Shown in pieces: positions 1 to 64,000 of a stretch of DNA of 64,000 nt (positions within the stretch are counted from its first letter, which is position 1; each line of letters begins with the position of its first letter). The stretch is from Climacium dendroides (lineage: Eukaryota > Streptophyta > Bryopsida > Hypnales > Climaciaceae). Both the position numbers and the translations under genes were made by a program. Below the pieces are notes generated by a model that saw nothing but the letters and a program-made list of their open reading frames with translations, ran no database searches and was not told the DNA's origin. The stretch is taken from assembly GCA_950106755.1 (NCBI GenBank), contig OX467092.1, positions 4,650,001 through 4,714,000 on the forward strand, in the 5' to 3' direction.

Positions 1-617
1 CCTCCATATTATTAGATAACATCTTGATTCTATTATTCATTGAAATGGATTTTTGCACTTTGTAACAACTTCTACTGGGCTATACTAAATTTGAATTTTT
101 TAAATAATTTTTCAATATTTTTAATATAGTTTTGATAATCATATTAATAAAAAGCTTTGTTTTGAGCAATCCCAATGATTATTACAATAAAAAAAAATTT
201 ATAAACAAATTTAAGGAATTCATGCAATTTCAAAATTTGCCTCCTCTTTTTAGAAACAATAATTCAAAGTATCCTTTTTGAATTCAAATTATGAAAAATT
301 TGAGTGAAAATATTATTATTTTAAAATCCTTCAATATATAACTTATAAAGGACAAAAAATGTTGTATTAAATTTTTTTAAATCCAAAATTTAATTAAAAT
401 AAAATATAGAAAATATATATTTTAAAATTAGCTTAAGAATATCTAACACTGAAAACTATGAAAAAATCTAGATATTGATTTTGAGAATGTCCCTTAGGCT
501 TGCAATATCCTCAAAGGATTTTTTCTAAGAAATTTAAAGGTTACATTTTTTGTGATGAAAAAATTGCTTAAAGGTGATGTTTTGAACTTCTCATTCATCC
601 AATGTAATGCTTTAATA
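1..617. other. AT-rich non-coding sequence
   Basis: I see no gene, RNA or clear repeat boundary here. The sequence is dominated by A/T runs. Only a short open frame is present and its composition is that of the background. The stretch ends at the TTAA that starts the first recognisable TTAA element. Confidence 0.6.
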
Positions 618-621
618 TTAA

Positions 622-1484
622 TCCCTAAAGGACCAAGAGCCCTTTTTAAGGGATTTTGAGGAGTTTGGGCAGGTTCCTTTGAACTCAATTTTTGGTGAAA
701 CTTTTTGAATTTTTTTTATAAGATAGAAAACTTATTAGCTTTGCAGGAATATAATTTTTTAAATTTCAATCAGTGCCTAAAAACAAAAGTTATGCCATCT
801 TAAACATAAATTTCATGCTGTCAGGCACAAAAAGAAATCCACAAAAACTTGAAATAATTTTTTTTTCAAATTTTTCTCTATAGATATTATTTTTGTCTAT
901 ATGTGGAGCTCTGGTTCATTCCATTTGGATTAGTGATATGAAAGTTATGTACAATCTTGTTTTTTGGGCAATCTAAGTATCTTCTTCAAAAAATAAATTA
1001 TAGGGTTCATTTCTAGATGCAATATTTAAAAAAATTTCAAAATGTTTTTCTTGAAAGGTTAAGTTTGCTTGTTAAAACAAACTCACTATTGAGATTATTG
1101 TGTTTTAATCCCATCTTATAGCTATTAATAATTTAGTTTTTCTTTCAATCTTGGACCTATTTCTATTTAATAATTTTTTAAAGAATGAAAATCAAGAATT
1201 TAAAATAAATAAATAAATAAAATTTTGGACTTTCATTCAATTCTTTAACACAAATTATTTTTAATTCAAAGTCCATAGTGCCATTTTTTTTCATAAATGG
1301 TGGTTAAAGCCATATGATATTGTAGACCAGTATTCAAAATAACTTTATTTTTCAATTTTGAATGCTAATATTTTCTAATTTGTATGGTCAAACTTCATGA
1401 AATTTTTACCATATGATCTCAAACAAGTAAAGTACAAGATCCTATGATTAGATTTTTATCCAGTATGCCCTGGTCTTTTAGAGG
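622..1484. repeat. TTAA element, copy 1 (0.86 kb)
   Basis: The element is flanked by TTAA at 618-621 and 1485-1488. The left end reads TCCCTAAAGGACC and the right end reads CTTTTAGAGG, which is its inverted counterpart. The interior shares the family signature (Actattgagattattgtgt type block near 1.08 kb, followed by an 'atagctattaataatttag' block) with the copies at 29.9, 34.1 and 50.3 kb. No coding capacity is seen. It belongs to the non-autonomous family described under the nested copy at 50.9 kb. Confidence 0.65.
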
Positions 1485-1919
1485 TTAAAAAAGAAACCTT
1501 CCTTCATGCTCGTTTGATGAAATTGAGGTGATTACTAAATTGGTTCAAATATATAAGGAAACATATGCAAAATTAAAAAAAAATGGATAGTAATCTTTAA
1601 AATTTCATATGAATGTTATTAAGATTTTTAGTTGACCATTTGGTTGACAATATTCATTTTATATAGGAATTATTAGCAATTTAATCTTTGCTTGGTCTCA
1701 TCTTCTTCCTATTTAATAAATTCTCTTTCTATATATGAATTTTTATTTTCATTTAAAAACAAAATAAAAAGAATATCAAGTCTTTATAATGCAAAAAAAA
1801 TAGAGCAAAGAGGATTCAAAGACTATAATTGACTTTGTTTGAAATCTTACAAAAAAATCCTTTATTTTCTATTTCAAATACTATAAACAATGTAATCAAT
1901 GTTATTGAAAGTTTTACTA

Positions 1920-2045
1920 GCTAACTAGTAGAATGGTGGATTTGAGACATTAAGGAAGGGCCTATATTGGCTCCAAGCTAGTGCCAATGTGGGCCTTGGA
2001 CACATACTCTAGCATTATTCTTTGGTGCTTGAAGACCATCCTTTC
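1920..2045. mobile_element. Possible decayed CACTA-type MITE
   Basis: The block starts with ACTAGTAGAATGGTGG and contains an internal palindromic segment (GGCCTATATTGGC ... GCCAATGTGGGCC). The same layout occurs in the better preserved MITE at 19.58 kb, with a similar ACTAGTAGAA start and GGCC-flanked core. The right end (ACCATCC) pairs loosely with the left end. No clean target duplication is seen. I infer that it is a diverged relative. Confidence 0.35.
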
Positions 2046-2125
2046 AATTAATGTACCAATTCTTCTAATTGTGTTAGGCAAAGGTTGAATCCCAAATTTT
2101 CACTATTAGAAATCTACATTTTAGA

Positions 2126-2271
2126 TGACAAATTTTAGATGATGTTTAGTGTGACAACCCATATTTTTATATCAACTATAACGTCCAACAAAACATCTTG
2201 ATGTTACCTTGGATGTTATAGTTGACATAAAAACATTGATTGCCATAATAGACATCACCTAAAATTTGTCA
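2126..2271. mobile_element. Foldback MITE-like hairpin, 146 bp
   Basis: The two halves are imperfect reverse complements. The left arm TGACAAATTTTAG pairs with the right arm CTAAAATTTGTCA, and an inner ATCAACTATAACgTCCAA segment pairs with TTGGATGTTATAGTTGA. Only a short loop remains. This is the layout of a foldback or MITE element, or of a young inverted duplication. No family-specific terminus such as CACTA is present. Confidence 0.55.
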
Positions 2272-3521
2272 TTTAAGTCATTGGTTAGACACAATTTTTA
2301 TTTTTTTAATATTATTTTATCATTTTTTAACATTTTTTTACATTAGAAATTATAGCTTTAGAATGGTTTTTAGTGAAATACTAAATTTTAGGAGTTAAAC
2401 CTTAAGTGCCTAGTGCACCATATTTTGGTATTGAAAAAAATTTGTAGTTGAGAATTTTTTACCAAATTATTATTTTTGGTATTTTTTTCAAAGTTAATAC
2501 CCTTTAGGTCTATTTTATAGCATGTGATTTTCAAAAAGAATTTTTTATAAAATTCCTATTTAAGATTTATGCAAACCCTTATAAATCATAGTTTCTTAGT
2601 GTTATAGGGCTCTTAGAGATGATCTTCAAATTCATTGGATATTGGAAAAAAATTACATTGAAAATCCATTATAAATAAATTGTAGAGTAGCTTTTAAAAT
2701 GCCATATATAGATTATGGTTATACTTGTTATGTCCTTTCACCTCAAGTTTATTTCATAACCACAATTTTTAATTTGTCATGTAAAACAAGGATTAAAAGT
2801 CTTCAATTCATTTTAAACTTTTTAACCCCATCATGATCAAACATTCTAATCTTTTATGTATATGTGATATTTTTGTATTCTCTTTTTCTAAATGTTCCGT
2901 AACATGTCTAATTTAAAATTGTACAGTTACAGTTCAAACTTCTGATAACTTAAGTTCTTAAATTAATTTTGATCAAGCTAAAAAACTAAAAAAGACCTTG
3001 GCCAATTAGGACTAAAGCCTTAAAGGGTTGATATCAATGTTGTAATTTGAAGGTTGGATCCAACCTTTATATAAAAATTGTTGAACTTTTTTCAATGCCC
3101 TTCAAGTTTGCAAGGTTGTCAAAGTAATAGCCCTTCAATATTTTTGGGGGCATGCAAAAAACAAAGAAGGATTGTAAAAATTAAAGTATAAAAATAAAAA
3201 ATTTCATTAAAAATCACACATAGAATAAAACTTCGTTGAAATCCATTAAACCAACAAAACATGTTTGAAACTTCAAACAAACAAAATATATACAAGTTAA
3301 GCTTATAAAATCTATGAAATGTAAGTGCAACTAATCTATTATTATCAATGTAAGTCTATGTCCAACTCAATTACTTTGTAGTACTTTGTACCAACATTTT
3401 GAAAATGCTAAATCAATCTATAGCTTCAAATTTTTTTTTCTACATAAAGATACCCTCATAAGTGCATTTAATATACTAAGATTCATTTTACTTTTTTGTT
3501 CACTCTTTAGTTTGCAATTAT
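2272..3521. other. AT-rich non-coding sequence
   Basis: No gene is recognised. Around 3.03-3.15 kb there is a slightly richer patch with no open frame. An isolated inverted family end ('taggagttaaa') occurs near 2.39 kb without a partner that I can place. Confidence 0.5.
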
Positions 3522-3525
3522 TTAA

Positions 3526-3880
3526 CCCCTAAAGGACCAAACTGTATTTTTTGGCAATATAGCCATTATGTATAAATCACTACAAATGGAATTTCTATTT
3601 TGAAAAGTTCCACTCGCATATGATTGTGCTTGAGGGAATTATCATTATTTTCTACCCAAAATTGGTGATTGTAGGCCAAGCAACAAAAACTCATATGAAA
3701 AGAACAATATGCTCAAACATTTGACGCAGACCTCTACTTATATTTTCTCTACAATGTCTCTACAAACTCAATAAGTTCATTTCTTATTATATTACATTGT
3801 TCATCACAATAATATAACTTGACAAACAATCTATCAAGACACAATTAACTTCACAAATGTGCACAACTACTCACCTCAAT
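3526..3880 (+). repeat. Fragment of a TTAA-family variant
   Basis: TTAA at 3522-3525 is followed by CCCCTAAAGGACCAAACTG. The next block (ttttttggcaatatagcc ... actacaaatggaatttc) is shared with the copy beginning near 24.51 kb, so these two form a subfamily distinct from the 0.9-kb copies. I cannot place the right end, so the limit is approximate. Confidence 0.4.
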
Positions 3881-3892
3881 TCTATATTTGCT

Positions 3893-4016
3893 ACTAGAAA
3901 ATTTTGTTGATTTGGTTGCGTTGATTTGGTGCACTTTTTGTTGATTTGAACAAAAAAACAACAAAAAAGTGAACCAAATCAATGCATTTAAATCAATAGA
4001 AAAACTGAATTTTCTA
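3893..4016. mobile_element. Foldback MITE-like hairpin, about 120 bp
   Basis: The left arm begins ACTAGAAAATT and contains GTTGATTTGG and CACTTTTTGTTG. The right arm contains CAACAAAAAAGTG, CCAAATCAA and finally AATTTTCTA, its reverse complement in order. The CTAGAAAA-type terminus resembles that of the CACTA MITE at 15.99 kb, so the same superfamily is possible. The exact ends are uncertain. Confidence 0.5.
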
Positions 4017-4020
4017 ATTG

Positions 4021-4900
4021 TTAGTCACACACTTGCCTTTAGCATCAAACAAGTGGATAATTGGTAAGCTTATTTAAAAATTAACATTATTTATTGGAGC
4101 TTAAAGGATTGGACCATATAATTAGAACTATAGAAATAAGTTGCTATTGAATTCTAGGACTTAGATGTGTACTTATGTGAAGGCAACTTCTTTTGGCAAT
4201 TATGCATGTATTCTACAAATGTCTTATTGTATAATCACTTTGGCCCAAACTTGCTTTAGTTGCCCACCTATATATTATATTCTCAACAATTCCAAGACCA
4301 AGGCTTTAAAATTGATACCCTAGGGAGTCCTTTATTTGACCTTTAATTTTCAGGCTAGCCCTTTAAATTCACAGTTTTAATCCACTCTTCATGATTGCAA
4401 GGTCAATTTATTTTTATTCATTCATTTGAAGAGCACTCACTTTTGCACCCCCCTCCTATCCCCTTCTTTAAGATTATTTTGCAATGTTAAGGACATTGTT
4501 GCCTTCAAAATATACCATTACACTAAAAAATTGTATTTAGTGTTAGCCATACTAACTATTTACTCAAGGCTATTTATTCTCTTTTATTTTATATACACAC
4601 CCTAGAATGACTTTGGGAGATGAGTGAGACCAACTGATTAGGCTTGGCATTTGTGAATAAGGTATAGAAGTAACTATTTTGGATAGCCCCCTTTTCATGA
4701 CTTTTAAGGTTCACCTATTGTGGACAATACTTGAATGCACTATTCATTGAGAAAGATTCTTTCTTTACACCTTCTTGTCCACTCATCTCCCTTCCCTCCC
4801 TGCTTGAACAGAAGTGCCAAAACTAACCACAATAGGTAAGTCTAAGAGACCAGAATGGGTCCCAATGAAAAATCTACATGAATATTAAATAAAATATTCA
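4021..4900. other. AT-rich non-coding sequence
   Basis: No gene is recognised. A small hairpin with CACTAAA and TTTAGTG arms lies at about 4524-4545. The base composition rises towards the less AT-rich island that starts near 4.9 kb. Confidence 0.5.
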
Positions 4901-7900
4901 TTCTTGGGGAAAAAAATTTCTTTGTTTTTGCGTTCTTCCTCATCCTCATGTTTGCACAGATTGAGCTCAGTTTCTCAACGAATTTCCCTCTGAAATGCTG
5001 AAATGCTTATCAGGAATAGGTCGGTACTTCTACCTTAAAGGTCCAGTCATTTAGTTTTCCCTGGGGACTGAAAAAGCAAATAGTTATGGTGGCCCCCATA
5101 AATAGGCGTGCCAGTATCCAGAGCCGCTGCAATGCAGTCGGGGACATTCTTCTCTTCAAAATTCTTCTCGCACTAAATTTCACAGGTCCTGGAGTGAAAT
5201 AACTGACAGCCACAGGTGCGCATATTTAGCAGCAGTAGACTTTACCGGAAATCTGTAATTCCTTGAATAGTAATGGCCATATTTCATTCTCAGCATTTAT
5301 CTACGTAGAGTAGGAGGCCGGCTGTGGACTGTAGTAGCTCGCCATGACGTCTGGCTTTACAGAATATCTAGCCTAATCAGCACTGGCACCACAGGGGCTA
5401 GCCCAATTCAGGTCGTAGCATGAAGTGAGCCTAAATATACCAAATCACCGCCAGTTGAGTGTGATGAGTACAGCACAACAGTGGCGTACGATACAGTAGG
5501 CCAAGAATGAGAGGTGGCACAGGACCCTGCTCATTGGCTCAAAAGCTCAAAACGTCACAACTCACAAGCTTAACCCTGGACGGAAGGACGCAATTCAATT
5601 GAGGAAATAAGAGTCCCAGATGGATGATTTTCTCTGAAACACGGAAAGCATCTATTGGTTCAAAAATTGAATCATTTCTGACTGAGTCACTATCACCTGG
5701 CCGGTGTCCTTCCAGGGCAAACTTACGTGATCGTATCGGCCGAATAATTCACTTGCAGACACCCCAGCGTGGAGCAGGAGTGGGTTTGGGATGCGGCTAG
5801 CTCAAAATTGGTTGCATTCAAGGCTGGTAAAACTTGCAAAGACGAAGGCCTCACCAAACAATAGCTGCTGATCTTGGGATTACAGCTCCAGCGTATGAAA
5901 CTATGAATCTCGAGCGGAGGCTTCAATCGATCGCTGGGAACCTAAAAATATAAATATGTGAAGAAACATTAGCAGTGAACTTGAAGACTCAGAAGTCATT
6001 CTATATCTCTCGCTCGATTGGCTCTAGTGCACGGCAACTTGCAGCCTCAGAAACTTTCAAACTCAAGCTGCGCACCTTGAATACCGTCAGAGCGTTTCTG
6101 GTATTACGTTTCCACGGCCATTCTGCTAATGATGACTATTGGGTGGTACAGGGCGCACGCGTGTGGTCCAGCTGAGAGTGCTTTCACTGTAGAGAAGATC
6201 ACGTAGCCACTCACAGGGAGAATGCAAGAAATCCCTGACCCCAAAGCTGCGGAGTATATTCAGTTCTTGTTTGAAAATCACCTGCAATACCATCGCAGAC
6301 GGAGTGTCTGAATGAAGAAAGGAAACTAAGGTGAGGGCACCTACAATCGATCCTAATTACAACTAAACATAGTTCCTATAATTATTAAACACAAATTACT
6401 TTACCATACATTATTTGCACAAAGTATGAATAAGTTATGAATTTTTAAAGCATTGTCTTTAGGTCTACTAAAAACCTACACCAAACCCTCAGACTTTCAT
6501 TTTCAGATAGTGCACTCCTTGTAATCAGTATCTAGGAAGAAATGACTCTTTTGGTCCAAATGTCACATTTTGGGCAGTGTCGATTGTGGGTGTACACACC
6601 TTAAGTACACACAAAGTTGAACGTATGTTCTAAGTCTTCTCGTCGTCATTGTAACTCAGGGTTAGTATTACCCCAATATGAGCAACCGGCGGGTTAGTAT
6701 TGTACCTCCTGCGTAACCCTCGACGGGAATTGAAAGTGCATTCCACAAGTGACTCCCATACTGACATCATTTGCTACTATATCATTGATCACTATGTCAA
6801 TGAAAGGGTGAACTTCTGTTTAAATGGCCATATAGCACCTCGATTAAAGATGATTTGCTTGCACCCACGCTGCTTGCACCAAACAAGACTAAGTGACATT
6901 TCAGCGAAGGTCAGACACTGCGATTGAAACTCAGTGATAGCACTGCTGCAATATCGAAATTCAATACAACTGAGAATTCAAAATCATACTGCTAAATTAT
7001 GGAGTGCACAATGATATCAGGATCAAACCTCTGCTCCGGGACTTTCAGAAAGTTGAAAAATCCTCCAGTGTGGTAGACGGTAAAAGCCTACGAGCAGGAA
7101 CCTTGAATTGAGAGTCCAAGGCAATCACTCTAAAATGAACTGCAACATGAACAATAACTACAACTGTATGAATGAAAGTTTCAGGCAGAATGTGAATGCC
7201 AAAGCTTGCATGTAACATTTCCTCGAACTACGCAAAACACAGAAACTTTCGAACCGTTGCAACCAAGCAAAGCATTTTTAAAAGCCTGGCATTAAAACGT
7301 TGCAACGCTGACTCAAAAAGTATCAGCAACTGAAATGGCTCTCTAGTCGATCATACCTCCAATAAAGTAGCGCACTTGAAACCGATGCTTACAGTACTTC
7401 CAACGCGCAAAGACCCCAAGTACACAGGCTCGAATCCAGGGTTGCTATTGGTTTCAAGTTACCTTGAACGTTGACAGCAGTCAGTCAGAGAGCATCCGTA
7501 CGTATCAAATGCACACAATAAAAGAAATACTATAACTGGAACCAATCAGAGAGCCAATCACTGAGTGTACAACACATGTACACTAAACAAAGCTCGAGGA
7601 ACAGAATGGAAGAACTCAGTAAATGAAAAGCATATACTAAAAAACGCACATCTTCAGCAAGAACGACGTCCACGGAAGTCTTTGTCAGAAACTCACAGCA
7701 ATCTTTGAGACCAGTTTTACCACAAGCGCTGCATGGGAATCATCAAGGCAAGACAAAGCTGCTACGATTATAAAATTTAGAACCGACGAGATCTCTCGTT
7801 TTTTAATAGACCTGTTAATCCAGGTCTATTTTAAGCAGAATGCACTATTTGAATTCGACCAGCGGATGTTCAGAGTACCGAGAGACAACTTATCTTTAGG

Positions 7901-10680
7901 GTAAGCAATAGCAGTTAATATTCAAATGAAAATGGTAACATACAAGGGCTCACGTAGTAATTATAACGCTGACCCGATGATTTGCGATCGTCGTTTTTGG
8001 AGTGATTCAGCAAGCCACGCACAACAAGGGCAACCAACTGAAGCACAGTTTCCAGGTCGCGTCATCCGCTACGTAGTATGCACAAATTAGATTCAGTCGA
8101 TCAATACTCAGAATGTGCAATGAATGCCTAAACTTTCAGATTCAGCTGAACAGTACTGAGAATGTACACTGAATAACCGAATCACCCCTGTAATATTCGC
8201 TACAGAACCATCATGCCGTCTCTGCCAATCATACCTTGAATAAAACCTCGCCTGTTAAATGTGCTGTTTTGAAAATATGATAACACAGACTCATCAATCT
8301 GCTTGTCATAGAGAATTCGGGTGCAAACAAGTCCGGACTTACTAAAAGTTCTTCAGAGGGATGCCAGGAACTCACCTAAAGTTCTGCAGAAGGATATCTT
8401 CCAGATTTCGCGCCTGAATACTCGTTGCTAACGGTATTGTTGAACTCCTTAAATCATCTGCATTGTGACTTCACAGCGGGCACCGAAGGGATATCGTTAT
8501 TTTATCAACCCACTGAACAATCGAGTAGCGGATTTAGAAAACCTACCCTCGCGCTTGCGAACCCCTAGATGGTTGTGAGCACTTTCTTACTGTGCACGTT
8601 TTCCTCCACTTTGCATCAAGACACCAAATCTGCTTTCTCCTGCATACTCTGCTAGATTCGTCAGCTGCAGTGAACCTAGCATAGACGATAGACAAAGGTC
8701 TGATTCATACAAAGCCGTAGCACCTTCATGGATTACTCTGAAGTCCTTCAAAATTTCATCAGATTAAGAACATACAACCACTACTACACGTCGTTGGCTA
8801 GCTGTCAAGTAAAGCAACCTACACCTCAGAACAGTAAGGTCTCTGATTCATTCTGGGTTATACTCGTAGTGACTGATGGCATGCAAACTGAGTGTGGTAC
8901 ATTCTCCATTGGACATTCAAGGATGAAGTCACTCTAGGTCCAAGTTCTAGAAGTATTGCTCCTGCAAATACAGTGAACACTGGTTATGGAATAAGTCACT
9001 CCACTAATTCACTTTTCGTTCCCTAATCAGAAACATACTAAGTTCAACAAACAAACACGCACGGGAGGAAGACGAAGTATAATTTAAATTCAAATTGAGA
9101 TCAGTCTCAACTCACCAAAACGTCAGCGATTAAGCGAAACATGTAAACACAGCGTTTGTTCAATGTGAGTGCCCATCGCTCTGAGACTAATGCACACGAG
9201 TTCCGCGAATCGTCTACGTAACTGCAAAGTTAAAATCAATTCAACTTTACAATGTGCTAATGTAGATGAAGATCGTTTCTCCCCGTGATACTCGATCATG
9301 ATCTGCACAACAGTCACAAACTTCAATTTGAGATGCAAAATTCTGTGCCAAGTTCTTGGGATCTAATCAACATCAACATCAAACCTTAACTTAAAAAGAA
9401 CTTGAGAGCTATGACAATGGAGTAGAACAGTCATGTCAGGCTATCCTCAAGAAATTAACGCATTATAGATCATATGCGAGAAGATGCCTAATTGGAGCCC
9501 GATTCATACCTGTATATTTCGCCATCACTCCCATTTTGCGTCACTTGTCATGATACGCTATGTCATGAAGCTATGTCATACAGTAATGTTAAATTACATG
9601 AACATATGAAACTAACAGGAACATCTGTCTGGCGTCACATTTCTATATATTGAGGTACCTTACTACTGTTTCTTGCATGTTTAATACCAACTTGACAGTC
9701 ATAAGAATGTAGGTATACTCCGGTCGTACCAGCAGAGACGATGAAGCGGTCGTAGTTTCATAATATCAAATCCGCAAGTGACTCAAATGTCTCGTAAGCC
9801 AAGAGCTTGAGTAAAACATGAAATGTAACAATCCAAAACCTCTGTGAACAGTTTCACTCCAAAACTAGTCAGCAATGGTGCATAATTCTAAAATTGACGC
9901 GTACATGTGCTCTAAAAATTTGCATTCTGTAATCTGTATCGTTATGACAGCACTGCCTTCGCGTGCACTTTGAATTCGTCCACAACTCAGCAGTAGCGTA
10001 AATATCCGCACATGCGACTATAAGTAACTGGTCAAGCATCCGACTTATAATCATATGCCACTAGAACAAGACCTCGTCTACCGACGTCAGAGCACAGTAA
10101 AAGGATCCGTCCAGGTGAGAGCTCCGAGTGAATGAAAGTAACGTTAGCTACACAATCTAAATATTGCCAAGGCTCCCTTCTCCAAAAAACTAGTTAGTCC
10201 TAATTAGTGCTGAACCACAATAATACACGGTCTACCTCCCGACATCTTACATCCAGCTTCACCCGCACAAAGCTTGGGTTCGGGTTGAACTGTCGCGTAA
10301 AAATAGAGTTACTGCGCAACTGCGCTAAGCTACTGTCCTCGAAATGCGCAATGTCAATGACCTGGCGGTTGCTCTCTCGGCAACAAGAAGGATTCGAACA
10401 GAACCGAAGAACTGAGCGAGGTGATGTCGCCCCGCTTGTCAGCAGAACTATACTGCTTAGTCACCAGAGATTACAGCAAATGCAAGTGGTCACATGTGTC
10501 CAAGCCTCTTTAGCCTAACAAGGGGTATTCGGCGGCGTTAGAAACGACAAGTCCTTCGTCGTGAAGATACTTCGCAAAAATAGAGGCCACTCATAGATCG
10601 TAAGAGTACTAAGCTGGATGGCTCGCAAAATTTGTCGACTGCTACTACTGACATATTTCATCATTCGCAATGGCGACACA
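4900..10680. other. Compositionally distinct island, no coding gene recognised
   Basis: This stretch has a clearly higher GC content than its flanks and lacks the TTAA-type repeats seen elsewhere. All open frames are short (about 100 codons or fewer), occur on both strands and show no family motif that I recognise. It lies beside the miR529 stem-loops and on the downstream side if those are transcribed from the minus strand, so it could hold the 3' part or introns of a long primary transcript. That is inference. The only local structure I noted is the hairpin at 7805-7830. Confidence 0.5.
7805..7830. other. Perfect 10-bp hairpin
   Basis: AATAGACCTG at 7805-7814 is the reverse complement of CAGGTCTATT at 7821-7830, with a 6-nt TTAATC loop. 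T-rich and A-rich flanks extend the symmetry weakly. It lies in the otherwise featureless island, and I assign no function. Confidence 0.6.
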
Positions 10681-10682
10681 GC

Positions 10683-10795
10683 CAAGTAGGGACTGGAAAA
10701 GAGGGAGCACAGCCCGACATCAGTTCCCCTGGAAGAACTTGAAGAAGAGAGTGAAAAGTAGGGGGCTGTGCTCTCTCTCTTCGAATCCCGGCTTG
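10683..10795 (-). ncRNA. MIR529: MIR529 precursor stem-loop 1
   Basis: Read on the minus strand, the 5' arm holds a 21-nt segment (10783 down to 10763) beginning CGAAGAGAGAGAG and ending CACAGCCC. This matches the miR529 sequence I know from bryophytes at every position I can recall. The 3' arm (10715 down to 10695) pairs with it with only a terminal mismatch, one G:U and one A:C, the imperfect pairing usual in true miRNA duplexes. The stem continues below the duplex: GGGATT pairs with AGTCCC, and after one mismatch a further five pairs follow. The loop is about 47 nt. On the plus strand the 5' arm would give a non-canonical sequence, so the minus strand is favoured. miR529 is related to miR156 and directs cleavage of SPL transcription-factor mRNAs. 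A second stem-loop lies about 140 bp away. Confidence 0.88.
10763..10783 (-). ncRNA. miR529: Mature miR529 (C-starting isoform), 5' arm
   Basis: These 21 nt, read on the minus strand, begin with C and contain the GAGAGAGAGCACAGCCC core of miR529. The position on the 5' arm agrees with known miR529 precursors. The match to the published sequence is from memory and should be confirmed against miRBase. Confidence 0.82.
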
Positions 10796-10932
10796 AGTGT
10801 AGAAAGGTTTGACTGATGTCCTCAAACGGACAGTGCCGGACTGAGTGGGAAAATCCTACGCCTTGTTGCGGGATATTCTTGACTTTTGGTGGTCTTCTGA
10901 ATAATCTTGAAGCGTTGTTGCCGGGCGTGTGA

Positions 10933-11029
10933 CACTCACGTTGGAACAAGAAGAGAGAGAGCACAGCCCATTCCAACTTAGCATTGGCTATCGGGCTGTG
11001 CTCTCTCTCTTCTGATTCCAGTGTGAGTG
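10933..11029 (-). ncRNA. MIR529: MIR529 precursor stem-loop 2
   Basis: Two perfectly complementary 21-nt arms lie at 10949-10969 and 10993-11013, separated by a 23-nt loop. Below the duplex comes a 2-nt mismatch, then TGGAA paired with TTCCA, a 2-nt internal loop, and CACTCAC paired with GTGAGTG, giving a stem of more than 30 bp. Because the two arms are exact reverse complements, transcription of either strand yields the same 21-mer (AGAAGAGAGAGAGCACAGCC plus C) on the 5' arm. I assign the minus strand only because stem-loop 1 is on it and one transcript could then carry both. A fully paired duplex is less typical of an old miRNA gene, so a recent inverted duplication is an alternative origin. 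Confidence 0.82.
10993..11013 (-). ncRNA. miR529: Mature miR529 (A-starting isoform), 5' arm
   Basis: On the minus strand this is the 21-nt miR529 form that starts with A. The identical 21-mer is present on the plus strand at 10949-10969, so the strand of origin cannot be settled from sequence. It differs from the isoform of stem-loop 1 only at the first base. Confidence 0.78.
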
Positions 11030-11459
11030 AGAAAATTCCAAGAAGCCCGCCTCCATGGACTAACCAGTTGGACCCTAGGAGAAGTCCTTCAACTCTCTCA
11101 AGGGAGTTGGAACTCAACGGGAAAAAGCTCGCACCACACCTGTATAAGATCGTAAACGACAAAGCAATCGACGACGCTCAGGGGTGAGTAAGAACAGTTG
11201 CCTGGCCCTAGGAGGCATGCATGGGACACAACTATGCCATTCAAGTTTTAAAAATTCGATGCATGTGAATTACAGACAGCTAGTTCTTGCCTATGCGGGT
11301 TTAAAAGCCAGTCAGGAAAATCGACTCTACGAGTCGATCGTCACTCCACTCACAGAGATGGCAATGAGAGCCTATGATTTACTCTACAGTTTCAAAATAC
11401 TCTTAGAGCCAAAGGAAAAAATGGAAAAAGAAAGAAGAAAGAAAGCGGTTACCAGGCTG

Positions 11460-11560
11460 AAGTGGTTTTGAACAACACTACACTCGCAAGCATATTCTTA
11501 CGCTGAAGGGATTCTCAACAGCTCTACACTCGCAAGTATATTCTTAACGTTCAGCAGGTC
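11460..11560. repeat. Two-copy direct repeat, about 46-bp period
   Basis: A segment containing CTACACTCGCAAG, an ATATTCTTA block and a following (a)cG(c)T block occurs twice, first from about 11,473 and again from about 11,523. The few substitutions suggest a local duplication. It lies just upstream of the stem-loops if these are read from the minus strand. I see no function. Confidence 0.55.
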
Positions 11561-11639
11561 GCCTTCGTTAACGAGGGACAGTCACGCAACCACACTCAGT
11601 CAAGGATGAAGGAGGGCTGCTTCACGACGCTCTTAACAA

Positions 11640-12700
11640 CAAATCTGCAACTCATGGACCTTCAGAGTGCAGCGGCGTGAAACCTCCGTCCAAAGCTCTA
11701 GAGCGGAACGCCGTGGTGGGCAAGGAATTCCACGCCAACCACGGCACGCTTAGCTTGTGGTTAGACTACAGTTTGTTCGAAATTCACAGACGAGCCACAG
11801 CAATTGCTCAACTGGGCCGAAAATCTTCCAAGGAAGGAGCGGCGGCACGACTTGTTACCGAAATGACTTCGAAGCTATTCTCGATTCCAAGTTTTTTGTC
11901 ATCGCCGTGCATTACCGGTAACCATTACGTCGCAAGAATTAAACCACCAAGCGGCGCCCAGCCGGCATCCGATGCATGCGTTTGCATCCGCGGCGAGCCT
12001 CAGAGCCACATTGACCAGCAAGCGCACCCTCACATGGTGGAAATCAGCTCCAGATCTCCTTCTCCCCGTCCCGCCCCCCAATACCGACGAGTACCAGTCA
12101 TGGAGCGAGGGGCGGGGTGGTGGATGCGCCAGTCGCCCGCCAAGAAACAAAGCAGGCAACTGAAGCAAATAAGGCTACAGGAGTGCAGGCACGAGGCACC
12201 CGGCAGGCAGGCAGGCATGCGCAAGGCGAGCAGGCAAGCTGTAGGGAAGAGGCTTGCGGCTGCTGGCTGGCTGGCGTCACGGATCAGTGCTGTGGTACTA
12301 AGGCAAGGGTGCGTGGTGTCAGAGCAGGACAGACGAGAGAGCACAAGATGCAAGCAAGATGGTTAGCAAGCAGGCAAGCGCAGACGAGAACGGGGAAGAA
12401 AGACGATTCCGCTTCTGCTTTCATAGTACACGGAAGGAAATGCCTGCCCCAGAAAGAAACCAGGGGGGACTGCACGACGGGCTGCCTCCGGTTCTACTCC
12501 CCCATTCCCGCCCACACACCCTTTTCCCACGACGGGCAGTCGCCGGTCACCGCCGTCGCCGTCGTCTTGGGCTGCGAGGGCAACCCTATAGGCTGCATCT
12601 TTCGACGGCAGCCCGCTACTTGCTGCTAACATTACCCCGACGCTGGAAAGAAGGGAGGCACCGTTGCCGCTGCTGTAAATTCCGATTTCGGTGAAAACCC
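11640..12700. promoter_or_regulatory. CpG-rich block, candidate promoter region of the MIR529 transcript
   Basis: This is the most GC- and CpG-rich stretch of the window (for example the GCCGTCGCCGTCG run near 12,550), with short AGGC/GGCA iterations around 12,190-12,260. Overlapping open frames appear on both strands, up to 229 codons, but they are Arg/Ala/Gly-rich, overlap each other and show no domain, so I read them as a result of composition. The block lies 0.6-1.7 kb upstream of the stem-loops on the minus strand, which would suit a promoter and first exon. I found no convincing TATA box pointing that way. Confidence 0.3.
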
Positions 12701-13455
12701 ATTTCAACCGTTCCAAACATTCCTGGAATGAGCCAATCCTTCGTCCCTTTATTATGTCAGAGCCTGTTTAAAACTTCAAATTCTCCCACAGTCCCACACA
12801 TTCTCTGAATGAAATCTCCTTCCGTAATTTCATTCCACATACCTTAATCAGAATAATAATAGTAATGATCAGCAATGCAATCCTCCAGTCAGGCATGCCC
12901 TCTTCAGTTATTATTACTATGATATTCCCTTTATTATTCCGCCCCCTTTCAAACATTCCCTTCAACGAAAACCCAGTTCATCAGTGTGCATTTGACATTC
13001 CTCATCATAATTACTGCTAACCCTCCTGGAGCCCCGGTCACCCACCTTCATTACTGACGGACGGAAGTGTACTTTCACTCCACGCCACACCTGTATCGCC
13101 CAATCCCGGCTTCTCACGCCCCTCTCAAATCTTTCCAGTAATCACTCTACTGATAAGATTCCGGGAGGGCCTGCAGGGAGGGACTGAAGTACAGGGACGG
13201 CATCTCCACCACTGGCAGGCACCTGCCGATCATCGCCCAGCTAAAATGCTATATAGAGTCCCTCAAGTACCGTGGCAGCTGCCGTGGGAGTATGTCCTTG
13301 GCAAATACGCCACATTCTTCATCTGGGAACACCATTGGTGGAAAACAATACGGTATGCAGTAAGTCAATGTTGGGAGAGAGAATCTGGGGGGGTCAAGAA
13401 GGTAATCGTGGGATAATCAGTAGGTCAGTACCTTTGGGCCCAAAGTTGTAACTTC
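12701..13455. other. Non-coding edge of the GC-richer island
   Basis: No gene is recognised. ATTATTATTACT-type runs occur near 12.86 and 12.91 kb. A CTATATAG motif at about 13,249-13,256 could serve as a TATA box on either strand, but nothing downstream supports this. The island gives way to AT-rich repeats just after 13.45 kb. Confidence 0.45.
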
Positions 13456-13462
13456 ATTTTTT

Positions 13463-13486
13463 GGGGTGGGGTGGGGGTGGTGGTGG
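13463..13486 (+). other. G-rich run with quadruplex potential
   Basis: Runs of four, four and five G separated by single T, followed by GGTGGTGG, meet the usual G-quadruplex pattern if the last runs are counted leniently. The run marks the right edge of the GC-richer island. Confidence 0.5.
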
Positions 13487-13694
13487 TTTTAAAATGGTGT
13501 TTTAACTTTATTTGACACATATTTTGTACCAACGGAAATAAAGATAAATAAACTTCTTTCCTCGGGAATCAAGGATAAAGGAATATGTCGTTTTATTTTG
13601 TGCCAACAATACAAGTTGTAACTTGTAAGGTGGCATTGTTGAGAGAAAGAAGTTTGATCTATATTAGTGTAATATCAAATTTGAATAGGTTTAA

Positions 13695-14616
13695 CCCCTA
13701 AAGTTTTCACCTTCACTACGTTTTCAGTGAAAACGCTCCAAAACTGTCATTTCTAGTGCAAGTACCAAAATTTTGAAATGTTTTTTTTTACACATGTAAC
13801 CATAGGATCTTGTAGTATGCTGACTTGAGAACACGAGGCAAAAATTTCAAAAATTTCCACCGCATAGATTGCAAGATATAAGCATTCTCATTCACTGAAA
13901 TCTTTTTTTTAGCCCTACAAAAAACAGGGCAGTTGCACTTCATAAGCTTACTTTCCTATGAAAAAATGTCCAAAATGGTAGTTACTCTTTGGATTCTTTT
14001 TCCTAGACAAGTTGGTTACATGCTTAGAAACTTTTAGATCATTTGGAATTGTACAACATATAGGAAAAAAATAGCAAGTAGAAGTAGTAGAGAATGATTC
14101 AAAATATTAAATTGTGAAGGATTTAATTATGGAATTGAAAAATGCCAATCCCAATGGTTGAAATGTTGTTATAAACAAACTACATCCTATAATTTTATTT
14201 TTTCCAAAATATATTGAAAATTGAGTAAGATAAAGGACTTCAAAGTTTATTTTAGAGTAGATAATCTATAATTTCTTGCAAACAAAAACTGCTCATAACC
14301 TTCATCTCATTGATCAAAATGGAATGATTCAAAGCTTTCCGCGTTTCCACAAATCTAGAAAACCAATTTCAAATTTTTGTTTTAAGAAAAAGCAATTTTT
14401 CCTGATTTGCTTGTATTGCCCGACCGGTGAAAAAAATAACATATTTGGCCATAACTTTTTAGTCATATTTTCAAATGTCATGAAATTTGGTGTATATGAA
14501 AGATATTCCTGATCCCCACCTATTAAAATTTCAGCCTAAAATATGGAAATCTCTAGTCACTTGTACCTGCCCAAAATTTCTATATAGCCCCAAAACACAT
14601 GCCGGTCCTTTCGGGG
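13695..14616 (+). repeat. TTAA element, copy 2 (922 bp, full length)
   Basis: TTAA flanks both ends (13691-13694 and 14617-14620). The left end is CCCCTAAAGTTTTC and the right end GGTCCTTTCGGGG, which is inverted and imperfect. The interior carries the 'gattgcaagatat' block and the 'ttgatcaaaatggaatgat' block found in the other copies. The length equals that of the nested copy at 50.9 kb. There is no coding capacity; the longest open frame, 78 codons, has no recognisable product. Confidence 0.75.
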
Positions 14617-14620
14617 TTAA

Positions 14621-15778
14621 GCAAGGAATTGTACATATTCTAGTGTAAATATTGAAATTTTGGTGTAAAAATACAAACAAATTTTTCTTTGCACTTTGGG
14701 TGCTTGATGGAACTTTGTATAGTGTAGTTTGCAATTGTAAGTTTTTATTTATCAACAATTATAGTAAATTTAAATTCCAACTCAAAGGGTTTGAAAACCA
14801 AAGGTTGGAAGATATTTGATGTGTGCAATAGTAGAAACAATAAATCCAAACTTACATCTTTAAATTGACTCAAGTGCATCTAAAAATATACATAAATTAT
14901 ACATATCAGATACTAGTAAGCATTGTTGTATTGAAATTTCATCATTTTTTCAATTCGATATGATTTTCTATAGGATTTGGTAGACCCCCGCTTTTAGGGA
15001 ATTTCAAAACATCTAAGACACACTCCCAATTCCATACTACTAAGTCTCAAAAAAGCCTTAAAGGCCTTGTGATCTTCTTATTAGGATTCCTTTTAGCTTT
15101 GGACTTCAAATATAGAGTGTAAGCCCATTTTTGCAATAAAATCTTTAGTAAATCATTGTCGTCTATTTATTTTTCCAAATACAACAAGTATTGAAGAATT
15201 TATGGCCCTTCAAAGATCTAGGACCCCTAGGAGATGTAGTTCTTTGGGACTCTAGTGGCCTCTTTGATTGCTCATAATTTTTAGATCATAGCTTAGTTCT
15301 TGGTGATCTTTAGCATTTTAGAAACCTTGTTTCATTAGCTTTTTAACAATATGCATCATGCTCTATTTAGAATAAGAGATTCTCCGTGACCCCCTACTAC
15401 TACTACATCTTACACCTTAGAACAATGTCAACTTTGAGAAACGATAACTTTTGACTTCCAACTCATATCATTGTGCTCTTTGTACTTATAGATGAATCCT
15501 CTCATTATCTTTTCAAACAAATGTAGCCATCTAAGTAGTTCCAACCAAAATGCTACAACACTTTGTCCACTTAATTAGGACTCCTCATTTCTCTCACCTT
15601 ATCTCTTGCAAAGCATGGGGAATCACCCTCAATGTTCTCCTTGCTCACCAAGGTTGGCACAAGTACATTAGAGTGAGGATTGTGACAAACAATGTCAAGA
15701 GGTTATCTTGACAGATTTTAAAGGGATCAAGTCATCTCAACAAAATAGATTGGTCTATTTTGGTTAGTCCTTATTGTA
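14621..15778. other. AT-rich non-coding sequence
   Basis: No gene, RNA or bounded repeat is recognised. There are no long open frames. Confidence 0.5.
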
Positions 15779-16500
15779 CTACTACCTCCATCCCAAAATG
15801 ATTTTCACGTTGGACAAAATATTCCAAATTAAGGCTTAAAATAACATTTTGAAAACCAATTTCACACTATAGGTAAAGTTTGGTGCACTCCTAGCATTCT
15901 AAATTTTTTTTAGTTTTGGAGCTTTTCTCAAAGTGTAGTTTAAGATTATTGAAAAGTAGATTTTAGGGAAATTTTTTCAAGGAGCACCATTCACTAATAG
16001 AAAATTGTGTCATAGTCAACAAAAGCTAGTTGACATTTTCTAAAAATTGTGTTGAAACAAACACAAATTTTTGAAAATTATTTTGTAGTGAATACAAATT
16101 GAAAATTGTGTTTGTAGTGAGTGCAAAACACAAAAAATATTAGCCAACTTTTGTTGACTATAACACAGTTTTCCTCTAGTGATTGGTCAATTAATTGTTG
16201 AGTGTGCAATTGTCATTTTGTAGGCATTTAGTACAATCATGCCTAAGACTACATGTGGGCCTTTGTTCTTCCTCCTAGAGTTTCATCCTATTCAATTGGA
16301 CAATATTAAAAGAAATGCAAAAAATAAGAATGAACAATGTTGATTGACCCCTTTAGTCATTTCATTTGTCTTTTGATTGATGATTGCATAGATGGAGGGG
16401 GAATTACTACTTGAAGTTGTTTTGTTGGTCCCAAATAGCAATCAAAAAGCAAATTTGATAAATTTGCAATATTACAAAGTACAATAGGAGGCATCTTTTT
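15779..16500 (-). mobile_element. Stowaway-like element, right end truncated, host of a CACTA MITE
   Basis: The left end reads CTACTACCTCCATCCCAAAA, a Stowaway (Tc1/mariner MITE)-type terminus. The body aligns in inverted orientation with the better preserved copy at 57.0-57.57 kb, including the AAAGTGTAGTTT and GTCATTTTGT.GGCATTTAGTA blocks. The copy at 57 kb lacks the 190-bp segment at 15,992-16,181, so that segment is a later insertion. The expected right terminus (inverted CTCCCTTTGTCCC) is not found near 16.5 kb. Confidence 0.6.
15992..16181. mobile_element. CACTA-type MITE, 190 bp, with ATT target duplication
   Basis: The element starts CACTA and ends TAGTG, the CACTA/EnSpm terminus. 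About 34 bp of terminal inverted repeat can be aligned (both arms contain ATAGTCAACAAAAG) with a handful of mismatches. A 3-bp direct repeat, ATT, flanks it at 15,989-15,991 and 16,182-16,184, the target-duplication length of the superfamily. The related Stowaway-like copy at 57 kb supplies the empty site. It has no coding capacity and must depend on a transposase elsewhere. Confidence 0.82.
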
Positions 16501-18413
16501 GTTGTTGAAATATTACTAGAAGTTAAGAAGAAAAGGGAGAAGGGAGAATAGAGGGAAAAGAAAGATAAGATGAGTAAAAAAAGAGCAAATCATCAAATCT
16601 ATATTTTAGAATTTCATTTAAAAAATTAGCTTCCTAGAGATTGTCCTAAGTTCACTTTATGCTATTAGAAGTGACCAATGGATGGCAATATTGACTCTTG
16701 GTCAAAGCATTTGATCAAGAATTGGGACCAAGAGTATTATTTAGACCAACTCTTCATTACTAGTTTAAAGAGGCCCTCCAATCGTATTGCCAAAGTTTCA
16801 TTTTTTCACACAATGAAGCACATAACTTAACATCATCTTGAATATTTATAAATATGATGTAGTATGAAGTATTGTTGCGTTTATTGAAATTTGCATTTAT
16901 TCAATAGATGTTTTTTCAACTATAGTAGAGAGTCATTTTAGGCCTATTTCCCATACTCAAAACTAGCCATGCTAGCAAGAATTAAAAATTATTAAAATAT
17001 TATTAAAATATTTAAAAAAATTTAATATTCTCTGATGTGGTAGTCTCTCGACCACGTTAGACTACTACTGCACCAAAGTTCCCACAGTCCAATAACTCGT
17101 AGGAACTTGCAACCCTCTAGGCATCCTAAATTTCATCTAATGAAAGACTTCCTTTCATCAGAAATGAATGATTAGTTTCTATGTTTTCAAAAGACTTTAC
17201 TTCCATTTTGTCCTAAATTATTGAATGATAATGTTATAAACATTTCTAATGTACCCTTTTATGGACAATATTGTTTGTTCAACTTCATTTGAAATATTGT
17301 GTTTAGATCAACCCCTTAAAGATGTTACCCTCCAAAAGAGTTGGCGTATGTTTTGTGTATATTGAATTTATTTGATCCTCTCCAAACAATGTAAACAACA
17401 ACATCCTTGGGGGATTAATGATGGAGAATGTGGTGTTATCAATGAAACAAAGGTGGAAGGTAGTATTGCATTAGTCTTGCTCTTGGAGTCATGTGATCAC
17501 ATACAAATGTAGGAATTGGGCATAATATTCAAAATCAACTACAAGCTTCTAATGTTTTAAAGCACTATCATCTTTCGGAACTATTTCCTCTCTAACACCT
17601 CTAAAAACATTGTTTGAGTTAAACATTAAAATGAATGTGTACTTCTTTTTGCAATTTAGGACTAGTTGAAAATTATTGCATTTGTACATAAAAAAATAAC
17701 TCAAAAAGTCTTGTCTACACATCATGCTTATTGCAACCAAAAAATAATTTTTCAAGGACATGTGTAGGCTATGAAGGATTGCATTTACTAAAATTAGATG
17801 TAATAGAGTCAACAAATGTGGAATTTTAGAAGAATATTAATATGGATGGACAACATCATCTTTGGTAATTAGTAAAGTAGTCTTAGTTGTCAAGTGGAAG
17901 GAATTGTTTGTATCCTACCTATAGTTTTGTTTTTGTCATAGTATAAGGGTGCTATAAGAGGCTATAACATATCTCCCAAAATCACTATATAAATCAAAAG
18001 AAAATAATTTTACACTCATCTTGTCATTCAATAACAAAAAGAACTGAAAATGATTATTGCATTGGTTTTTAAAAATTCTTTGAATTAATTGGAAAATTCA
18101 AGCATTGATTTAATTGGAGAATACATCATATTATTGGCATTACTTTGATTTAAACTAAAGTTTAAAACTTTTTTTATAATATTTAAAAGAAAAGAAGATA
18201 AATTACTTCCAAGAATGAAAAATAATGAAAAAAATTGGGGACCTAGGGGATAATTCCTCTCATAATTCCTTGAATGATTCTTTGAATCATTTTCTAGATA
18301 ATTCCTTAGGTAATTTACACCAATATCACAATATATTGGAGATTTTTTTCCATTTATTATAATTTTTATCCTTTTAATTAAATTTTCTCAATTAGATTTT
18401 TATTTAATCCCTG
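16501..18413. other. AT-rich non-coding sequence
   Basis: No gene is recognised. The short open frame near 17.55-17.8 kb on the minus strand has ordinary AT-rich composition and no family motif. Confidence 0.5.
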
Positions 18414-18417
18414 AAGG

Positions 18418-19020
18418 ACCAAGGTGTTTTTTTGAGAGCTTGGACAAACTCTATTGTCTTCATAATTTGGAGTTTTTGCATGAAATCTAGAGGATGAATG
18501 CTAATCATTCTAATTTACATGTGACATTTTGATTCATGTTATTCCAATAGATATTTTCAAAGCTATAAGTTTAGTGTTTTTTTAAAATTTCAGAGTCAAA
18601 GTGGAAAGCTACAAATTCATTCTAAAAAACTTATTTTGTTTTGTTTTATATTATTATTTAGATTGATACTAACAAAATGAAATTGAAGCATTCAATTCCA
18701 AATTTTGAGATCAAAGTTATGAGGAGTTTTATTTTGTAAACAATGAAGGTAAATGAAATATATGTTATCTTTTTTAAACTCAATTTTAAAAATTTCCAAC
18801 TAAAAATCAAAACATACAATAAATTTTATCAAGAACATTTCACAATTGGAATTCATAATTTTCAATTTCTTGTCAAAGCTATTAGCAATTTAGTTTTTTT
18901 TTCCATGTGAAAGTACCACCTTTCACTTGATAAATTTTTAAAAGATAAATATGAAAAAAAATCAGTTAAATTTTTTTCATGTTTTTTCAACCCATTTCCT
19001 AGTTGAATCATTGACTAAAA
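18418..19020 (+). repeat. TTAA-family fragment
   Basis: TTAA at 18,414-18,417 is followed by TCCCTGAAGGACCAAGG, a recognisable left end of the family. Downstream blocks are loosely similar to other copies. I cannot place a right end, so the extent is a guess. Confidence 0.4.
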
Positions 19021-19577
19021 TGCATGAGTTGTAGGATACACTTGTATTTTTTCTAAAATATATTGAAAGATAATATTTCGTTTTTAAAGAGGGTTACAAA
19101 TCATTTTTTGAAGTTTAGGTACATTGAAATTGCAATGAATGGAGATTTTCACTCTAAAATTTTGTAAAATGTTACTTGAACAAGTTAAATAAAGAATTAT
19201 ACACTTGAATATGTTAAAAAATAAAATATAGTTGAAGATTTTAGAGAATTTAGAATGCTCTTTTAATAGTCAATAATAAATAAGACAATTCAATAATAGA
19301 GGAAGTTACAATAGGGAGCCCTCATCATCCTAACTCATTGAAAATTACATATGATAGGAGATGAGTAGATTACCTAGAATGATTCACCAAACTAATTGAA
19401 AAATTGCTTGTACTCATCAAAGAGGGTGTGTAAGTCTTCCTCCAACCTCACTAAAGCTATTGTGACTCCCCTTAATTTGAACCAAGCTAATGTGTTACTT
19501 TAGATGACTTTAGACCATACAATTACCTTAGAAAATGAAAAATTGTAGCATACTTCATTACAAAGGCTTGCTTAGGC

Positions 19578-19729
19578 CACTAGTAGAAAGATGATCCTAG
19601 GGAACCAAGCTATAGTATGAGACATGGTTCCAAAGGCCAATTTTAGCACCAAGATAGTGTCCAAATGGGCCTCTAGAACTATGCTCTTATATTACAACTT
19701 GTTTCCCTAGGACCACCTATCTACTATTG
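19578..19729. mobile_element. CACTA-type MITE, 152 bp
   Basis: The left terminus CACTAGTAGAAAGATG and the following ATCCTAGGGAACCAAG are mirrored by CTTGTTTCCCTAGGACC and a TACTATTG right end, giving a terminal inverted repeat of about 32 bp with few mismatches. The last base pair of the right end departs from TAGTG. I do not see an exact 3-bp target duplication (GGC on the left, TAG on the right), so the insertion is older or the edge has decayed. A diverged relative is at about 1.92-2.05 kb. Confidence 0.65.
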
Positions 19730-22264
19730 TAGGATACAACAACAAAAGTTATGTCATCATTCATTGCAAAGGTTTGTAATCTCATGATCATATGTATAGT
19801 TGGGTCCAATAATCTTATGAGTTTTTTTCCCAAGTAGATTCAACTAGTGAAAAGTCCATAAACTTCAAGATGCTCTTCCATGCTAAAAAATGCATAGATG
19901 TCAAAAACAATTGTGTTGGAATTGTAGTAAAGTATACGTACTTCAATATCATACGACAACTTATAGAGAAATATAGGCAAGCTCAAAGTATGAAGAAGTT
20001 CAATTTGGCCTTGTAATTTGCCATAGACAACCTTTGGAAGATAGTCAAAGATTTATTGTGACATTGGAGTAGGCAAAAAATAAGCAAGAAATGATACAAA
20101 CAATTCAAGCGGTATGGAATCAAGTATCCATACAACAATTGTAAATGCTCATTTCTAATATATCCAATAGAATGCAAGCCATAATTTCAATAAAGGTTGA
20201 CAACACTAGATAGTAGATAGTAAGATAGTGTACAAAACATCCAAATTGTTGCATGATTTTGAATTTCTCATATATATATTTGCAAATACTCACTAAGATT
20301 CCAAATGCAATTTGGAAATTTTTCCATTTCTTAGTATGCTAAAGTTTTCTAAAGTTTATGAACTTTTTGTTGAATTTTCCTCATAACAAAATTTGTAAGA
20401 TTATTAGACCTCATTGTACAGTACAATGGAATTGAATAAGTTTTAGTGATCTTTATATCTCTATGAGTATTGGGCATGGGTCAAATTTACAACATACCAA
20501 TGAAGTATTGGTTTAGAATTTTAGAGGATATGAATGACAAAAAAGGTATTGGAATTGAAAATTATTTCAATAGACATATATTGCTATCATTATAAATATA
20601 AACTTTGTGTTTCCATCAACATACTAGTATGAGGTTGACCTCTAGGATATACATACCAAAGTGTCAAATAGAAGGTAGTCTAATAATAGAAGTATCTATA
20701 GAACTAGATAAGACAAAATAAAATCTAGAATCTTATGTGTATATTCAATTACTTGAAGTGGCAATATAAATTATTGTTCTTCCAATACTATTTCCACTTC
20801 TACATTTCCATTACATTTTATGAAACTACAACAATTGCATTTAAAACCAAGTACTAATTTATTTAGAGATTCAAACAACATATTGTTAATAATACTCCTA
20901 ATGATTTTTCATTTTCTTGATGGTATTGATATATACTTTAATTAATGAAAATTAAAACCTCTAAGGTAGGTTATTAACCATGGTCCTTCACAAGAGTGTT
21001 ATTGCTGCAATACTATTTTTCATCACCATATCATAGAATTTGGAGTGTTTATACTATTGTTGAGAACCAACATGATACCATGGTTACACCCACATCCAAC
21101 ACTAGTCTCTACCACTACCATAACCTTCTAGAATAAAACTTATTGTATAGCCTTTCAAAGTCACCCTATCCTTTTGAAACTTAACAAATATGGTTCCATA
21201 CCAATTTCAGTTTTTTTTTTTAAATCTTCAATTTTGGTGATATGATACAAGCAATTCAAGTGGTATTGGATCAAGTATCTCTAAAGCAACTATAAAGGCT
21301 CATTTCTAATATGCACCATAAAATATAGGTTTTTATTTCAACAAATGGTAGCAACATTAGATGGTAGATAGTATACACAAAAGTCAATATCTATGTACAT
21401 TTGCAATAATGATGAATAGCCTTTAGTATGATTCCTACACAATTTACAATTCAAAACTTCAATCATTTTTAGGCATGCATGAGCCTCCTAAAATTCTTCT
21501 AATCTTAGCTAAAACTACCGGGATCCAAAAATTCGTAAGATTATAGGACCTAACTATACAACAAACAATATGTCAATCCACAACCTCTTTAGGTTGTATT
21601 TGTCTTTACTCACTTTATTCTTTGTTTCATGTATGAATGTTAAAATTACACATTCTAGAGATTTTACCTAGTTTTAACCCTTGATGTTCTAGGGGGTGTA
21701 CTTTCAAAATGGGCCAAAATGGCCAAGAACTTGAGCAATTTTTTTAATCATTTTTTCTTAAGATTGGATAGAATATAACCATAGAATTTTTTTAGTTCAC
21801 ATTGAGAGTGAGCACCTCAAAAAAATTCAGATTATTTGACCACACAATTTAGTAGATATTTAAATTTGAAGTTTTATTTGGGTCAATGGAAAAATAGGGG
21901 AACACACTTTGAAGAATCATATCTTAGTGATAATATTTTGAAATGATGATTTTTTTATGCTCAATTAAAGACAAGAGAGTTTAAAATGCTCATCTATAAT
22001 TTCACAACATTTTGGTCATTTTGCAATTTTTGGTGGAGTTTGCAATGCATAGTAGTTGGTAGTCATTGATATGAAAGTAGTGTTTGTAAGAAAAAAAATG
22101 GCACACTTGTCTTCTCCATGAACTCTTTGTATTTGTCCTTTCTAAGATAGACAACAATTGCATTGATTGGCTAACTTTTCAATTCATGCCCAAATTGAAC
22201 CAAAAAATATGAATCGTGAGCTACATTACACCATTCAATTTTTAAAAATCCCACAAGGTAGAAT
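19730..22264. other. AT-rich non-coding sequence
   Basis: No gene is recognised. A segment near 20.10-20.22 kb (caattcaag.ggtat.gaatcaagtatc ... catttctaatat) recurs diverged near 21.25-21.38 kb, a two-copy dispersed direct repeat of about 120 bp. An isolated TTAACCC end lies near 21.67 kb. Confidence 0.5.
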
Positions 22265-22268
22265 TTAA

Positions 22269-22791
22269 CACCGAAAGGCCCAAGGGGTCCGGACAAAATA
22301 CAAATGTGTTATAAAATATAAGTTCCGTAACTTTTTTGAAGTTTATATCAAACAAGATAATATGAAGCATGAAAAAATAGAAAGTATCCGTATGGTCAAA
22401 ATTATGAATCTATTTTAGATTCTTTTCAAATGAAATTTGAAGGTACAACTTCAAAAATTCAACAAAAGTATAATTTATATCTTTAGCTTTTGAATTTTTT
22501 TGATTGGTCAAAATTGTGTTTTTTATTGATTTGTGAAAAAATGCATAAGATCTAGTATAAAGAACACCAACACTTTCTCCAAATAGTAAGTTTTTCAATA
22601 GTAGGCCAATTCTAAACACTTTGTGCTATTTCTCTTATAATTTTTCATTGACCTTAGGAAATTTAGTTTTGAATATAAAACTTGAAAGACAATCCAATCT
22701 TTACAAAAAAAAACTTGAAAAAAGGTTTCTACTTAAAAATGTTGCCTGAAGTCAAGCAATGACTAAAAATGAGCGTTTGAGCACTTAGGGG
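22269..22791. repeat. Short TTAA element, 523 bp
   Basis: TTAA lies at 22,265-22,268 and 22,792-22,795. The left end begins CACCGAAAGGCCC and the right end is GCACTTAGGGG. This is an internally shortened or divergent member of the TTAA family. No coding capacity is seen. Confidence 0.45.
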
Positions 22792-22795
22792 TTAA

Positions 22796-24500
22796 CTCAA
22801 AATTTGATGAAACTGTTACCATAGGATTTGTAATTTAGTTTATATTTTAGAAATGGTTTTTATTAGAAAAAATATAAAAAACTAACTAACTAGAAAATAG
22901 TCACTGGGATCATTATGGATTAAGGTCCAATAGAATGTTCCTTAAAAAACAAATTCACACTCAAATGTTAAGTTTTGTACCAATAAATAAAATATCAACT
23001 CAAATCAACAACATAAGTACCCTAATTTGTTGTTTAATTCATAAAATGTTGAGTTGGAAGTATAATAGGTTATACAATACTTGAGAGTTGGTAGTCTCAA
23101 GAGCATAATCATGGAATATAATATCATAAACATCTATATGTGTACTTTTGGTTTAGAAAAATCAAGAATTGTTGTAGATTATCACACTCTTTTGACTATT
23201 GAATTGGGTAGTTGCCTTGAACAAAGAACTTGGAATTATGGCAACTTTAGTTTTTTGTCCTTCAACTTCGTGTACAAAAATGTTGGAACATTCTTTGAGT
23301 TCATATTGGCAATCTTGGTTGCGCTCCTTAGTAGGGAATCATCAATCCAATTTTCTAAAAGGGAGCGCATAATTGACAAATCTATTTGTAGGGCACATTT
23401 TTCATTTGTTATCCCCTCCTTTACATCTTTGGCTTAATGATGCTTTTAACCCTTTTAGTGTCCAAGGTATAGTAGCAAAAAGTGACTTCATTCTTGAAGT
23501 ATTGTTAGAAATACATATATTGTTGTTTGCATATGAAATATTCTAGTTATTTAATTATATAAAACTTGCACATACTAGAGACATATCTTAAATTTTTTTT
23601 GTTGTTGATCATTGTAGGGTGCATTTTGAAGATTATAATGTTTGTACAAAGCATATATCAAATATGAAAAATAAGATTATTTTAGAAAAAAAGTTGTGGT
23701 TGTCTATTATGCAATTTGAATTCCTTTCATGATTATTTTTTGGTGATGAAACCCAATTACATATCTTCTCTTTATCTTCTATAGTCTTTAGAAGTCAAGT
23801 TGAACCAATTTCTTTATCATGAATACATTTCTTTTATATATTTCATCAATTTCTTTGTCATAGCAATATATTTATAGAAAGCAAGTGCTTTTCTACACTT
23901 ATATATTTTGAAAGTTTCATAATCTAAAATCATAACTTGAATAATGTAAAAGAAGGGTACACATACCTGTAGCCATATGCAAACATCATACTTTACATCC
24001 CATTTCCAAATGGATTTGCTAGTGATGTAATTTCTAACAATTTTTAACCAGTGATCTCTTAAGTCCCAATAATTTTTTGAATATTAGAAGAGGAGAAAAA
24101 TACCATATGAGGCATTCTCAGAGGCTAAAATTTCCTCCAAATCCGTCCAATGCATATTTGGTGCTAAAAGTGCTCCAAAAGTGAGATTTTGACCTTTTGA
24201 CCTATTTTTAGGCACATAATTGCTATATAACATTATGCAAGTGACAAGTTGAGACTTAGAGTTGGAATTTAGAGTTGGGACTTTAGCCTTCACACCATGA
24301 GTCCCAATTTCCACAATTTTTATTTGTTTTTTCATCTTCTACAACCCCATAAAGTTGGAATTTGGCCTTGAATTGGGACTTAGAAGACTGGGACTTGTGA
24401 CATATTGTGAAGAGACCCTCAATGTCTTTGTGCTTGACGTAGTGTTTCTTTGACCCATGGTTCAATTTGAGGATAATTGTTTATTCAAAATATATTATAT
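22796..24500. other. AT-rich non-coding sequence with one 118-codon open frame
   Basis: An open frame at 23,081-23,437 (+) gives a 118-residue hydrophobic sequence with no motif that I recognise. Its composition matches the background, so I do not call it a gene. Nothing else bounded is visible. Confidence 0.4.
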
Positions 24501-24637
24501 AATTTTCCAAATTTCAACCCCCAAAGGAATACATTGCATTTTTGGCAACATAGCAATTTTGGGCCATTCACTGCAAATGGAATTTTATTTTTTTCCTTGA
24601 AATTTTCACACAATATATGGATGAGGATTTTCTTTAA

Positions 24638-25213
24638 CCCCTAAATGTTCAAGTCTTTTTTTGAGCTTCTTTGAATTTGCTCTAAATTGAACAAAATGCC
24701 AACATTTTGATAAATTTTATCAATTTTATTTGTATTGTAACTATACAAATTCAAACTAAACATGCTATAAATTGTATGGGAAAAGAAAACACAATAGTAT
24801 ATTTTCTAGATTGAAGCATTATAATGTTTGATCAAGAGGATGTTAAAGTGTTAAAGTGATTTAAAGGCTTTCAAGCCTATTTTTACATATTAAATATATA
24901 AAATTGGTCACCAAAAAAAATATGAAGTTAAAGGGCACAATGAGCATAATCCCAATCTATTAAAGGCTTCTCAAAATCTACTCTCAAGAAACCTCAACAT
25001 TAGAAAATCAAGATTTGCAATGGACACCCTTGTACAAAATTTTGAATATAAAAATCATGATCGGTCAAATTCATAATTGAATTTTTATACTAAAACTAGA
25101 CATTTAAGTGAATTTAAAAAAAATATAAACTATAAAAAATAGAAATTTAATTAGGTTTTATTTAACTCAAAGTATTGTCATCATCAAAATTTGGTGCCTT
25201 TAGCATTTAGGGA
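24638..25213. repeat. Short TTAA element, 576 bp
   Basis: TTAA at 24,634-24,637 precedes CCCCTAAATGTTC, and TTAA at 25,214-25,217 follows GCATTTAGGGA. The ends form a short imperfect inverted repeat of the family type, and the length is below the 0.9-kb norm. The preceding 24.5-kb segment starts with AACCCCCAAAGG and matches the variant at 3.53 kb. Confidence 0.45.
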
Positions 25214-25334
25214 TTAAGTCCCAATAATTTTTATAATTTTTTACTACATGATTAAAAAATTATTGTACAATATGTGGTTTTTTGTAGACATGGTAGTCTA
25301 GGTAGATTTGTAAAATATTTTTTTTTAGTATCAA

Positions 25335-25928
25335 ATATTTGAAATTATTCTTTTAGATTTATATGTATGTGAAAAGCTTTGAATCATTCCAATTTGATTA
25401 ATGAGATATCGAGATGAAAGTTATGAGGAGTTTTAGTTTGTAGGCAATTATAGATTTTTTGCTCTAAAATAAACTTTAAAATCTATTATTTAATTAATTT
25501 TTTAATATTTAATAAATAAATAAAATCAAATGATGTAGAATGTTTATTATAGCATTACAACCATTGGGATTGGCATTTTTCTGTTCCATAACTAAATTCT
25601 CAACAATCTAGTATTTTGAATCATTCTTTGTTTTTTCTACTTACTATTTTTTTCCTATATGTTGTACAATTACAAATGATCTGAAATTTTCAAGCATGTA
25701 GCCAACTTGCCTTGAAGAATGAATTCAAAGAAGCACCACCATTATGGACATTTTTTCATACAAATATGACCTTGTGAAGTTAAGTTACCCATTTTGGGGG
25801 GCCAAAAAAATATTTTTGTCACTTCAAATGCTAATATCTTGCAATCTACATGGTGGAAATTTTTGAAATTTTTTCCACATTTTTTCAAACTAGTGTACTA
25901 CAAGATACTCTAGTTGGATGGGTCCAAT
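25335..25928 (+). repeat. Inverted repeat partner of 41.21-41.81 kb
   Basis: This 0.6-kb segment is the reverse complement of 41,208-41,810 with only scattered differences, visibly closer to it than to any other copy of the family. Shared landmarks include GCAATCTACATGGTGG, GGCCAAAAAAATATTTTTG (with a small length difference) and AGCACCACCATTATGG. The TTAA-family L end (...TTTAGGGG then TTAA at 26,037-26,040) follows downstream. A diverged, truncated third copy lies at about 52.6-53.06 kb. Confidence 0.75.
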
Positions 25929-26860
25929 TTTTTAATTTTTTAATTAAAATTTTTTTCTTTCTAAAATTTGGTACTTGTATTAGAAATGGTATTTTTGGAG
26001 TATTTTGGGTGAAATCATAGTAAAAAAATTTAGGGGTTAAAGTGCTTGTAATACAACATGCCATATAGAGGATGTTTGCATATTATGAACTTTGAAAATA
26101 AAATTCTAATCCAAAGTTTTTTACATGTGAATCTCCTCTAACAAATGCCATGTTTCTCTACTTGTTAAAAATAGAACAATAGTTTGAAAATGCAAAAATG
26201 TAAAGATCTCTATAAAGTACAATGGCTTACAAAGTGGTAAAATATGACCTATGAAACCTATGTAGTTGGATCAACCTTTTTAGGAAAAAAATATCAAAAA
26301 AATTGAAAACCATATATTGAAAAGTTATGAGATTTTGGTAGTTGGGTTGTAGAAATACAATTTTGATTAATTCATCAATAGAGGTAAAGTTCATATAATT
26401 TTGATGAAGAACGTGATTGTATCAAATCTTCCTTTTATGAATTTAAGAAATCTAAGATAAATATATCCAAATATGTCTTCAATAAACACACATATCATTT
26501 TAGGCTAAAAACATATGACAAATTTAGATAGCCAACATGATTTACTTATACAAGGTTAGGTTGTTGAACATCCGATTGAAAATTCAAGCATGTTCCTACA
26601 AAGTCAATTTTCAATGGATCTTTTGAAAATTTGACACAAGGTGTAGTCATGCACTCCTTTTTTTGAAATATAAATTTTTCTTTAATTAGGTTTGAAGATC
26701 AAAAGTTATGTTGCTTGAAGTATTTTAAACAATTTAGGCAACTTATGAAAAATCATCTTTTACTTTTGAAAAATTGCAAACATGTAACTACATAATGTAG
26801 AATGCGTTTCAATGCGATTGTAAGAGCCCCATCTAAATGTAGTGCAAAAATCTCACTCTA

Positions 26861-27795
26861 GCTCCTGAAGTATGAAAGCCTTTTTTCTTTCAAAAAACAC
26901 CCAAAACTGCCATTTCTATTGCAAGATGCAAAACTCATGAAATTTTCATTTTTTTGGCATATCTAACTGTAGGATTTTGCACTTGACTATTATATGAATG
27001 TGTAGTAGAAATTTCAGAAACATTGACCACGTGAGTGACCACGTAGATTGTAAGATATTTGTGTTTAAAGTAAAGCAAACAAGTCTGTGACTAGATTTTG
27101 ACTAGATTTTGACTAGATTTTGAGGCTTTGAATCTCCTTATTTAAAAAAATTTGTACTATTGATTTTGAAGTTAGAAATCTTTATGTTGAAGATTTGAGT
27201 TGAAAGTTGGTGAAAAAAATTTGAAAAGAAAAACACTTGATTTTCATTTATTAAAAAATTGTTAAGTAGAAGTAGGTCTGAGATTCAACAAAACACTAAA
27301 TTATTAATAGCTCTAAGATGGAATTGAAACACCATAATTCCAATGGTGAGATTATTCTAGAAATAAAATCTAACCTTGCCTAATAGTATTTTTTTGAAAA
27401 ATTGCGAAAATTGCATTAAAAAATGAATCCCATGAGTTCTTTTTTCAAGAAGATGCTTAGATTTCTCCAAAAACAAGATTATTCATAACTTTCACATCAC
27501 TATGAATCAAAACTTCAAATGTAAACAAAAATAAGACCTATAAATGAAAAAATTTCAATTTTATTTCAATTTTTGTAGATTTTTTTTTCTACCTAACGAA
27601 GTGAAAATTATGCTTAAGATTGCATAACTTTTGCCCCTGAGCACCAATTGAAATAAAAATCATATTCTCATGAAGCTAATGAGTTTTTCTATTTTCTAAG
27701 ATAGTTTTTTTTAAATCACCAAAAATTGAGGTCACAATAACTTGCCCAAACTTCCAAGTATCCCTCAAGGAGACACTTAGGATAGGAGTTAGGAG
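26861..27795 (+). repeat. TTAA element, copy 3 (about 0.93 kb)
   Basis: The right end (GGAGTTAGGAG) is followed by TTAA at 27,796-27,799. The left end (GCTCCTGAAGTATGAAAGCC) follows TCTA, a probable decayed TTAA. The interior carries the family blocks, including the 'aaagtagaagtaggtc' type and the 'ttgccc.gagcaccaattgaaataaaaat' type block. The length matches full copies. Confidence 0.6.
27088..27123. repeat. 12-bp tandem repeat, three copies
   Basis: TGACTAGATTTT is repeated three times in direct succession inside the TTAA element. It is a local microsatellite-like expansion. Confidence 0.7.
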
Positions 27796-27984
27796 TTAAA
27801 ATTTGTTGCCCGTGTTAGTAGGGTCAAAAACCATTTAAAAAAAAATAATTTCATGCATTTTAATCTTGAAATCTATGCAATCAAAAATTATGAATTTTTT
27901 CTACTCATTCCTACATTAGCCCGATACTAACACTTTTATACAATTGAATTTTGAAAAAAAAAGTTGTTCTTTACAATTTTTGCC

Positions 27985-29160
27985 TAAAATGTACCCCAAT
28001 CCATTAGATGTAAGACAAAAATACAATAATATAAAGGTCTATTTTGCTTAACAATTGAATCTTGGACACGTGTAGAGAAGAGACATGATGTAGCCCAGTC
28101 CATCAAGGGTGAGACAAAAAAACATTGTTAGGTAGCCTATCTTACTTAACAACTCAAATTTAGACACATATAGAGAGGGGACATGATGTAGCCCAGTCTA
28201 TCAGGGGTGAAACAGAAAACATTATCAGATAGATCTATCTTGCGTAACAACTGGAGCTTGGACACGTGTAAAGAGGGGTCACAATGTAGCCCAATCCATC
28301 ACGGGTGAGACAAAAAACATTGTTAAATAGATCTATCTTGCGTAACAACTGGAGCTTGGATACGTGTAGAGAGGGGTCATAATGTAGCCCAATCCATCAC
28401 GGGTGAGACAAAAAACATTGTTAAATAGATCTATCTTGCGTAACAACTGGAACTTGGACACGTATAGAGAGGGGTCACAATGTAGCCCAATACATCATGG
28501 GTGAGACAAAAAACATTGTTAAATAGATCTATCTTGCGTAACAACTGGAGTTTGGACACGTGTAGAGAGGAATCACAATGTAGCCCAATCCATCACGGGT
28601 GAGACAAAAAACATTGTTAAATAGATCTATCTTGCATAACAACTGGAGTTTAGACACGTGTAGAGAGGAATCACAATGTAGCCCAATCCATCACGGGTGA
28701 GACAAAAAACATTGTTAAATAGATCTATCTTGCGTAACAACTGGAGCTTAGACATGTGTAGAGAGGGGACATGATGTAGTCCAATCCATCAGGTGTGACG
28801 AAAATAATGTTACGTAGACCTATCTTGCGCAACAACTAAATCTTAGACACGTGTAGAAAGGAAACATGATGTAGCCCAGTCCATCAGGGGTGAGGAAAAC
28901 AATGTTACGTAGATCTACCTTGCATAACAACTAAAGCTTGGACACGTATAGAAAGGAGACATGATGTAGCCTTGTCCATCAAGAGTGAGACAAAAAAACA
29001 TTGTTAGGTAGACCTATCTTGTGTAACAACTCAATCTTGGACATGTGTAGGGAGGGGACACGATGTAGCCTAATCCATCAAAGGTGAGACAAAAATAATG
29101 TTACGTAGACCTATCTTGCGTAACAACTGAAGCTTGGACAAGTGTAGAGAGAAGGCACAA
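27985..29160. repeat. 98-bp tandem array, about 12 units
   Basis: The landmark TGTAGCCCAATCCATC (with variants) recurs at 28,091, 28,189, 28,287, 28,385, 28,483, 28,581, 28,679 and 28,777, exactly 98 bp apart. Spacing becomes 93-101 bp in the outer units at 28,872, 28,965 and 29,066. The central units are nearly identical and the outer ones diverged, the pattern left by unequal exchange with homogenisation. Many units contain GACACGTGTAGAG, a palindromic CACGTG core; others carry variants such as CACGTATAG. The unit length is not a multiple of three and no frame runs through, so this is not a repeat protein. Confidence 0.92.
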
Positions 29161-29165
29161 TAAAA

Positions 29166-29894
29166 TAAGGAACACTGTCATTAGCTTCTTTATTTGGCAA
29201 TACATTGCTCTCCTGATCGATGTTGATTTATGTAGCTTTTTCCTTCTACATATTTGCTAGTGCAATGCAGGTAACGAAAGGCATATTTTTCATACAAAAA
29301 TTGTTGATTCTTAGGTTTATTTATCTTACAAGGCAAGTTAGAACCATTCAATAAGATTTCTTCTTTCTTATTTTGATCATTGACCATTATGATTGAATTG
29401 GAGGGTTTCTCCCTCCAAAATAGAGGAACTTGAATAGTTCTAATATGAGGATGATTTCAAATTGACCTCCTAGATTGGTGCATCTATAGATGGACAATTG
29501 AAATACATACTTATTGTAATTAAGGATTTACAAACAATATATCTAAATAATTTCACCTAATTCTTCTTCAAAGATGCTACAATTCAATTTTATATAGTTT
29601 TATATAGTATTATTTGGATTATCATGGATTTACATTTGAAAACTTTAAAATAATAATGTCTCTTTAGATTCTTTAAATGTATATATATGAACAAACAAAG
29701 TGCTAAAAGCAATGAAAAAACTTTCAATCTTGTCCATTTTTAAAAATCTTTATTTATTACTTAATGGCCTAATAAGAAATGGATAAGATCTTACAATTTC
29801 AAAACTCTTTAATCAATGTCTAGCCAAAGATCCATGTAACAATCTTGCTTTGAATTAGATATTTTAGATATGTTAGAAGAAACTTATATTTGCA
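29166..29894. other. AT-rich non-coding sequence
   Basis: No gene is recognised. The short minus-strand open frame of 65 codons near 29.2-29.4 kb has no recognisable motif. Confidence 0.5.
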
Positions 29895-29898
29895 TTAA

Positions 29899-30802
29899 CC
29901 CCTAAAGGACTATTTGTCCCCTCGGGGAACAATTTGGGTCTGGATAGGTTTCTATTGTCTCAATTTGTAGTGAATGTTTTTCTAACTTTTTGAGAATGTG
30001 CGGTTTTGTGAGAGCTTTGTGGATGTATAATTTTTATTTCAACTAGTGTTTGGGAGAAACATTTATGGTACAATAAGCCAAAAATGGAGGTTTAGGGGCA
30101 GCACAAAAGTCAAAATATTTTTTTTTTAATTTCTCAAAATTTTATATTTTTGTCTAAGTTTGGAACTTATATTCATTCTATTTGGACTAGTGATGAGAAA
30201 GATATAGAAAATCTTAGCTTTTCAAGCAATCTAAGCATTTTCTTGAACAAATAACTTATAGGATTCATTTGTAAATGCAACTTTTATAATTTTCCAAAAA
30301 AAATTGTTAAACAGGGTCAAGTTTGCTTTCTAGAACAATCTTACTATTGGAATTATTGTATTTCAATTCCATCTTAGAGCTATTAATGATTCAGTTTTTC
30401 CTTCAACCTTTAATCTATTTCTACTTAACAATTTTTTAGTGGAAGAAAATTCAGTATTTTTTTGATGAATTTTTTCCTTAGATTTTCAATTCAACTATCC
30501 AACATAAAAAATTAGAAAACCAAAATCAATAGTACAAAAATTTAGTTAAAAAGATTCAAAGCTAAAAGAACTAACCAAGCAAGTTGTAAAAAAACTTGTT
30601 TTGTTCACTTTGGATGCAAATACCTTGCAATCTGTATGGTCAAATTTGATGAAATTTTTACCACATGTTTTCAAACAAGATAAGTACAATATCCAACTAT
30701 TAGATTTTTAAAAAGGTATTTTTTTTTATTTTCTTAGGTGAACGCAGCAAAAGTGGCAATTTGAGTGGTTTTTGAGAGAAAACACCCTTAGGGCTTTAGG
30801 GA
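29899..30802 (-). repeat. TTAA element, copy 4 (904 bp, full length)
   Basis: TTAA flanks both ends (29,895-29,898 and 30,803-30,806). The first end reads CCCCTAAAGGAC followed by GTCCCCTCGGGGAAC, a small palindrome that recurs at this end in other copies. The other end reads GGGCTTTAGGGA. Orientation is opposite to the copy at 34.1 kb. No coding capacity. Confidence 0.75.
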
Positions 30803-30806
30803 TTAA

Positions 30807-33460
30807 AAGAAATGGTATTCACCTTAGGATCTTTGTATATTATCATTGTAGTGAAATCATTTTCATTTAGATAAATTGTGTCTACCAAAGAAGACTCCAT
30901 TTGACTTCTTACTCTACTATGATGAAAAATATTTCATCCAAATCTCTTCATCCATTTTGAATATTGTAGTGTATCATAATGTCAAACTTGATTTGGTATG
31001 TGGAAGCTTAAGTAATTCACTTAGTATCCAAAAAGCAAAAAACTTATTTAGGTGAGGTAATTACATTGCATTGTTGCAATGCAACTTCCTTGCTAATTCC
31101 AAATTAGACATTGCCATCAAAATAAAAGACCAAAAAATAAAATAATTATGTAATGACATTATTGTTTTTTCTTCTGAAATTGTTCATTCATTTCAATAAG
31201 TTTTGTTTTGGATAATTTAGATACTTTGATCTCAATGTAGGATACAAAGGTTCAATTTTGCAAATTTATAATTGACCTTAATTCCTCAAGGACAAGGGAT
31301 AGTCCAATTTCCAAATCTTCAAGTAAAGATTCAATACAAAATATAACTTTAAAAAATAAAATTTAATGATGAATTTAAAAAAAAATGTAACATATGATCT
31401 ATAAATCACATCTATATTGTTAGATCTACTATTATATAGAAGATATTTTGTGAATATAATTTAGAATGAAAATAAAAAATGATTTCTAAAACTAATTGTA
31501 GATTGAATATTTGTAATTGTTACAAGAATTCAAGATCTTAAGTTTTAATTATAATGATTTTTTAATATAATATTATAGTTATTTTTGATCAAGTTGTTTT
31601 TAAAAATCATAATTTTAACTCAAAGTTATTTTTGAGGTAAATCACATTTACATCTTTTGAATTATTGAATTCTTGCAAATGAATTTTTCTGATAATCCAT
31701 ACTTAAGTAATGCAAGACATTATAAGAAATTATCTAGATGCATGAAAACCAAGATTTTCAAAACTTCTTTGCTTTCATTAGTTCTTCAAAATTTTAACAT
31801 CTAGTCCTTAAATAGTTAAATTAACACATTGTCTCCCTAATCAACTTCTTGTGACTTTAGAGTATTTTTAAAGTACATTAGTTCCAACTCTTTTTCTTCA
31901 TTGTGAATGCCCATGCAAAATTCTCTTCATCCTCATCACTTTAAATATGAACTTTCAACCTTTGAAAAGCTAAGAGCCAATTGAAATAGTTCAATTATAA
32001 TAAAAAAAAATTCAAGATTGGTAATGCAATATACTTTAAATATAATTTGACAAAGTTCTATTTGGTTTTTTTATTTATAATATTATGACTATTACCTACC
32101 ACTTAAAGTTCTTTTACATTTTAGGTTTTGCAACCACAACTCCTTACAAGTTGTGTAAAAAAGACAAGCTGTGGCATGTTTTAATTTTTTTGTTGAATTC
32201 AAATGGAGACCTATATTATTTGGTGGACTTTTTGACAACAAAAATTTAATTTTCTAAAAGTGGACCAAAGAGTTCAAAATTTGTTTGTCTTACAAGTTTA
32301 AAGTTATATGGAATTGAGGTGGTTAATGTTTTGCAAAAGCCATGTCAAATTTCACATTAACTAGAGTTTTTGGCTACAATGCTAATGAAGACAGAATGTT
32401 TATCTAGAATATCAATAAAGTACTAAATTAAAGAATCAAAAGTTTGTGTAGATGCTACTAGTTTCAAAATTCTCATGTAACGATTGTCATTGTACAAAAT
32501 TTACATACAACTTCAAAATAGTGTTAACCAAGTAAAGTTTGCGATTAAGTATTGGTCCTTGAATATGTTTCCTTGAACATCTTCTATAATTATTGAGGCC
32601 TTAAATCTTGAGCCCGTGATATCAACTTGTTTATTATACCACTCATTGCCATTATGAAGCTCCAATAATTTCTACTAAAATTAATACCAAATCTAAGTCT
32701 TTCTTATAATATAAATCCCAAATACAAGAAACCTACCAATGAATTTGATATTGAAAGAGACCCTCCACCCTAGACTATAGTTTTTCCATGGCATTAAGTA
32801 TTATTTGAGATTAAGAAATTAAGTAACACATAGATTTGAAAGATAAATGGACGATTTATAAGCAATTTCTAGAAAGTACATACTACTTATGTATTGTAAA
32901 GAGCTTCCTCATCAAAACCTTTAGTTGCAAGACTTACATATTGGTATAAAGTTGGCAAATTGCCCTTGTTTAGGCACCACTTGTATATGAGTACAACAAA
33001 TTAGGCTACCAAATTCATTTTATCTTTTGTATTTTCTTATTGTTTGGTAATTCCTTCCCTTTCAAAGAAAAAAATGGATATTGGTAGCCTCAAAGAAAAA
33101 TAATGCTACCACTATAATGCTTTATGCTCACTAATTAGTGGAAAACCATAATTGTCTTTAATTAATATTAAAAAAAAATAACTATTAAAATATTCATTTT
33201 ATTCTTCATTGTTATTTTTCCTTCTTGAAAAAATTCAAGGCTCATATAATAAAATTGCAAGTTTGAAACTTTATTATAGTTTCAATGACTAAATTGAGCT
33301 AAAAAAATATGGCAATGATCTTGGTCTTTTAGGAGTTAAGTGTTGTGCCATTTTATGCTTGGCAAAGAAGAAGAAAATTGACACTAATAATACTATGATT
33401 TTGACAATTATCCTTAACAATGTACCAAAAAAATACAAACATAATGTTCCAAGGTTAATT
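30807..33460. other. AT-rich non-coding sequence
   Basis: I see no gene, RNA or bounded repeat over this stretch. An isolated inverted family end (CTTTTAGGAGTTAA) occurs near 33,330 next to the C-run. Confidence 0.5.
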
Positions 33461-33463
33461 TCT

Positions 33464-33480
33464 CCCCCCCCCCCCCCCCC
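33464..33480 (+). repeat. 17-base C homopolymer
   Basis: An uninterrupted run of 17 C stands in a strongly AT-rich context, directly preceding the block related to 53.6-54.0 kb. Its exact length may be subject to sequencing error. Confidence 0.8.
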
Positions 33481-33499
33481 TCTTATAAAAATCAATAGC

Positions 33500-33980
33500 T
33501 ATTGATTTGAGTTCAAAAAAAATTTCCCACCCCTCCCAATGTTGTTGATTTAAAAAAATCAAAGCCATGGATGCTAAACAATTGATCTTGGCCATTGAAA
33601 TATGAATATAGAACATAGATGAAGATATGAATACATAATATGGTGAAGATACAGAGACATAATATGGTAAAGATAAGGATACATAATATGGTACAAGTAT
33701 AGGTACAAGTACAAATATGGGTACAAATATAAAATTTGAATACTGATATATCCCATATTGATTGCATTGGAACTATTTTGGAAAATACAAGTAGGGATGG
33801 TGGTGGTGGAGGTTGGAAGAAATTAAAACACATAATAATTTTAATAAAAACCTGTAACAATTGGGAGGGGATTAAAATGCATAATAAATGATGAAAACTT
33901 ATGACAATTGGGGGGATTAAAACATACAATAAATAATAAAACCTTATTTTAAGTTTATTGTGACAGTTTGTTACAATGAA
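33500..33980 (-). repeat. Block with TATCC/GGATA-type short repeats, related to 53.6-54.0 kb
   Basis: A loosely periodic array (GATACATAATATGGT and variants, about 27 bp) lies at 33,620-33,720. The flanks contain 'gttgttgatttaaaaaaatc' and a TGTGACAG...TACAATGAACTCAAAAG motif. The same elements occur in inverted order at 53.59-54.04 kb (CATATCC arrays, 'aaaaaaatcaacaac', and CACAATGAGCTCAAAAG). I infer two diverged inverted copies of one element of unknown class. Confidence 0.5.
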
Positions 33981-34128
33981 CTCAAAAGAAGCAGTTTATC
34001 ACTATTCTTAACTATGCACTCAAAATCAAAGAATGATAATTGTAAAGTTGTTTTTTTGTTGATTTTTCTTTGAATATTTTGAAATATTAAGGTAATTAAA
34101 AAACTCAAATTCAATGAGTTTAGATTAA

Positions 34129-35041
34129 CCCTTAAAGTCTCAAGGCCTCTTTCCATAAAAAAGCACTTAAAACTACCATTTCTATAGCAATGAGTGAAAA
34201 CTTTTTTTTAAAAGTGTCTTTTTATATTTAACCGTAGGATCTTGTACTAAACTAGTATAAGAATTTATGGAAAAATCTTACAAACTTTGACTGTGTAGAT
34301 TGCAAGATATTTGTGTTTAAAGTGAAGAAAACAAATTCTTTTGCACCTTGCTCAATTACACTATTTGGCTTTAAACCTTTATAACTTATAATTTTTGCTC
34401 TAATGATTTTATATTTATAATTTTATATGATAAATAATTGAGTTGAGATTCTACAATTTATAAAGAAAACTTAATTTTCATTCATTAAATTTTTTTAAAG
34501 TAGAAGTAGATTTAAGATTGAAGGAAAATCTAAATTGTTAATAGCTTTAAGATGGAATTGAAATACGCTAATCTCAATAGAGAGATTGTTTTAGAAAGAG
34601 ATCTTGACCTTGTGAAACTTTTTTTTTGAGAAATTATAAAAATTGAGGTCAAAAATGAATTCTACAAGTTATTTTTTCAAGAAGATGCTCTAATTGCCCC
34701 CAAAACAAGATTGTTCATAACTTTCTCATAACAAATTCAAATGGAATGAATCAAAGCTTGCCATGTATATAAAAATATAATCTATACAGATCAATTTTTT
34801 TTTAAATTTTACTTTAAGTTTTTTTGAAGGTTTTTTTCTGCCCACCAAACAAAAAAAAGTACTTTTTGTTTCATAACTTTTGCTCCCGAGCTCCAATTGA
34901 AATAAAAAATATATTTTTGGAAAGCTAATGTGTTTTTCTATCTTGTCAAAAAGATTTTAAAAATTACAAAAAATATTGAGACCATAGGAGCCTGCCCAAA
35001 ATCCATTTTGTCCCTTAAAGGGGACAATGGGACTTTAAGGG
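34129..35041 (+). repeat. TTAA element, copy 5 (913 bp, full length)
   Basis: TTAA at 34,125-34,128 precedes CCCTTAAAGTCTC. The right end GGGACTTTAAGGG is followed by TTAT, one change from TTAA. The palindrome GTCCCTTAAAGGGGAC sits just inside the right end, as in copy 4. The block AATGGAATGAATCAAAGCTT near 34,741 is the position at which copy 6 is interrupted at 50.9 kb, so this copy gives the empty-site reference. Confidence 0.75.
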
Positions 35042-35045
35042 TTAT

Positions 35046-38000
35046 ATTAAGTAATGTCGAATTAGGTGAAGCTATAAAGAGCGATTGTAAGTCATTTCCT
35101 TCCACTTTGATGACTCAGATTGGTAAGTTCTTCTTGGAGTTTGTTAATGTATTTAGTTTTTGCATTGGCATACACAAAGGCCATTAGTGGCTTAGGTGCA
35201 CAATAAAATTCAATGAAATTAAAACATGTGACTAAAAATGTAGAATTTGAAGTTGTTGATGTTTTGACATTGTTTTAGTCTATCCTTTCATCTATTAAAA
35301 GTTTGGATTTGTTGTCATGATTATTTTGAACCTCTTTACTAGTCCTTACATCCACAATGTATTTGGCTTCATTGCTTCAATATAGAATCTATTTACAACA
35401 ATATCTTTTGAAGTTCATCATCTTATTAGTATGTTGATGAACAAAATAAGTACATATTAAGCAAGCCCAATTTCAACATACCATAGGCAACTAAATTAAC
35501 CTTTCACTAATCAAGAAAGTTGTCTACAAAGAAAAATATGAAACTATGTGCACATATTCAATTCTTGTTTGAAAAAACCAATGATTAGTAATTTGTCCAA
35601 TAGCCTCTAGCTTTCAAAACAATATTAACTCTTCAAAGTATGCTCTCATAGAGTGTCAATGGAATCCTCCACACTCAAACTAGAATATATGGTACACACA
35701 TGGTCATACAAATCTTCAATTCCTCTTAGAGGTGTAGGAAACTTGTTCAAACAACGTTTTACAAGTGCCTAAATATGCTCCATGTCCAAGGGGTGCACTC
35801 CCATTTTGGAGGGGATTTACACATGATCAAATGAAGGGATATTATAATACTTTGGTCCTAAAATTGAGGAAAGGTTTGAAAATAAAATAGCATCCCTAGA
35901 ATGGTAAGAATAATATTTGAAGAATCAAGAGTAGAAGAATTTTTTTATTCTACAATAGCATTGCCAAAAAAAAATCTAAAAATTAGTAAATGTATCATAG
36001 CTATCTCAAAAGGATCCAAAGTGCAATTTATAACCAAAGTTTATGAATAGGTAGTTTAGGGTGTAGTAGGGATTTTTGACCACAGAGTTGGTTTTTTGTT
36101 TTTTTGTTTTTTTGTTTTGTTTAAACATATAGGCTTCAATGGGCCATAGCTAACCACGCATTTTTAGGACTAATTTGCACGTGGACAGTTTCTTACTAAG
36201 AAGTTTCAATTGAGGACTTTTCCTTCCTCTTAGCAACTGAGTTTGGAATTTTGGTGTGCACTCTTTTTGAAATAGATCCAGAGTTTTCTTGATTGTTGCT
36301 ATTGAAGGTTTTTTCCAAGGTCAATTTGACCCGGTGTTTGAAAAAATGTTTGAAAAAGAATATGCCATTGCTCTTTACTTATAATGAACATAAGGTATAC
36401 AAAAATAGCACAAGTAAAAATTTCAAATAAAATATAGGGTATATGAAATAAGGTGAATTTAGAAATTTAGGTACATATAGCAATAAAAATTCAAAGGATT
36501 TACCTACATAGCCCCTAGGTAATAGGGACTTGAATGCACTTGATGTCTAAACATACTATGTAGTGCATCTCTTGAGGCTCTATGGGATTTAAATTTGGTG
36601 ATTGCTCAAGGCACTAGAGGAGTTGAAATCTTTTAAAAAAAACTAGTGTACTAGATCCAAGTTATAATTGCGTATAGTACTTTGCAAAAAAATTCTAGTA
36701 TATTTTTGTACACATGTTGATCCATACGGCCTTCAATTCTATGCACATCTCATAGTCCAAAAGCTATGATACAATTCCAAATCATGATTGTCCCTCCACC
36801 ATACTTTATAGTATAAGAGACATGTTTCGGTTTAATGCCTTAACCATCTCCAATTCAACATTACATCCTACCATCTAAGTTTAAACTTGTTTATCTTTGT
36901 TTCACCACTAAAAGTAGCATATTTCAATAACAAACTACCTACTTTTCATACCTTCAAGCAAACCTCAATTGTGCACGAATATGTCTATGCTTAAGAAATG
37001 GTTTCTACCAAGTTTTTTTTTTTCATTTTTTAAGAAGTGCCAAAGTGGCGATATAAAATGTTATGGTGGTGCTCTAAATTTCAACATTCATCCACATATT
37101 GGATAGAAAATATCACATTAGTACATATCACACGTCTATAATTCGATTTTCATCCACAATTTGGTGATGTCATCCATTTTTTTAAATTTGAAGTGTTTTG
37201 GCAATTTCACCCAAGTTTTTTGACATTTTTTGGGGCATTTTTTAGCCAAATTTTTTTCTTTGGTGCAAACTAGCACCTAAAAGCAAAAAAAAGCATTGGT
37301 TTCTACTATTGCATTTGTACATTCAAATATGCCTCTTTTAAAGCCTATCTAATGGTGATGTTTGACCAATTGTTTATTTGTTTATTTTCAAAGCCGTTTT
37401 TCTATACAAATGTAGTTTCAAGTCAACCTTTAGTAACAAAGATAACACATCACTGCTTCTCCCAGTCTCTCAAAGCTCTTGTGCACTCTCCTCTTTGCTT
37501 TTCAATGTCGCCATGAATCTCTTTTTCAAGGTGCAACTTAAACGGCAACCTTTATATAAAAATGCCACTTCTTTTGAATAGCACTGCACCTTTCGAAGGT
37601 GCAACGGAAACTTGTACTAAGAAAAGTGACAACCTTTCATGTAGAAAGGTTGCTTCTAAGTAGCACTACAATTGGATGCTTCTACTTGAGAGAAAATGGA
37701 GGCATAGTACTACAATTTATTCAACAAATTTCACCACAAAATCTTTAGAATTATAGCTACACAACACTCTAACAACCATACAAAATTGTGAATTGAACTA
37801 TTCAGAATTCAATTTTGAAGTTGGAGGAATGGAAGCAAAATGAGTATTGTAACTCTAATTCTTTTAGCCAACTCAATTTGGAAACCCTAATTATTTAATT
37901 TTTGAGTTCACATTCATGCACTAGATAGATGGAATGAACAATTTGCTCACATGATCTTGTCTCACAACTTTTTTCTTGTCTCCTAAAATTGGATTTGTGA

Positions 38001-38160
38001 AAAATGTATTCACTTTTGTTTGTTACTTTTATCATATTATCTATAATTTATGAGGTCTTTGAACAAATTTTGTCCATTTCCTTTAAAATGGGATTCACTA
38101 TAGCCATTTGAAATCTATCACATTAGGTTCAATCATGCTCTTTTGTAATATTGTGGATTT
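35046..38160. other. AT-rich non-coding sequence
   Basis: No gene is recognised. A (T7G)-like run is present near 36,090-36,120. A short open frame at 37,378-37,581 (+) encodes no recognisable product. A two-copy direct repeat around 37,5xx-37,6xx (aaggtgcaac...) is too diverged to delimit. Confidence 0.45.
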
Positions 38161-38269
38161 GTAAATTCAAATTTTATATACATTTAAAATTTTAAAATTT
38201 TAAAACTTTTAATTTTTAAAATAAACTAATAAAAAATAATTTTAAAAAACATTAAATCATAAGTCCCTC

Positions 38270-38616
38270 TGTAATATCACAAATGCTACCATTAATACTA
38301 GGGGCTCGTGCTTACTATGCTATGCATTCATTGTATCACATATTAGTAAAAATTTGATATATTTGAATAGAATGCATGATAATGATTTTGATAAGTCTTT
38401 AAAATAATTATTTTAATTATTTTATAAAAATATTTTCAATCATGCATACATAGAAATCATATTTTTATACAATGTGATATTACTGAAATAGAGTAGCGGT
38501 TCACAATCACCTCTATAATATCACTTTTTACAAAAGGTGATATTATAGAAATAATATAGTCCTTGCAATTGAGGTGATGTTAAAAAGGATCAATATGGTG
38601 ATATTATAAAGGTGGC
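38270..38616. repeat. Cluster of CCTCTnTAATATCAC motifs in both orientations
   Basis: The motif occurs near 38,270 and 38,509 on the plus strand and inverted near 38,474, 38,537 and 38,595. The pair at 38,513-38,524 and 38,537-38,548 forms a perfect 12-bp hairpin. It may be the remnants of a small MITE whose ends read CCTCTnTAATATCAC. Confidence 0.45.
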
Positions 38617-39105
38617 AATTCCATTACTTTTCTTGGCTTTATACTTCTTTTGCATTTCTATAATTTTGTGCTTTTGTAAGCTTTGAGCTTCTGATTTCAA
38701 ATTTCTATTGCTACTACCAAATGATTTGAGAAATTTATTAGATTGAACCGATTTTGGATTTCACAACAATTAAATTGTTCACGGAGCTTTTAAGATTTAC
38801 AAGTTTTTCCTTTAAATTCTTCTATTTGGCTTGCCATTGTTTGTAACAATTGAGTCAAATTTCTAATGCATTCTAATGTATGCGCATCTTTTACTGTATT
38901 CATCATTGCATATATTTCATTCATCATTCATTAAACTTCTATTATCTATTTCAGTATATCTTATTTAAGAAAAAATTATATGAAGATTTTAGTAATTTGT
39001 ATTTGAAGATTTATTGAAATTCTTGCTTTGCATTCTATCTAATACATAAAAATTCTAATGAAATTCTAATGGTGAATGCATAGCATAGCAAGCGCCAACC
39101 ATTGG
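38302..39105. mobile_element. Possible TIR element, about 0.8 kb
   Basis: The left end GGGCTCGTGCTTACTATGC, continuing with a TATGCATTC block, is mirrored at the right end by GAATGCATAGCATAGCAAGC followed by GCC. A second inner pair (AATAGAATGCATGA and TGCATTCTAT) extends the symmetry. AT-rich arrays (aattttt units) lie outside both ends. No transposase frame is visible inside and no target duplication is clear. The class is unknown; it may be MULE- or hAT-derived, or simply an inverted duplication. Confidence 0.45.
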
Positions 39106-39839
39106 TATATAGATAAAAATTTATATATTATAAACTATAAACTATAAATTTTTAATTTTTAATTTTTAATTTTTATATCCATAGTTTATAAGAATTTAAT
39201 AGTTGAATTTCAAAATTTCAATATTCTAAAATCATCAATCAAACTTCACTAGTAACATGGAGAGAATGACTAAATTGCTCTTTCAATACTTGCTCTATAC
39301 ATTCCACCTTGTTTCCTTATCAATTTGCAATTTCTTTGAAAACTATTGAATTTCACTAGCAAATAAGTTAATTATATGACTTATAAGATATTGTACATTA
39401 AAAATTAATTAAATATAGCAAATTTTATATCTTTCATTGAAGAAATGTATGGATTATGTGTTGTGTACAATCCACCCTCCACAACAATTCATATTACTTT
39501 CAAATATTCTTGAAATATACAATTATTATTTTATAAATTCTTATTAGTTAGCAAGCAATGAAATTTGTTACTATTCTATTTTCATAGAGATTGATAAGGA
39601 GTATTTGATTGCAAGAATAAATATTGAAGTAAAGTATGCCTCAAAGTATACATCCTAGGAAAAGCAATATAAACCTCAACTAAAGAAATATGAGGAAAGG
39701 AAGTTAATAAAAGCTTTATATAAAAGCACGTCAAATAAATATACTCAATTGACATATTCTAGAGCATTATACAACTTTTTTTTAATCTTTTTGACTTTGC
39801 TTTGGAAAGTATTGTTACTATTCTCATTTCTATATTAGT

Positions 39840-41170
39840 CATTGTTGGTTAGATTATGGTGTGTTGTAATATTGATTTCAACCTCTTTACTCACTTAGCA
39901 TTGCTTTTAAGATTCTTATATTGGATCAATGTTGTTCTTTATTACTTGAGGCATAAAATCAATGTTCAGTTTTCTTTTCATTTTGGCTTCACATTTTGGC
40001 CTTATTTTGAAGAGTTTTCCAAACATTGTTTGCTATATCTTCAATTTTTTTTGAGTTGTTTTAACTCTATTCAACCATGTTTTGGAGCATTGTATATAGT
40101 CAATCTTCACATGGGCTTGGTTTGCTTTGAAGAGTTTTGTGTTGTTGATAACTTGTCAACTATAACTTAAAGTGCAGGTAAGTTTTTTTAATCTTCTTGG
40201 ATTTGTGGACTTGGTTTAGAAATTTTAGTATTGATTCAACTTTGTTCTTGTTGATTGCAATTGTTCTTTAGTCCTATTTGGAACCATAAAAGAATTGTAG
40301 TTAGTCTTCTTGTCATTAAGGTTTTACTTTTGATAGTTTTACATTAGTTCAGTCTTGTCTTTCTGGCTTCTCTTCAACTCCATTATAGAAGGTAGGATTG
40401 TTGTATTCAATTTTGTAGTCTTGCATTTGGCCTTGTTTAGAGTTTGTATATAGGAATGTTGCATTCAATCTTTGAAGCCTTGAAGCCTTGTTGTAGAGAG
40501 TTTTGTATTACTTCAACTTTGTTTCATATCACATCATGCACATGAGTGTTATATTTATTCTCCTTGTCATGACCTTGTTTCTGAGAAATTTGTCTCTATT
40601 GCACATTGTTGTTGATTACTCTTCAATCACATTATTTATAGTCTTCTCATCCATTTAACCTTGTTTTTGAGGGGTTTATATTGGTTCAACCTTATTCTTG
40701 TTGATTTTTCTTCCCCTATTTAGCATTGTATGCACTTTTTAAGAATTTTGCATCAATTAATTCATCTATCTTCATTTTTCAATTTGATTTTTCAACTTCA
40801 GTTAAAAGCACCTCAATGAGAAATCTACTTGACTTTGTTTTAGAGTCTTGTTACGCATTGTAGTCATATTATCATTTTGGCTTTGTTTTGAGGAGTTTTG
40901 CGTGTATTCAACTTTGTATTTGTTGATTGCTTTTCAATCACGTTTAGTTGAATTATAACATTTGTAAAATTACATTTGTACAGTGCAACATTTAGACTTC
41001 TTTTCAAGTGGCTAGTCTTTTTTTTAACCTTGACTTATGTGTTTACTTGATTTCTCTACCTTCAAATTTTTTGGAAGCTTTCCAACTTGGCTTTGAAAGG
41101 TTGTATTAATTTATAGTTTATTTATCTTCCCTGACTTGCTTTGAAATCTTTTATATTGGTTCAAATTTTT
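39840..41170. repeat. Degenerate T-rich repeat region
   Basis: Variants of 'cttgttttgaggagttttg' and of 'cttgttgattgc.tttcaatca' recur at uneven spacing (about 110-215 bp) through this stretch. This suggests an old tandem array. An open frame of 104 codons at 39,856-40,170 (+) reads through several units and is Phe/Leu-rich. I treat it as composition, not a gene. Confidence 0.4.
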
Positions 41171-41207
41171 TTTATGACTCTTTCATGTGAAAATGGTAAA
41201 ACATTTT

Positions 41208-41810
41208 TGGACCCATCCAATTAGAGTATCTAGTAGTATGCTAATTTGAAAAGATGTGGAAAAAGTTTCAAAAATTTCCACCATGTAGATTGCAAGATAT
41301 TAGCATTTGAAGTGACAAAAATATTTTTTTGGCCCCCCAAAATGGGTAGCTTAACTTCACAAGGTCATAATTGTATGAAAAAATGTCCATAATGGTGGTG
41401 CTTCTTTGAATTCATTCTTCAAGGCAAGTTGGCTACATGCTTAAAAATTTCAGATCATTTGTAATTGTACAATATATAGGAAAAAAATAGTAAGTAGAAA
41501 AAAATAGAGAATGATTCAAAATACTAGATTGTTGAGAATTTAGTTATGGAATAGAAAAATGCCAATCGCAATGGTTGTAATGCTATAATAAACATTCTAC
41601 ATCCTTTGATTTTATTTATTTTCTAAATATTAAAAAATTAATTAAATAATAGATTTTAAAGTTTATTTTAGAGCAAAAAATCCATAATTGCCTACAAACT
41701 AAAACTCCTCATAACTTTCATCTCGATATCTCATTAATCAAAATGGAATGATTCAAAGCTTTCCATGTATACTTATAAATCTAAAAAAATAATTTCAATT
41801 TTTTTATTCT
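41208..41810 (-). repeat. Inverted repeat partner of 25.34-25.93 kb
   Basis: This segment is the reverse complement of 25,335-25,928 with only scattered differences. Similarity stops abruptly at GGACCC near 41,208 (GGGTCC near 25,928), where the copy at 25 kb continues to its TTAA end. This copy is therefore truncated, or it recombined with the neighbouring element. Confidence 0.75.
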
Positions 41811-41814
41811 TACC

Positions 41815-42539
41815 TTCACATCCAAATGAAATGAATAAGATTTTTGTATATAGATAAAAATTACAATCTATGAGAAAAAAATTCAAAAATTTAAAAATTC
41901 AGATTTTTGAAACTTTTTTGCTGCCTAGTTTTCCATGTTATGAATGTATATAGGCATGACTTTTGTTTCCATGAACCAATTGAAAACAAAATTATATTCC
42001 CACAAAGATAATCAATTTTTCTATCTTCAAAAAAAATTGGTAGGGAGGTTAAGTTTGCTTGCCAAAACAATCTCACTATTGGAATTATTGTGTTTCAATT
42101 CCATCTTGGAGCTATTAACAGTTTAGTTATCCCTTTAATCTTTAACCTACTTCTACTTAACATTTTTTTAATGTGTGAAAATTAAAAAAAATTGGGTTGA
42201 ATTTTTTTTTCTAAATCCTCAACTCATTTTTTTAACATAAAATATTATAAAATCAAAATCAATTGTGCTAAAATTTTAAATTATAAAGATTCAAAGCCAA
42301 AAAATCTAGCCAATCAAGGTGTTAAGTAAACTTGTTTTCTTCACTTTAAATGTAAATATCTTGCAATCTACGCGGTTAAAGTTTTTGAATTTTTTTCCAC
42401 ACATTTGTATACAAGTGTAGTACAAGATCCTATAGTTCGATGTGTAAAAAAAACAAATTTTGAATTTTTTTGCTTTATGCAATAGAAATGGCAGTTTTGA
42501 GTAGGTTTTGATGGAAAAATGGCCTTGGGACTTCACGGG
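41815..42539 (-). repeat. Truncated TTAA element
   Basis: The right end (GGCCTTGGGACTTCACGGG, then TTGA) and internal blocks (caagatcctata, 'gcaatagaaatggca', 'ctattggaattattgtgt') belong to the TTAA family in the same orientation as copy 7. The other end is missing and the segment abuts the inverted-repeat copy. TTGA is one change from TTAA. Confidence 0.6.
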
Positions 42540-42543
42540 TTGA

Positions 42544-43370
42544 AGTAGGATTCACTCCAAAATATAAATTTTCTAGTTTTAAAAATGGCCTTTCAAAATT
42601 GACTTAATGAAGAAGTTAGTAATAAATCATTAAAATTACTATGACTCAAATTTAGCATGATGATTTTTATTGATAACTATTGGTTTGTGTGTTAATAAAT
42701 CCAACTTAAGTTTGTGTACTCTTTTACTATCTTAATTTGAAAAGCCTTGTGACTGTAAATAGATATGAAATTATATATCACTATAATGTGTGAAAAGATT
42801 TATTCATTTGGCATCAAAAAATACAAAGAATGGTAGATCTCATTGAAGAGAGTATCTTGAATTAGACTTTTATGAGCTTTCCTTCTATGTGAGATTGTTT
42901 GGCATGTGTCTTGATATCTCTTCCAACATGTGCATTATACAAATAAGATAAAATATCAAAAATACTAGTGAATGTTATAATGAATGAATAATTAGTGAGT
43001 GAAGAGGAGAAGCAAATAGCTTGCGAAATTTCTTTAACTATATATAGTAGCTATCAAAAGAAGATGGCTTAGTCCATAAAATTATTGAATCCATCAAAAG
43101 TGGAACCAAGAGGATTTAATCATCTGATGGGTTGAGTATGAAGATGGTTCCTAGTTGGGAGGATGTAGTATCATCTTCTTCTTTATAGTCTTATCTTTTC
43201 TTTTCTTTTTTATCTTTGTAAGACCTAATGTTTCCATGCACTAATATGGTATGTTCGCACTTGGTGTTAAAGAGTGTTGTTACTCAGGGTTGTAAGAACA
43301 AATTTAGACCTACATTTGGACTAGATTCACATTGCAAACATCCACCCTAACACCAAGCATGAACATACCT
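42544..43370. other. AT-rich non-coding sequence
   Basis: No gene or bounded repeat is recognised. Confidence 0.5.
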
Positions 43371-43371
43371 G

Positions 43372-43465
43372 AACTGGATCTTGCAAGCTATTTGTTTTCA
43401 TTTCGGTTCATGTTGCAAGTCCTGTAGTTTTTAACTGGATCTTGCAAGCTATTTGTTTTCATTTC
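43372..43465. repeat. 33-bp direct repeat, two copies
   Basis: AACTGGATCTTGCAAGCTAT plus 13 further identical bases occurs at 43,372-43,404 and again at 43,433-43,465, 61 bp apart. The identity is perfect, so the duplication is recent. It marks the left edge of the second GC-richer island. Confidence 0.85.
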
Positions 43466-44590
43466 ATGGTTGAGATCACAAAGGAAAGAAAAAAAAAGTC
43501 TTCAATTTCTAAACCTGGGTTTGAAGCTCATTGCTTATGAGACAAGTAATTTGGGATTGAAGAAAAAACCCAAAAAGGACTAATGTTATGGTACATAGGG
43601 AGTACTCTGCCCCTCTATCCTTCTGCAATTTTCAGTGGCATGAGGTACCTGGATTTCCTTCCTTCAAGAATCATTCCAAGTGTTTACTGTTACTGTGTGT
43701 CATAGCCTCGAGGGAAACTGTGCACACCGACATGGCTGCCCATCATCACATTCACACAAATTTGGACAAGTGTGGGGAGAGCGTCAAACAACCCCAGTGG
43801 AGGCCTCAGTTAAGTCTGCTCCTGAAGCCACTTTTTAAGAGCTGGTTGCATTTGGGGGGTGCATTTGGGGGAAGGTAAACCCCATTGAATTGATTTTGTT
43901 CTGTATATTTTTGTATGAAGAAAAATAGAATCGGCATCTAATCCAAGTCTTTTCCTATTTTTTGCACCTTCTGAATTCTTGAAGTTAAAACACAGTGGTC
44001 ACCACCTCCTACCATGTACGCTTTTGGTACATTGAAGAAAGCCAAATGTTAGTACCTCTCTGTTAGTGTGTTAGTGGTTGCTTTTTGAGCAGGGTCCCTT
44101 TTCAAGCACCCTATACCTTCCCTTATACTTGTAGCTCTGCTTGATGTCTCTAATAAGATTGCTTTCCGCTCTCCAAATCCGTCCTTTTGATGAAAAGCTT
44201 GCTTTCCAATCTAAGATTGTTTTCTCAGCTCTCAAATCCTACCAAGCGTTAAGCATCAAGCTACCGTAGTAGAGGAGGCCATAGCTCCCCTTCCTTTGTT
44301 TGATGTTTTCAATGTTAGTTTTCCCCGTCTTAGAATCTGTCCTTGTGCGATGCATGCTTGCTCTCCATCCTACCCACCTGCTTGGAGTCGTACTGCTTCT
44401 AGTTTTGGGGCCATGCACCTCTCCCTCCCCTCCCTCTTTCTTCCTCTCTTCCTAATTTCCTTATTGAGCACCGTCCCCTGCCCAAGATGGAAAGAGGGCG
44501 GGCCGACTTCACCGAAGCAGAAGAATCCTCTGATCCCTTCCTTGCTCCAGCATCTGATTCTCCCCACCCCCCTGCCACTACCAGATGAGA
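43466..44590. other. GC-richer sequence, no gene recognised
   Basis: Open frames of 96 codons (43,588-43,878, +) and 123 codons (44,296-44,667, +) are present. They lack recognisable motifs, and the second runs into the tandem array. I see pyrimidine-rich tracts but no coherent exon series. Confidence 0.4.
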
Positions 44591-44597
44591 GTGGACG

Positions 44598-44745
44598 TGA
44601 GTCACAGGACCAGCAGGGTGGGTGGGGTGGAGTGGAGTGGATGGGAGTCACAGGACCAGCAGGGTAGGGTGGGGTGGAGTGGAGTGGATGGGAGTCACAG
44701 GACCAGCAGGGTAGGGTGGGGTGGGGTGGGGTGGAGTGGAGCGGT
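44598..44745 (+). repeat. 46-47-bp G-rich minisatellite, three units
   Basis: GAGTCACAGGACCAGCAGGG starts units at 44,599, 44,645 and 44,692. Each unit continues into GGGTGGGGTGGAGTGG-type sequence. In the last unit four or more G-runs separated by one or two bases (44,709-44,731) give strong G-quadruplex potential. Overlapping frames on both strands reflect the repeat and are not genes. Confidence 0.85.
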
Positions 44746-44803
44746 CCCCCATTCATTAAGCCCAAGCTTGGTCATAACCAACCTGCCCCCCCCCCTCTTT
44801 CAG

Positions 44804-45092
44804 TTGCAGTTTTTGGATTTGATTCTGCTCTCTCTCTCTCTCCCCCTGATCCACATGAAGTTTACCAGTTGGGAATGGAAACATGGTGTGCACTAGGCGG
44901 GAAACTTGTTTTTGTCAAGAGCAGGTGGACAACATCACAGTGGCTTCTGTTTTGGCTCCATCCCTTGGAACAATGGTTGGTGAGTCACAGCTTGTTTGTC
45001 CTACTGAAAGGATTCTAGGAAGCTTCCATATGCCCCTTGGGATCATGGACGATATTTGCAGGGTTGGTTCAGTTGGGCTATGCAATCCCTAC
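44804..45092 (+). pseudogene. Possible degenerate exon, product unknown
   Basis: A long pyrimidine tract ending CTCTTTCAG (AG at 44,802-44,803) resembles a 3' splice site, and TAC|GTGAGG at 45,093 resembles a donor. Between them one frame reads a plausible stretch (PDPHEVYQLGMETWCALGG) up to about 44,915. The adjacent frame then continues (VDNITVASVLAPSLGTMVGE) to the donor, as expected if one base was gained or lost. I do not recognise the family. Alternatively, chance open frames sit beside a C/T-rich tract. Confidence 0.25.
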
Positions 45093-45128
45093 GTGAGGCC
45101 TAACTGAAGCTACAAACGGTGAAAACAT

Positions 45129-45169
45129 GCGGGTGGGGGTGCGGGTGGGGGTGCGGGTGGGGGTGGGCC
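45129..45169 (+). repeat. 12-bp G-rich tandem repeat
   Basis: GCGGGTGGGGGT is repeated three times without change (45,129-45,164) and followed by GGG. The G-runs give quadruplex potential on the plus strand. This is a second G-rich array within 0.5 kb of the first. Confidence 0.85.
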
Positions 45170-45398
45170 AGGGAGGATTGCCCATTGAAAGGTAAATGTA
45201 AAAATGGCCCCCTATTTTGGGCCACTTCAATTTTTTCAACTTTATATTTCTCCATGCCTGTCTGCTGATTTGGGGCCTCTGATTGAAAATATGAATTCGG
45301 TAAGCACTCTGCAGCCAACTCCTATTCAAAAAATGAACCGTATAATATGCCATCATGCATTTGTTACAGTGCCAGACATTGGTTACACTCCTTGGCAC

Positions 45399-45425
45399 TG
45401 GTTATAGTGCCTGGCACTATAACCA
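45399..45425. other. Perfect 13-bp palindrome with 1-nt centre
   Basis: TGGTTATAGTGCC at 45,399-45,411 is followed, after one T, by its exact reverse complement GGCACTATAACCA. A diverged third copy (GGTTACACTCC) lies just upstream at about 45,381. It could be a cruciform or a dimeric protein-binding site; no function is evident. Confidence 0.75.
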
Positions 45426-46145
45426 AATCTTTTTAACCTACTGGCGGGCAACAAAAGAAGCTTTTTAAAAAACTTGGACGGTTGCGTGCATGCTTAACAC
45501 AGCGGAAACCCTCCCCCCCTCAAGCCTCCCGCAATGTGAGGGCCCCGCCCCTTAAGATGAGGCTCCCACCTTCACCTTTGAGGCAGGGCCCTCACATCGC
45601 AAGAGGCCTTCAGGGGGAGGCCACCCACTATACAAAATTTACAAATTCTATCATATGCAACAAATGAAAAATTCCAGTGTTTTTTAGGGATAAAACATGG
45701 GACAATACATGAGTCAATCTTCCGTGAGGGTGAGGTTGTTTCTGGGTGAACTGACCCCTTCATTCTAGGATACAATTAAAAACAAAAACAAAAACAAAAA
45801 ACTATTTTGTGCTTGATTAATTTACCTTGAGCACCTGTGATTGCAAATATGAATTCAAAATTTGCAAATTTTATTGTGCGTGAATTTTTTTAACAATTTC
45901 AGCATTTTCCCAAGGGGCCTACAGTTCACCTTGACCCCAGGGGATAAGGGGGGCTAATTGAAGTCTTCACATTCAGGATCTTGTCTATTTATGCCTTCAC
46001 CTGATCATGCTATTGGGACATAGCTTCCACCAACCACCTTTTGTTTTGTTTCAATGCCGTACTCAAGACTTGGTAGACTTGGTAGACTTGGCCATGTATG
46101 ATACTGCCAGTTTGAGGGTCTATTTGTGTACATAGTTCTCATTGA
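45426..46145. other. GC-richer sequence, no gene recognised
   Basis: No exon or RNA gene is seen. The motif GTGAGGGCC(CC)GCCCCTTA... and its partner ...GCAGGGCCCTCAC (about 45,534-45,596) form an imperfect inverted repeat. An (AAAAAC)n run lies at about 45,776-45,801. Confidence 0.4.
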
Positions 46146-46147
46146 AG

Positions 46148-46340
46148 TTCTCAGTGTCATGCAAAGAAAACAAGTTGGTTGTGGAGACTGACTGAGATGT
46201 TGGAGTAAAGCCGAAAGCTTGAGCCCATTCAAAGATGGAATTATTGGGTCCTCAGTGTCACACAAAGAAGAAAATAAGAAGTCCAGACTGGGATGTTTTG
46301 GAGTGAAGCTGAAAGCTTGAGCCTATTCAAAGATGAAATT
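46148..46340. repeat. Two-copy tandem duplication, about 100 bp
   Basis: The segment CAGTGTCA.GCAAAGAA ... GAAAGCTTGAGCCCATTCAA occurs twice in succession, with the second copy from about 46,250, and clear but diverged identity. No frame is maintained. Confidence 0.65.
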
Positions 46341-46496
46341 GGGGGAGTCGAGACAAGTATACTCTTTGTACTACAATTGGATAAGGTGCGACTTCATCTG
46401 CAATACCAGTTCTTGGGTGGTGTTGGGATGGGGAAGCCAATGTTTTAGGTCTTCAAGAATGAGCATTCCCTACATTGAGAATTTGCTTAGAGGCAT

Positions 46497-46590
46497 TAAC
46501 CCCTAAAAGAATCAAATGGCCGTTAAACGTACACAAGTGATTCCCAAAATGATCGTATAACCGTTAAACGTATGCAAGTGATCTCGGGTA
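46497..46590. repeat. 40-bp two-copy repeat after a TTAA-type end
   Basis: TTAACCCCTAAAAG (from about 46,498) resembles a TTAA-family end. CCGTTAAACGTACACAAGTG and a variant with TATGC follow about 40 bp apart. No partner end was found. Confidence 0.45.
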
Positions 46591-46804
46591 GGTGCATTTT
46601 TCAATAGATGCTCTTTAAATTTTGTGCTTGGGTCAAGAGGTTATGTTGCCCTAAACTTTTGAGGTAGTTGAGACAACTTGGGGCAGCATGTGCAAAACTC
46701 CTCCTATAATTTTGAAATTTGGTAGGTAACTTATGTGATACAAGATGGAAGAAGATAGTGATGGAGTATAGAATGGTATTGTCCAGGTGGTGGTTATAGG
46801 TAGT

Positions 46805-47047
46805 CCTAGGGCTTTTAAGAAGTATAATAAACAAGGACGTAATAATCAAGGAATTATTACTAGTCAATACAAAGGAGGAGGTCACAAATGTTTATATCAT
46901 CAAGTTGATTTTCAGCAAAATCAAAAGAATATACTAGGAAAAATTACAACCATCGAAAATGATTCTACTCGTATTGCAAATATATGACTTGTATATTATG
47001 AAGATGGAGAAAAAAAGATATATTTTATATGTAATGAAGTTAAATAA
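46805..47047 (+). pseudogene. rpl2: Plastid rpl2 fragment in nuclear DNA (NUPT)
   Basis: The translated frame (from about Pro at 46,805) contains GRNNQGIIT, GGGHKCLYHQVDF and KITTIENDSTR, then TGA at 46,985, LVYYEDGEKKIYF, and a second stop at 47,045. This follows the plastid ribosomal protein L2 N-terminal domain segment by segment (GRNARGIIT, GGGHKRLYRKIDF, IVTIEYDPNR, GDGEKRYI in typical plastids) and not the mitochondrial form. Only about 75 residues near the N terminus are left; the usual protein is about 275. Many conserved Arg positions have become Gln, His, Cys or Lys, as expected from C-to-T or G-to-A decay of CG codons in methylated nuclear DNA. It is non-functional. Confidence 0.82.
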
Positions 47048-47379
47048 ATATAATTGAGGTTGTTAGCGAAGATGTAGGCTCATTCAGTGGAGGTATGTTT
47101 CTTGTAGAAATAGTAATAAAGTGTATAGTATAGTTGTAATCTCAACTCATAGAATGTTTTATAATAAGCCCCAAAATCTAATATATAAAGGCATGGCCAC
47201 CCGTACTCACCATGCTCAAATTTTTCATTTAATTTTGAAGGGCCCCTCAATTTCCTTTTCCCTCATCCCTTGCTCACCAAATACGGCCCATAAATAGTCA
47301 AGTGATCACTCCTTAAGTAGAGTAAAGGATAAAGCAACTAAAGTTAGGATGAACAGGAATTCCAAGGGTCATTCTTTGA

Positions 47380-47950
47380 AACACTTGGCTTGAGTGTCAA
47401 GAGAATGTTGTGAAAGGCTGGAGTGCTTTTCATCCACATTTGAAGAATGTCGGACCCCTAGTGCGTAAAGACAGCCATGCTTCAATTCTGTTTTACCTGT
47501 AGAATTGTTTAAATTCCATATTCCAAAACCAACCAACCACAAAAATGGAGACATAACACAAGTTTCCCAAATCTTTACATTGATTCGATTGATCCAATTG
47601 ATCCATCCAAGCTAACAGAATTGGAATTGAGCACTGAGGGTCCACCTCTTCAGGTATGAGCGTCTTTGACACGCTAGACTTGAGAATATTGTGAACGGCC
47701 CGCAGTGCTTTTCATCCACATTTAAAGAGTGTCGGATCCCTAACACGTAAGGGTGGCCATACTCTACTTCTTTTTATTCATGTAGGGTTCTCTAAATTCC
47801 GTATTCCCAAATCACCCCCCAACACACACAAAATGGGGACATACCGTAAGCTTCCCATATCTTTACATTGATCCGATTGATCCTATTGATCCATCCAAGG
47901 TGATTGAATTGGAGTTGGGCATCCCGCCAGGGTCCACCTCTTCTTCGCGT
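47380..47950. repeat. Tandem duplication, about 285-bp unit, two copies
   Basis: Unit 1 (about 47,375-47,650) and unit 2 (about 47,660-47,945) share AGTGCTTTTCATCCACATTT, the ATTGAT(C)CGATTGATCC stretch and GGGTCCACCTCTT in the same order, offset by 282-292 bp with moderate divergence. Short open frames in it are not conserved between the two units. Confidence 0.75.
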
Positions 47951-48130
47951 AGGAGCCGTAGCCATAGCCTGAGCAGTCAAGTAGCTGGAGGTCTTTTTCT
48001 TGCTGGGAAAGACTAACGACTTTCAGCAATCAATGAGCCATCGTCCATTGAGTTGCCCATGTCTTCTCCTGCCCCCTCTTCCACTTCCTCATGTAAGGTA
48101 GGAATTGGCTTCAAGTTCCAAAACTGGACA

Positions 48131-48500
48131 AAGTGCAGCCTAGGCTTAAGCTTATACCAAACCTACTGAAGGAGAGTAACTTTGGTCATATGACCAGCAT
48201 GAATCAAGAGTCTGTTGGAAATAACTTAGTTAACCCTACTGACCTAACTTATGAGTGGGACCTAAGACAACATATGAGGTTTGAACTTTTCTTGCTTTCT
48301 TTCTTTCTTTTTTCTTCAAACACATGGATAATTTCCATTGCAAGGGAAACAATATACAGAACTAGGGGACCTTGTCACACAAAGTGCAACCTATGCTTAT
48401 ACCAAACCTGAAGAAGAAGAAGAAAGGAGAATGACTTTGGTCATATGACCAATGTGAATGAAGAGTCTGTTGGGAATAACTTAGTTAAGCCTATTGGCCT
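48131..48500. repeat. Direct duplication of a 115-bp segment
   Basis: The block CTTTGGTCATATGACCA ... AAGAGTCTGTTGG ... AATAACTTAGTTAA occurs at about 48,131-48,245 and again at about 48,380-48,495. The sequence between them (48,246-48,372) is itself repeated at 49,335-49,470, so the two duplications interlock. Confidence 0.7.
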
Positions 48501-49334
48501 AAGGTAAAACAGCCCATTGCAGTCAAATGACCCATTGCAGTCGCCTAGGAAATGACCCATTGTGATCACTTAGAAAATGACCTATTGTGGGATTTTTTTA
48601 GTATGTGAGATGTGGGCCACAATGCATGTGAGTCTTATATGACACTACATAACATTGTTAACGTTTGCTGGGGGGGTCCCTTTTGCTTTTCCCGAAATGA
48701 GGAGCCCCCTAGCGTTCCAAATTACCCACTCAAGATATTACCATACTGTCAAACAAAGAAGGCACCCATACACCCTTTGTTGACTTTGAGTTGTGACGAA
48801 GTGTCCGGGGATGATGGCGAGGGCCAACTCAACAAACTTGTCTTGTAGGCCACCACTACTTGCAAGAGTTACCTTGGCCTTCAACCAATCCAATAACTCA
48901 CATTATAACTTAATTCTCCCCCGTGCATCTTGGGGGGAATTGTACCTCCAGCTGGAGGATATCCAACCGCTTAGCAATTTTATGTAATAAAGTGAACAAT
49001 AACCTCTTTAGGAACTTCTGACTTTTCAGTGTGAAATTCATTGTAAGAATTGACTTTTTAAGCCTTCTATGATAGAAAATATTGTGACTTCATTAGGTAG
49101 TAAGATGAGCATTAAAAATTCAGATTTTTTTGGTTATGGGGTAGTCTACAGACTCTTTTGAGCTGAACACTTCAAAAATTCCTAGCAAATTCATACTTTA
49201 TAAAAAAAAAAATACAATTTCAATTGCTCTTGCTGTTTCTCACACTTATACTAATGTGGGAAAAAAAATTGAAAAATTTGAGCAACAAGATGATGTCAAA
49301 CTCCTCATTCTGACCACAATGGGACGTCCCACCT

Positions 49335-49640
49335 TAACTTATGAGTGGGATCAAGACGACTTATGAGGTTTGAACTTTTCTTTCTTTCTTTTTTCTTTTT
49401 CTTTTTTCTTGAAACACATGCAGAATTTCCATTGCAGGGGAAACAGTACGCAGAACCAGGGGACCTTGTCCCCAGCAAATTAGGTTTGAACTTTGAATGG
49501 TTTGAACCCGCAGATATGATGACTGAGTTACAGCTCAAGCAGCAGACAAGTGTGCAGCACATGACTACCAATTTGATGCTATTCAATTCCAATTGGATCA
49601 AAAGAATAAAGCTCAAAATATTTTTGCGGCTAGCCTAATC
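49335..49640 (+). pseudogene. Possible degenerate exon after a pyrimidine tract
   Basis: A long TTTCTTTC tract ending ACATGCAG resembles a 3' splice site. The following frame (PGDLVPSKLGLNFEWFEPAD, then LQLKQQTSVQHM) stays open for about 65 codons to a stop near 49,638. I do not recognise the protein. The first 130 bp are a copy of 48,246-48,372, where the frame is broken. It may be a retrotransposon or gene remnant, and I am not confident that it is expressed. Confidence 0.25.
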
Positions 49641-50262
49641 AGCAGATGCAAGTTGATCAAAATAAGAAAACTCAAAATACTTGTGAGTGACTAGCCTAAT
49701 CAGTGGATTCAAGTTGATCGAAGTAGGAAAACTGAAGGGAAATAATTTTGCATTTTTGCTGGAGACAAAGTCTCTTGGTTTAATGTACCGCTTCCCTTGC
49801 AATGGTAATTGTCCATTTGTTTCAAAAAATAAGAAATAAGAAAAATCAAAATATTTGCTACTAGCCTATTCAGTGGGTTCAAGCAGACACAACCATGCAC
49901 AAGTATTTTGTCCCTCCCTGCAAGCACCTTGCCTAACATGCAAATTTTTCAGCACATTCAATTGGTTTGAATTTGAATATATTCTATCCAGCACATGGTG
50001 CAAGATTTTATTTCGAGCATTGGGTTTAGGTTAGCCCTTGAAATCCATGGATGAGTGACTGAAGTGGGCTGGTTTGAATTTGAATAAGTTAAATTCAGTC
50101 TATCCAGCACATGTGCAAGATTTTTTCTAGCATTGGGTTTAGCCCTCAAATCCGTTGGAAATGTGAAGTGGACTTAGTTCTTAAGACCCTCCCGAACTCC
50201 TACTATTGGTGGCTTGTGAATGATTTCTAATGTGCAGAATGGGATAAACAATTTTTTTGTTT
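49641..50262. other. Degenerate direct repeats, no gene
   Basis: The phrase 'tagcctaatcag.gga..caagttgatc' occurs near 49,632 and 49,690 and diverged near 49,863. The block with 'tccagcacatg.tgcaagatttt' occurs near 49,985 and 50,100. These are local duplications typical of this island. Confidence 0.5.
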
Positions 50263-50266
50263 TTAA

Positions 50267-52118
50267 CTCGTGAAGTGCCAAGGCCTTTTTTCCATCAAAA
50301 CCTACTCAAAACTGCCATTTTTATTACGAAGAGCAAAAGAATTTAAAAAATTGTTTTTTTTTTACATGTCTAACAACAAGATCTTGTACTACTCTAGTAT
50401 AAAAATGCATGGAAAAAGATTTAGAAACTTTGATTGCATGCATTGCAAGATATTTGCATTCAAAGTGAAGAAAACAAGTTTTTTTTACACCTTAATTGGC
50501 TAGATTTTTGGCTTTGAATCTTCTTAACTTAAAACTTTTGCACTACTAATTTTGATTTTTTAATTTTTTATGGTGAAGAATTGAGTTGAGAATTTAGGAA
50601 AAAAATTGAACAAAAAACACTTAAATTTCTCTCATTAAAAAATTGTTAAGTAGAAGTAGGTTCAAGATTGAAGGGATAGCTAAATTGTTAATAGCTCTAA
50701 GATGCAATTGAAACATAATAATCCCAATAGTGAGATTGCTCTAGCAAGCAAACATATCCTTATCTAACAATTTTTTCTTAAAAATTTATTAAAATTACAT
50801 TTAAAAATGAAGTCTATAAGTTATTTTTTCAAGAAAATGTTTAAATTGCCCCCCAAAACAAATTATCCATAACTTTCTCATCACTAGTCCAAATAGAATG
50901 AATTAACCCCTAAAGTCCCAAAGTCCCTACAGGGACTCTTGGAATTTTGGGTAGGCTTGTGTGATTTCAAATTTTGACTTCATTTTTTGAAACTTTTTTT
51001 GAAGATAGGAAATCAAATTAGCTTTCTAGGAATATGATTTTTATTTCAATTGGTGCCAAGAAACAAAAGTTATGCCACCATAAGCCCAAAAAGCAACTTC
51101 AGGGATAGCCCAAAAAAATCACAAAAAATTGAATTTTTTTAATTTTTAATTTTTTTCTCAAATATTATATTTTTGTCTACATTTGAAGCTTTGATTAATT
51201 CCATTTGGACTAGTGATGAGAAAGTTATGGACAATCTTATTTTTTGGACAATCTAAGCATCTTCTTGAAAAAATAACTTATAGAATCATTTTTTTAATGC
51301 AATTTTTACAATTTTTCAAAAAAAGGTGTTAGGTATGGTTAAATTTGCTTGCTAGAATAATCTCACCATTGGGATTATTGTGTTTCAATTCCATCGTAAA
51401 GTTATTAATAGTTTAGTTATCCCTTCAATCTTGAACCTACTTCTACTTAATAATTTTTTAATGAGTGAAAATTAAGTAATTTTTTGTCGATTTTTTTTCC
51501 TGAATCCTCAACTCAATTCTTCAACATAAAAAATTATAAAATAAAAATCAGTAGTACAAAAATTTTAAGTTAAGGAGATTCAAAGTCACAAAATCTAGTC
51601 AATCAAGGTGTAAAAAACCTTGTTTCCTTCACTTTAAATGCAAAAATCTTGTGATCTACACTATTAAAGTTTCTGAAAATTTTGCCACGTATTTTTATAC
51701 TAGTGTAGTACAAGATCCTATGATTAGATATGTAGAGAAAAATACATTTTAATGTTTTTTGCTATTTGCAATAGAAATGGTGGTTTTGAGTAGGTTTTGA
51801 TGGAAATAAGGCCTTTGGACTTTCGGGATTAAAGCTTTAGATGTAGAAAAAAATATAATCTTTGAGAAAAAAAAATTAAAATTAAAAAAATTAAACTTTT
51901 GTGATTTAGGGGGGATTGTCCCTTGAGTTTCTTTTTGGACTCATGGTGGCATAACTTTTGTTTTGGGGCATTGATTGAAATAAAAATTATATTCTTAAAA
52001 AGCTAATCTAATTTCCTATCTTTAAAAAAAGTTTCAAAAAATCATGTCAAAAATTGAGATCACACAAGCCTACCCCAATCCCCAAGAATCCTACATAGAG
52101 ACTTTGGGACTTTAGAGG
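50267..52118 (+). repeat. TTAA element, copy 6, interrupted by copy 7
   Basis: TTAA flanks both outer ends (50,263-50,266 and 52,119-52,122). The left end is CTCGTGAAGTGCCAAGGCC and the right end GGGACTTTAGAGG. Removing the nested 922-bp copy and one TTAA leaves 926 bp, the normal family length. The halves continue each other: the sequence before the break (caaatagaatgaa) and after it (agctttag) align across AATGGAATGAATCAAAGCTT of copy 5. This is an older member of the family with more decayed ends. Confidence 0.8.
50907..51828 (-). repeat. TTAA element, copy 7 (922 bp), nested inside copy 6
   Basis: The element begins CCCCTAAAGTCCCAAAG and ends CTTTGGACTTTCGGGA, an inverted repeat of about 17 bp. 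TTAA is present on both sides (50,903-50,906 and 51,829-51,832). Uninterrupted relatives have a single TCAA or TTAA there, so TTAA was duplicated at insertion and is not part of the element. It lies in the opposite orientation to its host copy. There is no open frame of note, so it is non-autonomous. TTAA duplication with CCCTA-type termini is the signature of the piggyBac superfamily. That assignment is inference, since no transposase is in the window. Confidence 0.85.
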
Positions 52119-52122
52119 TTAA

Positions 52123-52620
52123 TATAATTTTCTTTTGAGAATTTTGAACAGTGAATAGACTGCTAAGTAACATAAGTATTTCTTATTGAATGTTAGATTA
52201 TTGAAACAAAATCATTCTAGCTATAACTTAGTTCAATGCATAGTTTTCATCCTTGATGGGCAATATGCTTATAATTTCTTGAATACAGTAGTGGTATTTA
52301 TGTAAATGAAATCATGGAATTTTTTTTCATAATTCGTCACAATGTATCACAACGTTGATGTTCTACACTCTTCGTTACAAAGCACCTTTGTTCAATAGAT
52401 CATGTCATTTCAAGCATAACATTGCTATCATATTTAGCTCTTTTATTGGTTTGAAAATGTGGATGTCATCTTGATGAATAGTATTTTCATAATTTTGGGG
52501 TACTCTTGAAAAATTACAATATGGAAATTAAGAGTTTGAAGTCAAGGGCTATGAGTGTCAATACAAAATTCCAAGTGATAAAAGTTGAATCCAAAAATTA
52601 GGTGCATCTTGGTCAAAATT
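52123..52620. other. AT-rich non-coding sequence
   Basis: No gene or bounded repeat is recognised. Confidence 0.45.
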
Positions 52621-52629
52621 TATTATAAA

Positions 52630-53060
52630 AGGCACAACACTTTTTGTAACTTTTGACTACATGGTTAAAAAACCATTGTATCGCATGTAGTTTCTTTCGC
52701 AACTCAAGCAACTTGGGTAGCTAAAAAAATCACTTCTTATATGAAAAATAAATTTGAAATTGTTTTTTTAGATTTTATATACACATGAAAAGCTTGAATC
52801 ATTCCATTTTGATCAATGAGATGAAAGTTATAAGGAGTTTGCAGGTGTTTATGGAATCTCTACTCTAAAATAAACTATGAAGTCCTTTACTTAACTCAAT
52901 TCTCAACATTTTTGGAAAAAGATAAAAATCATAGAATGGAGATTATTTATTATAGCATTAAAACCATTGGGATTGGCATTTTTCAACTCCATAACTAAAT
53001 TCTTAACAATTTAATATTTTGAATCATTATCTTTTTCTTTCTATTTACTATTTTTTCAAG
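52630..53060 (+). repeat. Truncated copy related to 25.2-25.7 kb
   Basis: Blocks such as 'acatggttaaaaa.ccattgta', 'tgaatcattccattttgat', 'ctctaaaataaact' and 'cattgggattggcattttt' occur in the same order as at 25.23-25.66 kb. Similarity ends near 53,057. The divergence is clearly greater than between the 25- and 41-kb copies. Confidence 0.6.
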
Positions 53061-53589
53061 TATGAATATGAATTTATTTGTTTTTGAATTTTTTTATATG
53101 TATTCCCAACTTATTTCTTCAACATATTATAGAGAGTTGCAAGTTGTAGGTTCTATAAATTTCTCGATTAAAAATTTGAAAGATGAAAAGAGTTGAAATT
53201 ACTTCTTTTTGAAACTCAAGCTTTTATGATCTTGCAATTGGTAAGGTTTTTTATTTTAAAATTTTAGGAGGTTGTACTCTAATAAGTTAACTAGAGGATC
53301 CTATGATGAATTTGTTTAAAAATAAATATGGATGAAGATTTTAGCCTTGCTTTAGAGACTAGCATTTTGAAGTAGTTTTGGACCTCTAAACATGAAAAAA
53401 TTGTACGGATTGAATGAACAACAAGGTTGATAAAGCCTAATGTGTTTGTTTTTACTGCATTGTGAGATTATGAAAAATTCCAAAAATTCAATGAATAGAT
53501 GCAATTGCAAGTTTCTTTAGCTATCATATATTTTTGAATCCAATATTGTGTGTTTTTCAATTTAATGTATATATGAGTCAGTAACTGAC

Positions 53590-54040
53590 TTGTTTGAGCT
53601 CATTGCTCATTGTGACCAATTGTCACAATGAGCTCAAAAGAATAAATTGAATTAAAATTTTTTCATCCCCCAAATTGAAAAATAAATAAATAGAACTATT
53701 TAATTTAAATTAAACAATTAAAATGAAATGAAATTTTTTTGGTATCCCCCAATCCCACCCCTTTGTAATTTTCAAGTGGGGGTGGCAGGATATATCCCTT
53801 ACCCATATCCGTATCCCATATCCATATCAGATACAATACTTGTATCCATATTCATACTTGTATCCCGTACATGTCTTGTATTGTATCCATATTGTTTTTG
53901 TATTAGTACAAATGTATATTTAAACCATATTTGTACCATATCCATATATGCACTATATCGATAACTAGAGTTGTTTTTCCAAGATCAACAACACAAGGGG
54001 GAGGATTTAAAAAAAAATCAACAACTCTCAATTTTTTTTT
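53590..54040 (+). repeat. Block with CATATCC short repeats, related to 33.5-33.98 kb
   Basis: CATATCC/GTATCC iterations at about 53,800-53,960 and flanking motifs match the block at 33.5 kb in inverted order. The palindrome at 53,606-53,632 lies at one end of the block. The 78- and 69-codon frames over the iterations reflect the repeat. Confidence 0.5.
53606..53632. other. Perfect 11-bp palindrome, 5-nt loop
   Basis: CTCATTGTGAC is followed by CAATT and then its exact reverse complement GTCACAATGAG. A further TGAGCTCATTG upstream overlaps and repeats half of the arm. It may be the terminus of the element at 53.59-54.04 kb. Confidence 0.7.
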
Positions 54041-54352
54041 TGCGGGGGGAATGAAGGAACAAGACGGTTCACTCTTTTCGGTACATTGTCATTACTTTGT
54101 ATATTCTACATTAAAAATTAAATTAAAAATAAGATTATAATAAATTTTAAAATATCATTATGAACTTTATTTTTGGTAAAAATTCAAATTGATTGCCTTA
54201 TTTTGTGTTGTATGTATGATTTATTTTCATTCAATGTTATAAATTTTAATGTACATAATTTGTTATGAAACTAGTAGAGATTTTTGGCATTAATAGTGAA
54301 CACATAGTTTTATGTTATAAAAATATAATATTGAATTTTTAATATAAATAAA

Positions 54353-55789
54353 CCCCTAAAGGACCATTGTCTCTATAGGGGACATATGAAAATTAAGCAA
54401 GTACATACAATCTTAATTTTTGGTATAATTTTTTGATTTTTTTCTAAAACAAAAGATCAAATTTGCATTGTGGAGATGTAATTTTTATTTCAATTGGTAT
54501 CCAAGACCATAGCTATACCATCCAAAGAAAAGTTGGACTTAGGCATAAAAATATCACAAAAATTCAAAAAATGTATATTTTTCAAAAGTGATTTTTATAG
54601 AACATATTCTTATCTATGTGGAAAGTTTCTATTCATTCTATTTGGATGATTGATGTGAAGGTTAAGATTGTTTGGGGGCAAGTAAAACATCTTTCTTAAA
54701 AAATAATTCAAATAATATCTTTAAAACTCAATTTTCAAGTTATTTTCATAAAAAGGTCTACAATATTTAGGTCCTTCCTTGCTAAAAGCCTAAATAAATC
54801 TTACCATTAGAATTGACATGTTTCAATTCCATCTTAAAGGTTGAAAATGATTCAAATTTTCTTTCTATTTTATACCTATTTCAAAATAATGTTTTTGAAA
54901 AGAATAAAAATTAATTTAAAAAAATTCCACCCAATTTACAATTCAATTTTCCATTTTAAAGATTGTAGGTATATTGCAAGGAAGTTGGTGGGCTTATCAT
55001 GAATTATGGTAAAGAGGTTGGTGGTTTTGGCATCTTAACTCATAATATCTACCCTAACCTTTGCTTCAAGAACCATGTAAATGAAGAAAGGAAGTGTCGC
55101 TAGAAAATGGAAGGAAACAAGCCTAAGTTGGTAGATTGATGCCACACACTTGAATAGTTTGGATAAGACTAGCCTCCTCCATCCATCAGCCTATAGTAGC
55201 CAAGTTTGTTCTATCCACTGTGTACAAAAAAAGAGGGATTTTTTGGCAATTAGTAAAACAAAATTTTAACATTCCTTGCGTTGCGGATGGTGAGTGAATT
55301 ACTATTTTACTCATTTGCAAAATTCTACTATTGGATAGGAAAAATAATTGGTCTTCAATATCCATAAACTTTAGGTCAAATTAATTTTTGAATCGCTTTT
55401 TTTGGCATGAACTTGACTTTCTTTCCTATGCATTTTTTAGGTCCTGTAAATATGCCATGCTATATTTCAGATAATCAAGATGTTTATGTTGGATGGAATG
55501 TTTTCTTACCTTAAAACTCCATTTTAAAATATTTTGAGTTAGAAGGATTCCAAGTCTTACAACCTCAATTGGATTTAAGGAATAAAATTTTTTCTACCTT
55601 AAATGTTAATATCTTGCAATTCATATGATTGAAGTTTTCAAAAAAAATTCTATACATTTTTATGCTAGTCTAATGCAAGATCTTGTGGTTGAATATGCAA
55701 AAGAAACAAATTTTCAAAAGTTTTTTTTTCTATTGAAAATGGCAATTTGGAATGATTTTTGGTCAAATATAATCATAGAACATCGGTGG
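54353..55789 (-). repeat. TTAA element with enlarged interior (1.44 kb)
   Basis: The left end CCCCTAAAGGACCATTG follows TAAA (decayed TTAA) and includes the family palindrome CTCTATAGGGGAC. The right end ATCGGTGG is followed by TTAA at 55,790-55,793. The middle, about 54.96-55.50 kb, has no counterpart in the 0.9-kb copies, so an unrelated segment of roughly 0.5 kb appears to have inserted. I cannot classify that segment. Confidence 0.5.
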
Positions 55790-55793
55790 TTAA

Positions 55794-57000
55794 TTGCATG
55801 GCCATTAGTACACCACATAATCTAACTCCACCATTTTTAGGATGAAAAATGCACAATTATTGGAGTTATCTTGAAAATCATCCTCTCTTAGATTTTTTGT
55901 TTGTTTTGAATTTTAGATTGCATTTGAATTTTAATCAACTTGTATTTTTTTTGGAATAATAGTAAGGCATAATTGCATGTAATCTAATCACATTGGATTG
56001 TCTTCATAACTCCAAATAGAATTTAGGATTGTGGGTGGTAGAGACATGTTGAAGTGGAGACACTTGCCAAGGGGGGATGCATGGTTTGGTGTCTCAATAT
56101 TGTTACTAGTCGATTTACTAATCAACCATCTAATGAAAGCCTTCATAAGTGGTTCATCCTTCAATTTAAAACAAACAAACAATTGCAATGAATCAAAACA
56201 AGCCCACTTAGAATTTCAAATATACTATGCAAAGGAAAGAATTTTAAAACAAATTCATAATAAAATGACTTCCAAAGACTAGACTTTATTTTTTTCCATA
56301 AAAGTCCATAACCATATGAAATACAATGATGTTGGCACCAAAGAATTCATTTTAAGTTAAATATTGTTTTCATTTATTCTTACATTAGTCACTCTAAACC
56401 ATTTTTCTGTATTTTTGTTAAAAAAAAGTCTATTTGTATAAAAATTGATTGTTGTTACAATCCATAAATTAATTTTAAAAAATCTATAAATCAATGTTGA
56501 TGGACATTGGTTGCCAAAAAAATACATAGATGTCTTCTTAATCAAGTTCTCATGTTTTTCATCCAAAAATAGTATAAAGAATTATAATACTTTGTGTGAT
56601 ATTCACTTTGGAATACATACCCTTCCCTAAAATCAACCTTGTGACACAATTATTGAGACACCAAACCATACATCCACCCCCAAAGGATTTAGAAAATTTA
56701 GAGCTCTCCATCAAGTCTTCTGTTGGTTGAATTTATTAGGTTGATAAATTGCTATGCATTGTAGATAGTCTAATAGGATGTCTTGTTTGGAGTAACTTTA
56801 GTGAATATATACCAACCAAAAATAAATGAAAGAAAATAGTTGTTATGGATACCTTAAATGCAAGACAAATGGATATTCTTTAAGGCAAAATTAGATCCTA
56901 GATTTCAAGGAAAAGTGCAAAAGCATAGCTAGAACAAAATGCTGGAAGTGCAAGAAATGTGTTGTTGAAACTAAGGATCACTCTAGCCTTGACATCCTTA
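55794..57000. other. AT-rich non-coding sequence
   Basis: No gene is recognised. Short open frames on both strands near 56.0-56.3 kb overlap each other and have no motif. Confidence 0.5.
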
Positions 57001-57002
57001 TA

Positions 57003-57567
57003 TACTACTCCCTTTGTCCCAAAATGATCTTCCATTTGACCTTGTTTTTTTGTCCCAAAATGATCTTCTTGTTGCACTTTGTGATGTTGAAATTGATCAA
57101 GTTTGGCTTGTGATTGTTGTTTGGGACTAGGAAAACAATTCTAAGTAGTAGTTCCCCCTCTATCCATGCAAGTAAAAGACAAATAAAATGATTGAAGGGA
57201 TCAATGAATATGTTTTTTTCTTATTTTTTTGCATCTCTTTGGTATTCCCCAATTGAAGTAGATTAAGCTTTGGGAGGCAAAACAAAGTTCTATACTTGGT
57301 TTTAGCCATTTACTAAATGCCCACAAAATGACACCCTAACATTTAACAATTAGGAACTTACTAGTGTTCTTTGAAAATGCCCAAAAATTTCACTTTTCAA
57401 TATTCTAAAACTACACTTTGAGAAGGGTTCTAAAACTCAAAGTTTTTAAGATGGGAAGAGATCATCAAAATCTACTTATTGTGCAAAATAAGTCTTTAAA
57501 AAGGTTATTTTTAGCCTTAATACAAAAGATTTGGTCCAACAAGAAGATCATTTTGAAACAGAGGTAG
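57003..57567 (+). mobile_element. Stowaway-like MITE, 565 bp
   Basis: The left end TACTACTCCCTTTGTCCC, continuing AAAATGATC, is mirrored by GATCATTTTGAAACAGAGG followed by TAGTA. TA lies on both sides, as expected for Tc1/mariner-type MITEs. The terminal motif TTTGTCCCAAAATGATCTTC is repeated a second time 36 bp inside the left end. The body is the inverted relative of 15.78-16.50 kb and lacks the CACTA MITE found there. Confidence 0.65.
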
Positions 57568-57683
57568 TACTATTTATCTTTTCATCATAGTTCCTTTCTT
57601 AGACAACTACTACTTCACTTGAACTATAATTTTTTGAAAACTACTATGCTACTACTTCTAGAGAACTATTATTTCTAGAAAGT

Positions 57684-58183
57684 TGTGGGAGTGTGATCCC
57701 ACATGCTAGACCTAGAAAACTAGCATTTGATGGGAAATTTCAAAATTTATTCCCTTAAAAAGGAAAGTTTTGAGTCCCCATAGGAGATTAGAAAGATTTT
57801 AGGAATACCGGGACTCTGGATCCGGAGAAATCCTATTAGGTGTAAAAACCTAATTCGGGAACCCTAAAAAGTTCCAGAAATCAGATGACGGCGCCGACTC
57901 TAAACCGGATCTGTACTAGGGTTAGGCTTTGCTGCCAAAACCTATCCCGTACTCTCGTCCGACCGTCCATCCGTCTGGCCAATATAAGAAGAGGACTGTA
58001 GCCAATAGAAGGCACAGTTGCTTTCTTACCTTCTTGCATCTTCGTTTTCCTGCCTTTCCAGCTCTTAGAAATTTTTGGTAGATTGAGGGACTGTGTGAGT
58101 TGCGATTGTGCAGGGTGTTCTGGAGTGATCTTTTGTGAGCAAGAGGGGTAGGGAGAGATTGTGCGAGGTTTCTTGTAAGCGTG
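57684..58183 (+). promoter_or_regulatory. LTR-like promoter/leader of a retrotransposon
   Basis: TGTGGGAGTGTGATCCCACA at 57,684-57,703 is the palindromic TG...CA start common in plant LTRs. Composition changes sharply here from AT-rich to GC-richer. AATATAAG (TATAAG at 57,983-57,988) is a plausible TATA box, about 200 bp ahead of the ATG of the gag-like frame at 58,184. I cannot place the LTR end or a primer-binding site, and the 3' LTR would lie outside the window. Confidence 0.45.
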
Positions 58184-58579
58184 ATGACTTCCAAGGCGAG
58201 CCGGCGTAGGCTGAGGGAGGAGCCGGAGGACTTAGACGAGTCGATTTCAGCGCCACCATCCTAGCCGAAGGCAATTCCGTTAATGTGGGTGGTGCCAGAA
58301 ATTCCAATAGATGAGGTCCGGCTGGAGCGCCTGCGACAGAACCTCACCAACATGGGATGTGAGGGTTTGATGGATGTCCCTTGGGGCATCTGGGAGGAGA
58401 GTTTGGTGGCGGATTTGCTTCGACTGGAAAGTGATATCTTGGATACCACCCTCCGGGCGAAGCCAAAACTGTGGACGGTCAGCGAGTGGAGAGCTGTCTA
58501 TGGGTTCCGGATGGTGCCGAACAAGGTCATGGAAAAGAACCAGGAGTGCATGGACGGCGAGTTCCGGGCGGAGGTCAAT
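58184..58579 (+). pseudogene. Gag-like retrotransposon protein, first part
   Basis: The ATG at 58,184 opens a charged N-terminal tail (MTSKASRRRLREEPEDLDES). A TAG at 58,262 interrupts it, and the same frame then continues (WVVPEIPIDEVRLERLRQNL ... WTVSEWRAVYGF) to Asn at 58,577. The layout, directly after an LTR-like leader, and the Arg/Glu/Leu-rich composition suggest a gag-type structural protein. I do not recognise a named domain, and the assignment rests on context. The frame is cut by a 4.85-kb insertion and resumes at 63,430 in the same phase with Glu-Glu-Asp. The copy is dead because of the TAG codons and the insertion. Confidence 0.55.
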
Positions 58580-58599
58580 ACAAAAAAAACAGTGAATAA

Positions 58600-59290
58600 A
58601 TGACTGTGATAAATGACTCCACAGCAGTCATTTAGGACATTTTCGATTGGTAAATGACTCGGGGTCCCAGAGTCATTGTAGACAAGTGTGTGACTGTAGT
58701 GACTGGCAGTGTATTAGTACCATCCCGATGAGTCTTGGATGAAAAAGCGGATGAGAGGGTCTATGTGGCACTTGTTATTTTCGGGCAATTGGGTGAGAAA
58801 GTGTAGCTAGTTGCCTGTTCCACTCCAAAATTTTGGAAAAGCGGCATGACGTTAGCATTTTCAGAGTCATTGTTTAGTCACCATGAAGTCATTGGCAAGT
58901 GGCTCGTGCATTGACATGTCAGCACCCTCCGTACATGTTTCAAAGTCATTCTGTAGTTACAGAAAGTGCTCGGTATGGTTTGCGTGGTATTTTGCATAAG
59001 TCATTTGTAAGTTCAGGGTGAGTTATTTTAGAGTCATTCTGTGTGCATGGAAAACTTATTGGTTGTTGACACGTGGCGATGTAACGATTTCTGTGGGAGT
59101 CACTGTGGAGTTGTTTTGCAGTCAACATAGGGGGGTGACAAATATCCCTGTGCTCACGAAGCTGATTTACGAGTCGTTTGTAAGTTCCGTTAGAGTTATT
59201 TGTGAGTTGTCAATTGCAATGTGTGGCGACAGAGGGATTCATTTTGGGGTTCTTACCGAGTTACTCCTACTCCATTCGCTGCCAGTGATC
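58600..59290. repeat. Left subterminal repeat region (AGTCATTTG-type)
   Basis: Variants of GAGTCATTTGTAAGT / AGTCATTCTGTAGTTA occur every 20-60 bp in both orientations, for example near 58,668, 58,869, 58,946, 59,000, 59,031 and 59,174. They are probable transposase-binding sites by analogy with EnSpm. The 91-codon frame here is built from the repeats. Confidence 0.6.
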
Positions 59291-59596
59291 TAGAATGACT
59301 AAACCCAGAATGACTATCAAAAGACTCTACAAGTGTCTATGTAGCCATTAACACTGTAGCACTCTCCTGCGGTAAATGCAAACAAAGCTATGACAAGCAA
59401 CATGGCAAGCTTACAAAAGTAGACCTCATGCATTCCAACATCCACACATGCAATAGGGAAAGGGCCCAAAATAACAGACAAGCCTTCATTGGAAATAAAA
59501 AGTACATTAAGAGAACTCCGTTCATGATGGGAGATCACAGAACACAAAACTATGAGCCTATATGCAATGTCAAAAAATAGAGTGAGCAGGGCCACC

Positions 59597-60230
59597 TTAC
59601 ATTGTCAACTTCAGGTACTTCTGGTTCCATATGGTACACGACCCTTTGACATTGTTGACAACTTCCTGGTCACCTTGGGCATTAGGAAACATGAATGCCA
59701 CTTCACCTGCAAAAACATCATGGACGTCCATTTTGAACCACATTTTGGGAATGTCCTAATGGTGGTACTTGTGTTTATCCGGTAATCCACTGATCTTACC
59801 CACTGCCACTTTTTGCTTATGCGCTCGCGGATTCAGTAGAAATACTTCGTCTCCGCAACGATATTGTAAGAAGGCCACCGATTAGAAATAATGCATGAAG
59901 GATTGACGCAACTAATACTTTAAAGTTATTCCACATACCGTCCTACTGTAGGCTGACTTGCATCTATCTTGGACGTGACTGCAATGGGACTGGGAAATGA
60001 GTTCTCTTTTATTGGTCACGAAAAAGGACTTCTTCGTTACTTCCTTGTGACTACAATGTCTTGACCGAGTGCATACAGTATAGTAGATAGAGCCACTTCG
60101 AGCATTCACTTCGACAGGGCATGGATACCATGCACTCTGTACAAGTAATATGAGGCGCCTCCAACCAACTGCAGCGAAATGACCCACTCTCACCTTGAAC
60201 TGACCTTCATAAAATGGTGCCCCAACAATT
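59597..60230 (-). pseudogene. Transposon-borne protein, 3' exons, possible EnSpm-associated domain
   Basis: One exon (about 60,230 down to 59,939) reads APFYEGQFKVRVGHFAAVGW and onward and ends before a GTATGT donor. The next (59,878 down to about 59,600) reads CGDEVFLLNPRAHKQKVAVG, a TAG stop at 59,758-59,756, then IPKMWFKMDVHDV and NNVKGSCTIWNQKYLKL before AAT|GTAAGG. The pattern Val-Ala-x-Gly ... Val-Asp/His-x-Val ... Gly-x-x-Ile-x-Trp resembles a C-terminal domain commonly seen in plant EnSpm-type proteins. That is a resemblance from memory and not a firm match. It may be the same gene as the FCP1-like exons upstream. The TAG suggests decay. Confidence 0.35.
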
Positions 60231-60360
60231 CCATGATACCACCATGGACGAGAAGGTTATTTGGAAACCGCTTGCAAATCATAATAGGAGAGCCGACATC
60301 CACAGAACATCGTGACACAGCCCTAGAACTACAGAGGACGAATTACAAGGCTGAACTTAC

Positions 60361-61470
60361 AGATTTCGAGGACGGAAGGGGATCTTTTTTGGCTGCCGTT
60401 GAGGCAGTCCTTGGTCGGGTGTCCCGCTTCTGTCCCTTTCCTTGCACACATACGATTTTGTAATCAGAAAAGAAGATCAAAGGAAGGTGAGCCTGGGCGC
60501 TTTCACATGTCCAAGCCCGTGGATAGCTAATCCCCTCACCTTCCAGAATGTCCAGAAACTCATATATATGTCCAACACGGCGTCTGTGTAGCATTTGTGA
60601 CATGGACTCGTTGACAATTTCAGGGAATTTGGATCGAAAATCAGCAACGTCTGTGCTCGAGTGCAAAGCCTCCAACAACAGCCACAGGTATTGTTTGAGG
60701 TATTCCTTGTCATCTGCCAATGAGCACATCCACTTTACATAGAATGGGGTACTGATGATAATATTAGCCTCCGGATTGCAGTAGAACCTACTGTGTTTAC
60801 TGTCTACTATCACTGTATTGGCTGTACAGAAACGAGGCCATGTTGCATATACTGCCTCTAGTTGCTTACCCCACTCGGTTGGGCAATCACCTCCCGTATC
60901 CTCACCCTCAAGAACTTTATCTGACCAAGAAAACAAGGGGGTTTCGTACCCTGAAGCTTTCCTATCACCTAAGATCGCTGACCTACACGTCTTCCATATG
61001 CAGCTTACTGCTGCTACCCTAGAAGCCCATACAGAAATTGCTAAAGCATCGACACAAGAAGGGCTTCAACCATGGTCAAAATACTACTCTTCGAAGCGCT
61101 GTTCGAATGGTACTTCGAAGAACCCTAAAAGAAGTTACCTTCACAGACACAGAAACCATAAAACTACTCAACCGCGCCTCGACGAACGATAAGAAATGTG
61201 CATTTACCTGTGGGCTTCTTCTCCTCATTATGCTTAATGCTCAACCTATGTGCAAGGAAAAAAAATGTTTAGGGTTCATACTTGACGTAATGGCATCGCC
61301 ATCAGATTTCTTCGCCTTCGACGACGAGTCTCTTGCGGACCTCATCTCAGGGCGCCACTTGCCGTCTTGTAAGTGCGATGCTTTCCTAATTGGAACGCCT
61401 GCCTGCCGCAAACTCCTTCGCACAACTCCGTCATGTCTGTTTTCAATAGTGGGAGGCGGTTTACGACCCT
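60361..61470 (-). pseudogene. FCP1-like HAD phosphatase exons carried by the transposon
   Basis: The main exon (about 61,040 to 60,540) encodes AISVWASR, a FSWSDKVLEGE stretch, TVIVDSKHSRFYCNPEAN and then a helical Asp/Leu-rich tail. This order follows the C-terminal half of FCP1/NIF-type HAD phosphatases (V.VWSSR, then 'LLIDDS..K...NP'). The usual DDS is DSK here, so a conserved acidic residue is missing. A consistent splice (GAAG|GTGAGG to TGCAAG|GAAAG) joins exon 60,440-60,361, which ends at CT|GTAAGT. Upstream, a basic linker (RKPPPTIENR ... RPEMRSARDSSSKAKKSD) and a 38-bp exon (61,245-61,208) are plausible. The region expected to hold the catalytic DxDxT motif is broken by stops, so the protein is divergent or incomplete. 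The family acts on phosphoproteins such as the RNA polymerase II CTD. Confidence 0.5.
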
Positions 61471-62249
61471 AGGCTTTGGCAATAGTTTTATCCCTGCCCC
61501 AACACCCAAAGAAATTGATACGGCCTCGGCAAGAAAACACAAGCAATGACGGAGACAACATACAAAACGAATCACATGACAATGGCGCGCACTCACTCTG
61601 GGCGAGAAGGCAAGGTTGGACAGTGGTTTTGAAAGAATAAGAAACACAGTTCTTAAGGGAAGAAGACGACCATGGCGGCTCCTACGTGGCTGATCCAAAT
61701 ACTTTTATTGAATCACGAGAGAAGAAAACAAGTTTTCTTCTTTGAGCTCTTATTGAGCCCTTAATGGCTACCACGTAGGGAATATGCGCTTCTCCAGAAA
61801 CATTTCTAGCATGTGACTATTTCGGGACTTACAAATGACTCTCATGTGACTTCGACGGAGTCACCGACAACTCTAGAGACATAGAATCCAACTCTGAAGG
61901 GTCTTATGAATGATAGATGTATGACTTTTGGGCAAACAAATCTCTGGGACACAACGTTGTTTGTAAGAAACCCTATGAATGCGCCGCATGTGTGCTTCGA
62001 AATTCGTGCAAGGAAGAGGTTCAGACTACAACAATACTTTCGCTCGTCTACGGACTGATTCACGAGTCCTGTGCAAATTACTAGCTCTTCCATAAGCACA
62101 TGAACATGGCAAACGCGAGGACCTCAAATTACAGCGGGAGGTGCAACAACTCCGCCGCCAAGGGTTGAATGCGTAGAGGCTTACAAAAATTGAGAGAACT
62201 TTGTTGAGCGGAAGGGGTCGAGAACTTACAGCTCCGCTCTCACATCCAA

Positions 62250-62870
62250 GGCGTAATTTTAGTGGTGGTCTTCGTGAGTGACCTCCATTCCTTTGAAATG
62301 TTTATTATATACTGGAATTGCACCTCGTACTTAAGTCTTATCGAGCTTGGACGTTGCTATTTAGGCAATAGATGAATAACCTGAGCACTGATATCACTAC
62401 CTGAAAGTGAGTGTCTCCAATGATTGTAAAATGACTTCCAAATGACTGTATTAGTCATTTGTTAGACTTTCGGAAGTTAGCACTGACACTCGTCGTTAGT
62501 AGCAAAGAAGGAGCTTACTGTTTGATCATTTCTGATGATGTAAAATGTGATGGAATATATTCTTCCACTCTTGAAACTATATCGAACATCACGAAGGTGG
62601 TAGAAAGCCCGTACTAGAGTGAAAATGCTGAGAAGAAGCTGCTGCAAATGATCCTTGAGAAGAAATTTGTGGGAACATTGGACCAAGAGCTCGTTGTTTG
62701 ATCATTTTTGATGATGCCAAGGCGATGGAATATGTCCTTCCACTCTTAAAACTATATCGAACATTAGGAAGGTAGTATGGAGCCTATACTTGAAGCCCAC
62801 CATAATAATGGCGTCATGTCGTTATGTTGATCTTTGTGAGGCACCTTCGTTCCTTCTAAATGTCTAGACG
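62250..62870. repeat. Internal direct duplication in the insertion
   Basis: The block TGTTTGATCATTT.TGATGATG ... CTTCCACTCTT.AAACTATATCGAACAT occurs from about 62,518 and again from about 62,696, offset 178 bp. Flanking parts (GTGA..CC..CATTCCTTTGAAATGT and the like) also appear twice, near 62,290 and 62,850. This is a sign of tandem growth of the right subterminal region. Confidence 0.65.
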
Positions 62871-63429
62871 TACACCTTGTAAACTACGCTTATATGTCAA
62901 ACATTCTGGGGTCGCCTAGTAGAAACGTTAGAGTTACGTACTAGAAGCCCCGGAATGACAGGTGTCCACGTCAACCCCTTCATGGCCCGGTGACGACAAT
63001 GGAAATCGAGTCGTGTCGCGTTTTGTCTTGCGGGTAGTCATTTCCAAGTCATATATAAGTTACCGGAAGCTGTGTCTGCGAAGACCTAGAGTAGGTACAT
63101 GCTCAAAAATTTTCACTTCCTGCCCGAAGTCCGCCACAGCGGGCACTTTTACCCACCCAAAATCATTAAGTCATTTTTTACTCACTACAAAGACATGCAA
63201 AGTCGTATTTGCTGACTTCAAGTAACTTTTTAGTGACTACTTCAAAAACTGCTGACCTATCTCAGTTCCCGTTGTGTTTTCGTTCCCAGTTTGGACTAGA
63301 AACCGTGGATGAAAGTCCACCTTCATTGCACCCTCGTCCCTGGTTACAAAAAATGACTGCCAAATGATTGTTCTGATGTTGCTGTCCTAGTGCTGGTTTT
63401 GCTGAAATGACCACTCTTTACTCAAGTCA

Positions 63430-64000
63430 AATGAGGAGGACGCCTATCAGGAGTTGGTTCAGCTCTAGAAGTACGGAGGAGAAGAACCCTCTCCCCGGGA
63501 AGGACCAGATGATGAGGAGACGGAAGACGAGGAGCAGCCCACTCCTTTGACGAAGAAGTCCCGACGGCAGGCGACTCCACCGGTAATGCCAACGGAGGAT
63601 CCTCCCGTGCCAGAGCCAATGGAGGAGGGCGCTCCGGACCGGAAAGAAGAAGCCGGGCCTTCTCAACAAGAAGCCGGACCTACTCAGTCGGAAGCTGGTC
63701 CCTCTCAGACAGAGGCCAGTCCCTCTCGGACCAGACCTACAGAGGCAGAGGAGGAAGAGAGGACCGAGCTCCGACTAGGGGGGTCGCCCTTGGAGGACAT
63801 TTCGGATCTGGCCCAGCACATCGTGTGGTGGACAAAAGACATCATGAAGATTCTCCAAAACTATGAGAAGATCCTCAAACGGGTGTGCCGAAAGATGGCA
63901 CTAACCGACCGGAACGCCATCTTCCGGAGGACGGACGCTTTGGTGGCGGTGGAGAAACAAAATGCCATCTTGATCGAGGAGCAAAAGAAGTCGGAGGCGG
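63430..64000 (+). pseudogene. Gag-like retrotransposon protein, second part (runs off the window)
   Basis: The frame continues that of 58,184-58,579: NEEDAYQELVQL, TAG at 63,466, then an uninterrupted 177-codon stretch to the window edge. The sequence is first acidic and Pro/Ser-rich, with a short iteration of the type EAGPSQ/EAGPTQ (about 63,645-63,720), then a helical segment (ISDLAQHIVWWTKDIMKILQ) and a basic, coiled-coil-like stretch ending in VEKQNAILIEEQKKSE. This suits a gag-like protein rather than an enzyme. The 3' part of the element lies beyond the window. Confidence 0.55.

Follow-up and report, generated by a model that had tools for sequence, protein, structure and literature searches.

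Two neighboring hairpins in a stretch of 64,000 bases of Climacium dendroides DNA (the window; 34% GC, without any N) are best explained as a tandem pair of MIR529 genes that arose by local duplication, would be transcribed as a primary miRNA from the minus strand, and would have SPL and, probably, TAS6 transcripts as targets. A probability of about 0.87 is given to this reading. The pair and the GC content, together with the literature, point weakly to a moss as the likeliest source, ahead of a fern or a monocot. SPL genes are regulated by miR529, which is related to miR156. The absence of miR529 from most eudicots, mentioned in the original prediction, is stated in PMC5426797. Hairpin 1, the first candidate MIR529 precursor, extends from 10677 to 10801 and hairpin 2, the second candidate, from 10933 to 11029, both on the minus strand and both delimited by their outermost paired bases, in the minimum-energy fold in the case of hairpin 1. 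The free energies of the minus strand were -55.8 kcal/mol for 10670-10810 and -68.4 kcal/mol for 10925-11037. Each hairpin carries a miR529 21-mer in its 5′ arm, CGAAGAGAGAGAGCACAGCCC at 10763-10783 in hairpin 1 and AGAAGAGAGAGAGCACAGCCC at 10993-11013 in hairpin 2, again on the minus strand. These are the positions at which they had been predicted, and the rest of that description was also correct: the former starts with C, the latter with A, and the last 20 nucleotides are common to both. The distance of 138 bp initially given between the hairpins had to be revised, as the spacer measured between the outermost paired bases (10802-10932) has 131 nucleotides.

Folding of both strands placed the two arms of each hairpin in one stem, in agreement with the original prediction. 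When a 411-nucleotide stretch was folded, the free energy was -163.8 kcal/mol for the minus strand (z -9.24) and -177.5 kcal/mol for the plus strand (z -8.37), and none of 100 shuffles was as good in either case. Both 21-nucleotide stretches paired with their own arms at a mean probability per base of 0.87-1.00 in contexts of 1.1 and 1.7 kb, and in the same contexts the probability of pairing with the other hairpin was 0.000. In both cases the miRNA lies on the 5′ side of one stem-loop shorter than 300 nucleotides. From the pairing and the geometry of a 2-nucleotide 3′ overhang, the predicted star sequences are GCTGTGCTCCCTCTTTTCCAG (10693-10713, minus) in hairpin 1 and GCTGTGCTCTCTCTCTTCTTG (10947-10967, minus) in hairpin 2. 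Plant miRNA duplexes have at most five mismatches, at most three of them in bulges. Two of the 21 miRNA nucleotides are unpaired in hairpin 1 (positions 1 and 10) and none of 21 in hairpin 2, which keeps both duplexes within these limits. The imperfect duplex described for stem-loop 1 was thus confirmed, and so was the extended stem below its miRNA, which has 18 nucleotides. This last trait had been ascribed to stem-loop 1; it holds there, but hairpin 2 has it too, with 16 nucleotides on both strands. The lower stem of each hairpin includes three unpaired bases on its 5′ side. The general rule for plant lower stems is a length of 15-17 nucleotides, and 18 and 16 nucleotides suit base-to-loop dicing by this rule.

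The assignment to the miR529 family was supported by the mature letters more strongly than by the scores of the precursors. CGAAGAGAGAGAGCACAGCCC has no mismatches to the letters of rice miR529a as published in PMC4898717, and AGAAGAGAGAGAGCACAGCCC has none to the fern pmi-miR529_v1 of PMC5426797, a sequence for which the text of the latter gives ppt-miR529d 5p as the closest miRBase entry. The shared 20-mer was in print in at least two papers located by a literature search. In Rfam, MIR529 (RF00908) outscored every other family among the matches listed at both hairpins, and model positions 1-131 were covered. Hairpin 2 scored 49.3 bits on the plus strand and 48.6 on the minus strand, hairpin 1 scored 37.3 and 35.0 bits, respectively, and the best E-values in the whole window, 1.5e-8 (plus) and 2.4e-8 (minus), both belonged to hairpin 2. 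The gathering score of this family is 75; it was reached by none of the four hairpin and strand combinations (35.0-49.3 bits), and a scan at gathering scores was empty. Membership of the precursors in RF00908 is consequently not claimed, and the miR529 identity proposed here, which comes from the letters, is that of the mature sequence only. A score between 30 and 40 bits does not prove a relationship, since an unrelated hairpin at 3904-3999 reached 41.4 bits to another family, and the Rfam score of hairpin 1 is unconvincing by itself. The hairpin at 3904-3999 is AT-rich, its match is to mir-3910, which has a cut-off of 95, and it is probably a small inverted-repeat element. Taken together, the exact 21-mers, the separate folds, and the rank of MIR529 among the families listed support the original proposal of two miR529 precursors.

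That the hairpins belong instead to one of the related families MIR156 or MIR535 is very improbable. On its minus strand hairpin 2 does score 39.6 bits to MIR156 and 32.0 bits to MIR535, yet MIR529 ranks above both at each of the two hairpins, and a query with the miR156 letters had four mismatches at its best match where miR529 had none. Across the locus the scores were 25.2-39.6 bits for MIR156 and 17.4-32.0 bits for MIR535 (RF00714), below their gathering scores of 62 and 64, respectively. Another reading takes the locus for a GA-rich inverted repeat without miRNA function, either low-complexity DNA or the remnant of a transposon, that resembles miR529 by chance. The core is indeed GA-repetitive and other hairpins in the window score 25-41 bits to unrelated miRNA models, but the half of the sequence that reads GCACAGCCC is not of low complexity and the two hairpins carry miR529 at the same arm position. 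Moreover, the shared 20-mer has four matches in the window at up to three mismatches (three exact, one with two mismatches), one per hairpin arm, and none at that tolerance in 100 dinucleotide-preserving shuffles, nor did a perfect inverted repeat of at least 20 nucleotides occur in first-order Markov surrogates, of which 20 represented the whole window and 2000 the region 10201-11500. The exact 20-mer was also absent from a prokaryote genome collection and from IMG/VR, although records near the window may be missing from both. These prokaryote and viral collections, IMG/VR included, served as controls and are uninformative about rarity among plants; pattern P0002 found 22 stretches in IMG/VR, none of which was confirmed. 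With these results, a chance likeness has scarcely any probability left.

Hairpin 2 is a perfect palindrome of 21 bp whose ends coincide with those of the mature miRNA, and the bases that flank it on either side are non-complementary in the DNA. It is the sole perfect inverted repeat of at least 14 nucleotides, with a loop of 3-80 nucleotides, in the 64 kb. Because hairpin 2 is palindromic, the plus strand spells a 21-mer identical to AGAAGAGAGAGAGCACAGCCC at 10949-10969, in the 5′ arm of a plus-strand hairpin with a free energy of -67.1 kcal/mol; from the pairing, its would-be star occupies 10995-11015 of the plus strand. The predicted stars of the two strands have different ends, ...CTTG on minus and ...CTGA on plus. 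Hairpin 1 has the canonical 21-mer on the minus strand only. Its plus counterpart at 10695-10715, GGAAAAGAGGGAGCACAGCCC, is degenerate, with three mismatches to miR529. Since hairpin 2 yields the same 21-mer from either strand, hairpin 1 is the one element that assigns the locus to the minus strand. The Rfam scores slightly favor the plus strand, against this assignment. The stability of the duplex ends was also compared. On the minus strand the 5′ ends of the miRNAs had -0.8 and -3.0 kcal/mol, against -6.0 kcal/mol at the 5′ end of the star in both cases; the weaker miRNA ends favor loading of the 5′-arm strand. The corresponding values on the plus strand were -1.3 and -3.6 against -6.0 kcal/mol, and because the asymmetry is the same it permits no call of the strand.

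These observations raise the question of whether hairpin 2 is functionally symmetric, with both strands transcribed and the same miRNA produced from each, and with hairpin 1 acting from the minus strand only. Such an arrangement is compatible with the tandem pair proposed above. The match between the palindrome and the extent of the mature sequence, in the only inverted repeat of its kind in 64 kb, speaks for it, as do a plus-strand fold on a par with that of the minus strand (-67.1 and -68.4 kcal/mol), the marginally higher Rfam score on the plus strand, and the equal asymmetry of the plus-strand duplex ends (-3.6 and -6.0 kcal/mol). Precursors that act from two strands have, besides, been proposed in plants, in the texts of PMC3433442 for ginseng and PMC4876996 for soybean. 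Nevertheless, the symmetry follows automatically from a perfect duplex and does not require any function of the plus strand, hairpin 1 does not share it, and the coincidence of the palindrome ends with the miRNA ends was spotted post hoc. Thus, we consider this arrangement unlikely. A more specific version, that the palindrome is confined to the 21 mature bases and has been kept since both strands are transcribed, each yielding miR529, so that two promoters would feed one miRNA, is quite doubtful. The literature searched, which covered mirror, palindromic, and two-strand miRNAs and for the most part lay outside subscription papers and supplementary files, held no report of a palindromic MIR529.

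The origin of the pair was approached by comparing the four arms, all oriented as 5′ arms, over 46 positions. The arms of hairpin 2 differ from each other at 10 positions and those of hairpin 1 at 15. Between hairpins there are 12 differences for the 5′ arms and 15 for the 3′ arms, and the remaining two pairings have 13 and 20. When the 5′ arms of hairpins 1 and 2 were compared, one of the 21 mature positions and five of the 16 lower-stem positions differed; for the 3′ arms these values were three of 21 and six of 16. Pooled, the mature part has 4 differences in 42 positions and the 16 nucleotides below it 11 in 32 (Fisher P 0.017), and separately the two arms gave P values of 0.066 and 0.14, neither of them below 0.05. 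The pattern fits a local duplication followed by selection on the mature part, as far as such small counts can suggest. Recent homogenization of the arms of hairpin 2 is a further event that would be compatible with the tandem duplication; either gene conversion or a new inverted duplication of the arm with the miRNA could have brought it about. The two arms of this hairpin differ at 10 of 46 positions, none of them among the 21 mature ones, which is fewer than the 12 and 15 of 46 at which they differ from the matching arms of hairpin 1. A published star, GCTGTGCTCACTCTCTTCTGG of the fern in PMC5426797, is one base off a perfect complement over the 19 paired nucleotides. On the other hand, the outer stem and the loop of hairpin 2 were not homogenized and the counts behind the arm comparison are small. 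Homogenization is regarded as possible, though less likely than not, and may have left its trace in the identity of these arms.

The proposed tandem pair would be expressed as follows. One primary transcript of the minus strand, in which hairpin 2 precedes hairpin 1, would contain both precursors. The original prediction had also proposed this single transcript, which is plausible, and a spacing of 131 nucleotides is compatible with a polycistronic MIR cluster. A DCL1-type enzyme would cut about 16-18 nucleotides above the base of each stem and release 21-nucleotide duplexes, the 5′-arm strand would be loaded into Argonaute, and the loaded miR529 would direct the cleavage of SPL (SBP-box) mRNAs. 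In moss, TAS6 transcripts are a probable further target of cleavage. The pair itself would derive from local duplication of one hairpin, and hairpin 2 could give the same miRNA if the other strand were read. No target gene of miR529 was found in the window. The only TATAWA motif of the minus strand in 10900-13800 is at 13255 and no AATAAA is present on that strand in 8500-10700; a transcript of the minus strand would thus have no core signals nearby, which is a point against the explanation favored here. The plus strand has one TATAWA in 9500-11000, at 9644, and no AATAAA in 11000-13000.

The locus lies in an island that is GC-richer and retains CpG. From 5001 to 13500 the observed/expected ratio of CpG was 0.48-1.16 in 17 bins of 500 bp. 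In the other nine bins of 3501-16500 it was 0.00-0.33 in seven, and 0.54 and 0.42 in the two that cover 13501-14500. In bins of 2 kb, the ratio was 0.91 in 10-12 kb and 0.66-0.91 across 6-14 kb. A second island, at 58-64 kb, had ratios of 0.62-0.82, and the remaining 25 of the 32 bins were at 0.03-0.44. From these ratios we infer that the locus may be in unmethylated, gene-like chromatin amid methylated DNA. The second island includes an open frame of 240 amino acids (60346-61065, minus) that has one relative among ENA proteins, 62% identical over 117 amino acids, and a Pfam match to NIF phosphatase at an E-value of 0.04, below the cut-off. A conserved gene may have one of its exons here. The original prediction regarded the miR529 pair as probably the only functional locus of the window; a second island with a frame that has a database relative makes this view doubtful, and the pair is probably not the sole functional locus. 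The frame at 63469-63999 gave 198 candidates and no relative. Among ten chosen frames, one had a Pfam match at an E-value of 0.1, and no tRNA was detected in the window.

A search of the window for repeats of at least 60 nucleotides found 22 families in direct and 35 pairs in inverted orientation. A tandem array at 27989-29151 consists of 11.9 copies of a 98-bp unit with 85% matches. The segments 25370-25927 and 41207-41765 form two adjoining inverted repeat pairs about 15 kb apart, with arms of 297 and 267 nucleotides that are 96% complementary. They belong to dispersed repeat families and are likely a recent copy of a mobile element.

The region around the pair was also inspected for coding sequences. 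A stop-to-stop frame of 220 amino acids (10515-11177, minus) covers both hairpins. It was rejected as a candidate: it has no Pfam match, its first methionine is residue 172 of 220, and the frame is likely incidental. When all six frames of 4001-13902 were compared with Pfam, each stop being replaced by X, no family was found at an E-value of 0.01 in any of them. At 0.5 kb from the pair, the plus strand has a stop-to-stop frame of 264 amino acids (11572-12363) with a 90%-identical relative of 230 amino acids, aligned with a single one-residue gap, on a JGI contig of 1767 bases; a JGI sample may therefore contain DNA from a close relative. It has no Pfam match and may or may not be coding. This interval is upstream of the putative minus-strand primary miRNA and could be promoter or transcript. 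A lone 11-nucleotide match to the miR529 core (GAGAGAGCACA) is located at 12335-12345 of the plus strand, 1.3 kb from the pair, and no Rfam match was among those listed there at an E-value of 0.5.

Function and arrangement can be compared with those of known systems. In Marchantia, miR529c targets MpSPL2, and its loss leads to the appearance of reproductive organs (PMC10721683). This is the same family in a bryophyte, where it acts on an SPL mRNA and restrains the reproductive transition; the evidence comes from mutants of another species, and the likeness to the pair described here is at the level of the family. According to the text of the same paper, miR529 of Physcomitrium patens occurs chiefly in gametophores that bear developed sporophytes, where its role is described as unknown. 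Moss TAS6 loci bear miR156/miR529 sites, as stated in PMC5907777 and PMC3835848. The seven MIR529 genes of P. patens include three tandem pairs (PMC4409300, data not shown in that paper), and a review that cites Axtell 2007 describes 25% of the miRNAs of this moss as polycistronic (PMC9291395). The P. patens pairs resemble the one in the window in that miR529 genes lie side by side, which was read there as tandem duplication. The spacing differs, less than 100 nucleotides in P. patens (PMC4409300), where the way of measuring may not be the same, compared with 131 nucleotides between the stems here. The 21-mer that starts with A comes closest to ppt-miR529d 5p, going by PMC5426797, and the RF00908 model has a longer loop than hairpin 2.

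Ginseng MIR6135/6136 and soybean gma-miR-N1 are also alike, in that the DNA of a hairpin was proposed as the source of miRNAs from both strands. Those are non-conserved or novel miRNAs, whereas hairpin 2 holds a conserved miRNA and each strand spells the identical 21-mer. Tandem MIR529 pairs and two-strand precursors are hence known kinds of structures, and within the literature searched, the exact palindrome in a member of a conserved family is the unreported feature. Palindrome aside, the locus is an ordinary conserved miRNA locus. Set beside these systems, a pair whose members start with different nucleotides (C and A), one of them palindromic, is a readily testable case of miRNA duplication, arm homogenization, and possible expression from two strands.
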